This document shows, in pieces, positions 1 to 64,000 of a stretch of 64,000 bases of DNA. The stretch is taken from assembly GCA_002964805.2 (NCBI GenBank), contig PUDQ02000027.1, positions 62,001-126,000 of the forward strand, in the 5' to 3' direction. The notes under the pieces were generated by a model. The model ran no database searches. It had not been told where the DNA came from and saw only the letters and a program-made list of their open reading frames with translations. A program made the translations under genes and the position numbers. Each line of letters starts with the position of its first letter. Position 1 is the stretch's first letter. Source of the stretch: Trametes villosa. Taxonomy: Eukaryota; Basidiomycota; Agaricomycetes; Polyporales; Polyporaceae.

Positions 1-438
1 TCGTCCTCGCGCCCGGATTTTTCGCCCCGCTGTCGCATTGCGGTATTCCCTGGGGCGTGTAAGTGGGCGTGTATGCGCATGCACGTCGCCGTGCTGTCCG
101 TCGTGCGTACGTATACGCTGTCGTACTGTAGAACACTGTAGGCGCACTGTCTGCTAGAAGGTCAAGTTCGACGCCCGATCAGACGCGATTGGCGCCCGGT
201 TTCAGCCACCGGGTCATTTGTGCCACCCAACTCTATCAACGCCTCTTTATCGGAGCTGGGTCGGACCCTCAACCTGGTGAAGGTGGAAGCTACTGTGCAT
301 TACAACTCCGAAACACCGCTGGTGGCGGTATCACGCGCGAAGTGATCACAGCGACGACGACGGCGACCGCGCCATCGCTGTCCTGTTCAGTGCTTGCTGC
401 CACTCTTTCACGCGTTTTCGACGTCTCCATACCGTACG
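1..438. other. Left edge and upstream region of the dual-PH gene
   Basis: No convincing gene is seen here. An in-frame ATG at 394 would add 15 residues to the PH-domain protein, but the 439 start gives a more typical N-terminus. The rest presumably holds the promoter of that gene; I see no clear TATA box. Confidence 0.4.
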
Positions 439-2300
439 ATGGCCTCCAACAGCTCGAATTCGCGCTCAGCACCACCGCCGTCCCACCAGGAGGTCACGCG
501 CAAGCTCTCCGTACATGCTAGCAAGCCCCATGTAAAGGTGCGTTACATGCAGCGCGTCTGCCACTGCTCAGGGGAAGGTCTCTAATGCGTAATGAATGAA
601 TGCTGACATCGTTCTTATGTGCGCCTTGTAGAAGCCAACGCTCTCCAACGTCGCGGTGTCTGGCACGGAATCGGATTCGGACTCGGTGTTCTCCCCAGAT
701 GTTGTCTCGCCATCCCCCATGTCCACCGCCAACCCGGCTGGCGTCCTCCTGGGCGCTGCAGCAACTCAGCCACCGCTGTCCGTAATTGCTGAGCGTCGGT
801 CTGGTAGCGGCGAGGAGTCCGAGGAGGGAACAGACGACGAGGAGGGCGGCTGGCGGGTCGAGGACTTCAGCGCGGCCACACGAGGCTCCCTCGACGAAAC
901 CGTGATCAAAACCGGCTACCTATGGAAGAAAGGCGAGCGCAGGAAGGTACGTCGCCGCGCCCTCTGCGCGTCTTGCCATGCCTGATCTGGTCGCGCTTGC
1001 CCTCCCGCTCCCGGCGCCCCGTCGCTGTCCCACTCGATCTCGATTGGGTGCGGATCCCCCTCGACGTCTAATAGACGTGGAAGAAGCGGTGGTTTGTGCT
1101 GCGCCCGGCCCACCTCGCGTTCTACAAGACCTCGGCGGAGTACAAGCTCCTGCGCCTGCTCGAGCTCACGGACGTGCACTCGTGCACGCCGGTCGTGCTG
1201 AAGAAGCACCAGAACACGTTCGGCATCGTCTCGCCTGTGCGCACCTTCTACCTCCAGGCCGCCTCGCAGTCGGAGGTGAACGACTGGGTGCACGCGATCA
1301 ACGAGGCGCGGACAGCCCTTCTGTCCACGTCGACGCGGAACTCTGTCAGCGCACCCATCCCCATCCCCACTACCCCTGGTACAGCCCGCGGCCCCTCCCG
1401 GCTCTCGTCCTCGCCATCCCAATCTCCTTATGCTCATCAGCTCACGTCTTCTGAATCTGACGATGGGTCGCCGAACCCGAAGTCGTTCCCAACGCCTTCA
1501 CCGTCACAGGCCGCAGCAGCGGTGGCTTCCACTTCCGACGCTGCATCCCCATCCAAGCCAGTCCTTTCGGGGTACCTGATGAAGTGCGGATCACGCCGGC
1601 ACAACTGGCACAAACGATGGTTCGTACTCAGCGGCGAGAAGCTCATCTATTCCCGGAGCCACATGGTGCGTGTGCGGTTTAGTCACCCGCTTTATATTAT
1701 CGACGGCGTGCGGGCAGAGCGTGCTGACGGATATGGCTTCATGGCGCTCGTCGTCCGGCGTTCATGTAGGACACGAAAGCGCACCGTCAAATCCCGTTGT
1801 CGATGATCCTCGACGCGCTCGAATACGACCTTCCGCCGCACCGGAACGTGCCCAGCGTCACATCCCCGTCGGCGACGTCGCCGCCCGTGCCCTCTTCCTC
1901 TTCTCCCGATGATGGGGATGCGGCACACCGGTCGCATACGTTCAAAATTGTCACGACGAAACGGACCCTGCTTCTCTGCGCACCGAGCGAGGAGGAGGAG
2001 ATCAAGTGGCTGAGCGCCATCCGCGCGCTCATTGCCCGCCGATCGACACAGGGCGTCCTTCCGGGAGACGCTACGCCCCCGGTCACGGTGACCACGAGCC
2101 CTCCGAGCGCGGGTGGACCGCTGGTCGCCTCTCCGAGCAATGGGCCCGCTCCGACCGGGCGACGAAGGGACTCGATCGCGCGGCGGCTGAGCCTGAGCGG
2201 GGCGAACCCGTTCGGCGTGGGCAGCCCAGCGAGCAATGCATCGCCCGGCGGCGCGGGCGCCCAGCAGCAAGAAGCGGCATCGGGGGAACGCCAATCTTAG
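439..2300 (+). CDS. Protein with two pleckstrin homology (PH) domains
   Basis: Exons 439-537, 632-946, 1075-1665 and 1770-2300 join in frame to give about 511 residues. The first PH domain spans roughly residues 124-217. It begins with the motif GYLWKKGERRK joined across an intron to TWKKRWFVLR and ends with the helix containing VNDWVHAINEA. The second spans about 301-425 (GYLMKCGSRRHNWHKRWFVL, then the helix EEIKWLSAIRAL). Each has the usual K-x-W-K-x-R-W-F-x-L core and the tryptophan of the C-terminal helix. The region between them and both ends are Ser/Pro-rich and probably disordered. PH domains commonly bind phosphoinositides or proteins at membranes, so an adaptor role at the plasma membrane or endomembranes is inferred; no catalytic domain is visible. 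The start at 439 is chosen over an in-frame ATG at 394. One intron interrupts each PH domain. Confidence 0.85.
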
Positions 2301-4155
2301 ACGTCTCCGCAGAGGGGCCTTCTTGCGTGGGTGCGAGGCCGCCGCGCAGCAGCATCCCGTCATGCGCGCATCCCAGCCTCCGACGGCGGCGGGATGGCGG
2401 ATCGTGGGCGCGACGACGGGCGGAGGGCGAGGGGTGGGGGTTGCTTCTAGCACGCACGGCGCGGGGCATCGCTGGTGCGCCGCAGCGGCGCTGTTGCTGT
2501 TCTGCTGTTCTCATCAGGCGAGTGTGGGGAGATGCATCGCACGCGGGGGCTTCGCGCGGTGTGATATCTGGGGGCGCGCCGTCTGTGTGCATCGACGGTC
2601 GACGTCCGAAGGCAGCCTCGATCGGGGGCGCCGGGGATCTGGCGTTCCGGGCGCGCTCGCGTGCGTGCACGGTGCGGGTGCGGGTGCAGCGTACATACTG
2701 TACATCTCTGGGTCTCGTGGCGGCGCTGGGGTGATGGAGAGGCGGAGACGGGCGGTGGAGGTTACAGTTGCTGGATGCTGAAACGCAAAGGACCGGTTGT
2801 ACGATAATACAGGGTTGCGCCGCGGTCAAGGGGGACACTGCAGATACGGTAGAGCTATGGCCGAACGTGCGTGGACGGACGGTCGGGTACGGGTACAGTA
2901 CGACGTCGGGGCAACGACGATCACAATAATGCCATGCGGCTGCGGCGAGTAGAGTGCAAGAGCAGGTCGAGTGCAGTAGTTGATCAGACGCGGGCGTCGA
3001 GGACGACTACGGGAGCACCGCACGGGGGGAGGGAGAGCGCCCCGGGCGGGAGGGAGGTTGGTAGTGGGGACGGGCGGTCGGGACATCTGTCAGGAGATGT
3101 CTTGATCGTGTCCGAGCGATGGATCCGAGGGCGGTCGTAGGTTTAGGTAAGCGCCGTGGGGAGGACGATTGGCCGGTGCGGCGATTGTACTGCGCTGGCT
3201 GCACGAAGAAGGCGAAGGCCCATTTGGACAGCTCGCGCGTGCTAGCGCTGTCAGCTGCGTGCAATTTGTCTACCCGGACTGTATTGGCGAGCGTAGCTGC
3301 CCCAAAGGCCGTTGTGCAGCCCGCGGGGCGTGCGCGCGGGGCAGAGAGAAAGGGAGCGCGGTGGATTGTGTGCCCCTGTGCAGCCGCCCGGCGACCATAC
3401 TCGCTCGGGAGTCTGAGCAGGCAGAGGCGGCGGAGAGGCGGGGGGAGGGGGCAGCAGCGGAGCCTAGAACGACGGGGTCGGGCGGCTAGTCGGGTGCCTG
3501 AGAAAGAGAATGACAAGGATCCGATCTCAGCGGCTGTGGGTTTTATCGGGCAAGCCTTGTGACCAAACGGGCGGGTCGACACGAGGACGCTCTGCCCGCC
3601 AGCCCGGCTCGCGCCTCCCCCTCCGGAGGGCCAGACAGAGTTTGAGGGCGCTCTTCCATTCTCCAGCGCTGCCACTTGGTCCGCACCGCTCTCGCGCACG
3701 GACACCGCGGCGCAGCTCCCTGATAGCACTCTGCGCCGGCGCGGGGGCGCGTCTGTGCTGGGGTGGTGCGACGGGACTGCGATGGTGAGACTCGGCGGGG
3801 GGACGCGGCGGGACGCCCGTCATGGGGGCTGACAAGGGAGGTTAGGGCGAAAATTAAGAATACCGAGCGGTTACGTGATTGCGCTAAGGCTGTGTCTGGC
3901 GACGAATGGGAGAGGCGCGCAGAGAAAGGTGGGGCTGGTGGCCGGGGTCCTTGGGATAAGGGAAGTAAATAAAGGAAAATAAAGGAATCAACGGGGGGAA
4001 AGTCCCACGGGTTGTTGCCCGGCGCCCTGGGGTACATATAGTGTCCCTCTCTTCCTTTCCTCAACAACCGCCCACCACTCCCCGTCCCAGTCCGCTTGTG
4101 TTTCCTCCTCCCCCCGTCCAATAAATATTCCAACCGCACCTCCAGCCTACGTTCC
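2301..4155. other. GC-rich intergenic region upstream of the first Zn2Cys6 gene
   Basis: About 1.85 kb without a recognisable gene. Open frames on both strands are GC-rich, low in complexity and have no domain I can name. The last few hundred bases, with a pyrimidine-rich stretch at about 4045-4120, probably hold the promoter and 5' UTR of the regulator that starts at 4156. Confidence 0.5.
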
Positions 4156-6698
4156 ATGCCCGACGCTCCTTCCAGCCCCCGCAAGGCGGTATCCTCCGTC
4201 TCCCAGCAGGCCCGATCCCAAAAGAAGCCCGGAGCGCCCAAGCCAAAAGGCGCCGTTCGTGCTAAGTCGGGCTGCTACACCTGCAGGATTCGTAGGAAGG
4301 TCAGTCCTCGAGGCGCTCATCATCGTCCTCCTCAATCTCTAACCCCGATCGCCCCCTTCCGCGTCTTTTTCCCCTCTCTCCCCACCACCGCCACCTCGCT
4401 ACCCGCACCCGCCACCACACACAGAAATGCGACGAGCAGCCGAATGAAGACGGTGCCTGCCAGACCTGCGTCCGTCTCAGGCTGCAGTGTCTCGGTTTCG
4501 GTGCGAAGCGTCCAGAGTGGATGAGGGTGAGTCGGCCTTGATCAATTTTCGCATGGGAGATAGGGGCTCACTCGACACGACGTCTGGAGCAGGAGAACAA
4601 CAGCGTCACCGAGCTGCGCGAGAAGATTAAGACCTTCCTTGCCTCCCAGGGCATGATCAAGGGTCACTCGGGCTCGGGCCCGCGCTCGACAGATCAGGAC
4701 CCGCCCGTCCTTGTTCTCGTCGACTCCCTCCACACCTCGCCCTCCAGCCCCCCCACCCCCACTCTCTCCGCCACCTCCTCAAGCGAGGCCCCCCGGCCCC
4801 CTCACAACATGAACACCTCCTTCGAGCGTGCGCCTCCCCACTACACTACCATGCCTCCGGACCAGCAACAGTACGCCCACAGTATGTACCCTCTTACTTA
4901 TGCACCCGCTCCTGGTAGTGAACTCCCGCAGACTGGCAGCCTGCCATTCCGGAGCTGGGACATGATCCCGCCATGAACCGAGGCCCCATGCTGCCGAACG
5001 TGAACGAGCTCATGTACCACCCCCCTGCTCCCGCCCCTCCTCAGCCGCAGCCTCAGTCCGCTTCTACTATGATACAGTCTCCTACCTCCATAGTTTCTGC
5101 TTCCTCCTCCTGTAAGGCGCCGTACCGTTATTAGTGTATTATGAATGTATCATGATTAATGCCCTCCTCTGTTGGCAGGGTCTCCTCATGTTGGTGCTTC
5201 CTATTATTCGGCGTCGACCTCGATGGCGATCACCTCATCAATTGCAACACCAACATTCATGCCTACGACTTACTACAACCACCCGCATTCGCAGCTCGCA
5301 CCCTCGTACAACGTCGATCCCAACACATTCTCTGACGACGATGTGGACCAAGCTCGCGCGAGCCCAGATGGCATGCAGATGGCCATACCTATGTCCGTCA
5401 ACGGTCTCGCCCTCGCCATCCCATCCGACCAGAACCGTCTCATTCAGCACTACCTCTCCCGAGTATTACCCATTCAGTATCTCCTTGCGGACGACTCCAT
5501 CAAGCACTTCATGATCAAGCTCATCCAGACCAGCTCAGAGGCTCGGGACGCGGCATGTGTGCTGTCCGCATTGCACCTAAGCCTGAGTTACCCCCAGCAG
5601 TCTTCGGAAGCTAACCTCATCTTCGGCCGCGTGCAGTCCGCCATGGCGAACCGGCGGACGATGTACACGGAGGGCGACGCGATGGCGGGCCTGCACATCG
5701 TCTCGAGCTTCCTCTTCTCCGGCGGGCGCGGGGAGTGGGCGTTCTGGCTCGGGATCGCGTGCGAGTACGTGCAGGCGCTGCTGAACGACACGCGCTTCTA
5801 CGGGCCCGAGGACGCGCTGCGCAAGTGCCCGGAGAGCACGCGGTTCATCATCAAGACGACGATGTGGTTCGACGTGCTGGCGAGCGTGACGACGCAGACG
5901 GTGCCGCGCTTCCTCGAGACGTACCGCCAGCTCTTCGGCGGGCAGGGCGCGTACATCGGCGACCCCGCCGCGAGCGCGCCCGAGATCTCGATGCTGCCCG
6001 TCATGGGCTGCGAGAACAAGATCGTGCTCGCGATCGCGGAGATCTCGAACCTCGCGCACTGGAAGGAGAACCACCTCCACCGCGGGACGCTCTCCATCCC
6101 GGACCTCGTCCACCGCGGCGCGGACATCGAGGAGCGCCTCCTCGCGCCGTCGTCGCCCCAGCCGCTCGCGGTCCCGCTCCAGCCGGGCATGTACGGCCCG
6201 CAGGCGCTGCAGCACCAGGTCGGGATGTACGCGCAGCAGCAGGGCGGCGCGGGCGGCGCGACGGAGGCGGAGGTCGTGCAGCGGCGGCGGCTGACGAACG
6301 ACATCTTCCGCGCGTCCGCGAAGGTCTACCTGCACACCGTGCTCTCGGGCGACTACCCCGCGTGCCCGGAGATCATGAACGCGGTGACGGAGACGATCCA
6401 GGCGCTCGGGCGCGTCCCGCGCGACGCGCCGTCGGTGCACCGCAGCGTCGTGCGCAGCGTCGTGTTCGGGATCTGCATCGGGGGGTGCCTCACGGACGAC
6501 CTCCGCCAGCGCTCGTTCCTCCTCCAGATGCTCGAGCAGCAGCAGCGCGAGTCGGTCGGCAACATCAGCGAGGTCCGGTGCCTCATGGAGGACGTGTGGT
6601 CGCGCCGCGACGCGGAGCGCGAGAGCGGCCGCTACAGGGCCGTCGACTGGCGGCGCGTCATGCGCGAGCGGGGCCCCGACCTACTCCTGCTCGTATAG
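4156..6698 (+). CDS. Zn2Cys6 transcription factor with fungal trans domain (paralog 1)
   Basis: Proposed exons are 4156-4299, 4425-4526, 4593-4914, 4983-5111 and 5179-6698, giving about 738 residues. The 4915-4982 intron is the least certain; it was chosen because it restores frame. The binuclear zinc cluster is at residues 40-70, with Cys at 40, 43, 50, 60, 63 and 70 (C-x2-C-x6-C-x9-C-x2-C-x6-C). It is split by an intron between RRK and KC. A short linker helix follows (ENNSVTELREKIKTFL). The long last exon matches the Fungal_trans_2-type regulatory domain, including the stretch RASAKVYLHTVLSGDYPACP. Such proteins are nuclear DNA-binding regulators; the targets are unknown. From about 5630 the codons become almost purely G/C-ending, unlike the first exons. 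It is a clear paralog of the gene at 15210-18309, sharing the zinc-cluster intron and C-terminal motifs. Confidence 0.85.
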
Positions 6699-7269
6699 AA
6701 GACAAGTTTTCCATTTCTCCCGATCGCCAAACCGTTTCTTTCCAACATCTCATCTCTCATCTTCCTCGTCCCCTCCCCACAATATCCCCCATTCCCAATC
6801 TCTCATTCTTCCATTCTCGCACAATCTCTCTCTCTCCTCTTTCCTGGGTCTGGATTGCTATGCATATTGCTTTGATCGCGCCTATGCTCACTGAAAAACC
6901 GCGTCTTCCACAGCCACCACCACTGTAAACCATAATCCCCGCAGAGATACCACCCGCCCGTGCCCCGTCGTGTCGCTAGGTCCCAGGTCCCCCATCGTCT
7001 GTACCAAAGCCCGAGAGTACTGCCCGGTCTGCGCTACTCGCTCTCCGCTACGGCCACTGCTGCTGCTGCCCTGCCTGCTTTCATGTATGTATGTATTCTA
7101 CTCCCGGTTATCGTACGCCTGCCCGCACCCTTCCTCACACACCGCTATACGTCGTAGGATCTGCCTCTGCCTGCGCCCCACGCGTCGCTTACGATCTCTC
7201 CGCGCTGCCATTGGCCCGCCCCGGTCTTCCTCGCATTCATTCATTCCCCTCCCCAACGCTTCTTTCCCC

Positions 7270-7303
7270 TCGCCCTCGCCTTCGCCTTCGCCTTCGCCCT
7301 CGC
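7270..7303. repeat. Short CGCCTT/CGCCCT hexamer repeat
   Basis: A run of about five imperfect hexamers (cgcctt and cgccct) lies in the 3' flank of the first regulator. It is simple-sequence DNA with no coding sense that I can support. Confidence 0.6.
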
Positions 7304-9744
7304 GCACCGCACCGCACGGCCGACCACACACACACGTTGCCATCCGCACCCCTGCCCCCACGTAATGCGCTTCGCAGCCACCACGCCCGGCTCGGCCCTC
7401 GGCCTCGGCTTCGATTCCTAGTAGCGTACGGCCGCGCCGCGTTGAACCTTCTCCGTTCCTGTAGCTTCTCCGCGTCCGACAATGCTGTGCCTCGCCCCGT
7501 GCCCCGCGCCCCGCGCGCGGGCCCAAACGGCCCCATTGCCCCCTCGAGCCACCTGCAAGCCCGCGCCCGCGGGTGCCCGACGGGAGGGGGAAGTGGGAAG
7601 GGGAATTTGCAAGCGACCGGCCGCGGGAGGGCGCGCCTCGGGTAGGGCGTTCGCGTTAGGGCCGGTGCGCCCCCGCCTGGGTGGGCGGGTGGCGGCGGGC
7701 TAGAGGCAACCACGATGAGCAGAGATGATGCGGGAGTGACAGGATGCGCGTGAGGATTCTGCTCTTCTATCGCTTCGCGCTTCTCCATCTAATCGGATAG
7801 CAATCTGCCCGCACAGGCTTCGCGCGTCGCCGCCGCCGTCGCCGTCGCCGCCGCCCCGGCCCAACGCTCGGAGAGGAGTGCGTTCGGAGCCCTCGAGCTT
7901 CGGGCCTCGTACAAGCGGTCGATATTTCGCACACGGAAATACTTATGATACGTATTCGCGTGCGCGTGCGTGCATAGCAGGCAGCGAACGCCGCCGTGAG
8001 TGCGGGCCACCGCGTGAGTGCGCCTCTCCTCGGATGCGGCGGACGACTTATGGCTGCTGCCTTTCGCAGGCGGCCGTTTCCCATCGCACGCCGGCACCGA
8101 CGCCGCCGAAGCGCACCCTCCGTCGGCGGCGCGACTTCGCATCGCGTCCCGCACCCCCCACCGGCCTCTGCGCGTCGCTCGCGGCATACGTCATACGCCC
8201 GGTGCTGCGAACGCGCTCGGCCGCGGCATGCTACGACGAACGCAGCGGCGGATTACGCTGTCGGCTGCGACCCCGGTCGGCCTATTCTCCCCAATGAGGT
8301 CCTCTGCGTATTCAGCTTGCTGAGCGGACGCTGACTGCACCACAGTGCGTAGCGTTTGCGTTCGCCCGGAAGCAAGCAGGCGCGTGCGTGCTGCGTGCTG
8401 CGGGGCTCGAAGGTCGGGCACGCTGCTACCGCCGCCGCAGACGAACCGGATATGTGCGCGCGCCAGGTCGCCGGGCCGTCCCTCCTCGGGCTCACGACGC
8501 CCCCCAGCTCGTGCGCGCGGGACGCCTCGTGCTCTGCGCGTGGCGAGCTTCTTGCACGGACGACGTGCCAGAGCAGTCAGCCTTCAGGTACGTCCGCCCC
8601 GCCATGCTCGGCAACACTCGTAGGACACCGTGCGTGACACCTGGCCGCTCTTCCGCCCGCCTCGTTGCGGGACGCTGGGAACGTCGGGGCCCCTCCTGGC
8701 GCAGCCCCTGCCCGATGGGGGCAGAAGGGCGTGCTCAGGGCAGCGGACAGGCTGCGATAGCGTCTGTGGCGGCCTGGGAGCACGCTTCGGGCCGTCGCAG
8801 ATCAGGACTGCTGCCGCAGGAGTCAGGACGCGTGCGGAGGCGCTGATGTGCATCAGCGATGCCGTGTCCGCTGAACCTTCGGGCCTCGTCCCCCGCGTCG
8901 TAAGGTGGCCTGACCGTGCCCGCCTGCCGAGGGTGTATACGCAGGTGCAAACAGCCCTCAACGAGTGAACGGGGGGACCCCGTGCGCACGGGGCGCGGCG
9001 CCAGCTATTTCTGCCCGCGCCTCGTGTTTGCGGGCTTATTGTCCTGGGGAAAACATACGCGAGTACGTGCCCTCCTCACTCTAAACTTTAATCTACACAT
9101 GCGGCCGTGCTAGAACGCGGGGCTGCGGGCACGCGGCGCCTGTGTCGTACGACCGCACAACGTGCATTTGCGAAGTACTATACGTGTCGTAATGCGAAGA
9201 ATATACGAGAAGCGTGAGCAGCGATATCTCCATCCACTGCACCACCGACCCCACCGCCGCCAGCATTCCCCGAGATGGCCCCTCTATGTGGGTCAACGAA
9301 ATGAAATTCGAGGCACACCCACCCGGCGAAACGACGTCCGCACTTGCGATGCACCCCCGACGAGCCCCCACGAGAGAAGCCCAGTCGAAATCAGGAGCGC
9401 ATCAAGACCGTCACCGCGCGCACGAGACACTCGCCATCGGCTCGCCCGCCCCTCTGCGCGCCATCAGGCACTCGCACTCGGGCTTGCGGGGGGCAGTGGA
9501 GGGGGACGGAATACAACAACCGCCATATATGGGCACGGTGCATCGCCCCTCGCACCGTCCGATCGCGCGATCGGGCGCCTGGACGCGGTGCTCCCCCTCG
9601 CGCACGACGGCGGCGGAGCGGTTTCCGCGCTCAGCGCTTGATCTTGATGGTGCGGACCACCGGAAGGGGGGCGGAGGCGCTGGTACATGGGCGGCTGTCT
9701 GTATGATGATAAGTACTTACGGCGTCTGCTGTATGTTACGTGCT

Positions 9745-9776
9745 CAGAAGTCAGAAGTCAGAAGCCGGGAGTCAGA
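9745..9776. repeat. Short tandem repeat of CAGAAGT type
   Basis: Three to four imperfect 7-bp units (cagaagt, cagaagc, then gagtcag) follow each other. This is an isolated microsatellite-like repeat in the gene-poor region. Confidence 0.6.
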
Positions 9777-12700
9777 AAACACACACAGTGCTTTATGTTC
9801 CCCGTTCCCGCTCTGGACGATCGCCGGGTGCGCACGCGCGTGCGGGAGGGCGAGAAGTGGGAGAGGCGAGGGAAGCTGTGGTCCGCGGGCGCCTGCGTGG
9901 CGAGAACGCCGACCGCCATCGGACGCAGAAGGAAGCATCTGGGCAAACGGGCGCCCGCGCATTCAGCCCCCCGCACCCGCTGATTATTTCTCCGAACACT
10001 ATAGCTTGCGAGGGGAGCCTGAGGGCCGATGCACGAAGGAAGACTCAAGGGCTCGGGTGGACAGAACCAGGTGGTCGCGAGTGCGGAGCCTGAGCGGCGG
10101 CGGAGATCAGGCGCACGAGGCGCGTGGGCGTGCGCACGCATACGAAGGCGAGCTCCGAGTCGATAGCCCTTCCCTTCACCGTGTGCGGACAGCTGCACTG
10201 AAGTGAATGCCTTCTGCACCACCATGCGCGTACGCGCCGCTGGATAGAAGGTGGGCGTGCGTTATCCGGATACCGCTAGGACGAGGGCCGGGCCGTGGGC
10301 CTTCGCGAGGGGCGATCGTCCGTACGCGTAATTCCCGGTGTGCGCGGAGGGAGGGTGCAATTTAATGGCACGTCGCGCCGGTGCGTGGCGGGGCTCGGGG
10401 CTCGGTCAGCGGGTGCGTCAGCCAGCGGGGAAAATTGCTGCACGATACGGGGCACGATGTCGGAAGGCGGAGTGCTTGCCTTGAATATTACGCGGCGTCG
10501 GGGAAGTCTTGGGGAACGGATGGATCATAGGAGCGGACGGATGGGGCGTGTTGTTCGGGGTGGGGTCGCACGCCGTATTCGAGGTAGAGTCGACGTGTTC
10601 AGGGAGTCACAATGCAGTAGAGGGACGGTGGCTTGCTCGCGATGGTCGTGTCGAACTACGTTTGCCTGTTGAGGTGAGAGGGCTGTTGCGACCCGAGCTG
10701 CTCTGCTGCTCTGCGGCCCTGCCGTGTTGCCTGCGGAAGGATCAGCCACGTCGCAGACAAATGACCACGCACCGTGTTGTGAATATGCCACGTTGGCCCC
10801 CGTCAGCGGGGCCCACGATAGTCCCGCAAGAGACCGGATTTATCGACATCATGATGGTGGATGGCGCGCTGCGCGCCGCCTTTCGGCGGCAGCGCGAGCA
10901 ACGGTAGCGCGGACGACCGCGAAACGCCAAGTGTCCCTCTTGAAGGAGTGGCGACGCCGTTGCTGGAGACTGGTACCGTTAATGAAATAGTGAGGGCGTC
11001 GTCGGGCCCCGGGGTGCCGTGGTGGAGTTGAAGACTCGCTCGCCGTGTCGCGCTGCGCAGGCGACCGCATGGTGGTGGGTGAGCCGTGGTGCGTCCCGAC
11101 GTCAACGGCTCCTGAAAATATCCAGTCGGCTCTGCGGAAAAAGTTAGTAAGTAGGTGAGCTAATGTGTCTCGGGGGAGGGTAGGAGGCCGCCGCGATGCG
11201 ATTTGCCGACGTCAGCCTGCTTGTCGGATTAGGTAAAGGATGGGGGCACACGCCGTCAAACGCAGCAGTGGAGTGACATCCTGTTGCGTTTTCAGAGAGG
11301 GGCCTGCCCCGTTTACACTTGTCCGTGAAAGGCGCGGGGACAGACCTTGGTCAAGGATGGGCCGTAGGCTGCTGTGCAACGTTGGCAGCTGGGGGAGACC
11401 GCAAGTGGCCGGGAACGAAGTCGGCGCGCGCTCACGCCCTGTGCGTTTGTCCTTGCCGCCGTCGCTGATCTCGATGCATCGGCGGGCGCACCAGACAATA
11501 CTCGACCGCCGCACGCGCCAATCCTCCTCGTCTTTCGCGGACAACATGTTGAGTTGCCGATCGCCTCAGCGTCCGCCGTTAACCGTGCTCCGAGGAGTCG
11601 AAAAAGGCCTAGGATGGTCGTAGCTCCTGCCGGTGCGTTTCAGCGTGCTCTGCCGGGTGCAGGGGCGGGTGATCCACGCGACTCACACAAAAGATATGTG
11701 GTCCTTTACGTGACGGGCTGTGGCTCGCGAGGCCCCAGGGGCCCGGAGAGCGGATCGACACCAGGTTGCTGGATCCTCTATTACGGCGAGGGTCGCGCGT
11801 CGCTGAGATGCGCGGAACCTAATACGGCGAGGCTGGTGAGAACAGGTGAGGCCAAGGAGGGCGCGGGGAGCGAACCTGGTGATAATTCCGGCGCGATTTC
11901 CAATCGTTCTGCGTTTCTGGGTTTTGCGTTCTGCTGCGGTGCACCGATCACGTACTCATCTTGCGGTGCGGTTCAGAATAGTTCCTGTGAAGATACGCTG
12001 GTGTACATGTGGTGTGTTCTAGTCTGCCGGACGGTGCTGTATCAGGATCCTGTCACATACGGTAGTAGTAGGATCCTCACCCGTAACATACGAGGAGGCT
12101 GTGAACCACCTGAGCCTCACGGCTCGCCCCCGCGGAATCGCCATGATGGACTTGGTGAATTCCTCGAGTGTCTCCTCGGAGATCACCTCCCCGCGTAAAC
12201 GGCAGCCCTTGTATTCTGCATAATTTCAGCATGGTGCGCATACACGGCGGACAGACCAGCCGCTTTACCTTCACCTGCGGTCCTGCGCACTCCCGGCTGG
12301 CGCAAAGTTCTGATCGGGAATTTGATGATTTCAGAAATCACGACGGACCTGGCGACGCACGCGCTTTTTGCGGCGGCGGCGGTAGCGGGATGGGACCACA
12401 CCGCGACAGGCGCATCGACGTTAGCAGCCCCAGCGGCTTCGCGGCTTCGTCAACTGCCGCATCGGCGCAATTTGAAGCGGGCGGCGGGTGCCAGCAGCCA
12501 GTGATGGAAGCCGGCGGAGATCCCGGGGAGCGTATGTGGTCGCGTTCGTGTTCGTCGGATTCGTAGCGGCGGTGGCGCAGAACCTGCGCTTGCCTCCTAT
12601 GGCGTGCCTCATACCGCGGCTGTGGGTCGGGTCGTTGGCCATCTTCAAACTCCCAGTGGGACACGGTGTTTCCATCATCACGATGCGAGGAAGCACGACG

Positions 12701-15209
12701 AGCGAAGCCGAATCACGATGGCCGACGAATCGTCGATGTCTGCACCCCCATCGAAGCAGGTCGAAGCTCGAAGCCTGCGTGGCGGTACGAGGCGATGTGC
12801 AGGCCCTTCAGGGCTCCTGGAGGCTGAAACTTGCGTCGGCAGCAGCCCTCCAGAATCTTTTAATTCCGGCGGCTCGGGGGGCTCGGGTGGGCGATCTGTG
12901 AACGCGATAGGACGCACCAAAAGGGCCGGAAGCTATGCGCGCCCGTGACCTCGGAGGCTCTGGTGTGAGTGCGCCTGGAGGCGAGGGAGGACGAGGGAGT
13001 GTGCATGTGAGCCGGGCGCCGCGATGGCCGACTCGGAAGGTCATGATGCGCCTGCGAATTCGACGGATCCGCCGCTCTCAAGCGCTCGCGCACACGCGAG
13101 CCCAAGCAGCTGAGCTCGCGTACGGCCGTCGGTACGCTGCGCGCGCCCCGCGGCCGGGCGGGAGCGCCTTCTGGATGGGCTGCAGAACGAGACGACGATT
13201 CTGATGCGGTCGAATTACAACTCCTCCGAGCCACGGCGAGCGGGATGTGTTGAAGTCGACACTCGTACACTGCCACATCCTGCACCGTGATCAGGGCTGG
13301 CGGGGGCGCGGAAGGCTGGGATGGAGGCAGGCACGCGCGGCCACAGCCGCATCGCAGCCGCATCTGCACGCGCCCCGCCTGTGGTGCGGTGCGACGAACA
13401 TCCTCGCATGCGAGCATCCGCGCTGGTTGCAAGAACTATGTAGTGCTGGCTACGGTGCGCCGTGCCGGAGTGCGCGCGGGAGCGAGGCCGACGCGGGGAG
13501 TGTGCAGCTGCTAGCCGGGGCGGATGACGTTCTGGGCGAGCTTCGGGGGATCGCGCGCCGGTCTGCCCTCCGAAAGCGGATCATCTTACATAGCTCGCGC
13601 GATCGGGCGCGAGGCGTTGGGTGCGAGCCTCGAGGCAGACGAGGGGCGACACCCACCGACGTCGCTTCGCTCGTCGTCGCGACAGGAGGCTGCTAGAACT
13701 CCTCACGCTGACACGGAAGCTTGCTCTGTATATATCTGGTGCACGTAGTCGGGATCTATCCAACTCACTGCCACGAGGACCACTGGGAGCGATTAAGACC
13801 GCACCGATGGACAGCGATATAGGACGTATATTGATGGGCTGTGGACGATTAGCCCGACGAAAAGAGCCACTGGAGGGGCGAGTAGATGAGATCATCATCA
13901 CCATCTGCCACTGGGAAACATGCCGGAGGTAGTACTGCGAGCGTCCACTGTGGGGAGGCGGAACCCGCAGGTTTTGGCCCGTTTCGGGCATGGATACGGC
14001 TCGCACGTCCCTGTTCCGACACGGACGGGGCTCTCCCGGCCAGATCGTCCAGCGTGATCCAGGTACGGATGCGTCTAGAAAGAATGGAACGGCGCACTCC
14101 AACGTGGCGGTGAGTAGCGAGGATGTGCAGCCAAGACACGGCGAGCCTCGAGCAGAGGCTCGTCCACTGCAACGCAGCGCAGAAATTGAATCGCCGTTAT
14201 TGTCGTCTGAAATCTCTGCGATGCGGACGTCGATAGGGGTGTCTAGCACATCCGGACAAGGAATCCGCCGGGAGCCCAACGGAAGATAACACACCTCGGT
14301 CATGGTGCGCGGCTTACAATTGGCCGAGCAGAGTCTGTCCCGGAGAAGACAGCGGAGCACGAGTGTGACAGGCCAATGACGACGTGTTTGATCTTCGACG
14401 CTGCGCGACCGCACACACCTGTCCGCGCACGTAAACCTCGCTCCGGGCACCAAGGAGCGTTTGCTCATGTTGCACGCGCGTTTGTACGAAGCTGAGACCA
14501 GCCGCGGGTGCAGTTTCCGAGGACAAGCTCAGGTCTCTCTTCGTCCACATGGTTGCACTCTTCTTCGATTCGGAGAGGTCGGGCAAGGCTCGCTAGAGGG
14601 GAGCACCGCAGCACTGCATCTCGGGAGTTCGGACAAGAGAGAGAGGAGGTCGGGTAGAGATCGAGAGAGGCGCGCGCGACGCCGTGACCAAAATCACGGT
14701 GCGCAGGCGTACGTGAGACGGGGACGAGGGATCGGAAACGGAGCAGTGTCACCGAGGAGAGGGAGGCCAGCCATGGCGGCGAAGCGAATCTCGATGGGGG
14801 CCGGAAAGGAGTATATTGGAATAAACGGAGGGGAAATGATGATGATGGATGGGTGCGAAGCCGCAAGCGCTAGCGCGCCTGGGGCCGGTGCAGGCGATCT
14901 GTTCTGCTCTCGCGTGGGATATTGAATTCGTCGGAGGGCGTACGCGAGTGGGGGATCCGGAGAGGGGCAGGGACCCTTGGTGACAGAGATATCATCTCTC
15001 CTCCATCATGCCGTCGCCCTTCTTTCCTCAGCCTCCTCTCCGACTCGACCCCTTCCCCATATACCCCGACTGAACCAGCCACCACCAGCTCCGGTCCCCC
15101 TCCCGCCGCCTCCACCGCACCTACTGAGCCCTTTCCCCCGGGCCTCCACCTACCTGCGCCCACAACACGATCCGCCGTTCTGACCGCCGGTCAGCTTCTC
15201 TCACATCCC

Positions 15210-18200
15210 ATGGCACTCAAAGGCCTTCCCTCGCCCTCCAGTGGCGACAGCAACTCCCCATCCCCCGAGCTCGCATCTGACGGCCCCTCTGCCAACGCGT
15301 CTCCCATCTCCGCCTCCACCTCACTCTACATCTCCCACGCCTCGGATGAGGGCGAGTCCACCGGCAACCAGAGCTCGCGAGGCACCCCGACGCGCTTCAT
15401 GTCCGATCTGACGCGCTCCGGCTCGACAGGCAAGGGCGGATGCTGGTACGCCTACCCTTCCACTGCACCCGTATACATACCCGCTCACACTCCCGCTCCT
15501 CGCCGCCCCCTCGTACCCGGCAACCGCAGGACATGTCGCGTCCGTCGAAAGGTATGTATCACGGCGCAGCCCGTTTCCTGGTGATACCATCATGCTCACC
15601 TTGCCCTTCCCCGCCTTCTCTTCCCTGCCCCTCCCACCCGCAGAAATGCGACGAAGAGCGCGACGGCGACTCGTGCAAGACGTGTCTTCGCCTCCGCATA
15701 AAGTGCCTCGGCTGGGGCCCCAAGCGGCCCGACTGGATGCGGGTGCGTCTATCACATCTCTAGGTCGCGCCACCGCGGACTGTGCTGATGCGATGCGCCC
15801 CTCTTCCCCCGTACCCTCCCCGACGCCCGACGTCTGCGCTGCCCGCACGTCCGCGCGCGCCCCGCAGGACAAGGAGAAGGTCGCCGCGTACAAGGCGGAC
15901 ATCAAGGAGCAGCTCTCGCGCATGGGGCTCATCCGCGGGCAGCCGCGCCAGCCCTGGCACGGCGGCCTCGCCTCGTCCTCGCAGCCCCCGACGCCAGGCG
16001 CCGCCGGCCCCGGGCCCTCGACCTCTCTGCGGCGCAGCCTGAGCGCACGGGAGTACCGCCGCGAAGCGGGCTACGTGCGCGGCGCGCCGTATCACCTCAC
16101 TGGCCTCCCCGGCGCCGCATCCGGTAAGCCGTCCTCCCGTCCGCGCGCGTGCCCGTGCTCGTGCCCGTGCCCCGTGCCCGCGAAGCCGCGCCTCCATTTC
16201 GCCTATCTTGGGCGGGCGAGGCTATCGCGCACGGTGCGCGAAGACGAAGACGGGCACGCCGACGTAACCTTCCCGGGGTTTCATGGCCGCTGACCGAGGT
16301 TCCTGCAGGGGCCGACCACCACCCACATAACCACCCCTCCGCGGCGTCGTCGTCCCGCGCGAGCCAGATGTCCCCCATGGTCAGCTTCCTGCCCACCCCC
16401 ACGAGCGCGTCCATGTCCGACCCCCTCTATGGCTTCAATCAGCCAGCATCGTCGATATCGCTGCTTGGCGGCGACGACTCACATTACGGCTTCCCTCCTG
16501 TTCCAGTACCGTCGACACCACAGCAGGCGATCCACACTGAGGAGTATATCGCGTACTACTTCAAGCATGTGCGAGAGTTGCAGTTCGTGTTCTGCGGAGA
16601 CTCGCTCGCAAACATCCTGTATCCTGTGAGTATCGTTGCTATCAGTGAGAATCCCCGCCGCGAGGATGCCAGGGACATCGAGGACGGGCAGCCGCACCTT
16701 CCGTTCTTCCCTTCTCGTCCCTCGAGCAAACGTCAGATTCGCACTCAGCGAATCAGTGCTCGCCATGACCCGGCGCCGCACAAATCAATTTCGACTCTGT
16801 GCGCCAAAGTCGTGCTTCGCGCGACGCCGCATCGCTTCTCCGCGGAACATTGACCGCCCGCCGTCCCTGGCCTCGCGTGTTTCGAAAGAGAACACCGGTC
16901 ACTGACGCATCCGCCCGCCCACAGATCATCCAACAAGAACCGACCGGCGTCGTCGCGCTCACCCTCTGCGCCCTCGCGGCACTACACCATGCGCGGGCAC
17001 GGATGGCGCGCGGCGCGGACCCGATCGCGGAGGATCCGGACAATGAGAACGCGACGCCGCGGCAGTTCTACGACCGTGCGCTGTACCGGCTCGTGCACGC
17101 ACCACAGACGAACGGCACGGGCCAGTACTCGGATTCGGATGCGATCGCAGCCGTGCTGCTCATCTCGTATGCCTGCTTGGGTGGCGGCACGATGGACTGG
17201 GCGACGCCGCTCGATCTTGCGTGCGAGTGGCTCGGGCAGACCGGGATCTACAACGAGGAGAACCCCAAGTTGACGCTCCTGAACATGTCCACCACCGCGA
17301 GGTTTGCAGCGAAAGGCATCATGGTACGTCCAACGCTCGCATAGCTCCAAGGCACAGAGAGGCTGATCGAGAACCGACGACCTACCAGTTCATCGACGTG
17401 ATGGCGAGCATCACGCTGAAGCAGCCGCCGCGCTTCCTCTCGCTCTACAAGCGGCTCTTCGGCGGCGGCGCGGGCTTCTGGGCGGCGCACGGGAGCCCGG
17501 GGCAGCACGCGGAGCTGCGCATGGACGGGCTCACGGGCTGCCCGAACGACGCGCTGCTCGCGCTCGCCGAGATCTCCGCGCTCGCGCACTGGAAGGCGTC
17601 CGAGCTGCAGAACGGGAGCCTCAGCGTGCGCGAGCTCATCCGGCGCGGCGACATCATCGAGAAGGAGCTCCGGGAGCGCGCGACGGGCATCCGCGTGGAC
17701 GAGGACGAGTACAAGAGCCTGGCGGGCGCGGAGATGGGCGTCGCGCCTGCGGGCCTCCCGATGGCGATGGGCCTCCCGCAGGTCCAGCCGGGGATGTCGG
17801 GCGCGTCGAGGTCGCCTAGGACACAAGTAGACACAACGAAGCACTGTATCGCAGAGATGTTCCGCGAGTCGGCCGTGCTGTACCTGCACACCGTCCTCAG
17901 CGACTCCTCGCCAGGTATGCACGCTCACCTCCGCGCCTGCCCCGTCGTACACGACGCTCATGTCTCATCTCTCTTCGCAGGTGTCCCAGAGATCATGAAC
18001 GCCGTGGAGCAGATGATGAAGCTGCTGAACGAGCTCCCGCCGTCGGGGTACGACCGCGCGCTCGTGCTCCCGCTCTTCCTCGCGGGGAGCATGACGAACA
18101 ACCAGATGATGCGCGAGGTCGTGAAGCACCGCTTCTTCATGCAGGACGCGACGATGGGCAACGTCCTCCTCGCGCAGACGGTGATGGAGCAGATCTGGCT

Positions 18201-18309
18201 CCACCGCGAGGGCCTCAGCCGCTCGCAGCGCCCGGGCTACCCCCCCGCGCCGATAGGCGACTGGCGCGACCGCCTCCGCATGGAGTGGGCGAGCCTGCTC
18301 CTGATCTGA
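15210..18309 (+). CDS. Zn2Cys6 transcription factor with fungal trans domain (paralog 2)
   Basis: Exons 15210-15445, 15530-15551, 15644-15742, 15868-16123, 16309-16625, 16925-17323, 17389-17914 and 17981-18309 join in frame to about 727 residues. The zinc cluster reads GCW-TC-RVRRK-KCDEERDGDSCKTC and onward to KCLG. It keeps all six cysteines and is assembled from three exons, one of only 22 nt. The C-terminal half carries the Fungal_trans_2-type domain (AEMFRESAVLYLHTVLSDSSP, then VPEIMNAVEQM) and aligns with paralog 1 (KVYLHTVLSGDYPACPEIMNAV). The start is uncertain: the frame stays open upstream to about 14922 without an ATG, so 15210 is the first in-frame ATG I can support. The 16626-16924 intron is 299 nt, several times the local norm. 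Nuclear regulation is inferred; the targets are unknown. Confidence 0.82.
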
Positions 18310-21300
18310 AGGCACCATCACCACCCCATCCCATCCCGCGCCCCCGTATCGTTCGGCTCGCGACGCCACGGCAGGTCGGTCGCCCTTCGTCGCCTGGCGA
18401 GGTCAACCGCATCCACGACCCTCACGACTTAAAACGCACTCACCTACAGATGCCGCATATAATCCGTCTCCCCTGCTCTCCCGCCTGTTACCCCCTTCCA
18501 CACTTCTAACGCCTCGCTCTCCCGACGTATACCCCGGCGGGTATAGAACCCGACCGGTCTGTGTTTTTCTCTCTATATTCAGTGTATCCTTGATCGTCCT
18601 ATGTACTGTCTCTATTAGCTATGTCTCGTATGGTACGAAAGAAATGGAACTCGCCTCGTGAAACCTAGAACACGCAGAGAACTGAGGGATGAAGAAGGCT
18701 ATCAAGGAAGTCGCCACCAGAGGGAATGTGGAAGACGCTCGGTATACGGAGGAAGAGACCAGATGATGCAAACGCCGAGGGCGCCTGAGATCCATCCTGG
18801 CCCAGATCGAAGAGGTGTTGTGGCCCAGCAGCACGAGTAGGTGTTACGGATTGCAAGATGGTAGGAACCGAGGAGATATAGAGGGCCAAAGTCAAGTGAT
18901 ATAGAACAAGAGTTTGCGTTACGCACTAGAACAGAGGTGAAGCATGAGGATGAGCAGCACACATAAGAGGTGGCGAACGCGAAGAAAAGATTGAGCATTC
19001 ACCTGTAGCATATATAGTCGCGCCCAGTGTGAGACACATGTCCTCGAGCGCGACAGGGGAGGTATCGGCGCTGTGCGTAGTCGCGGATCAGGGATAGGCT
19101 AACCGTGATGGCACTGGATCGGTCTCGGACGCGGATGGCTATCTCGAGCGTCGAGACGATGTGGCGCCTGGGCAGCGAGCGTTGCAAAGTACAAGGCAGA
19201 CAGTAGCCAAAGCCGGAGGATCGACCGCAAGCTGCGTCGGAAGACGAGACGCGGGGAATGGTGCGTTGTGCGGTTGAAGGGAAGACAGCGATCAGGGAGC
19301 AGTTCGGCGCAGTCCTGGGCAGCAGAGATGATGTGCGCGAGGATGGGCGGAATGAGGGAAGATCGCCCACATCTGGGCAGGCTGTGTGGTTGTATGCGGT
19401 CGTACGGGGCGTCTGCGCCGTCGGGCGAGCGCACAAGCAGCGGCAGGACGTTGCGCGCCTTGGACGGCGTGCGGGGAGCAGGGCGGGGCAGAGAGCTGCT
19501 AGCAGAGAGCGACAGAGCCAGAGGGTATATACCGATACACCGGGGATTCCGGAGCCAATCAGGACGCGTCCTTCCACCGGCTATCGCTGATAGAATGTGC
19601 GTGCCGTTAGCCGGAGAGCAGTCAATGCACCGGAGTCGCGCACCTCGTTCTCCGTCCTCTGCTCGTCGTTCTGCTCTTCGCCCGCGCTCTCCTTCAGTTG
19701 CGCTGGTGCTTGCTCGGTGTGGGAGGTGCAAAGGCCGTGGGCGGCGACTGCGTGAGCATGCTCCATCTGCCCTTATAGCGCGCCGCCCAGCGGGTCCGCG
19801 CCGGATTGATCTGCTTCTGCTTAGCCTCGCCGCCCTGGTCCTGCGCGCTGCCCGCCCATCTGCCCAATTTCGTCCTGTTTCTCCTATGCGATCTTCCTCT
19901 TGTCCGTGCTGCCCTGCCGACCTGGGCTCAGTTCGTCGATCATGCTTGCTTCACTCGTGATACCGTCGCTGCAGCGAGGGCCAACCATCCACTCTGTCGC
20001 AACCCGACAGTGCGCCAACGTCTTCTGCGATCCAGGAAGGACCGGTGGGGCGCTGCGTATAGATGAGCCCAAACACTTGCGCCCACTTACGCTCAAGGTT
20101 ACGCTCGCGCCCATACGCGAAGTTGACCGCGCAGTGCGGCCCCAGTACTCCCAATAGCATCCAGTTCCGACCAGCGGGGCTCTTCCACCTTCCACCTTCC
20201 GCACTCTCCGTAATTCTCCCAAGACAACCTTGGAACAAGGGGCCATCTGTTGATATCCGCACTTCTAGTCTGGCCCTGGACGCCTTGCGCCCGCCGGACG
20301 TCGCTCGCAGAATGCATTCTCTTTCTGGTACAGAAGGAGCAAAGGCGCAGCCGCACGCATGACGTTCGGGCGCGCCGCGGGTTACAAGAAGCAGCACAAC
20401 GGGCGGTAAGTCGCAACCATATCATCACGCCTCCGAGCGCGCGCCATCTCCGAAGCTCCCCCCAGCGCGCGTTGGGACCTGTCCCTCCCGGACGCGCGCG
20501 GCATTGTCAGCGACATTCGTCACCGCCGGCGCTGTCGGTTGACAGCGGCGACGATGCGGATGGGGCGCGTGCCGACGGCGCCGCTGTTCGTTCGCACATG
20601 TCGCGCTGTGTAACGGACAGTGACAAAGTCGCCTTGCTCGCCGGGCGTTGAATGCGAGGTGGAGGATGGTTTGGGCCACGCATCTGACAGGTGTCGTATG
20701 CGGCGCCCGACGATGTTCCATACAACTCCCTGGGAGCAGCGCTAGCTATGACAAGGAGTTCATGAATTGTGACGCTGGCGACCATCAGGTCTCCTGTCGC
20801 CCTTGCGGGTTCTCTCGCGGAACCGTCCTGTCAACACCAGTACTTAGAGCGGGACAAGGCATCGGACCAATGTCGGCCTTGCTCAAACCGGTGGTCTAAA
20901 CACCGTACAGGATCCTGCTTGTACGTCGCGTAACTTCCTGAATGACACGCGCTCGACCGTTGACAATGACCTTGAGAGTAGGATCAGATCATGTGGAGAA
21001 CATGAACTGTACGCTTCGGCACTCGCTGCGCCTGTCTGCGTACGGCGTAAATGAATCCCTACCCGCGCGGAATCGCCGGAGCAAGCAGTGGCAAGACTTT
21101 CCGATGGTGTGTTCCCCTTCACAGACCCATTCTTGCGGCGTACTCCCTTGTATTTCTGATAACATGCATCCGACACAATCCAAGTTTTTCTCGGGCCTCC
21201 CTCCGGGGTCCCCCTCCACCTCGCTATGCTGCTTACAGGCATGCAAAGTTCACCGCCTTGTGCTTCTCGCCCAGTATCTCCTTCCGGGCCTTCGACTGCG

Positions 21301-22471
21301 GTGGACGCAGTTGGCGCTAGTCCCCTTGAATGGGGTCGTTCCTCGGCACAGGCCCCCCTGGCCATTCTTGCGCCGCGTCTCCCTCGATGGCGCTGCGGGT
21401 TCCGTGGCACAGGTGCTTGATGATCGAGCTCGATCGTACGGGGCCCTGTTACTTACGTGTATCTAGAATGCACACCCTGGGTGCGGCGCACTCCTGGCAA
21501 TGAATGGACACCCAAACTTAGGTTCTGAAGCGCCTTCGCATTCTGTGGCCAGGACGGCTGATACATTGCGCACCGTGGGCGACTGGCATCGCCTTCGAGT
21601 CACCTGGGAGGATGTGTTCCTCACGTCTGAGGCACGATCTGACTTACCACTGAGAAAGCATGGCGCCGGGCAATTGATGTGCCCCATGTTGAAACGACTG
21701 CTCACGGGGCATGAAGTTCTGCAGGCTGTGCGATCGTACTCGGTACAGCGTACACGTAGCATCGCATTGTGGTCGAAGCTCCTGCGTCCTTGGGTGGACC
21801 AGAGTGCATGATCTCGCGTCATGTTACTACATAGCTAGGTTCTTCGATCCCGCACGAATCGTGCTTCGTGCTATTAGTATCATGACGGAAGCGAGGGCTG
21901 CATCTGGCTTCTGTAAACTACGGTTTACGTTCGACAGGTATACTGCGTCCTCGATCTTTCTGCATTGAGATACATACCTGCCATCTATCGAGTGTTTGAT
22001 ATCAACCTTCGCGCTTCCCGAGGCGCCGCTGCACAGAATAGGCACAACATCACACGAACTTGTTATACACCGCCCCGAACCTCATACGCTGAGATTGGGG
22101 CGCTCCGAAACTATCATACAGGAGATGGACATCGACATCGAGCCGTGCATGTGGTACAAGTACACCCACGCAAGGTCCGCCCGAACTGGGATGTCGCGAG
22201 CGCGCGTGGCGGAAAGTAAGACGAATGCAAAACGTAAGAGAAAGTTACAGAGGAAAGAAAAGAAAGCATGTCCGAGCATATGCATACTCATACCGCATAC
22301 TTTTGTCCGGGCTTCGAGAGCCACATGTCACGAACCGCAAACCGCACGCCGCAAGCCACATAGAAGTCGCTGGAGCCGCATAACCGTCCACATCGCACCC
22401 CCCAATCGGCCGTGGTCGGGCTCGCTCGCCTAAGAGGAGGTCACGCCGCCACCTCGAGGGCGCGCTTACGC
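18310..22471. other. 4.2-kb region with no recognisable gene
   Basis: Between the stop of the second regulator and the convergent DnaJ gene I see no domain, no consistent exon-intron pattern and no similarity to other genes in the window. Open frames such as 18999-19577 (-) and 19268-19960 (+) overlap one another antisense and look like chance frames in GC-rich DNA. A TATA-like sequence near 19528 has no gene attached to it. Confidence 0.45.
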
Positions 22472-24230
22472 CTACACCGGGAGCTTGAGGTGCATCGCGT
22501 CCTTCAGGGTCTGCCAGCGTGACCGCTGCAGCTTCTCGGAGTCCGGGAAGACGAAGTCCCACCTGCCGCGTGTGTGTCAGTATCGAGGGCTCTCCCGCAC
22601 CAATACCACCCCAAACGCGGTCTCGCGAGCCTAGGCTCGCAAGCGCAGGGACGCGCGTAGGTGAGAGCGGCGGGAGAACGGAGACACGCACCGAATGACC
22701 ATGTCGCCCATCCCGACCACACACCCGTTCTTGCGCACAGGCATCCCCGCGCCGTATATCCGCGTTCCGTCCGCGGCCTCGACGAGCGTGCGCGGGATCG
22801 GGATCGTGTACTCCTCCCCGTTGATGCCCCGCACGTATACCTCGTCCTCCTCTTCCGAGGGTGGTGGAGGCCCGTGTTCCAGCCCATGTCCATGTCCGAA
22901 CCCGTGGCGCATCTGGCGGAACGCCCCTTTGCCAAGCCGGTACAGTCCTCCCCCGCCGTTCCCGCCACCGTGTCCGAGCTCGCTTCCCGCATCGCTGTGT
23001 AGCCCACCAGGAGGGTACGCTGCAGGCGTGTGCATGTCGACCCAGGGTACGCGAACGGGGAGGACGAGGTCGTCGCCTTTGCGGACGAAGCGCACGTGCG
23101 GCGCCTCGGCGACGACGAACACGATGTCCTGGAACGAGCCGTCCGCACGCTGGTTCCCGACGCGCGGGACACGTATCCGTGTCCCTGTCGTCCATCCCGG
23201 CGAGACGTGTACGTCGATCTGCACTGTCTGTCTGCGCTGGCCCCTCGCTGCGCCAGGCGCGGTTGCGTGTGGTGGGTGTTCGGCGTTGAGCGTACGCGTG
23301 ATGCGGTAGCGGTGCACAGCGCCGAAGTAGAGGTCCTCAAGCGCGAGGTGGAGAGGGAAGATCCAGTCCTTCGTCGTCGCAGAGAACGCGCGCGGCGAGC
23401 GCAGCGGCTTGAGGGGCGTCCCGAGGTCGATGAACTCGTAGTCGTCCTCTCCGAGTGCCGCCTTCTTCTCCTTCACCTTCTCCTTCGCACGGCCGTGCTT
23501 GGAATGAACGTGTGCGTGTGCGTGGGCATGGGCAGACCTGCGGATCCCGATGGACCGTCATGTGAGCGCCGCACGACAATGTATGAGAGACCCGGATTGG
23601 TCGCGCACCCTGCTTCTGAAGACGAGTCCGAGTCCGTATCTTGATGGTGACGGTGCGAGGGCTTTGATTGCGCGCGCGCGGCTTTGGGCGCAGCGTCGGC
23701 TCCGCGATTGCTCGATCGTGCTGGCTTGCTATCTGCCTTCGCGTGCGAAGCTCCGTGTTTGTGCTTATGGTGCGAGTCCGTCTCCTTGGCGGTGGTTTCG
23801 GTCCCGCGGGAGGTCGATGACGACGCGGTCGGAGCAGAACCCGCCCAGAATGGCCGGCGCGAGGAGGAGTCGGTGTCTTTCCTGGGCTTCCTGCGCTTGT
23901 TCCGTTTCCTGCAGACCTCCGCGAGCGCCTTGTACGCCTCGTTCACCTAATCGTAGAGGGTCTCGGATGAGAGGGCTTTCGTTTTGCCAGCTCAGCAGAC
24001 GTACCTCGATGAACTTCTGCTTTGCCTCCTCTGGGTCCGCATTGTGACGATCAGGATGCCACAGGAGTGCCTGCGCGCAGTATGAATACCAGTGGAGACC
24101 ACGTCCAATGGCGGAAACAGCTTACCAGCTTCTTGTATGCAGCCCTGACGGCGTCTTCATTAAGATCTTCGGGCTTGAGACCTAACGTCTCAAGCTGCTT
24201 GTTCACCACGTCTGTTGTAGCTTCGGGCAT
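22472..24230 (-). CDS. Type II DnaJ (Hsp40) co-chaperone, Sis1-like
   Basis: On the minus strand, exons 24126-24230, 24005-24070, 23609-23946, 22692-23537 and 22472-22562 give about 481 residues. The J domain occupies about residues 8-66 and is built from three exons. It contains helix II (EDAVRAAYKKLALLWHPDRHN), the HPD motif that stimulates Hsp70 ATPase activity, and the helix III end NEAYKAL. A Ser/His-rich disordered linker follows, including an alternating His-Ala tract encoded just after the 23538-23608 intron. The substrate-binding C-terminal region begins near LALEDLYFGAVHRYRI and continues through the motif NGEEYTIPIPRTL. No CxxCxGxG zinc repeats are present, so it is a class B rather than class A protein. 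Expected role: delivering unfolded clients to cytosolic or nuclear Hsp70. The linker is longer and more polar than in yeast Sis1, which has a Gly/Phe-rich one. Confidence 0.85.
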
Positions 24231-25009
24231 CGCTGGGTATAGGCTCAGACAGCGTGAATGGTGGCGGAGAGGGGGGAAAAGGCCACGAAAATGCGGGGCA
24301 AAAGAGACAGGGTCGGCAAGGGGAGGAGAGCCTCGACCTCCCGCTCGGTTATATGCCCTGAAGTAAAAGAAAACGAGGCGTGCAGTCCTCAGAAGCCGCC
24401 GGATCTCCTCCACAGGCCGGAACGTTGCAGATTACGAGTAGCCTTGGACAAAAGAAGGAATGCGACCCTTCGCGGGGCAGCCTCGTGCCAGGCATGCACG
24501 ATGGGGCGCACTCTGCCCACGGCGGCGACGATGATCCCGGCAAGCCAGCGGGATGGGCCTGCGTTCCGAGCTGATTTGGACGGTGCGTCACCGAGATGCG
24601 GATGGCCCCGGAACGCATTCAGCGAATGGGAAAGTCGCTAGGCGAGCAGGCGGTTTGCACGCTGTCGCTTGTGATGGGGCTGGCGGCGGGCATGCGCCCG
24701 GCTAAGCAATGCCGACGCTGGGGAAGAGAGGTCAGAATGCACCGAGCACTTTGCGGGTCGTGTCCAGCCTGTGAAATGTCGGGACATATGGCGACGCCGA
24801 CCTTCTACATGCATTCTCAGGCCCGAGTGCCTAGTACATGAAGCCTCCTGTCGCGCTTGTTTCTGGCCACCGCGCTTCAAGGCGGTGGCGAGGAAGCGAC
24901 GGGAGGTTCGAGAGCATGTAGGGCTCCGAGCTACCGAGTATGATGCGAACATGATACGGCTATATGGGCTGCCGATCCTTTGGCAGTCATCTGAAGGGGT
25001 GGATTGTCT

Positions 25010-26265
25010 CTGCTCAAGATGGTAGCCTGACGTTTAGCGAGGCAGACGCCCATATAACTGACCGGCAGCAGTCTCCAAATGCCTCCACGGGCCGAGCGTC
25101 GCATTCGATATCCGCCCTCACTGGCTGGTGCGGCCGAGCCAGACTCTGGCAACTGGGCTCTTCTGCGCCTTCTGAGTCGGCAGCCGCAACAGGAGCGAGA
25201 GGTTCGTATACATCCTGGTCCAGCTTGAAACGCCAGTCGCCAGAGACGTCGCCTAAAGGTCCACCAAAGTCGAAGTTCCCCGGAACGGACTGCACTTAGT
25301 GGACGCTCTCAGGCTCGTCTTCGAGAACAGGGACCACTAGCTCGCCAGCCTCGAATACAAGATCGCAAGAAATGCGGTAGAGGACCTCTGCACAGTAGAT
25401 TGCACCTTGCGGCACGTCCTAGAATTTAGAGGAGTCTCCGTAGGCGAGTGCGGCGTCTCAGTATATGTCGTCGCCCGAGGGACTGACAGAGCTTGCAACG
25501 GGCAGAGTCATCAAGAACGAGTCCATATCCTCCAGAGCTGTCCACAACACTGCCGTCGTCGTCAACCGGTCCCGGAGCACAACCAGCTTCAGAGGGCTCA
25601 GAAGCGTCGCATGCCTCAAAAACACCAGACTTGGAGCGTAAACCGGCCTGGTCTCGAGTTGCCATGTTGGGGAGAAGGCAGAACACTTCGATGCATCTGC
25701 AGCTAGCACTGCGGTATATGCGGTTGAGTAGAGGGGTCCTCCGGGAGATCAATAGCACGAAGTAGAGAGGCAATCTTTGCATATTGCTCGGCAGACAGCA
25801 CTAGAACTTCCAGATGTATCCGCAAGTATACCAGAGAACAGCCTAGCGTTTTCGCGTATGGTGCAAAGAGTGAGCGCGTTGGGCAACGTTAGGAAGAAAG
25901 TCAAGAAGCGAGTTGGCGGGCAGGAGGCATCGCGAAGTGCAGTTGAATGCATTCAATACTGTTAAAACCCCGATGGTTGAGACATCACTTGACTTGTAAT
26001 GATACATAGCCGGAGTTGGAACCCCGAAAGGTACATACACGGCGCCTGGTGATATGGCCACGTCGATTGCAATTAATGACATGGCGGCGCTGCGCGAAGA
26101 CGCTGAACACGACAATTGACCACGGCATGGCCTAACGTTGGCCCAGTATGCGGTTCCGAATCTCTCCTCAGAGAACAGGTGCATGTAACTCATGCACACC
26201 GTACTTGATCGCGTGTTCGTGTCACAGGTGAGTCTGATCTTCAGCGCCCAGAGAATCGAGTACAT
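25010..26265 (-). pseudogene. Possible decayed or unrecognised multi-exon gene
   Basis: Several minus-strand stretches have protein-like composition. One, at about 25302-25415, follows a plausible acceptor and reads VPQGAIYCAEVLYRIS and onward to a TAA. The same frame then continues beyond that stop with a further open stretch containing GPLGDVSGDWRFKL. Others lie at about 25770-25850 (reading SAEQYAKIASLLRAIDLP) and 25843-26265. I cannot join them into one intact frame and recognise no family. The in-frame TAA could mark a true gene end, or decay of a formerly longer gene. Confidence that something coding once lay here is modest. Confidence 0.25.
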
Positions 26266-26907
26266 CGCTCAAGTAAGTGCTGTCCAGTGTCTTAGACGTG
26301 CCGTAGGTCCTGATACCAAGACGATCTCAGTATCTCCAGTGTGAGACTCAAGCGGCAAACCATGTGGAGGCGTAGGTGCCGTTTGGGAAACCTGCTGCGG
26401 TGGCGGAGGTGGCGGTCAACGTCAATGAACTCACGAGTAAGAGCGCTCGGTTTCCTGCTATTCTGAGGTCAACTGGCTAAATTTCGAATTTAAACAGACA
26501 GTAAAGGGGACGCACGGCGATCCTGGGTCGTTCCATGGCTCAGTAAGGCTCCTGAGAGGCTGAGCCGTCGATGTGCATCAACAAGGACCGATCACTAAGC
26601 AGCAGGTCTTACATAGGCGCTGACTCAACGCCAACCTCGCGCGTTCTTGCGCGCGCGTTGTCCCAGATCAGTAATCTCCCCCTGGCGCGTGAATGGCATC
26701 CTTCATTATCGCGGTGGCGAGCTTGTGCAGCAGAATTGAATGATGGCGGCTGGGGATTTTGCCTACGGCACGATGTGTCAACGGCCGAGTTGGGATGGTC
26801 GCCCTCGTCTCACAAGGAGATGGCTGACAGATCTTACAACAGATCGAAGCTCGTGCGTACCGCCAGGAGGGCAGCAACCTCTCCAGCGTTCGCGATGGGG
26901 CCAGGAG

Positions 26908-26915
26908 GTATAAGA
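26908..26915 (+). promoter_or_regulatory. TATA-like box of epimerase-like gene A
   Basis: The sequence GTATAAGA lies about 90 bp upstream of the ATG at 27005. Paralogs B and C have TATA boxes at comparable distances from their starts, which supports the assignment. Confidence 0.5.
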
Positions 26916-27004
26916 GACACGCAATCGTTGCTGGAGAGCTTCACTCCGCACTCAGCAATCCGCCTCTCAACTCTCCTACACCCAACACATTATCTCTCCT
27001 CGCA

Positions 27005-28383
27005 ATGTCCTCTTCCAAGACCACTATCTTCCTCACCGGTGCTACCGGTAAGTAAACGGCCACTTATTCGGTCGAACGAGTTCGAAATTACATATAATGT
27101 GGTAGGTTACATCGGCGGCTCCGTCCTGGAACGTCTCCTCAAGCATCCCAACGCCGCATCCTTCGAGATCCTCACTTTGGTTCGCTCTGCCGAGAAGGCG
27201 AAAATCCTGAAGGAGAAGTTCGGCGTGGACGCCACCGTCGGCAACAACGCCGAGACCGACAAGCTCACCGCGCTCTCGGAGAAAGCTGATGTCGTTTTCT
27301 CTTGCGTACGTGCCGCCACGTTTGAAACGATGCCAGGCACTCACTATCCGTCCGCTCAGGCCGACTCCGATGACCTGGTCGCCATCGAGGCCATTTTCAA
27401 GGGTCTCAAGGCCCGCTTCCAGAAGACTGGCGTCAAGCCCATCCTTATCCACACGGTGAGTATAATCAATGTCTGGCATACGCCGGGGCTTCCTTCTGAC
27501 AATGCTACACTTAGTCCGGCACAGGTTTGATTACGGATGAGGCCAAGGGTCTGTTCGCAACCGAGAAGATCTGGCACGACTCCCGCCCCGAGGAGATCGA
27601 GTCGCTGCCCGACACTGCGTTCCATCGCAACGTCGATCTCCCTATCGTCAACGCCGACAAGGAAGGTGCGTATTTGCATTGCTGTTTTGTCATCTGTATG
27701 GGTACTCAACTATCTCTAGGGTGGCTGCTTGGCTACATCATCTTGCCGTCTACCATTTACGGGCTTGCCACCGGCAAACTTGTCGATGCGGGCGTCATCA
27801 ACCGCCGCTCGGCTCAAATCCCGCTATTGATCAAGCTTGGGATTGCCCGCGGCCAGGCAGGTGTCGTCGGACAGGGCAAGTCTATCTGGAACAGCGTCCA
27901 CATCGACGACAGTGAGCTTCTCTTCTCCTCTCTTTGGGAGACGGTTACTGACGAATCCCTCACAGTGGCTGACTTCTACCTCATCCTCTTCAACGAGGCG
28001 CTGGAGAAGCGGGAAAACATTCCCCATGGCCGCGAGGGCTTCTACTACACCGAGAACGGCGAGCACACCTGGTACGAGCTCACCAAGACTATAGCAAAGG
28101 AGCTCCACGCGAAGGGTGCGAGCAAGACCGACGAGCCGACAACGTTCACCGATGAGGAGCTCATCAAGGGCGTCGGCAACCTGGTCAGTGCAATACAAAG
28201 ACATTATTCAAAGTCGCGTACTCACAGCGATGGCTACTCTAGGCTGGAGCGAACCTCGCGCTTGGCTCGAACTCGCGCGCTCGTGGAGAGCAGGCTCGCA
28301 CCCTAGGCTGGAAGCCTAAATACACGACTCAGGACTTGTTCGCGAGCATTAAGCCCGAAGTCGAGGTTGCACTGAAGGCATAG
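27005..28383 (+). CDS. NAD(P)-binding epimerase/dehydratase-like protein, paralog A
   Basis: Exons 27005-27047, 27106-27305, 27360-27455, 27515-27665, 27720-27911, 27966-28183 and 28243-28383 give about 346 residues. The N-terminus reads TIFLTGATGYIGGSVL, a Rossmann nucleotide-binding loop (TGxxGxxG) typical of extended short-chain dehydrogenases and NmrA-like proteins. The motifs LIHTSGTG and HGREGFYYTENGEHTW are shared with paralogs B (59790-61151) and C (61615-63025). Exons of 200, 96 and 218 nt are the same sizes as in B. Paralog A has one extra intron (27666-27719) where B and C have a single 343-nt exon; 151 plus 192 nt equals exactly 343. The substrate is unknown; a cytosolic oxidoreductase or epimerase is inferred. 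It lies next to a secreted FAD oxidase in the same orientation. Confidence 0.85.
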
Positions 28384-29524
28384 ATTCCAGTATTGGGACA
28401 TTTGGATTAGCGTGTCTGTATCATTAGGTAGTATCTGGAAGGAATGTGGATTTTTGGGCTCTTTAGCTAGTTCGTGCTTCCCGTGATGAGGCAGCGAGAA
28501 GAAATATGGTATTGACGCACGGCCCCTCGTGCGGTGGACGTATCGACTCTGTGAGATGTAGGGGTAGTGGAAGGGCGTTGCCGCTCATTCAATCCTTCGT
28601 CTACGTTATGAGTCTCGAGATGGTGCAGGTCAAATTTCTCACGCCCTGACATCGTCTTCCACCACCACGACAGACCACGAAATCTATTCGCCAATGCACC
28701 GTAGCGTGGATGCCTCTCGAACACCCCTCAGGAATATACCAAGGGCCCACACTTTGTGGAATTAGAGTGTCTCTAACACGACAGGAAGGTCGAATACCGG
28801 AGAATGCCACAACGAATTAAACCGTCAATACACTATCTTCGCAGAAGCAAGATGTTGTTCCTACTCGCGGCCGTTTACGAACTGGGTGACGTCTCCATAT
28901 TTCCAGCAGTATCACTACTAGGGTATGAATTGCACAGCTAAATTCACAGATGTCTACTGGTTTCCTGGATTTGCGAACATCCGGTCATAAACCTGGACTC
29001 AAACGAGCGGAACGACGCTCCTCCGAGCTATCAGCATACTACGGGGGCTGAAGAGGTCCGCAATCGGCGAAATGCTCACTGCTCGACATACTCCATAGAT
29101 CTCCTCGCGTACAAGTGCGCCTACGCTGCCGCCTTCCGGTCGTTGAACCGGTAATGCGAACACTGGCCCTCCGAGTGCTCCGCGCACTCCGCAGCACGCT
29201 CTCGACTCGAGCTCAAGCGACACTGCAGCCGAATATCATGTCCTCGGTACTGCGCGCCGTGTGTGACCTGTTCTTTCCATACATATTCTGTCATTGATCT
29301 TTACCCCCCGGGCCCCAGTGGCAACTACACGGGCAACGGCCAGCGCCCATGCACTCTCGCCGACGGCGGGCGCACTCCCGCTGACGGCTTGAGCTGACTG
29401 CACATCATACGGCTCCTCTGGACGACAAACTGGTGCGCACAGCCGTTGGGCAAGATATATAAACGATGCACCGCAGAGTCTGTCCAGCCCAACCTACCAA
29501 CTCGTCTCTCGCCAGATCAGGACA
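28384..29524. other. Intergenic region; distal part belongs to the inverted duplication
   Basis: 28384-28820 has no recognisable gene. From about 28823 the sequence is closely similar to the reverse complement of 45187-45886, upstream of FAD oxidase copy 2. The duplicated segment therefore includes about 700 bp of promoter DNA. Confidence 0.6.
29454..29463 (+). promoter_or_regulatory. TATA box of FAD oxidase copy 1
   Basis: ATATATAAAC lies about 62 bp upstream of the ATG at 29525. The same box, inverted, precedes copy 2 at 45248-45257. Confidence 0.6.
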
Positions 29525-31588
29525 ATGCGGTTCGTCAGGGCACTCCTCCCCATCGCCTTCGCCGGTTTCGTTTCAACAAGCTATGGTCAAGACACGTCCC
29601 GCTGTCGGTGCACTGCCAACGATGCGTGCTGGCCTTCTCAAGACGACTTCGACACCCTCGCGCAACAGGTCTCTCAGCCACTGATTCGCCCCTTCCCGCC
29701 GGCTAAACCTTGCTATACCGACGCGAACTCGCCCGAGTGTGCGGACATTATGGCAAACTGGACGGACGGCAACTGGCGATCGGACCAGCCGGGGGCCATG
29801 GAGTCGCCCAACTTCGAGTCCTTCACGTTCCCCAACGGCACCATCGACGCTTGCTTCTTCAATGTCTCGCTCGGGTTCCCGTGCGACCAAGGGAGCATCT
29901 CCGTCATCGGCGTCGAGGCACACACCGTCAGCGATATCCAGGCCGCGGTCAAGTTCGCTGCTGAGCATAACCTTCGTCTTGCGATCAAGAATACAGGGTA
30001 TCGTAGTACATTTCTTCGCGGACGTGGCATCCCGACTAACTACGGAGCCTTTAGTCATGACCTCCTCGGGCGGAGTAACGCGAGAGGCTCTTTCGTGATA
30101 TGGACCCACCGCATGAAGAATATCACCCTCCACGAAAGCTTCACGCCTACCGGGGCTCCTTCGGACGAAACCTACGAATTTGGTATTATACTTCGTACTT
30201 GTATCGTGCCATAGATCTAATGCAGTCTTTATAGCGGTCAGTGTAGCCGCCGGGGTGCAGTGGCATGAGGTGTACGACGTCGTCAATGCATCCGGACGTC
30301 AAATGGTCGGCGGTGTCACCTCCGGCGGATCCGTGGGTGCAGGGGGCGGTTGGCCTCTCGGCGGAGGGCACAGCGCCCTTTCCCCGACATACGGTCTCGG
30401 TCAGTCGGTTCATCGTCGAGGCACACTGATAGTTTTTGCTAACATATTGGCACTTAGGCGTCGACAACATCCTCGAGATAACCGTTGTCCTCTCAAACGG
30501 CACCTTCGTCACCGCCAATACCCACCTGCACCCCGACCTCTTCTGGGCTCTCAGGGGAGGCGGCGGCGGCACGTTCGGGATCGCCACCTCGGTCACATAC
30601 CGCACGCAACCAATTGTGCCCGTCATCGGCGCCTTCCTTACTGCTAGTGTCAGCGCCTCTCAGCCGAACGCCGCCATCCGCGAAGCCTTCACCGAGCTCG
30701 TGCGCATTACCCCGAACCTAACGGACAAGGGCTGGGGCGGTTACGTGGTGCTCTCACTTCCGGGCGTCTCCGACGTAGTCTCGATGGACCTGGCCTACAT
30801 TGTCCCGAACGCATCCTGGGCAGAGGCGAACGCCACGATCCTTCCGTATTTCAACCTCGTGCAGGAGCTCGCGGCGAACTCGAGCGGGGATGCAGCGCCA
30901 TTGACTGTGTCGACCGCGTTCACCACGCCGTTCGCGTCGTTCCTCGACTGGTACAACTTCCACATTCCCCACACGGGCGGGGTGGGCGACATGGTTGAGG
31001 TCGGGTGTTGGCTGCTTCCGCGGACTGCGCTTGAGAGCTCTCCTGAAGAGGTTGCTAACGTCGTGCTTGAGAACGCCGGGGGTTTCTAGTGAGCAGTCCT
31101 TGTCGCACACAGCACGTCTTGCCAGTGATTCTGATACGTATTGTTCGCAGCATGGTCGCTGGAGGGGCTGTCAGCAGCGTTGACCCCGATGCAGTCGGCA
31201 TCAACCCCGCTTGGCGCCAGGCCGTCGTGGAGGTCGCCACCGGGATGGTGTGGTCGGAGGGGATGACGACTGACGAGATCAACGCGCAGCGGGAGGTGCT
31301 CATGGAGCGCACGGCGAAGTTGCGTGCGTTGGCCCCGGAGTCCGGCGTTTACTTCAACGAGGTGCGTACGAGACAGCGCTCCTCGCGAATTCATCTTTCG
31401 ATACTGGACTAACGTAACCCACTTGTCAGGCATCCCTCTTCGAACCCGACTTCAAACAGGCGTTCTTCGGGTCGCACTACGACGCTTTGCGCGCGGTCAA
31501 GCGGGCGTACGACCCCATCGACTTGTTCCTGGTCACGGAGGGAGTCGCGTCCGACGAGTGGGACAAGGACCTTAACTGTCGCCTCTGA
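29525..31588 (+). CDS. Secreted FAD-linked oxidase, BBE-like family, copy 1
   Basis: Exons 29525-29997, 30055-30182, 30235-30399, 30458-31088, 31151-31361 and 31430-31588 give about 588 residues. The N-terminus (MRFVRALLPIAFAGFVSTSYG) is a clear signal peptide, followed by a Cys-containing stretch (CRCTANDACWPS) and several N-glycosylation sequons. The PCMH-type FAD domain is recognised by SVIGVEAHTVSDIQAAVKFA, by NTG-HDLLGRS assembled across an intron, and by the Gly-rich GGVTSGGSVGAGGGWPLGGG. The C-terminus YDPIDLFLVTEGVASDEW fits the berberine-bridge segment. The His of the NTGHD motif is the expected covalent FAD attachment site. I see no CxxV/G-type cysteine in SALSPTYGLGVDN, so a single rather than double covalent link is inferred. 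Likely an extracellular oxidase of alcohols, sugars or small secondary compounds using oxygen; the substrate is not deducible. Confidence 0.88.
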
Positions 31589-32071
31589 TCCGACATGTCC
31601 CTGGGCTCTGCTAGTACTAGATCTCAGCGAGCCCTTGTCCACCTCCGGGGGCAGTAGACTGGCTCACAATATATTAGATTCCAATCGTACTAAAGTTATG
31701 TGCTCACTCATGTGGCGGGCATCCGGTTCCTGAAGTTTTGAAGCATACTGAGGTAGAGTATGTAGTTCAGCATGTTGTTGTCGCCTTCGTGAGCATGGCG
31801 AATTATAGCGGTACCTACAGCACGACTTGTGAGGCCTTCAGCTCGGGTCTGAATATCACGTCGAAGTGGGAAGGCAAGCCAAAGTATTTCGAGCGTAGCG
31901 AGAGTTCCCCTGAGGTTACGTAGGAAATAGCCCCAACATGGATTGATTGGCAAGCACACGGTATCATAGTAAGTACAGTTGGTGTAGCGGTTACAGCGCT
32001 ACACCACTCTCTTCCGGCCCATCGTTCGAGCCCTCCTCGCCCACTATTTTGCCCCCCCTTGTACCCCTCGA
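31589..32071. other. Intergenic region
   Basis: About 480 bp between FAD oxidase copy 1 and the orphan gene. No gene or repeat is recognised; it presumably holds the terminator of one gene and the promoter of the next. Confidence 0.5.
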
Positions 32072-32891
32072 ATGCAACGCGATTGGACCGACACCAAACG
32101 GGACGAGTGGATCGCGAGGCGCATCGAGCGGCGCAAACGCAAGGGCAAGCCAAATTCCGAACATCCACGGGAGAGGAGTCTTGATTTTGAGCGAGACGAG
32201 GTAGAGAAGAACCTCGTCGAGGTCATCACCCAGACGGTCGCTTGGGCGGTATGTGACTGTCTGCCCCGTACCTACTCCTTGACAGGTCAAGGAGCTGACT
32301 CCTACTCTGGCGTGCACGGCAGCTGCAAAAACATCCCGTCTCGCCATACCCCGCGCCTTTCTTTGGGAAGCTCTTCTTGCCCCTGCGCTACCAAGGGGAC
32401 GACTATGGACGCTCGGTGGGCCCCTGCCAATTCATATCGAGCATGGCCGTCTCAATTCATGAACGCTCTTGCACACAGATCAAGTTCACAAAAGGAGAGG
32501 ACCTGAACCTCCTCGTGTACCAGTTCTACGCGGCGCCCCCCGACCCGGATTTCGAGGGCCCAAACTACGTGACGCCAGAGAGCACGTTCCCCAAACGGTG
32601 CGCACCTCCTCCCATCATCCTACTTACTCTGCAACTGACGCGCTTGAGTATTGTCTTGTGAGCAGACACGAATTCCTCGGGCCCGCGCCACACGTCGCGG
32701 GCTACCGCTTCGACGCGGCGGAGGGCACGGCGCGCATCGAGTGGTGGGACCCGTACGTGCGCGCGCGCTGGATCGGGCGCGGTGCGTGGGCGGTCGAGCT
32801 GTACCGCGACGACACTGTGCGCGGGTGGGTGTCGCGCCCGCGCGGGGACTTCGACGCTGGGCTCGATGTTGAGACGTACATGGGGCCGTAG
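32072..32891 (+). CDS. Hypothetical protein of about 225 residues
   Basis: Exons 32072-32248, 32323-32597 and 32666-32891 join in frame across canonical GT-AG introns. The N-terminal third is highly charged (RDEWIARRIERRKRKGKPNS) and probably helical. The C-terminal part is Trp- and Arg-rich and looks beta-structured (ARIEWWDPYVRARWIGRGAWAVELY). There is no signal peptide or membrane segment, and I recognise no family. Frame continuity through three exons and a composition unlike the neighbouring spacer DNA support a real gene. It lies convergent to the WD40 gene, with 314 bp between the stops. Confidence 0.6.
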
Positions 32892-33205
32892 CTGGACTGC
32901 CTAACATCACTATGAGGACGGATCTAGCGGGAAAGGAGGAGGGGTGAGGGTATAGGAGTCCGATCCATCCCATTACATATCCGCGGTATCGTAGTACAAA
33001 CCAAGGAGACAGACAACATCCGGTACACGTCCAGGTTACGTCCAGGTATAGGCTGGTATAGGATTAGGAATAAGTGAGATATCTTCCGCTGGGTGTCGCC
33101 GAAGTCCGAGTCCGAGAGTCGAAGGAGGGAGGGGTATAAGGAGTGGGGGGTAGGGTGTAGCACATGGGGATAAGGAAGGTGGGTGGCCGGACTGAGTGGG
33201 TGGGA
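32892..33205. other. Convergent 3' intergenic region
   Basis: About 314 bp separate the stops of the orphan gene (+) and the WD40 gene (-). No gene is visible; it is presumably shared 3' UTR and terminator sequence. Confidence 0.5.
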
Positions 33206-35471
33206 CTACCAGTCGGCGGTGGTGCTCGCGGGTAGCTGTGTGATGTCCGGTTCCTGCTTAAAGTGCCATCGGACTGAGCAATGTCGGACAGAAGCGGCAT
33301 GAGCGTAAGAAAGAACGGATAGAGGAAGAACCACATACACAGCATATGTTCCCCAGCATCGAACGCGTACCCAAAGTAGTTCTCCTTATGGAAGCACTTA
33401 TCCGGCCAGCGCATGTCCGCCGAGTACGCCTCGTCGATCTCCTCCACCTCGTCCGAGCCCTCCTCATCGGACTCGAGGTCATAGTACCCGCACTCGTCCT
33501 CGTCCTCCCCATCCCCCTCGTCCTCCGCGCGCACCACGTCCCCATTCTCATCCTGCACCACGACCGGCGGGCGACTCCCCCTTCTCTCCCCCAGGCCCGG
33601 GCCCGCGGCCTTATACGCCTTGTACTCGCGCTCGACGCTCGCCCACGTCGCCCAGGCGGGGATGCGCGCGCGGCGGTAGCCCGCGCGCTCGCCCATGCGG
33701 TTCACGTGCGGGCATGCGGTCGCGACGAAGAGCGACGCGTGCGCGGCGTCCCACGCCATCGCGCGCACCGCGTTGTTCCCCGTCGAGAGCTCGTACACGC
33801 ACTCTTGCTCGCGGATGTCCCACATTTTGATCTGCTGCGTGCGGTCGCCGCCCGTGAACAATGCTGCGCCATGGATATGAGTTTGGCAAGGGGCTTCGTA
33901 TGGAGCGTGTAAGAGCACTCACTCGGTATGCCGTCAGGATGGTTGAAGACGACGTCCGCGCAGCCCTCCCGCTGGATGCCGGTCTCGATGGTGAGGATAG
34001 GGAGAGGCCGACGCACGTCGAACATCCGCGCGTACCCGTCGCTCGCGGCCGTGACGAATAGGTTCGGGTCCCCGGGGCTCGTCGTGATGCTAACGACGTC
34101 GCCTCCGTGGCCCAGGTACCGAGCCGCCCTGCGTCTGCCGTGCTCAAGGTCGAGGGCGATGCATGCGTGGCCTCCAGGTCGTGCTGCGCGCTCCCCGCAT
34201 AGAAGGTGGCCGGTTGGGTCGTGCAGGTGCCAGGTTGCGGGTGCATAGGTCGGATCGTCGGCGAAGGAGACAATAGAGCTCGGTTTGCTCGCGGTGGAAG
34301 AGGGGCCTGCGTCGCCACCGTCAAAGCCGAGCTTTGGTGTCACCGCATCCTCCTCAAGGAAAGATAGGTCCCAGATAGCGGCTTGGCCCTTGCCAGCTCT
34401 GACGATCCGTCCGTTAGGCAGGACGGCGATAGGTCCGTCGTAGACGCGCTCCGAGTCCATAGTGTGAACGTTCGGTAGGCGTTTAGGCACCTTCCCGCTG
34501 TCGTCTGGGTTGAAGCAGAAGGACTTGATCTTCGCATCGTCCGCGAGGAACACAAGCTGCCGCTCCTCGTCCGTTGCAACGAAACGCGGGACGCCTGTTA
34601 GACCCGGATTTATGCTGACTCCTTCGAGGCAGTTATCCGGCTGAGCACCCAGAAGATAGTACTGCAAGGCGGGCTCGCGGCCTTTCCAGCCGGATCCACT
34701 GGCGAGAGCAAGAAGCGAACCACCAGAGGAGACAGTCATAGCATATGTCGCCGGAACGAGGTCCGTGGTGAGCTGCGCGCGTGCATCTGCAACACACTGC
34801 GCTAGCGGAGTCGCCGAGGTCGCTGTCGGGACAATTCCAGGACGGAATCGCGAGAGACGTGTGGCCAATGGGTGGGGCCGAGGGGACCTAGTCCACGGAC
34901 GTATTTGCGCGAATGCAGGGAGCTGGGGAGCGGCTGAGAGCACGTCTTGTCAGCTATATGAGTATATGGCAAACGTGGCTGAACACGAGGTTGAGGATGT
35001 GTTCGCACACAAGAACTTAGACCGCTACTTACGGCTCCCTGGCTTGAGGGTCTTGGTATACAAGCGTATGAATTCGTCAACAATATCCGACCCTGATGGG
35101 AGTATATAAGAAGAGGGATACAAAGGGAACATACAATGCTTACCGGCGTTCTCCATTACATCGTCTATCCACGGTTCGTCAAAGTCGTCAGAATGTGCGA
35201 AGGTATTAAGTGCTTGGAGATCGGCCTCGTCGCTATATGCAAATTCGAAGCACGACTCTAGCAGTGCATGCGCTTCTTCGACCACTAGATTGAGCTGGCT
35301 AGTCCCACCATGCTCCGCTTCGCGTACAACGGCGCATATATCCTGAAGTATCCGTTGGAAGCGGCTTGTCCTGAGTTTCCGGTCGGGCTCGTGGAAAGCC
35401 GTGGATTTGAAGGCATCAAAGCGGGCAGCCAAGCAGTGTAGGCGGTCGAGCCATGGCACTTGCCCGCCCAT
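33206..35471 (-). CDS. WD40 repeat protein with N-terminal helical region
   Basis: Minus-strand exons 35144-35471, 35033-35092, 33923-34933, 33339-33863 and 33206-33273 give about 663 residues; every junction is a canonical GT-AG with matching phase. Residues 1-130 are helical and unlike WD40. Recognisable blades follow: PIAVLPNGRIVRAGKGQAAI ending in WDLS; GGDVVSITTSPGDPNLFVTA ending in ARMFDVR; the segment DGIP-TLFTGGDRTQQIKMWDIR joined across an intron; and NNAVRAMAWDAAHASLFVAT. An acidic tract (EDEGDGEDEDECGYYDLESD) precedes a short conserved-looking tail ending in TTADW. WD40 propellers are protein-interaction platforms; the partner or complex is unknown. The 33274-33338 intron was inferred because it replaces a long unlikely frame with a compact C-terminus. 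Confidence 0.78.
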
Positions 35472-36247
35472 GACGCGGACGAGACGCAGGGTGCCGTAAC
35501 AAGACGAGGAGATGGGGGGAAGTGAAGAGAGAGGATGGAGGGTGGCTGATATGTTCGATGGAAGTAGACCATGGGCGCTTACATACCGTTAGTTTCCAGG
35601 GCAGATCCAGGGCGCGAAAGGCTAGATCGCCCGGCCTGTTCGCAGCTCGTGCTGATCTCCTCCACCCGCCAAGAGCAAGAAGGTGGCCACTTGCGGGGAC
35701 GCAGCGTATGAAGGGCGTCGTTCATGGTCTGCAGACGAGGGGAGATGGATGAGTGGGAAATGAAAAGGAGCAGCCACTGACGCGTCTGGGCGTGACCGCG
35801 ACGCGTCTCGGTGCCCTGATTGGCTCGTGCCTTCCCCAGTCCGCTTCGGGCCTGTGGCAATCCTTGGCACGGTGCGCAACTCGATCGCGTCCATGGCCGG
35901 CTGCTCCCCGTCCGCAAACTCAGCAGTTCGGCCATGCTTCGGCGCGCCTCTTTCCCGACCTCCACCGAGAGCAGCCCAGATGGACGCATACAACATCCTC
36001 GCTCGCACAGCCTGAGCATCTCTCTCTCGACATCTATCAGCGCGCATAGGACTCGTTGCCCCACACCAGCTCGCCCGACGATCGCTCATCGTTTGGAGTC
36101 TGTGCATCTCTGTGCATGTCGTCACAGCACACGTCCCCTGCGATCTCCGTCTTCATATCCGTGCGCTGCTCAACGTAACCTCGCAACCCTTGCCCACCTC
36201 CGAGCCTTATAGCTGTTGCGCCAAGACGCCAGCGATCCTCATCCTTC
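35472..36247. other. Divergent promoter region
   Basis: About 776 bp lie between the divergent starts of the WD40 gene (-) and the glycosyltransferase-like gene (+). The small overlapping frames here show no recognisable domain. Expression of both genes is probably controlled from this interval. Confidence 0.5.
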
Positions 36248-38515
36248 ATGGCGAACGAGTCGGCCAGACCCATCTTCGTGTATTACTGCTCGGGCCATGG
36301 TGAGTACACTTTCCGTTGTTTGAGCATGGATTGGCGTACCTGACCTCGGCATACGCAGGCTACGGCCATGCCACCCGGGTCTCTGCCTTTGCATCCCATC
36401 TACTACGCCTCGAACCGAGGCCCACCGTGCATATTGTATCGTCTGCCCCAAAGCATGTATTCTCGGACAGTGTAGCCCTTGGAGGTACGTCGATCTCTAT
36501 AGGAACTTTGAATGCGTCTCACTCGCCACCCGTAGCCTTGTATCGTAACGCAAACATAGACCCTGTAATTGTGCAACCACTAGCGTGAGTTCTATGGCAT
36601 ATGCGCAACGTATCAATATCCCTACTAACGTACTCATAGATACCGCGTCGACCGACAGAAGAGCGTCGAGGTACTAGAGAAATTCCTGACGGAAAAGGAT
36701 CGCAAAGTAGCAGAAGAGTCGCAATGGCTCCGGTCTATCAAAGCCGACTGCGTCTTGAGCGACGCTGCTTTCCTTGGTTGGTATGTACAGCAAGGTGCCT
36801 TGTCGTCTCGCTTATTCACATGTATTTCGCTCGTGTAGCCTAGCCGCCAACGAAGCCGGCATTCCTTCGGTGCTGATCACCAACTTCTCGTTCGACTCGG
36901 TGTACAGCTACCTCTCCACCCCCTTCATCGACGAGGTTCCGCCCCCGGACCCCACTTTGGACGCTCTGCATCCACACGCCAAACCCCAGGAAGAACTCGC
37001 GCCGGATGTGCCCATTTCCCTCGATGAGCTAGCCCCCCTCGTCAAACAGATTCACGATGGCTACCGCTGTGCAGACCTTCTCCTTCGTCTCCCCGGAGCG
37101 ATACCCCTGCCTTCATTCGCGCTACAGCCCAGTCTGCCTTCTCAAGATTGGGTCGACATACCGATGCGCGCATTCAAGCCGTTCGTAGTCGACCACCTCA
37201 CCCAGTCACCCTCCACATACGAGCTGCAGCCGCAGATTCCCTTCCCACCCTCATACCCGCCCAAGCCACTCGCCCGGGAAGCGCGCGCCGCTCCGCTGCT
37301 GGTGCGCTCCACGGACCCCGAAGTGTACACTCCCGAAGGCCGGAGTCGACTGCTCACCTCGATCGGCGTTCCTGCGCACCTGCACGACCCCGAGCAGACG
37401 AAGATCCTCATCGTCTCCTTCGGCGGGCAGGTCTTCCACAAGCCGCACAGCCGTTCGCACAGTCGCACCCCGTCGAAGTCCGCAACGCCTAACGGCCTCG
37501 TTCCCGGACTTCATCGCTCCCCAGACGGCTCCATGCATCCGGCAGATGCCCGTGTGCCTCTCAAAGACACGCAGGACTCGGCGGTCAACCCCGAACAGCA
37601 CGCACAGGCGCTCAGCGACGCGCTGAAGAACGCTAAGCTCAGCCGTCCCGACACGCCCCCTACCGCTACACAGGAGAAAGCACCCGCCCGTGCGCTGCCT
37701 GCCCATCTCAACCTCGACGCAGATCACCCGCACACTCGCCCACGCGGCCACTCACAACTACGACTCGCAGGCGCGCCGCCCGCCGCGGTGCCCACATCCC
37801 CGCGCATCCCCTCGCAAATGCCCGCGTTCGTGACGATTCCCCCGACCCCGCTTCTTCTCAACGGGTCCGATGCGCCCGACTACAGCTGGGGGAACGCACA
37901 CATCGGAGCAGGGGAGCTCCAGCTCGAGGCTGGCGTGGAGGACGAGCCGCGGATTCTACCGGACGCGTCGTGGGTCGCGATCGTGTGCGGGGTGTCGAAG
38001 GACTGGGGGCGCGAGGACGGGGAGGAGCTCCCGGAGAACTTCTTCGTCGCGCCGCGGGACGTGTACATGCCGGACTTGACTGCGGTCGCGGACGTCCTCC
38101 TCGGCAAGCTAGTGCGTGCCCTTCCATCCCCTCCACTTCTCTTTTGCGAGCCCTTGCTAATGCAAGTGAAAATGCGCAGGGATACGGCACGGTGTCAGAG
38201 TGCGTGGACGCATGCACGCCGTTCGTGTACGTCCCGCGGCCGCTATTCATCGAGGAGCACGGGCTGCGCCTCTTCCTCGCGCACGCGGGCGTCGGCGTCG
38301 AGCTCGCGCGCGCGCAGTACGAGCAGGGCGAGTGGGCGGACGCCGTCGAGGAGGCGTGGCGCGCAGGCCGCGGGAGGAAGGCGGCGAAGCGGCGCGAGGG
38401 CGAGACGGGGGTAAGGCGCAGGGAGGGCGCGGAAACGGCAAGGGGCGTGGTGGAGTGGGTTGCGCGGTGGAAGGAGGGTGTGGCGAGGAACGCGGGGGTG
38501 ATGGTGGGTGCTTGA
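36248..38515 (+). CDS. Arabinokinase-type glycosyltransferase-like protein
   Basis: Exons 36248-36299, 36359-36484, 36536-36584, 36640-36780, 36839-38111 and 38180-38515 give about 658 residues. The N-terminus (IFVYYCSGHG-YGHATRVSAF), the stretch WLRSIKADCVLSD and then AGIPSVLITNFSFDSVYSY resemble the GT-B-like N-terminal domain of plant L-arabinokinase. So does the C-terminal block LLGKL-GYGTVSECVDACTPFVYV. The GHMP kinase half of the plant enzyme is absent. A low-complexity Ser/Pro/His insertion at about residues 322-480 separates the halves of the fold, between ILIVSFGGQVFHKP and the WVAIVCGVSKDWG region. A cytosolic sugar-nucleotide-binding or glycosyltransferase role is inferred from the fold only; the substrate is unknown. 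The extreme C-terminus is Arg/Glu-rich. Confidence 0.75.
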
Positions 38516-38869
38516 AGTGTAGTTCTGGGGCGGGGTGTTAAGTTTGGGGGCGGTCGTGTTGTTGGTGGACATTGGACTTCGAGACGGACCTGCACGTATG
38601 GACAGATAGAGCTTCAACGCACAGACATTTGATTTATCTCGATACTTGTACGCATGGCATATGACCCAATACGTATACCACCCACACGCGACCTCATTGT
38701 CGTCTGAGGACCTAGGGGGGAACGAGCCTGAGGTATACATGCAACCGCGCGCCGACCGTGCGCGGGCGGTAAGTCGCGTATTAGTACGCGCCTATTCATG
38801 CTTCCGCCCACCATCCACACGTCTCTCTTAACTGCTGGATCCCCTGCGTATGGACTGAGGCTCGTCGAA
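38516..38869. other. Short intergenic region before NPR3
   Basis: About 354 bp. An in-frame ATG at 38798 would extend NPR3 by 24 residues, but the family usually begins close to the ETLLCILLV stretch, so I treat this as promoter and 5' UTR. Confidence 0.5.
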
Positions 38870-41527
38870 ATGAGCGAAACTTTGCTATGCATTCTCCTAG
38901 TCACCTCATCCGCGAAAGGATCTAACCTGGTGTACCACTGGCCGCCGTCACCAACGACGGTGCCCCGCCTCGCGCGGCCCCTGCCTGCAAACGACTTCCC
39001 GGGCGCGCTCGCGGATAACCCATGGCGCGCAGCAAACAGTCCCGACAGCGCCGTAGACGACTCTCAGCCGTCTCTGTCGCGTCTCGCGGTAGATGACGAT
39101 ATAGAGTACTACTGGCAGCGACCCCGTCTCCGGCGCGACAGGTCCGTCTCCTTCACGCAGCCCTCCTCGCACCCAACCTCGCGGCGCGCCTCGCCCTCCA
39201 AAGAGCCCAAGGACACGCACTCGCATACACACTCGCATGCACACGACCACACCAGCACACGCGACGCGAGCTCCGCCAGCCCCGCCGCAGGCGGGCACAA
39301 CAGCAGCAGCGGCGGGGGCGGGGGTGCGGACGAGTACGGCTCGCTGCTCGGCTACTCGGGCGAGTTCCTCGCGCAGATCCTGTGCCCGCAGAGCTCGATG
39401 TGCCACCAGAAGTTCGAGCTGATCGTGGACGACCTCGCGTTCGTGGGCCACCCCGTGTGCGCGGACCCGGACGGCGGCTGGCGCTTCCGCGCGGAGAAGG
39501 CGCCGCCGCGCGCGGCGGCGCGCGGGCGCGGCTCGAAGAAGGGGCAGTCGCCGCAGGAGGACGAGCGGTTGCTCACGCCGGAGCGGCCAGAGGGGCGGGC
39601 GGAGGGACGGGATGGGCATGGACAGGCGCACGCGGCGCCAGGCGCGGGGGACGCGGGGATGCAGACGTTCCACTTTGTGGTGGTGATGGACTTGCCGGAC
39701 CCGAGCTCGTCTGCGTCGGGGAATATCGCGAAGTACTTTGATACGGTGTATGAGCAGGTCGCGTTCAACGTGACTGCGGTGCTGTACCAGGAGCAGGTGC
39801 TGCACCGATACGTGGAGGCAGAATCGGAGCGGTTGGGCATGCTGAGGGAGGACTTTGCGAATAAGGGTATGTGCGCTCCAGGCTCAGTGTGCTGGTACTG
39901 TTTTACTGACACACTCGCAGGGGAATCCTTCGCGGACTTCATGTACGAGGCTCTCAAGGTGTCCACGATCGCCCCTGTCATGAAGACACTCTACGAGTCT
40001 ATCAAAACGAACACAATCGCTCGCGTGACAATCAACCAGCTTCCGTTAGAGCTGCAGCTCCCACCGTACCTCGACACGCTTCTACACGCTGACGAAGAAG
40101 CTGAGCCTGAGGAAGAGCAAGAAGACGAGGATGGCGAGCCGAACGCCTGGGGTCCAGAGATGAGCTTCGCGTGGAGGCTACCCGCCCTTACACCATGGAA
40201 GGCGCTCCTTCGACTGGATGACGATGATGAGCAAGGGTACCAGCTGTACATGCAGCTTCGCGCAGCCCAACTTAACCCCGAAGAGCGCGAGCTTGCGGAG
40301 CAGCTCATCCGGTTCCTCGACCTCGCCTCGGTGTCCCTCAGCCTTGCTGAGATGGCGAGCTTGCTCGACTGGCATCTCGAGTCTCAGGTCTACCCCGCCG
40401 TGCGCTGGCTTGTTCTTCACCGCAGGGCAAAGATAGTCGACGTGGTGCATCCCAGCCTAAAGACGGTCTTTTCCGTGCCACAGAAGTTTTGTGCACCGTA
40501 CGTAGCCACGCTCTCATGACCGCACAATTACTCACACATCCTGCAGTCTGGCAACGCTCTCCGCCGAGTTCGCGCGCCACTTCGCGAACGTCGACGTACC
40601 GCCCCTCCCCAAGCTGCTCGCCATGATCTCCACCGCGACGCACAAACAGAGCGCGAACCACTTCTTCGCGACGGTCGTCGGCTCCAAGGAGCTCATCCCC
40701 GTGTACAGCGACGTCGTACTCTGGATGCTCAAGCGCGACCTCCTCATCCGGCTGCATCTGCGCATCCGCATTATCGCCACCGAGCAGCTGAAGCGGCACG
40801 TACGCGAGCAGTGGGAGGAGCGCCGCGCGCGTAGGCGATCCAGGTCGCGTGCCCGGAGCATCACGCGCGGACGGGAGCGGTCGAGGGGCAAGAGCTTCGA
40901 TGGTCAACGTGGAGGTGCGTCGAGCGAGAAGGCCGGCCCGGGTCTAGAGATGGTCGCGGAGTCGAGTCCGGTCGAGTACTGGGTGTCGCTCTCGCCCAAG
41001 ACCGCACGGAAGCAGGCACGGCAGATGTCTCCCGAGCCTATTGGCAGCGAACCTGAGGAACACGACGGGAAGAGAGCTCACAAAGAGAAGCCGGACGATC
41101 TCGACGAGGAGAATGTGTCGAGCAGCGCGGACGAGGGGAAGTGGGAAGAATACTTCCAAAACGGCGGGAGCGACAGTATTCCGTCTATGATCAGCGACCC
41201 TGCCCGTGCGACACCTCTGGAGAGACGGTGGCTGGCTGCGATGTGTGAGGGTAAAGAGCCACACATCGCTGCCCGTTTCGAGCGGTGAGTACCCAGCCTA
41301 GAAAGTATTCATAGCGGCGGAGCTGACCGATATTCTACAGTATCCACCAGTACTTCGACGGCAAATGTTCAGACGACGAGATCTTGCACCGCGCAGAGAT
41401 ATCACGCAAGCAGCTGCGAGAGGTCCTGCATCACTACGACGAATACGTACGTGAATGCAACTTTGTTAATTTGATCCAGCTCCTGACGCCGATGGGATAG
41501 CTACAAACGTTCCTCCACCCATCCTAA
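38870..41527 (+). CDS. NPR3: Npr3, GATOR1/SEACIT complex subunit
   Basis: Exons 38870-39866, 39921-40497, 40547-41284, 41341-41446 and 41501-41527 give about 814 residues. The start SETLLCILLVTSSAKGSNLV matches the Npr3 longin-like N-terminus. LLGYSGEFLAQILCP and FELIVDDLAFVGHPV, then VVVMDLPDPSSS and YFDTVYEQVAFNVTAVL, are typical of the family. The C-terminus, from FDGKCSDDEILHRAEISRKQ, is the short winged-helix end. Npr3 with Npr2 and Iml1 forms the GATOR1 (SEACIT) complex, which restrains TORC1 on the vacuole when amino acids are scarce. Low-complexity inserts are visible: a His-rich tract near residues 115-130 and charged Arg/Ser and acidic stretches in the third exon. The stop is 12 bp from the stop of the convergent epimerase gene. 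Confidence 0.88.
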
Positions 41528-41539
41528 TCAACCTCCCCT

Positions 41540-42536
41540 CTATTCTCCCGGATTCTTATGCACCCAGCCCAACAGCCTCTCCGCCTTCGAACAGTCAAAG
41601 AACCCCTTCCGCCCGCTCAGGTCCTTCCCCTCCTTCAGCGGCACGCCCCGCCAGTACGTCTGCCACAGCTCCTCCGACTCCTCGTTCGCCGACGTGTCCG
41701 GGGCGACGATGAAGAACCGCTCGTGCCCGTTCCACCTGTCGTTCTCGCCCGCGATGGCGAGCAGGAACGCCGCAGCGGCGGAGTCCTCCTGGACGTACCC
41801 CCACAGGTCGTTTTTCCGTCGCGTGGGGTCGTCGCGCAGGGCGTGCTCGCGCGAGGGCAACGACCAGCTCAGGCGCAAACTGGCGATGCGCATGGTTGGG
41901 AACCGGCGCACGATCGTGTCGGCCTGCAGCTCACCGATGCTGCGCACAGCGACTGTCAGCGTTGTCGAGCGCGATCGCCAAGTACAACCTACACTTTGGA
42001 TAGACCGTATGGCTCATCCGGGAGACATGGGTGCTCTTCGTCGAGCGGGAAGTACTTGAAGTCGTGTATCTCGGTCCAGACCAGCGGGATGACGTTCACC
42101 GAGGACGCTTGCGCGACGCGGGTGATCCCAAGCTCGGCGGCCGCCCGTAGGACGTTCCACGATATCACGACGTTTCTACGACCAACACCAGCATCGGCAT
42201 CCTCCACTCTTCCACGACTTTACGGACGACAACTCACGTGTTGTGTGTTAGGGCTTTGTAGTCTGCTGGCGTGCGCACGGCGGCGAGCTGCACGACGGCG
42301 TCCGCTCCCTCCAATGCAACGAGGGTTGCGTCGAAGTCGGTGAGGTCGACGCGCTGGAACTCGAACCGTGGCTCAGGCTTGTCGCCATCTTTGTCGTCCG
42401 CGTGGAGGAGGTGGCTGGTGAGCGGCTCCGAGCAGGGTACGGTGTCGATCCCGCGCACGACATGCCCCTGTGCGAGTGCGGCGAGCACGATGCGCGTCCC
42501 GACGGAGCCGTTGCACCCGGTTATGGCGATCTTCAT
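41540..42536 (-). CDS. NAD-dependent epimerase/dehydratase family protein
   Basis: Minus-strand exons 42238-42536, 41993-42175 and 41540-41939 give about 293 residues. The N-terminus MKIAITGCNGSVGTRIV is a Rossmann GxxGxxG loop, followed by VDLTDFDATLVALEGADAVV and VQLAAV, as in extended short-chain dehydrogenases. ASSVNVI and YGLSK provide the Ser and Tyr-x-x-x-Lys catalytic pair. The 41992 donor rather than 41994 was chosen because it keeps frame and yields YGLSKVIGELQ. A sugar-nucleotide or small-molecule dehydratase/epimerase is likely; the substrate is not deducible. It is not closely similar to the A/B/C epimerase-like paralogs. It ends tail to tail with NPR3. Confidence 0.83.
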
Positions 42537-43111
42537 ATCTAGAACGGTTACGAGGATGGAGTGTTGCTCTAGTCTTTAATATCGTGATAATATGTTCAGT
42601 TTGGGTGCACGCTACGCCTTCAAGTTGGGGACCTACCAGTGAAGAGGTCTGGAAACTTGGGATATGGCCGTTGGTACGTGACTTCGCAGCGCACTTTTTG
42701 AGCCCCTGTATGTTGATGGGGATAAAGTCTGTAGACGAGCCTAACAGGTCACTCAGCTGGGAGCAACCTTCCTCCACCTTCCCGAGCATTCTCCGGTTAG
42801 CCTGCACAATGAGGTCATATGCCGTACCTCAAGCTGTATCGCAAGACACGCGGCGTAAGCGATCGTTTGACGGACGGTCAGCAGAGCGTCGCGGGTCTCG
42901 CGATTTTCGCGGTCGTGGGCTTCTAGCCAGGCACCTCACCTCGGAAGACGTGTACATGTACCGCGCTGTGGCAAATCGCGACAATAAGGCATCCAAACAG
43001 AGTTGCAGAAGCACCATGCATACTATACGCGGCACACACGCGAGCTATCGAGACTGAACGAGGAGCCCGACCTTCTAATCCTCACCGAGCGGCAGGGGTA
43101 ATAAGGTCAAG
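42537..43111. other. Intergenic region
   Basis: About 575 bp between the epimerase start and the stop of FAD oxidase copy 2. No recognisable gene or repeat is present, and it does not match the sequence downstream of FAD oxidase copy 1. Confidence 0.5.
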
Positions 43112-45186
43112 CTAAAGACGGCAGTTCAACTCCTTGTCCCACTCATCAGATGCGACGCCCTCCGTGACCAAGAACAAGTCGATGGGGTCGTACGTCCGCT
43201 TGATCGCGCGCAAAGCGTCGTAGTGCGACCCGAAGAACGCCTTCTTGAAGTCGGGCTCGAAGAGGGATGCCTGGGACGGATGTTGCGTTAGCCAAGCCTC
43301 GCAACGTATCGGAAGACAAGCCCGCGGGGACGCCGGGGAGCACTGTTTCATACGCACCTCGTTGAAGTAAACGCCAGACTCGGGAGCCAACGCACGCAGC
43401 TTCGTCATGCGCTCCTTGAGTACATCCCTCCGCGCGTTGATCTCATCTGCACTCGCGCCCTCCGCCCACGGCACTGCCCCTGTGGCGACCTCCACTACGG
43501 CGTCGCGCCAAGCGGGGTTGATGCCGGTCGCGTCGGGGTCGACGCGGCTGACAGCGCCTCCGGCAACCATGCTATAAGCAAGAGGCGTCAGACAAGCCCG
43601 GCTGCGAGCTATAACGACTGCTTACTAGAAACCCACGACATTCTCAAGCACAGCGTCAGCCACTTCTGCAGGGGCACTCTCGAGCGTGGTCCGAGGCAGG
43701 AGCCAGCACCCGAGCTCCACGATGCCGCCCACCCCACCCGTTGCGGGGATGTGCTGGTTGTACCAGTCGAGGAACGATGCGAACGGTGTCGTGAATGCAG
43801 TCGGTACCACTAGTGGCACCGCGTCTCCGCTCGAGTTCGCCGCGAGCTGCTGAATGAAGTTGAAGTACGGAAGGATCGTAGCATTCGCCTCTGCCCAAGA
43901 CGTGTTGGGGACGATGTAAGCCAGGTCCATCGTGACTGTGTCGGCCAGCCCTGCAAACGAGAGCGTCGTGTAACCGCCCCAGCCCTTATCCGTCAGGTTC
44001 GGAGTGAGTCGCACCAACTCCGTGAAGGCTTCCCGGAGGGCGGCGTTCGGTTGAGAGGCGTTGACGCTAGCGTGCAGGAAGGCGCCGATGACGGGCACAA
44101 TGGGTTGCGTGCGGTAGGTAACCGAGATGGCAATCCCGAACGTACCACCGCCGCCTCCCCGAAGAGCCCAGAAGAGGTCGGGGTGTAGGTGGGTGTTGGC
44201 GGTAAGGAAAGTGCCGTTGGAGAGGACTAGGGATATTTCGAGAATATTGTCGACGCCTGAGGGCCGATTGACATGTCAGAATCGCCATAGTATTCCTGAA
44301 CAGGACGCCGCTCACCTAGCCCGTATGTCGGCGAAAGGGCGCTGTGCCCTCCTCCGAGAGGCCAGCCACCTCCCGCGCCTACGGATCCGCCGGAGGTGAC
44401 GCCCCCGACCATCTGTCTTCCGGACGCATTGACGGCCGCATATGCTTCATGCCACTGTACTCCGGCATCCACAGTAACGGCTGGAATCAGCAGTCAGATC
44501 AATTATCCAGGGTGAGAACGGAATCTCAATACCAAAGTCGTAGGATTCGTTCGAAGGGGCCGTAGCAGGCGTGAAGCTGCGGTGAACGGTGATGTTCTTC
44601 ATGCGGTGAGTCCAGATCACGAAAGATCCTCTCGCGTTGCTCCGCCCAAGGAGATCATGCCTACAGACGCCATATTTAGTCGGAATAAAGCTACCACGGA
44701 AAATATACGTTACCCTGTGTTCTTGACCGCAAGGCGGAGATTATGCTCGACAGCGAACTTGACCGCGGCCTGGATGTCGTTGACGGTGTGTGCCTCGACC
44801 CCGATAACAGACACGCTGCCTTGCTCGCACGGGATTCCGAGAGAGACGTTGAAGTAGCAAGCGTCGATGGTGCCGTTGGGGAATATGAAGGACTCGAAGT
44901 TGGACGCCTCCATAGCTCCTGGCTGGTCCGATCGCCAGTTGCCGTCCGTCCAGTTCGCCACAACGTCCGCACACTCGGGCGATTTCGCGTCGGTATAGCA
45001 CGGTTTGGCCGGCGGGAAAGGGCGAATCAGCGGCTGAGAGACCTGCTGTGCGAGGGTGTCGAAGTCGTCCTGAGAAGGCCAGCACGCATCGTTGGCAGTG
45101 CACCGACAGCGGGACGTGTCTTGCCCATAGCTCGTCGAAACGAAGCCGGAGAAGGCGATGGGGAGGAGTGCTCGGACAAACCGCAT
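43112..45186 (-). CDS. Secreted FAD-linked oxidase, BBE-like family, copy 2
   Basis: Minus-strand exons 44714-45186, 44533-44660, 44316-44480, 43626-44256, 43358-43571 and 43112-43270 give about 589 residues. Exon sizes equal those of copy 1 except that exon 5 has one more codon. The signal peptide (MRFVRALLPIAFSGFVSTSYG), the NTG-HDLLGRS flavin site, the Gly-rich loop GGVTSGGSVGAGGGWPLGGG and the C-terminal DPIDLFLVTEG are all intact. All introns have canonical borders, so it appears functional. Differences from copy 1 are scattered substitutions. It is in the same orientation as copy 3, with 799 bp between them, and inverted relative to copy 1. An extracellular oxidase is inferred; the substrate is unknown. 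Confidence 0.88.
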
Positions 45187-45985
45187 TGTCCTGACCTGGC
45201 GAGAGACGATTTGGTAGGTTGGGATGGACAGACTCTGCAGCGCATCGTTTATATATCTTGCCCAACGGCTATGCGCACCAGTTTGCCGTCCAGAGGAGCC
45301 GTATGATATGCAGTCAGCTCAGGCTGTAAGCGGAATCGCGCCCGCCGTCAGGAGTGTAGGCGTGCCGGCCGTTGCCCGTGTAGTTGTCACTGGGGCCCGG
45401 GGGTAAAGATCAATGACAGGACGTATGTGGAAAGAACGGGTCACGCACGGGGCGCAGTACCGAGGACATGATATTCGGCTGCAGTGTCGCTTGAGCTCGA
45501 GTCGAGAGCTTGCTGCGGAATGCACGCAGGACTCGGAGGGCCAGAGTTCGCATTACCGGTTCAAACGGCCGGAAGGGCGGCAGAATAGGCGCACTTGTAC
45601 GAGGAGATCTGTGGAGTATGTCGAGCAATGGACATTTCGCCGATAGCGATCCTCTTCAGCCCTCGTAGTATGCTGATAGCTCGGAGAAGCGTCGTTCCAC
45701 TGCTTGTTGAAGACCCGGTTTCTGACCAGATGAACGCAAACCCGGAAAACTAGTAGACATTCTGTAAAGTTAGCTGTACGTTTCGCATCCCTGCGTTACT
45801 GCCGAAACTGTGGAGACGTCACCCAGTTCGCAATCGGCTGCGAGTAGTAAGAACATCTTGCTCCTACGAAGATAGTGTATTGACGCTTTGTCGCAGTCTC
45901 CGAACCCTCACCGATGTAAGGAAGCTTCTCTTGAAACCCTGTGGACTGTGGTCCTGCCAGTATCGACAGAGGGAGTCACGTCAAG
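45187..45985. other. Intergenic region holding the promoter of FAD oxidase copy 2
   Basis: 45187-45886 is the duplicated promoter segment described separately. The last 100 bp, next to the stop of copy 3, show nothing recognisable. Confidence 0.55.
45248..45257 (-). promoter_or_regulatory. TATA box of FAD oxidase copy 2
   Basis: Read on the minus strand this is GATATATAAA, about 62-71 bp upstream of the ATG at 45186, at the same spacing as in copy 1. Confidence 0.6.
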
Positions 45986-48043
45986 CTAGAGACGACAGTT
46001 CAACTCCTTGTCCCACTCGTCAGACGCGACGCCCTCCGTGACCACGAATAGATCGATGGGGTCGTACGCCCGCTTGATCGCCCGCAAAGCGTCGTAGTGC
46101 GACCCAAAGAACGCCTGCTTGAAGTCGGGCTCGAACAGGGACGCCTAGCAGCAAGGGGGCCGTATCAGTGAGAACAGCGCCGCGGGACACAAGACGGACT
46201 CATTTCGCACGCACCTCGTTGAAGTATACGCCCGACTCCGGTGCCAATGCGCGCAGCTTCACCATGCGCTCCTTGAGAACGTCCCGCTGGACGTTGATGT
46301 CGTCGGCCGTTGTGCCCTCTGGCCACACGGCCCCGGTGACGGCGTGCACGGTGGCCTTACGCCAGGCTGGATTGATGCCGGCTGCGTCCGCGTCGACACG
46401 GTTGACAGCCCCTCCTGCAACCAGGCTGTGGAGACAACGGGTCAGCGAAGCCCTGCTGCGCGCAATGATGACTGCTACACGTACTAGTAACCCACAACAT
46501 TTTCCAGCACGACGTCGGCCACATCCGCCGGGGCGCTCTCGAGAGCAGTCCGCGGCAGGAGCCAGGACCCGAGCTCTAGGATGTCGCCCACCCCGCCGGT
46601 TGTGGCGATATGGTGGTTGTACCAGTCGAGGAACGACATATACGGTGTCGTGAACGCGTAGTCCACCGTCAAAGGAACAGCGTCCCCGCTCGTGTTAGCT
46701 GCGAGTGCCTGCACGAGGTTGAAGTACGGGATGATCGTCGCATTCGCCTCCGCCCAGGATGCGTTCGGGATGATGTAGGTTATGTCGATCGAGACGGTGT
46801 CGGCCAGGCCCGCAAACACCAGCGTCGTGTACCCGCCCCAGCCCTCGTCTGTCAGGTTCGGGGTGATGCGCACCAGCTCTGTGAAGGCTTCGCGAAGGGC
46901 AGCGTTTGGCTGGGAGGCGTTGACGCTAGCGTGCAGGAAGGCGCCAATGGCAGGCACGATGGGATGCGTGCGGTATGTGACCGAGGTGACGATCCCGAAC
47001 GTGCCGCCCCCGCCTCCCCGAAGAGCCCAGAAGAGATCGGGATGCAGGTGAGCATTGGCGGTGATAAACGTGCCGTTCGAAAGAACAAGGGATATTTCGA
47101 GGGTGTTGTCAACGCCTGAAAGCCGATATGTTTGCTTTGTTTAGAGGGTGCGTGGTGTAATGGAACAACCTCTCACCAAGACCGTAGGTTGGTGAAAGGG
47201 CACTGTGCCCTCCGCCAAGGGGCCAGCCTCCCCCTGCACCAACGGACCCGCCAGCCGCAACGCCTCCAACCATTTGCCGTCCGGATGCGTTGACGGCCGC
47301 GTAGGCTTCATGCCACTGCACTCCAGCACCTACTGTGACAGCTGCAGAGAGATTCAGCTTCACAGAAAACGCCAGTTCGTGAACTCGCTACCAGAATCGT
47401 AAGTTTCATTTGGAGGAGCGCCAGTGGGCGTGAAGCTTGGGTGCACGGTGATGTTCTTCATGTGGTGGGTCCAGATCACGAAAGAGCCCCTTGCGTCGCT
47501 CCGCCCAAGGAAGTCATGCCTATCGAAGCGGTCTTCGGTAGCAGAAACCTTGAAGGAGGGGAGCGCACGTTACCCTGTGTTTTTAACTGCAAGCCGGAGG
47601 TTATGCGTGGCGGCGAACTCGACTGCGACCTGAATATCGCTGACAGTGTGTGCCTCGACGCCAATGACGGACACGCTCCCTTGCTCGCACGGGGACCCGA
47701 GGGAGACGTTGAAGTAGCAAGCGTCGATGGTACCATTGGGGAACGTGAAAGACTCGAAGTTGGGCGATTGCATGGCCCCCGGCTGGTCCGATCGCCAGTT
47801 GCCATCCGTCCAGTTCGCCACAACGGCCGCACACTCGGACGAATGCGCGTCGGCATAGCAGGGTTGAGCGGGAGGGAATGGATGGATCAGCGGCTGGGAG
47901 ACCTGTTGCGCAAGCGTGTCGAAGTCGCGCGGAGAAGGCCAGCATGCATCGTTGGAAGTGCACCGGCAGCGCGGAGGGGCCTGCTCACAGCTTGAGACAA
48001 TGGAAGAGAAAGCAAGTAGCAAGAGAGCTCTGAGGCGCCACAT
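45986..48043 (-). CDS. Secreted FAD-linked oxidase, BBE-like family, copy 3
   Basis: Minus-strand exons 47574-48043, 47392-47519, 47177-47341, 46485-47115, 46215-46425 and 45986-46144 give about 587 residues. Intron positions and phases match copies 1 and 2; exon 1 is one codon shorter. The signal peptide (MWRLRALLLLAFSSIVSS) has diverged more than the mature protein. The flavin site reads NTG-HDFLGRS and the Gly-rich loop GGVAAGGSVGAGGGWPLGGG. The C-terminus DPIDLFVVTEGVASDEW is conserved. No frameshift or stop is seen. This copy is more distant from copies 1 and 2 than they are from each other, and its upstream DNA is not part of their duplication, so it probably arose earlier. Confidence 0.88.
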
Positions 48044-48771
48044 CGTCCCAGCCTGGCAGCCGTTGACTTAGACTAGCAACTGAGCGGGATGGTGCGCATC
48101 AGCGACGCATCTTTTTATCCATCTTGTGACCGACGATGCGTGGTGGGTCGACTGTGTGGGGCCCGGAGTCGGAGTGAACTGTCAGCAGAGAGGCTGCGCC
48201 GGGTGTACAGGCGTACTGGTCTCGTACTGCGCAAGCATGTCCGCCGAACCTGGAAAGTGAGAACTGATGATGTGTGGTGAACATCGCAGACAAATCACTC
48301 ACAGCGGGCGCAGCTACTGAGTAGGACGTTCAGCTGCGGTGTTGGACACCCTCCTCGGGTGCCCGGTGGCGAGGTGCGCAGGATGTTGCGCAGCATGAAC
48401 TTATGGCCGCAGTGTGACGAGTCCTGAGGCATTGATGCCCCGAAGTGGGACTCGTGATCCTGCATACCCGGACATACCTCGTGTGAATCCCGTTCGGTGA
48501 GATGGTCGTCGAGTGGAGACTCCTTATACGTTTTGAGCATACAGAGAGGCTACCAGTGCGAACTGTCCAGTTTTGACCAGCGGAAAGACCCACTATGTGC
48601 ACAGCAGCAGTCGGGGCCGTGGAAGAGGTCCGCAGCATGCACACCATCCACGTACATTTCAAAGAGCAATGCCAGAGACGGCACGTTCTGTCTTCGCTCA
48701 AGAGGACCCAAGAGGATGCAGAGGACATACAAATTGATGGTAGACCGTACGTACCCAATTGGTGAGTACCA
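48044..48771. other. Intergenic region with promoter of copy 3 and an exon-like open frame
   Basis: A GGATAAAAAG box on the minus strand (48111-48120) lies about 70 bp upstream of the copy 3 start. On the plus strand, 48595-48771 is an open frame of some 57 codons with protein-like composition, ending at a GTGAGT donor-like sequence where the hAT element is inserted. No family is recognised. Confidence 0.4.
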
Positions 48772-48779
48772 GAGGTGCG
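48772..48779. repeat. Target-site duplication, left copy (GTGAGTAC)
   Basis: The 8 bp GTGAGTAC immediately precede the left end of the hAT element and recur exactly at 55553-55560 after its right end. Eight-bp duplications are the hallmark of hAT transposition. Confidence 0.9.
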
Positions 48780-49088
48780 CGGGTCAGGCTCTGACCCCTT
48801 GACTCGGTCAAGTGGAGCTGGGGTCCGACCAAAAGTCCGACTCGGGGTCGGACCGAGGGCAGCTGGGGTCAAGGGGTCAGTGTTTAACACGTGACGTCCT
48901 AGTCCGAGCCCTTGGCGCGACGCGTCTCTGCGCGCGCCCTCGCGACGCGCCGCCGCGCGGCGCGCGCCCTCGCGCCATTGCCCGCCGCGGCGCAACCAGG
49001 CACTAGTGAGACAATGACGTAGGATACACACTCAGCGGGGGGTAGGGGCGAGGTTGGCGGGACAGAATATCTTAGCTACCACTTGTAC
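48780..49088 (+). other. Unique 5' end segment of the hAT element
   Basis: This 309-bp segment starts with the terminal inverted repeat CAGAGGTGCGC and several TCCGAC-type subterminal motifs, followed by a very GC-rich CGCG tract near 48930-48985. It is not repeated at the other end. I read it as the 5' end of an ordinary hAT copy. No transposase start codon can be identified in it. Confidence 0.7.
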
Positions 49089-52000
49089 CAGAGGTGTGCT
49101 TGACCTGGTCGGACCCTGGTCAGACCCAAGCCTGACCCCGGTCGGACCCCAAAAGGTCGGACCAGAGGTCGGGGTCAGCACGTGAGAGCGTGGGAAAAGG
49201 GCGCGACCCCGCCCCCGGACGAGGTCAGCGCACGAGCTGCCCGCGCGCGGTGCTCCAGTGATCGCGCGTCCTGCGAAATGCCACTACTATAGGTTCGAAT
49301 TATCAAGGATATATACAGCATAGCTTATATACATGAGCATCACAATCCGGGTGCTAGGCGAGGATAAGAAACAAACGAGGCCCTCGAGAAGGTGCCTGAA
49401 GAATCAACCTGAGAGCGCAGACTGCAGTGCAGCACGCTCACGCTGTACGAGCTGCGAACGTAATGCGCGTTCTCCGCGGGACCAGATATCAGCGGAGATC
49501 TTCAGGAACTTCTCGCCGTTATAGTCGAAGAGGTTGCGCAGGTGGAAACCGTCCTGAGGCTCGATCTCTGGGTTCAGAGATGCTGTCTCCTCGTCGAGGC
49601 TGGCCGCCGCGACCATGTCGTTGACGAGTGCCGAAAAGGGTGGAAGATCCGATGAAAGCCTCTCCGAGGGGCCGGCGGGCGTGTGATCAACCGAGGGGCC
49701 GGCGGTGTGCTCGAGCGGCTCAGCAACGCGCGCGAGTTCGTTCTCGTCCTCATCCGAGTCGCTCATATCCTCCTCGCGGCCGTGGGAGCTGGGAGTTGAA
49801 GGGCTTGTCTTCGGGTAGCGCCGTAGGATGTCGTCCTTGACGAGCACAGTCTTCCGGACGCGTTCAGACTTCAGCCGGCTACGGAGCTTGGTCTGAACAG
49901 CTCCCATCTGGCTGAACTTCCGTTCGCTAGCTGCCGAGTTTGCGACCATACTGAGAATCCGCATGGCGAACGTCACGAGGCCCGGGGCACCGTTGAGAGC
50001 ACCGGTCGCGAAGCGGCGCCAGACCGCGACGAGGTTGATTTCGACATGCTGCACAAGCTGTGAATATCGGGGCTGATAACTAAGTGAGAATCACCTCTTA
50101 CCTCGATGGCGGCGCGCTTCTTCCAGTCGTCGAGCTGTAATCCTTCGTCTGACCACTTGCCGACTCTTGCCAGATACTCCTCGAAAGCGGTGACCAGCTC
50201 CAAGTTCGCCTCCTGCTGCATCATCCGCCGGTAAACCCGACGGAAAACGCTGAGAAGCTCGCCAGGAGTCAGGGCTGGATTCTCCGAGTTGAAGCAGTCT
50301 CGTCTGGCCCAGGGGTTGAAGACGAGTGCCAAGACGAAGATCTCGCGGTTCGAGCCCTGCTTCAGCCATCGTGCCTCAAGCTTGGCCAGAACCGTGCGCG
50401 CGGTCTCGGGGTCATACACAGAGAAGTCCGAGAACATCGCGAAGAGCTTCCCGAGGGTTATGAGCACCACATCAAGCCGTGTACTGTCCGCCTGTGTGAT
50501 GTCGGTCGCAACGGCGAAGGGCTCTAGGTATTTTCGCAACCTAAGAATGTCAGTAAGTGAGTAGCAGTTCATCGGGCGAAGAGTTTGTTACTGTCTACCT
50601 TCTCAGCTCATCCCAGAATGTCTGATTCAGCGTTGAGGACAACAGCTGCTTCGCCTTCTCCTGCTTCTGTGTAGTCTCCGCGATATTCTTCCCCTTCGGT
50701 ACCAGCTGCACAAGTTGCTCGAGCTTCGAGGTCACAAGACACCGGACAGCGGCCTCGATCTCCAGGAGACGGACGCAGGTCCGATAGCGCGAAGACCACC
50801 GAGTCGCCACCGGATAGAGGAGATTGACGACGCGGCCGTTATACTGGTGATGCTGCTCGACGCGAAGCATCGCGAGGGCGCGCGAGTGGTTATTGAACCA
50901 CTTGATGACCTCCTCGGCCTGGTCCATGACGCGTGCGTATGTTCCGTGCGCCTTGAAGAAGTCGCCAACGAGGAGATTGACCTGCAAAAAGGTGAGGAAC
51001 TACAATTCACAAAATATTATTGGGGTATTCACCTGATGCGCCCAACAGTCAAGCGTTACGAGCCATGGGAACTGTGCACGCAAGAGGTTGCGCATAGCCT
51101 TCGCATCGCCTCCTGCATCCGTACAATATGCGACAACAGTGGTAGATAAGTACTCCATGCAGTACTTGACCTCCGCGCTAATGAGCTCAAACAGGTTCTC
51201 CGCGGTTTTGGCGACTGCGCTAATGTTGAAGACATTGAGGAGCCATGGCTGGGGCAAGGTCAGCGGCTGCGTGCACCGAGCCCATATACAGGTATAGTAG
51301 GGTGCTCACCGTATACTCAACATTAATTAGCGATGCCACAAGTGAGTCCCGCGTGACATTCTTCCAGCCGTCGCACTGACCCGTCGCGTACCGCCCAAGG
51401 ACCCCAGCCTGCATGCGACCTGTTGCCTTCTCCGCCTCCTTATCGAGAATGCGCCCAGCGAGTGTCTTACGAGATGGCAACATGGCCGACGCAACCCATC
51501 GTTTGAAGAAGATGCGAAAATACGGGTTATCGGCGGCTACCCAGGCGATGTTGCATGCAACGAAGAGCTGACACAGGTCGGACTCGAACTCGTCCTGGAG
51601 CTTGTCCGTCCACGGTCCCACGGGAGCTGTCTGCCCATAGAAAGTGTCGCTGTCCTCGGTCCGAAGGCGCTTCGCAGCTCGGGACTCAGCATCGGGTGCA
51701 AGGTTCCCGGAAGCAGTGGACAAGTCCTGAAGAGGTGTCGGCTCGAGTGGAGTTGCCGGGGCAGTCGCCGCCGCAGAAGGCTCGAGTTGAAACCCTGGCT
51801 GACTAGTGGACGCGGTCTGGCTTCCGACGGGCGGTACGTTCTCTTGATCTGGATGTGGACCGGCGACAGGTGGTGGTGGCTGCTTACGTCCCCTTCCGGT
51901 ACGCTCCTCGAGAGCTTTCTTTGCTGCACTCAGGAGCTCGGTGTCGTGCTTGTGGTGAGGGCAGCGCAGGATATGCCGAATGAGGATGTCGATTTTGCCG

Positions 52001-52312
52001 CAGAGTGGACTCGCGATCTCCTGTGTGATGACTGCACGGTGCATTGTGTATCTAAGTGATATGCCCTAATACCGGTGATTTGACAAGGCTGCGGACTGAC
52101 CTTCGGCTTCAACAACAGACTCAGCGCGCACCTCTCGTCCATCCCCGGCACTTATCGCCTCGTCTGTCTCCTGTTCAATTCTTTGATGTACAGCATATCG
52201 GACACATCGACGGCAGAAGGCTTTCCAGTGAGTTTTATCATTCTTGAACTTCGAGTCGCCACGATGGAAATGCTGCCACCACGGCGAGAGCGTGTTGCCA
52301 GTACGAGGTGTA
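49089..52312 (-). repeat. Left arm of the palindromic hAT element
   Basis: Position x in this arm pairs with 104641 minus x in the right arm. All open frames recur with identical lengths in both arms. I found one clear mismatch (50436 against 54205, a Met/Thr difference). The arm begins exactly at a transposon terminus (CAGAGGTGTGC). Confidence 0.92.
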
Positions 52313-52377
52313 GTCATGCGAAGCTCAGTACACCTCGTACTGGCAACACGCTCTCGCCGTGGTGGCAGCATTTCCAT
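49404..52377 (-). CDS. hAT transposase, left copy (5' end replaced)
   Basis: Minus-strand exons 52101-52377, 51310-52031, 51033-51248, 50599-50981, 50102-50540 and 49404-50057 mirror the right copy. The native N-terminus is missing. The frame is open through the palindrome centre to an ATG at 52377, inside the opposite arm, so the first 22 or so residues would come from antisense sequence. Conserved parts: a BED-like zinc segment (WWQHFHRGDSK, then CRRC); GQCDGWKNVTRDSLVASL with a putative catalytic Asp; VAYCTDAGGDAKAM; the CWAHQVNLLVGD motif; and the dimerisation motif NSAASERKFS near the C-terminus. It is about 896 residues if the chimeric ATG is used. The gene body appears intact and could encode most of an active transposase. 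Confidence 0.75.
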
Positions 52378-55237
52378 CGTGGCGACTCGAAGTTCAAGAA
52401 TGATAAAACTCACTGGAAAGCCTTCTGCCGTCGATGTGTCCGATATGCTGTACATCAAAGAATTGAACAGGAGACAGACGAGGCGATAAGTGCCGGGGAT
52501 GGACGAGAGGTGCGCGCTGAGTCTGTTGTTGAAGCCGAAGGTCAGTCCGCAGCCTTGTCAAATCACCGGTATTAGGGCATATCACTTAGATACACAATGC
52601 ACCGTGCAGTCATCACACAGGAGATCGCGAGTCCACTCTGCGGCAAAATCGACATCCTCATTCGGCATATCCTGCGCTGCCCTCACCACAAGCACGACAC
52701 CGAGCTCCTGAGTGCAGCAAAGAAAGCTCTCGAGGAGCGTACCGGAAGGGGACGTAAGCAGCCACCACCACCTGTCGCCGGTCCACATCCAGATCAAGAG
52801 AACGTACCGCCCGTCGGAAGCCAGACCGCGTCCACTAGTCAGCCAGGGTTTCAACTCGAGCCTTCTGCGGCGGCGACTGCCCCGGCAACTCCACTCGAGC
52901 CGACACCTCTTCAGGACTTGTCCACTGCTTCCGGGAACCTTGCACCCGATGCTGAGTCCCGAGCTGCGAAGCGCCTTCGGACCGAGGACAGCGACACTTT
53001 CTATGGGCAGACAGCTCCCGTGGGACCGTGGACGGACAAGCTCCAGGACGAGTTCGAGTCCGACCTGTGTCAGCTCTTCGTTGCATGCAACATCGCCTGG
53101 GTAGCCGCCGATAACCCGTATTTTCGCATCTTCTTCAAACGATGGGTTGCGTCGGCCATGTTGCCATCTCGTAAGACACTCGCTGGGCGCATTCTCGATA
53201 AGGAGGCGGAGAAGGCAACAGGTCGCATGCAGGCTGGGGTCCTTGGGCGGTACGCGACGGGTCAGTGCGACGGCTGGAAGAATGTCACGCGGGACTCACT
53301 TGTGGCATCGCTAATTAATGTTGAGTATACGGTGAGCACCCTACTATACCTGTATATGGGCTCGGTGCACGCAGCCGCTGACCTTGCCCCAGCCATGGCT
53401 CCTCAATGTCTTCAACATTAGCGCAGTCGCCAAAACCGCGGAGAACCTGTTTGAGCTCATTAGCGCGGAGGTCAAGTACTGCATGGAGTACTTATCTACC
53501 ACTGTTGTCGCATATTGTACGGATGCAGGAGGCGATGCGAAGGCTATGCGCAACCTCTTGCGTGCACAGTTCCCATGGCTCGTAACGCTTGACTGTTGGG
53601 CGCATCAGGTGAATACCCCAATAATATTTTGTGAATTGTAGTTCCTCACCTTTTTGCAGGTCAATCTCCTCGTTGGCGACTTCTTCAAGGCGCACGGAAC
53701 ATACGCACGCGTCATGGACCAGGCCGAGGAGGTCATCAAGTGGTTCAATAACCACTCGCGCGCCCTCGCGATGCTTCGCGTCGAGCAGCATCACCAGTAT
53801 AACGGCCGCGTCGTCAATCTCCTCTATCCGGTGGCGACTCGGTGGTCTTCGCGCTATCGGACCTGCGTCCGTCTCCTGGAGATCGAGGCCGCTGTCCGGT
53901 GTCTTGTGACCTCGAAGCTCGAGCAACTTGTGCAGCTGGTACCGAAGGGGAAGAATATCGCGGAGACTACACAGAAGCAGGAGAAGGCGAAGCAGCTGTT
54001 GTCCTCAACGCTGAATCAGACATTCTGGGATGAGCTGAGAAGGTAGACAGTAACAAACTCTTCGCCCGATGAACTGCTACTCACTTACTGACATTCTTAG
54101 GTTGCGAAAATACCTAGAGCCCTTCGCCGTTGCGACCGACATCACACAGGCGGACAGTACACGGCTTGATGTGGTGCTCATAACCCTCGGGAAGCTCTTC
54201 GCGACGTTCTCGGACTTCTCTGTGTATGACCCCGAGACCGCGCGCACGGTTCTGGCCAAGCTTGAGGCACGATGGCTGAAGCAGGGCTCGAACCGCGAGA
54301 TCTTCGTCTTGGCACTCGTCTTCAACCCCTGGGCCAGACGAGACTGCTTCAACTCGGAGAATCCAGCCCTGACTCCTGGCGAGCTTCTCAGCGTTTTCCG
54401 TCGGGTTTACCGGCGGATGATGCAGCAGGAGGCGAACTTGGAGCTGGTCACCGCTTTCGAGGAGTATCTGGCAAGAGTCGGCAAGTGGTCAGACGAAGGA
54501 TTACAGCTCGACGACTGGAAGAAGCGCGCCGCCATCGAGGTAAGAGGTGATTCTCACTTAGTTATCAGCCCCGATATTCACAGCTTGTGCAGCATGTCGA
54601 AATCAACCTCGTCGCGGTCTGGCGCCGCTTCGCGACCGGTGCTCTCAACGGTGCCCCGGGCCTCGTGACGTTCGCCATGCGGATTCTCAGTATGGTCGCA
54701 AACTCGGCAGCTAGCGAACGGAAGTTCAGCCAGATGGGAGCTGTTCAGACCAAGCTCCGTAGCCGGCTGAAGTCTGAACGCGTCCGGAAGACTGTGCTCG
54801 TCAAGGACGACATCCTACGGCGCTACCCGAAGACAAGCCCTTCAACTCCCAGCTCCCACGGCCGCGAGGAGGATATGAGCGACTCGGATGAGGACGAGAA
54901 CGAACTCGCGCGCGTTGCTGAGCCGCTCGAGCACACCGCCGGCCCCTCGGTTGATCACACGCCCGCCGGCCCCTCGGAGAGGCTTTCATCGGATCTTCCA
55001 CCCTTTTCGGCACTCGTCAACGACATGGTCGCGGCGGCCAGCCTCGACGAGGAGACAGCATCTCTGAACCCAGAGATCGAGCCTCAGGACGGTTTCCACC
55101 TGCGCAACCTCTTCGACTATAACGGCGAGAAGTTCCTGAAGATCTCCGCTGATATCTGGTCCCGCGGAGAACGCGCATTACGTTCGCAGCTCGTACAGCG
55201 TGAGCGTGCTGCACTGCAGTCTGCGCTCTCAGGTTGA
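52264..55237 (+). CDS. hAT transposase, right copy (5' end replaced)
   Basis: Exons 52264-52540, 52610-53331, 53393-53608, 53660-54042, 54101-54539 and 54584-55237 join in frame to about 896 residues, of which the first 22 or so are antisense-derived. The order is: a BED-like zinc finger (SPWWQHFHRGDSKF, HWKAFCRRC); a Pro-rich linker; a DUF659-like segment with CDGW; TDAGGD; CWAHQVNLLVGDFF; a long alpha-helical insertion region; and the hAT C-terminal dimerisation segment ANSAASERKFSQMG. The C-terminal tail is acidic (DMSDSDEDENEL). hAT transposases cut and paste elements with 8-bp target duplications, as seen here. The missing native start probably prevents normal expression unless the chimeric ATG works. 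Confidence 0.8.
52313..52328. other. 16-bp spacer at the palindrome centre
   Basis: The only non-palindromic bases between the arms (GTCATGCGAAGCTCAG). Both reading frames cross it without a stop. It may mark the joining point of two truncated copies. Confidence 0.85.
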
Positions 55238-55552
55238 TTCTTCAGGCACCTTCTCGAGGGCCTCGTTTGTTTCTTATCCTCGCCTAGCACCCGGATTGTG
55301 ATGCTCATGTATATAAGCTATGCTGTATATATCCTTGATAATTCGAACCTATAGTAGTGGCATTTCGCAGGACGCGCGATCACTGGAGCACCGCGCGCGG
55401 GCAGCTCGTGCGCTGACCTCGTCCGGGGGCGGGGTCGCGCCCTTTTCCCACGCTCTCACGTGCTGACCCCGACCTCTGGTCCGACCTTTTGGGGTCCGAC
55501 CGGGGTCAGGCTTGGGTCTGACCAGGGTCCGACCAGGTCAAGCACACCTCTG
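52329..55552 (+). repeat. Right arm of the palindromic hAT element
   Basis: Mirror of the left arm. It ends with GCACACCTCTG, the right terminal inverted repeat, directly followed by the target duplication. TCCGACC-type motifs cluster in its last 100 bp. Confidence 0.92.
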
Positions 55553-55560
55553 GTGAGTAC
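55553..55560. repeat. Target-site duplication, right copy (GTGAGTAC)
   Basis: Exact copy of 48772-48779. Joining the flanks restores an empty site in which GTGAGTAC occurs once, 115 bp downstream of the MocA oxidoreductase stop codon. Confidence 0.9.
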
Positions 55561-55674
55561 TGGTGGCCAGAAATTGTTATGCGTTCAGTAGCCGTGAGAA
55601 AACTACTGTAGGTATGATACGCTACACGCGCATACCGTCTATCCAAGTCCCTCCTTTCCTCCTCCCGCGCTCAC

Positions 55675-57070
55675 TCAGGCCTCAGGCGTCGGCACCCTCC
55701 TCCCAAGGCCCGCCTTCTCATACACCGCGTCGATCGTCTCCATCTGCGCGACGCTGCTCTCGAGCGTCACCCAATGCGCAGGCTCGCGTCCGCGCACGCG
55801 GTCCACGAACGCCTCGAGCTGGTACCGGTACGTGCTCCACCACGGCTCGCCGCGCGTGCCCCAGCGCGGGCCGCCCGCGTAGTGCTTCTCCGTCGTCGTC
55901 TGCCCCGTGCGCTTGTCGGTGACCGTGATGTAGTGGTACAGGTGCGGCATCATGAAGCTAGAGATGAATATGTTAGGAATCTCGCAGCAACAGGGAGAGG
56001 CGGGGAGCACGGAGGGGAACATACTTGTAGAAGTAAATCGTCGCATGCTCCGTCTCAATCTCGATGCTCGGCATCTCCCACGCACGCGGTACGAGCCCAA
56101 ACAAATTCGCGCGGTCCATATCGCTGTAAATCCGCCCCTCGACCATACGCCCGTCAACGTCGTACCGCAGCACCGCGTCCATCGCCTCGTCGACGCGCGG
56201 GTCCTCGCGCGTAGGCCGCGCGCTCGCGGCGACGACCTCGCGCGGCGCGCCCGCTCCGAGGAAGTAGCGCGTCGCGGAGACGACGTAGGTCATGTCCATG
56301 AGCGAGCCGCCCGCGAGCGCGTACTGCCAGCGGATGTCGGAGCGCGTGATCGAGCCCGTGGGCGAGGTCATGCGTGCGTAGGTGCGGAGGATGGCGCCGT
56401 ATTTGCCGCTGTCGAGGAGGGCTTTTACGGTGTGGGCGGCGGGCTGGAGGGAACAAAGAGCGTTGAGCGAGAGGCGGCGGGGGAAAGTGATAGTATGCGT
56501 ACGTGGAACTGCCAGTGGAAGGCTTCGAGGAGGACGAGATTCTTCTCCTGCGCGAGCTTGGCGATTTCACGCGCCTCGTCAGCATTGGCGGTGAGCGGCT
56601 TCTCAAGGAGGACGTGCTTTCCTGCATTCAGCGCTTTCTTCGCCCATTCTACCATCCAGTCAGACGGCTGACTGCAGGATATAACCATCATGTACTCACT
56701 ACCGTGCAGCCCGTTCGGAAGCGAGATGTACACGGCGTCGATGCCGGGCTCGCTCAGGAGCTCGTCGTAGGAGCCGTATGCCTTGGGGATACCGTACTTC
56801 TTCGCGTCGGCCTGTGCCTGCTTGATGTTACGCGAGGCGATGGCGGATATGAGGACATCGCCGTGGCTCATGGCGGGCCGTAGTAAGGCAGCGGCGTTGA
56901 TCATAGCGGTCGAGAGCACACCGATGCGCAATGCATCGTTCGTCTTGGGCTTCTCGTGCCCTTTCTCGTAGAGGTATTGTTGGAGGAAAGTCGTGATCTG
57001 GAGGCGCGTGAGTTTAGGCGCACTATGTGGTGAATAATCCAGACAAACTGACCTGGAGGAGCATAGCCAT
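55675..57070 (-). CDS. Gfo/Idh/MocA family oxidoreductase
   Basis: Minus-strand exons 57053-57070, 56703-56997, 56503-56648, 56025-56443 and 55675-55957 give about 386 residues, the usual length of fungal members related to NADP-dependent D-xylose dehydrogenase. The first exon encodes only six residues (MAMLLQ). LRIGVLSTAMINAAAL is the nucleotide-binding start, AGKHVLLEKPLTAN carries the family EKP motif, and GGSLMDMTYVVSATRYF lies in the C-terminal alpha/beta domain. The 56649-56702 intron was inferred because it restores NGLHEWAKKALNAGKH. A soluble NAD(P)-dependent sugar or diol dehydrogenase is expected; the substrate is not proven. The hAT element lies 115 bp past its stop and may affect its 3' end. 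Confidence 0.85.
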
Positions 57071-57776
57071 GCTGAGTCGTTACTTGGTCGTGAAGTTGGT
57101 GGGGAGCGGTTGAAGAGAATATGTTCAATTTGAGAGCCTTCCGCCACCCCTGTCAGGGCGAGGGGTATATGTAGGCTGGGGGAGACTCGAGAACAGGGAG
57201 GACGACGTTATGACCTCATCGCAGGATCCACTCATACGTCGACGTCGCTCAGAGTCCAGCTCGACGTTCGAACGGCATCTCGAGCCGAGGAGCAGAATAT
57301 TTAGACCTCCAGTGCGTACCTGTATACGCTACCGGTGCTGTACTCTCTGGCGACTGGCCAGCCAACGTTTCCTGTGGGTGTGTGATTGGGCCTTTGCGCT
57401 TACCCGGCGAATTCATGGAACAGCGCAATCAATAGGAGCATTCAATTTCTGACTGTGCGCGTTATTCGTGAGCATTCGCACAGTCCTGAGTCATAGTTTG
57501 TCAGAACAGCTGGAGACCTCGAGACAGTATGAAGGTTAAGTATGTCGACGAGGATGATGCGGCACATAATGACTTGCGAATCACAAGCTAAGAGAGGCGG
57601 CAAATGCCGGTGGCGTGTGAAATCCGGAGGGGGCGGAGGGGCGGGGTAACCGGATGGGGAGACCCTCACTGCTGCACCGGGGTATTCGTCCTATCCTCGC
57701 TGCTTCATTGCGACCACGTCCTACCAAGAGCCTAGCTGCGCTCAACACATACGTTGTTGAGACTGGTGCACCTAGG
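57071..57776. other. Divergent promoter region
   Basis: About 700 bp between the MocA oxidoreductase (-) and the PEX26-like gene (+). A CATATA sequence near 57163-57172 could serve the minus-strand gene. An upstream in-frame ATG at 57654 could extend the plus-strand protein by 41 residues. Confidence 0.45.
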
Positions 57777-59517
57777 ATGCCTACCGCAACCGCGACGGCC
57801 ACCGTGCCCGCATCCGTCCTCTCCCTCAAGGCGTCGCAGGTCACCTCCCCGTCCTCGACTGCTGCCACCCTCCGCTCGCTCTATCCCCGCGCCGCTCGCG
57901 CATTCCTCCAACGCGATGTCGTCCTCACACACTCCCTCCTCACCTCTGCCTTCTCTATCCTCGGCGCACCCGCCTCTATCGCGTCCGTGAATGACGCGCT
58001 CGCGTCCCAGCGGAGGAAATGGGACATCCTGCGAGTTACCTTCGAGACCACTCTCTACTCCTCCCCACCCGCTACGCACAACCCTGAGAGCCTCCCGCCT
58101 GCCCTCCGCGCGAACTTGATGCTCTCCACTGAGTCGCTCATTGCCGCTATTCACAATCGCTCCTTGGTTCTCTTTACCCCCGCCGACTCTCCCCAAAAGC
58201 CGTCCTCAGCTTTCCTACCCGCACAGATACTTGTCACGATCGTGCTGGCTAGCCTCAAGCTGGACTGCGTTGATCTAGGACGTAGTATCATTGAAGACTG
58301 GCTTGCGAAGCACGGCCAGGAAGACGTGCCTGAAGACCCGAAGGGCTACGCCAAGGTCATCGAGCTGTACTGCTTGCACGTCCTGCCCCGTCTACGGGAT
58401 TGGGACTACGCGGAGGATTTCCTGACATACGAAAGGGAGCTCCCGTCGGATGTTCGCCAGGTACGCGCAGTCACAGTCTGGGCTGTTGAGCTTCGTTATG
58501 CACGCACTCGCATTTGTCGAAGTGCCCGGACGTCCATCGCACCTACATTCCTTTCCCGACGTTTACAGGACCATCTACCCAAATGTTTGCGCCACCTTAC
58601 ATTGGTCCTCTCATTTCATGATTCACCCGTCTTCTCTCAAATCATGCCAGTCATACCCAGTACTCACGCCACCATTCTAGCAATACACCGCCTCCCTCCG
58701 CCAACTACGCGCCGAAGCCCTCGCAAACGCGCGCGCACAGGCAGCCCTCCCTCTCGACATGCCCCCGTCCTCATCAACATCTTCTCGCTCGGCGTCGCCT
58801 ACGCCCTCCGATGCCTCGTCATCCGCGTCCTCCACTTCTACGCATACCGCCACCCCGCGCGCGCCCAACGGTGGCGCGCGCGGTCTGACCCCTCTCACGT
58901 CCTCGCAATCATCCACCCCGAAGCCACAGGAAGAGCGGGAACGCGCACGGGCGCGCAGCTCGGCGCATTCGGCATCCTCCCAGAGCGTGGCGAGCACGGC
59001 GACCTCGCGCACTGTCACCCCTGCATCGGCCTCCCGCGAGCGCGAACGTGCCCAAGCAAGGCGCCCAGCGCGCGCGCGGCCCTCGAGCAGCCATCGCTCG
59101 CCTTCCGCTAGCGCAACTGGGCCCGCATCCTCCGCGTCATCTGCATCAGTATCGATTCCGCCGCCTTCGGCTATCCTGCGCGAGCCCGCGACGGGAAGCA
59201 CGGCGCGCTCCCCAACGACGCTAGCGCTGCTGCGCGCGTCGGTGCATGGCGTGCTGCAGGGCATGTCAAGGGCGCGCGCGCTTGCATGTGTCGTGCTGTT
59301 CGTCGTGCTCCCGTTGGTATCATTCGTACTCCGGCTGCGGCGGCGCCGCGTTCGGGCTGGTGGTGGTGGTGGTGGTGTGGGGACAGGGACGGTGGATGTG
59401 GTTAGGAGGCGGTTGAGGGGCGCAGAGGCACAGGGGGGCGTTGTGGGGCGGGTTTGGGAGGAGGCTGTTAGAGCCGTGTTGGATACGGTTAGCATGGCCG
59501 GGAGGGGGCTTGTGTAG
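57777..59517 (+). CDS. Membrane protein resembling the peroxin PEX26
   Basis: Exons 57777-58460 and 58681-59517 give about 506 residues. The first exon is helical. The segment LPAQILVTIVLASLKLDCVD followed by SIIEDWLAKHGQ and VIELYCLHVLPRLRDWDYAEDFL resembles PEX26 of animals in order and pattern. A long Ser/Arg low-complexity region (about residues 255-410) precedes a single hydrophobic segment, ALACVVLFVVLPLVSFVL (about 428-445), followed by Arg-rich residues. PEX26/Pex15 anchors the Pex1-Pex6 ATPase on peroxisomes. Here about 60 residues follow the membrane span, more than in a strict tail anchor. The 220-nt intron is long for this locus and may hide a small exon. The functional assignment is tentative; the membrane topology is clearer. 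Confidence 0.55.
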
Positions 59518-59789
59518 GTGGTTTGGGTGTGGCCGGTGTGTGCTGCGTTTTCGATTTCGGTGTATATCTTGGGCATATGTCTACTCACTTTGTGGATCTC
59601 TAGTACGGTTGGTTACACTGTGCACAGTTTATCGCGAGAATATGCGTCACAAACAGCCCTGATGGTGGGGCATTAACCGTCCAAGCCTTGCAAGCTTGAC
59701 AGCGCGATCTGTACTAACTATCTGGACATGCCCCGCTATCCGTACATCTCGCTCGACGAACGGACACAGACGCATTCAGGTGCTCTCTC

Positions 59790-61151
59790 TTACTCCCTGG
59801 CGAGGATCTCCACCTCCTCCCTGAGTCCCTCGATGAAGTCCTCCGTCGTGTACCGCGGCGCCCACCCCAGCTCGCGCCGCGCGCGCTCCGCCTTGCAACG
59901 CGCGCTCGAGAAAATGACGCGTACAAATGCCTGCATCCGCCATCCCTAAAACGCCCTCATCGTCAACCTCGCACCAACTTGAAACTCCCGCGCGGCGCAG
60001 TCACGCACCTCGTCGCCATAGTACTTCGCCATCCCAGCCTCGGGGTGCGGTACGAGCTCGGGCGAGGGGATGCGCCCGAGCGCGTGGAGCGCGTCTGCGA
60101 TGGCGGTGAGGACGGCGTGCATGCTGAGCTCGCCGTTCTCTGCGAAGAAGTAGCCCTCGCGACCGTGTGAGACGCGCTCGGGGTCGTCTAGGAGCATGTC
60201 GAGGATCCGGACGTACAGGTCTGCAACTGTTCGCAGGCATGCTCGTCAACACACGTGCATCGCAGAGAGCAAAACGCGGCGACCCACCGTCCTCAATGTG
60301 CACGTCCGCCCACATAGACTTGCCCTCGCCCAACACCGCAACCTCCCCATTCCTCGCCGCGGCGCCCACCAACAGCCTCACAGCATTATTGTGCGCGTTC
60401 ACGAGCCCCGCGTCCGCGAGCGCCCCGCGCGTGACCCCGAAGATGAGCGACGGGGAGACGATGTACGTGCGCGCGTACCCGGCGGCGTCCGCGGCCTGCA
60501 CGGCGAGGTCGACGGCGCGGTTGTGCGCGGTGGGCGGGAGCGCGTCCAGTAAGGCGAGGTCGAGGTCGGAGTAGATGGGCGCGGAGGCGTGGGAGCCGTT
60601 CGCACCGTCGATGAGCGCGCCGCCGCCGGACTGTAAGAGCAGTGAGTTAGCTATTGAGTGGAGGACTTGAGACATAGACTCGCGGTGTGGATGAGGAGGG
60701 GTAGGTCTCCTGTTTTCTCGTGGCGCGCCTTCGAACCGCCTAGGATCGCGTTGATCGCGTTCGTGTCATTGTTGTCGGCCTGAGGACAGTGGTCAGGTCG
60801 TGTTTCCTTGGACATAATCTTACAGTCTACACAAACGTACCGTATGGATGACGACGTGCGCATGCTCAGCGAGCGCGGATAGCTTGTCGAGGTCCTGCAG
60901 GGACCCCACGGTAGTCTTCACGCCGAACTCGGCGTCAAGACGCTTCGCCTTGTCCGCATTGCGAACCAAGGCGGTGATCTCGAAGTCCGCCCTCTTGGGG
61001 TGGTCCAGGAGGCGTTGTAACACAGACCCTCCGATATACCCTAGAGGTGCCACTCTCGGGTGAGTTTCGCCGTGCGAGTGGAAACCTGTAGAAGATTCCG
61101 CGCACCTGTGGCCCCTGTGAGAAAGATGGTGACTGGAGCTGTGGACGACAT
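59790..61151 (-). CDS. NAD(P)-binding epimerase/dehydratase-like protein, paralog B
   Basis: Minus-strand exons 61106-61151, 60841-61040, 60684-60779, 60288-60630, 60009-60226 and 59790-59930 give about 347 residues. The Rossmann loop reads TIFLTGATGGYIGG-type across the first intron, followed by LVRNADKAKRLDAEFGVKTT. Other shared motifs are HEKTGDLPLLIHT, VHIED and HGREGYFFAENGE, with the C-terminal ARRELGWAPRYTTEDF. Exon sizes of 200, 96, 218 and 141 nt equal those of paralog A, and the 343-nt exon equals that of paralog C. The intron 60631-60683 appears to start with GC rather than GT; shifting to a GT would break the alignment with the paralogs. The enzyme substrate is unknown. Confidence 0.85.
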
Positions 61152-61614
61152 GGTAAATGTGAGCGAAAAGGTGTGTGCGGTGGTGTTCTTAGGCCCTCTG
61201 CTGGGATGAGTGAACGTGCTAGTAGGACCCCCCGGGGTCGGGATGGATTTTATACGCCTAGCTCCCATCCCATCGTCTTACGAAGCAACATACCTCGCGC
61301 GTACATACCCTGGCAGTCCAGCCGGACACCTTCATCTGCTATTTCCGATGATGGAGGTATGGGGGCTCGACTGGGGTGTAACGGGTATGATGCTTCATAA
61401 CGCACATCCCGAGCATCGTCGGAGAAGACGAGAAAGTGCGGGAACGCGCTGGCCACGGGTATGCGAATACCCATAGCCTGAAGTACACGACACGGAGAAT
61501 AGAGGAAACGCAGCTTTCAGTGGTACTACAACATGTCTATCTTGATCTCCATCCTAACAGTCCGATACGTGTACTCGCACGTCACAACGGGCGAGGGGGC
61601 CGACGAGAACCGAC
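61152..61614. other. Intergenic region between paralogs B and C
   Basis: About 460 bp. It contains the promoter of paralog B, including the TATA box at 61246, and presumably the terminator of paralog C. Nothing else is recognised. Confidence 0.5.
61246..61255 (-). promoter_or_regulatory. TATA box of epimerase-like gene B
   Basis: Minus-strand CGTATAAAAT about 95-105 bp upstream of the ATG at 61151. Confidence 0.6.
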
Positions 61615-63025
61615 TCAAGCACTCTTCTCCGCATCGATGTTCTTGACAATGATCGGTATTTCGGTCTTCAGGTTCTCGATCAGGTCCTTAGATGTGTACT
61701 TCGGCGCCCACCCAAGCTCGCGACGCGCGCGCTCAGCCTTGCAGCGAGTGTTGGCGTAGGCGATATGCGCGATGAACTGCAAGAGCAGGCCCGTCAGTGA
61801 TGTGCCTTCCCACACTCTGAATGAAGAGGGGGGCCTTACCTTGCCACCATCGAACTGTCCGAAGGGGGAAGATGCAGGCAGGGCGCTGCCGTAGTACTTC
61901 GCGATTTCGTCCTCGGTGTACTTCACGAGCTCGGGGGAGGGAATGCGCCCGAGGGCAAACAGCGCGTCCGCGACGGCTTGCAGGGATTGGCGTACGCTGA
62001 ACTCGTCGTTCGCGCCGAAGAAATAGCCTTCGCGCCCGTGCGAGACCTTCTCCGGGCTGGTCAGGAGCGTGTCAATCAAGCGGATGAACAGGTCCGTAAC
62101 TAGTGTGAGGTTCATGCACTTATCAGCTGGTGTACGACATGCGGCGTGGACGATAGAGGAACTTACCGTCGTCGATGTGCACGTCTCCCCAGATAGACGC
62201 GCCCTCGTTCAATAGCGCAACGTTCCCGTTTAACAGCGCTGCACGGACGTAGAGCGGGAAGATGATCGTGTGCGGGTTTGCGATGCCCGCGTCGAAGAGA
62301 GGGCCGGTCGCAGGGGCGAAGATTGCGGAGGGCAGGACGATGTGTGTGCGGGCGTACCCCGCCTCGTCTGCGGCCACGACGAGTAGGTCGACGTTGCGGT
62401 GAATCGCAGTAGGAGGCAGCGCCTCGATGGAGGCGATGTCGATGTCCGAGTAAATCTTCTCGGAGGCGTAGACACCCAGAGCGTCGTCCGCAAGCTCGCC
62501 CGTTCCGGACTGAGGTCATCCACGAGCCTTTATGAGAGCTGGTAGGTGAGGATGTGAGAATGATAACTCACGGTGTGGATGAGAAGCGGCAAGTCGCCGG
62601 TCTTCTCATGACGAGCCTTCAGACCATCCAAGATAGCTTGGATGGCGCTGACGTCGTCGCAGTCAGCCTAGAAATGCCGCCCAGGTGTCAGCACCGCAGC
62701 CGTAACACGCCTCTGCGCGTCCGTACCGCTTGGATGGTGATGTGCGCATTCTCGGTGAGGGTCTTGAGCTTGTCGAGGTCCTGGAGAGACCCTACGACAG
62801 TCTTCACGCCGAACTCCTGGTCGAGACGCTTTGCCTTCTCGGCATTGCGAACCAACGCAGTGATCTCGAAGTTCTTCCGGTTGGGGTGATCAAGCAGGCG
62901 CTGCAGGATCGAGCCGCCGATGTACCCTGTGGTCAAGTAAAGAGGTTAGCTACCACTTTGGATGAAGTACAAAGGCGGTTACCTGTAGCACCGGTGAGGA
63001 AGATGGTGACTTTGCTGGACGACAT
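61615..63025 (-). CDS. NAD(P)-binding epimerase/dehydratase-like protein, paralog C
   Basis: Minus-strand exons 62983-63025, 62727-62926, 62572-62667, 62167-62509, 61840-62099 and 61615-61776 give about 367 residues. The loop TIFLTGATG-GYIGGSIL and the segment LVRNAEKAKRLDQEFGVKTV align with A and B. So do HEKTGDLPLLIHT-SGTG, HGREGYFFGANDEF and ARRELGWAPKYTSKDL. Exon 5 is longer than in A and B (260 against 218 nt) because the splice donor lies further downstream, adding ALPASSPFGQFDGGK. The C-terminus is also slightly extended. It is in direct tandem with B, separated by 463 bp. A cytosolic NAD(P)-dependent enzyme is inferred. Confidence 0.85.
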
Positions 63026-63923
63026 GTTGTTTACTGGTGGCGACGAGGGTGTTTCTGTACTGGTGCTTGGTATGCGTCCAACGAGCCCTTTTATACACTG
63101 CAGTAACTGCCAGTATACGTGCTGCTCATCGTCAGATTCGACATTGTCTTATCAAGCACGCAGAACTTGCCAAACTCTATGAATCCCGCTCAATCGGGGT
63201 TGTCGGGAATTGCGCCCCTGGGAAGGCGGAACTGAAACGTGCGATTCCGGGCTCGCATGTCCAGCGCTTTCTGTGCGTGCTCCGAGTTCGAGTCCGTATA
63301 CCGGGATCCGGATATATTAGGAGGGTGCTTATGCTGCAGAGTAGTAACGACGCTTGGTCAACGAGGAGGCTGGTCGGCGCAGGAGGATGGCGCAAGACAA
63401 CAAGTCACCGTGAGAAACGGGATCTCGAGTCCCTTGGATTTTTCGACCTGAACGTGAAAGGCTGCCACCAACTCCACCGAGTAGCATGGAGTCGTAGCGC
63501 AGCCCCTGCACCATGCACGCCGAAGTAAATCAGAGTGTGCGCTGCCGTATCCGAGGCGAGTAGGCCCGGAAAGGCATTTGTGGTGAAAATCTTCCGCCGC
63601 GGCCCCGGGTACAGTGGCGCACAACTCTGCACAACCGACATACCGTTGCCTGTGTGTCCGACTCTCAGTTACTCATCCTACGAAAAAGCACACTCAGAAT
63701 ATCTCGGGGAGCGGAGGTTGCCAGCTACCATAATATGCTCATGCCATTCTCACGCGAACCACTGGATGGCGAAGGAAGTTGTACGAAAGGGCGTATGTTA
63801 TTGAACACAATGACAGGGTCAGCCTACTACTTCGAGTTATGCGTCCTAAGAGAAGGTAACAGTCTCCCTAGTACACAGCCGACACTGGAACCGCGCTAAA
63901 GCTTCCCTCTCAGGTATTAATGC
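63026..63923. other. Intergenic region at the right end
   Basis: Holds the promoter of paralog C with a TATA box at 63088-63096. The remaining 800 bp show only overlapping short frames without recognisable domains. Confidence 0.45.
63088..63096 (-). promoter_or_regulatory. TATA box of epimerase-like gene C
   Basis: Minus-strand GTATAAAAG about 63-71 bp upstream of the ATG at 63025. Confidence 0.6.
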
Positions 63924-64000
63924 TCACTTCTTCTCATCTTCCTTCTTGACGAGAACCTCTACCTCAGACTTTTTTTTTTTTTTTTTTTGGCGGTGCTCGC
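63924..64000 (-). CDS. Possible 3' end of a gene running off the window
   Basis: Read on the minus strand, the frame ending at a TGA (63924-63926) gives a charged tail, SEVEVLVKKEDEKK, preceded by a run of 19 A residues (63970-63988) that would encode lysines. Charged lysine-rich C-termini are common in eukaryotic proteins, but only about 75 bases are visible, so neither the family nor the reality of the gene can be judged. Confidence 0.3.
   Translation of the reverse strand, partial: EHRQKKKKKKSEVEVLVKKEDEKK

Follow-up and report, generated by a model that had tools for sequence, protein, structure and literature searches.

A hAT element of 6,783 bp (48770-55552) was found in the window, i.e. 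the whole 64-kb stretch of DNA analysed here (bases 62001-126000 of contig C27 in a 46.7-Mb, 140-contig assembly), where it is flanked on either side by perfect 8-bp duplications and carries its transposase gene twice, in opposite orientations (Table 1). From left to right, it comprises a leader corresponding to bases 1-319, an inverted copy that extends from base 320 to the exact 3' terminus and a direct copy that lacks the first bases. The two copies form inverted-repeat arms (49087-52312 and 52329-55554) that differ at a single position pair (50436 with 54205) per 3,226 and that are separated by 16 bp; the two sides diverge immediately beyond, from 49086 and 55555 outward. The element proper accounts for 3,224 bp of each arm, with two further matching bases lying outside it on each side. 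An earlier, sequence-only reading of this DNA had described two 3,224-bp arms, a 16-bp spacer and a perfect 8-bp target duplication, all of which were recovered, together with the additional matching bases and the mismatch, while the element start, which it had set at 48780, lies 10 bp farther out. Single-base shuffling of the region 48501-56000 (20 replicates) gave exact inverted repeats of at most 12-18 bp, which excludes a chance origin; the palindrome is a confirmed feature of the sequence.

The octamer GTGAGTAC occurs four times in the window (also at 36300 and 41285) and is therefore weak evidence by itself. Combined with the termini, CAGAGGTGCGC at 48770 and GCACACCTCTG ending at 55552, which match as terminal inverted repeats at 10 of 11 positions, it provides good evidence for the proposed element ends. 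This octamer resembles the consensus of a 5' splice site. The spacer, at the turn of the palindrome, contains GCGAAGC, an unusually stable DNA mini-hairpin.

Table 1. Features of the palindromic hAT element, with positions given in the window
Feature	Position	Strand	Basis
Left target duplication, GTGAGTAC	48762-48769		exact match to 55553-55560
Native 5' leader, bases 1-319, with 5' terminus CAGAGGTGCGC	48770-49088	+	C75:10594-10886, 86-87% identity
ACTTGTAC, putative 8-bp target in the leader where the inverted 3' end joined	49081-49088		comparison with C75
Left arm: inverted gene and whole 3' end, stopping exactly at the 3' terminus	49089-52312	-	inverted repeat, one mismatch
Left transposase gene, 876 aa	49404-52317	-	ATG 52317-52315, five introns; PF04937 and PF05699
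16-bp spacer, native to the left copy and containing its start codon	52313-52328	-	C75 alignment
Right arm: direct gene copy and 3' end, starting TACACC, without leader	52329-55552	+	inverted repeat; C75 alignment
Right transposase coding region, 874 aa, without native ATG	52330-55237	+	no internal stop
Right target duplication, GTGAGTAC	55553-55560		exact match to left copy

Transposase genes and family members

The left transposase gene is complete, with its ATG, five introns and no internal stop, while the right one, also free of internal stops, lacks its first two codons only (introns at 52541-52609, 53332-53392, 53609-53659, 54043-54100 and 54540-54583). An "almost complete" gene, as previously proposed for each arm, is an understatement: a full, uninterrupted transposase is encoded by both. 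All five introns retain their GT and AG ends in a relative found on contig C75 (see below). The sole difference between the arms lies in a codon that, read in the sense of the gene, is ATG in the left copy and ACG in the right one, as it is in C75; it is a C-to-T change within a CpG that replaces Thr by Met. On the plus strand, the frame of the right arm carries on leftwards past the centre without a stop and enters the left arm in antisense (52264-52329), and an ATG at 52264 would give it 22 residues in place of the lost start.

In the Pfam scan, the transposase matched Dimer_Tnp_hAT (PF05699; residues 680-735, E 1.8e-6, 28.1 bits vs a cut-off of 21.4) and DUF659 (PF04937; E 7.8e-9, above cut-off) and no further family at E <= 1. 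The C-terminal hAT dimerisation domain, the 8-bp duplication and the short terminal inverted repeats support assignment to the hAT superfamily, in agreement with the sequence-only reading. A protein search, in which the 7,995 candidates with most shared words were scored, returned 20 proteins at E <= 0.001, all bearing basidiomycete names; the best match among the scored candidates belongs to Trametes elegans (53% identity, 76% of the query), and that of T. cinnabarina displays 44% identity over 98% of the query. The host is accordingly likely to be a fungus of the polypore type.

In searches of the assembly, for which all match counts are lower bounds, the arm gave 10 matches corresponding to the two arms, one long match on C75 (90%) and seven terminal ones that reach at most the outer 192 bases, and the leader (48770-49088) gave 7, namely itself, C75:10594-10886 and five shorter ones, none of which extends past base 109. 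Outside C75, the DNA matches that were characterised correspond to miniature copies of 313 bp (C100; duplication 8/8) and 315 bp (C34; duplication 7/8), to a decayed copy (C87) and to the 3' end of a copy located 208 bp from the end of C51, whose interior is unassembled, so that the assembly may lack a longer copy; further matches, short and terminal, lie on C3, C32, C1, C82 and at C34:263227. At the protein level, at least 14 matches were found, six being pieces of the two window copies, three belonging to C75 and the remainder including more distant relatives, with two matches on C8 (42-49%) and three on C7 (29-44%). C75 is the sole other gene-bearing relative found at the DNA level, and its frame stops after 36 codons. 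A genome search for intact family members, as proposed with the sequence-only reading, yielded no intact single copy that might serve as a silencing target, whether the assembly was searched with DNA or with protein, and within what was scored the palindrome appears to hold the only intact frames of the family.

On C75, the leader match adjoins the gene match in the same orientation, which indicates that the native order is leader, start codon, gene. In the alignment, native C75 reads CTACCACTTGTAC TGAGCTTTGCGCATGAC TGCACCTCG where the window has CTACCACTTGTAC followed by the inverted 3' terminus; in other words, ACTTGTAC is followed by TGAGC in C75 and by the 3' terminus CAGAGGTGTGC in the window. 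The spacer, which on the minus strand consists of TGAGCTTCGCATGAC plus one preceding base, is the native continuation of the left copy, so that the start codon is kept in this copy alone. With a divergence of ca. 9-14%, C75 serves as a proxy for the true parent, of which the assembly yielded no copy. In the remaining downstream part of its contig, no 3' terminus was found for C75 (the best candidate has 6 mismatches in 16), nor does its left octamer recur there. The leader also contains a 30-bp repeat (80%) at 48916-48975, where C75 is 25 bp shorter.

The right copy differs from C75 at 250 of 2,919 aligned bases. Changes from C to T or G to A towards C75 amount to 98 (46 in CpG), while those in the reverse direction number 85; this mild bias may be due to methylation. 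RIP with a CpG preference has been reported for Ganoderma (PMC4457147). An action of RIP, a defence by point mutation, on the arms was considered and rejected, since they show one difference in 3,226 and since the right arm and C75 have CpG and TpA/ApT indices close to those of the rest of the window.

Searches of the assembly with the flanks revealed neither another haplotype nor an empty site. For the left flank (47700-48769), three partial matches (77-85%) were obtained, confined to the first 311 bases and thus distant from the element; for the right flank (55553-57200), the only match elsewhere spans 49 bp. Two blocks of the window (29198-31521 and 43205-47803) have many inverted exact 24-bp matches in common, and stretches in both match 47700-47994 at 84-85%; next to the element there is thus an array of gene copies that have diverged.

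Origin of the palindrome

At the left junction (ACTTGTAC/CAGAGG), leader base 319 is joined to the exact 3' terminus, which matches the product of a hAT end attacking a target. Overall, we consider it probable that a hAT DNA transposon of a basidiomycete fungus turned palindromic by misdirected transposition and then became hairpin-capable. In a putative first step, a 3' end of the same molecule or of a sister copy would have joined the leader in inverted orientation between bases 319 and 320, with ACTTGTAC used as the 8-bp hAT octamer. In a second step, the centre would have settled at a 4-bp microhomology, TACA, either because a lone end attacked the leader of its own element or of a sister, with repair of the free end by copying from an intact sister at TACA, or because a hairpin lost ca. 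341 bp at its tip, between two TACA repeats. From the alignment, this length is made up of the leader of the inserted copy (314 bp), the second target copy (8 bp), native sequence (15 bp) and the repeat (4 bp), and both histories, sister-copy repair or whole-copy insertion followed by the 341-bp loss, fit. At the centre, the native sequence of the left copy re-enters the octamer (TGTAC of ACTTGTAC) and then switches at TACA. The result is a leader, an inverted gene, 16 bp and a direct gene, all inside the outer target duplication. Single-ended transposition has been documented for piggyBac, and self-insertion for both piggyBac and Sleeping Beauty (PMC3952818). A second copy of ACTTGTAC is absent at the centre, which counts against this explanation and points to a self-insertion without complete duplication. 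A transposase-free template switch at the left junction was rejected: just 2 bp (AC) are common to the right flank and the junction falls at the exact terminus, so that insertion is preferred.

One form of this history is shared with a nested insertion, in which a separate second element moved into the leader in inverted orientation and a hairpin-stimulated deletion between TACA repeats later removed the central 341 bp; since it comprises the first step above and one version of the second, the confidences given to the two overlap, and its distinct demand is a full second element and two separate events. Junction and centre are an exact fit to it, and the base of the stem lies between bases 319 and 320 by construction, so that a loop deletion there requires no coincidence. 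For this reason, the fact that the centre falls on the leader octamer was discarded as an argument favouring one-ended self-insertion over nesting. However, nesting requires a virtually identical second element, when the nearest relative found is ca. 9% different in the gene, and no intermediate was found; we regard it as possible but doubtful. That the palindrome formed elsewhere and then transposed here as a single unit would account for the retention of one 5' and one 3' terminus surrounded by a perfect 8-bp duplication. The sequence-only reading had indeed described it as "inserted as one unit", which is an interpretation: the same duplication is equally expected if an ordinary element landed first, hence may predate the palindrome, and formation in place fits equally well. 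The centre moreover occurs once in the 46.7-Mb assembly (exact matches only), and transposition as a unit is judged unlikely. Finally, long perfect palindromes are difficult to sequence and arms that differ at one position only might raise the suspicion of an assembly or library artefact, such as a fold-back read, or of a genuine nested element that lost part of its centre during assembly. However, a fold-back would have copied the flank, when the two sides differ as soon as the arms end and the assembly contains the flank adjoining the element only once; a random fold-back would also not produce an inverted copy that ends exactly at the transposon terminus. A simple fold-back appears unlikely, and artefactual explanations taken together have very little probability.

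Hairpin potential of the locus

The leader points into the antisense arm of the inverted repeat, so that a transcript starting in it and continuing past the centre would be a hairpin. We infer that 48770-49088 holds or adjoins the native promoter; transcription driven from it would enter the antisense arm and, if continued, would give an RNA with a near-perfect 3.2-kb stem. A 616-nt RNA across the centre has a predicted minimum energy of -647 kcal/mol and, in the inspected parts of the structure, is paired apart from the turn. The GC pairs of the spacer GCGAAGC also form in the predicted RNA. Read-through from a minus-strand gene on the right would give a hairpin from the other side. The last open frame of this gene ends at 55675 and its upstream part matches GFO_IDH_MocA, being the only one of four scanned flanking frames that matched a family; frames 55675-56289 and 56425-57207 probably belong to one gene.

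Long double-stranded RNA from the locus could feed gene silencing. In the genome, matches above cut-off were found in 4 places by manual grouping for Piwi (C1, C47, C4 and C33), in 7 for RdRP and in 3 for Dicer_dimer, and weak ones in 3 places for DNA methylase (best 4.4e-11); these matches, obtained with introns left in, mark candidate genes. Several of those to Piwi and RdRP are crossed by stop codons, as expected from introns that are read through. Among 14 control genomes, Piwi was matched in 1, DNA methylase in 10, and RdRP and Dicer_dimer in none. Ganoderma sinense is a polypore. Such genes, small RNAs, methylated transposons and RIP have been reported for this species (PMC4457147). In the fungus studied here, Dicer, Argonaute and RdRP proteins could process the stem into small RNAs directed against the family. 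The possibility of a hairpin RNA, raised by the sequence-only reading, thus gains from the RNAi-family matches and from the placement of the leader. Its comparison with Mu killer of maize is structurally apt, whereas the simple read-through hairpin model for Mu killer itself has been contested by a later study (PMC3440606). There, Skibbe et al. describe, in plants with Mu killer silencing, short antisense transcripts that start from an internal promoter of the locus, and read-through sense transcripts accompanying silencing failure, while they allow that minor longer transcripts may still form hairpins (PMC3440606). The relevant question is therefore that of antisense RNA from the leader, for which the anatomy of the palindrome would provide, and a Mu-killer-like hairpin from this locus is plausible.

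The chances are nearly even that the palindrome is a dead by-product, with no read-through transcription and no small RNA, which is compatible with any of the origins above. The lack in the assembly of an intact single copy as target is in its favour, as is the fact that the hairpin transcript of Mu killer is itself contested (PMC3440606); it is at odds with the genome matches to RNAi families, with a leader that is retained and oriented into the repeat, and with near-identical arms and open frames. The most far-reaching reading, that one-ended self-insertion made, in a single accident, an autonomous hAT a self-promoted, full-length hairpin gene, which as a natural fungal counterpart of Mu killer silenced its own family until the palindrome was the only intact frame left, is speculative and improbable.

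Comparison with known systems

It has long been asked how a new transposon comes to be silenced in the first place. At this locus, a route by which a DNA transposon can become a possible source of hairpin RNA, with its own leader in the driving position, can be followed base by base. A literature search, in sources seen in part, found no palindromic gene-bearing hAT element in a fungus, which does not prove their absence.

In the double Ds of maize, a hAT element is inserted inverted into a copy of itself, and the inner element is recognised by both termini and its own 8-bp duplication. An inverted hAT within its own copy would also be present here, but the inner copy has a 3' terminus only, ACTTGTAC is complete on one side only and one copy lacks nearly all of the leader; the product is a near-perfect palindrome with a 16-bp centre and a full coding gene per arm. 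Chromosome-breaking double Ds has been mentioned (PMC3260210). An Arabidopsis Ds with an adjacent 598-bp inverted repeat likewise represents a hAT with a new inverted repeat inside its target duplication, although that repeat is described as vector DNA outside the terminus, when here it is the element itself (PMC1978519). Palindromic miniature elements derived from hAT are described in Atlantic cod, with consensus inverted repeats of ca. 600 bp, but these are reported as multicopy, with 167-169-bp tandem units and no transposase, in contrast to a single palindrome that has the gene twice (PMC12368964).

With regard to mechanism, piggyBac and Sleeping Beauty offer a parallel through their single-ended transposition and autointegration, in which ends attack their own transposon or one end acts alone; the assays are plasmid-based and concern other superfamilies, with no palindrome fixed at a chromosomal site (PMC3952818). 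In yeast, fold-back inversions at breaks arise when a 3' end primes on a short inverted microhomology, mostly of <14 bp, and are unlinked to a transposon end (PMC11724301). Mu killer, an inverted duplicate of MuDR, has in common with the palindrome a transposase gene in inverted duplicate at one locus and a possible hairpin RNA (PMC3440606). Silencing has been reported for Mu killer and would be a putative property of the hAT palindrome. The former derives from a Mutator element and has partial mudrA arms of ca. 1.3 kb, whereas in the latter the coding region is present in each arm together with the 3' end; and the two termini of Mu killer come from the same end, whereas the outer ends of the hAT palindrome are one 5' and one 3'.
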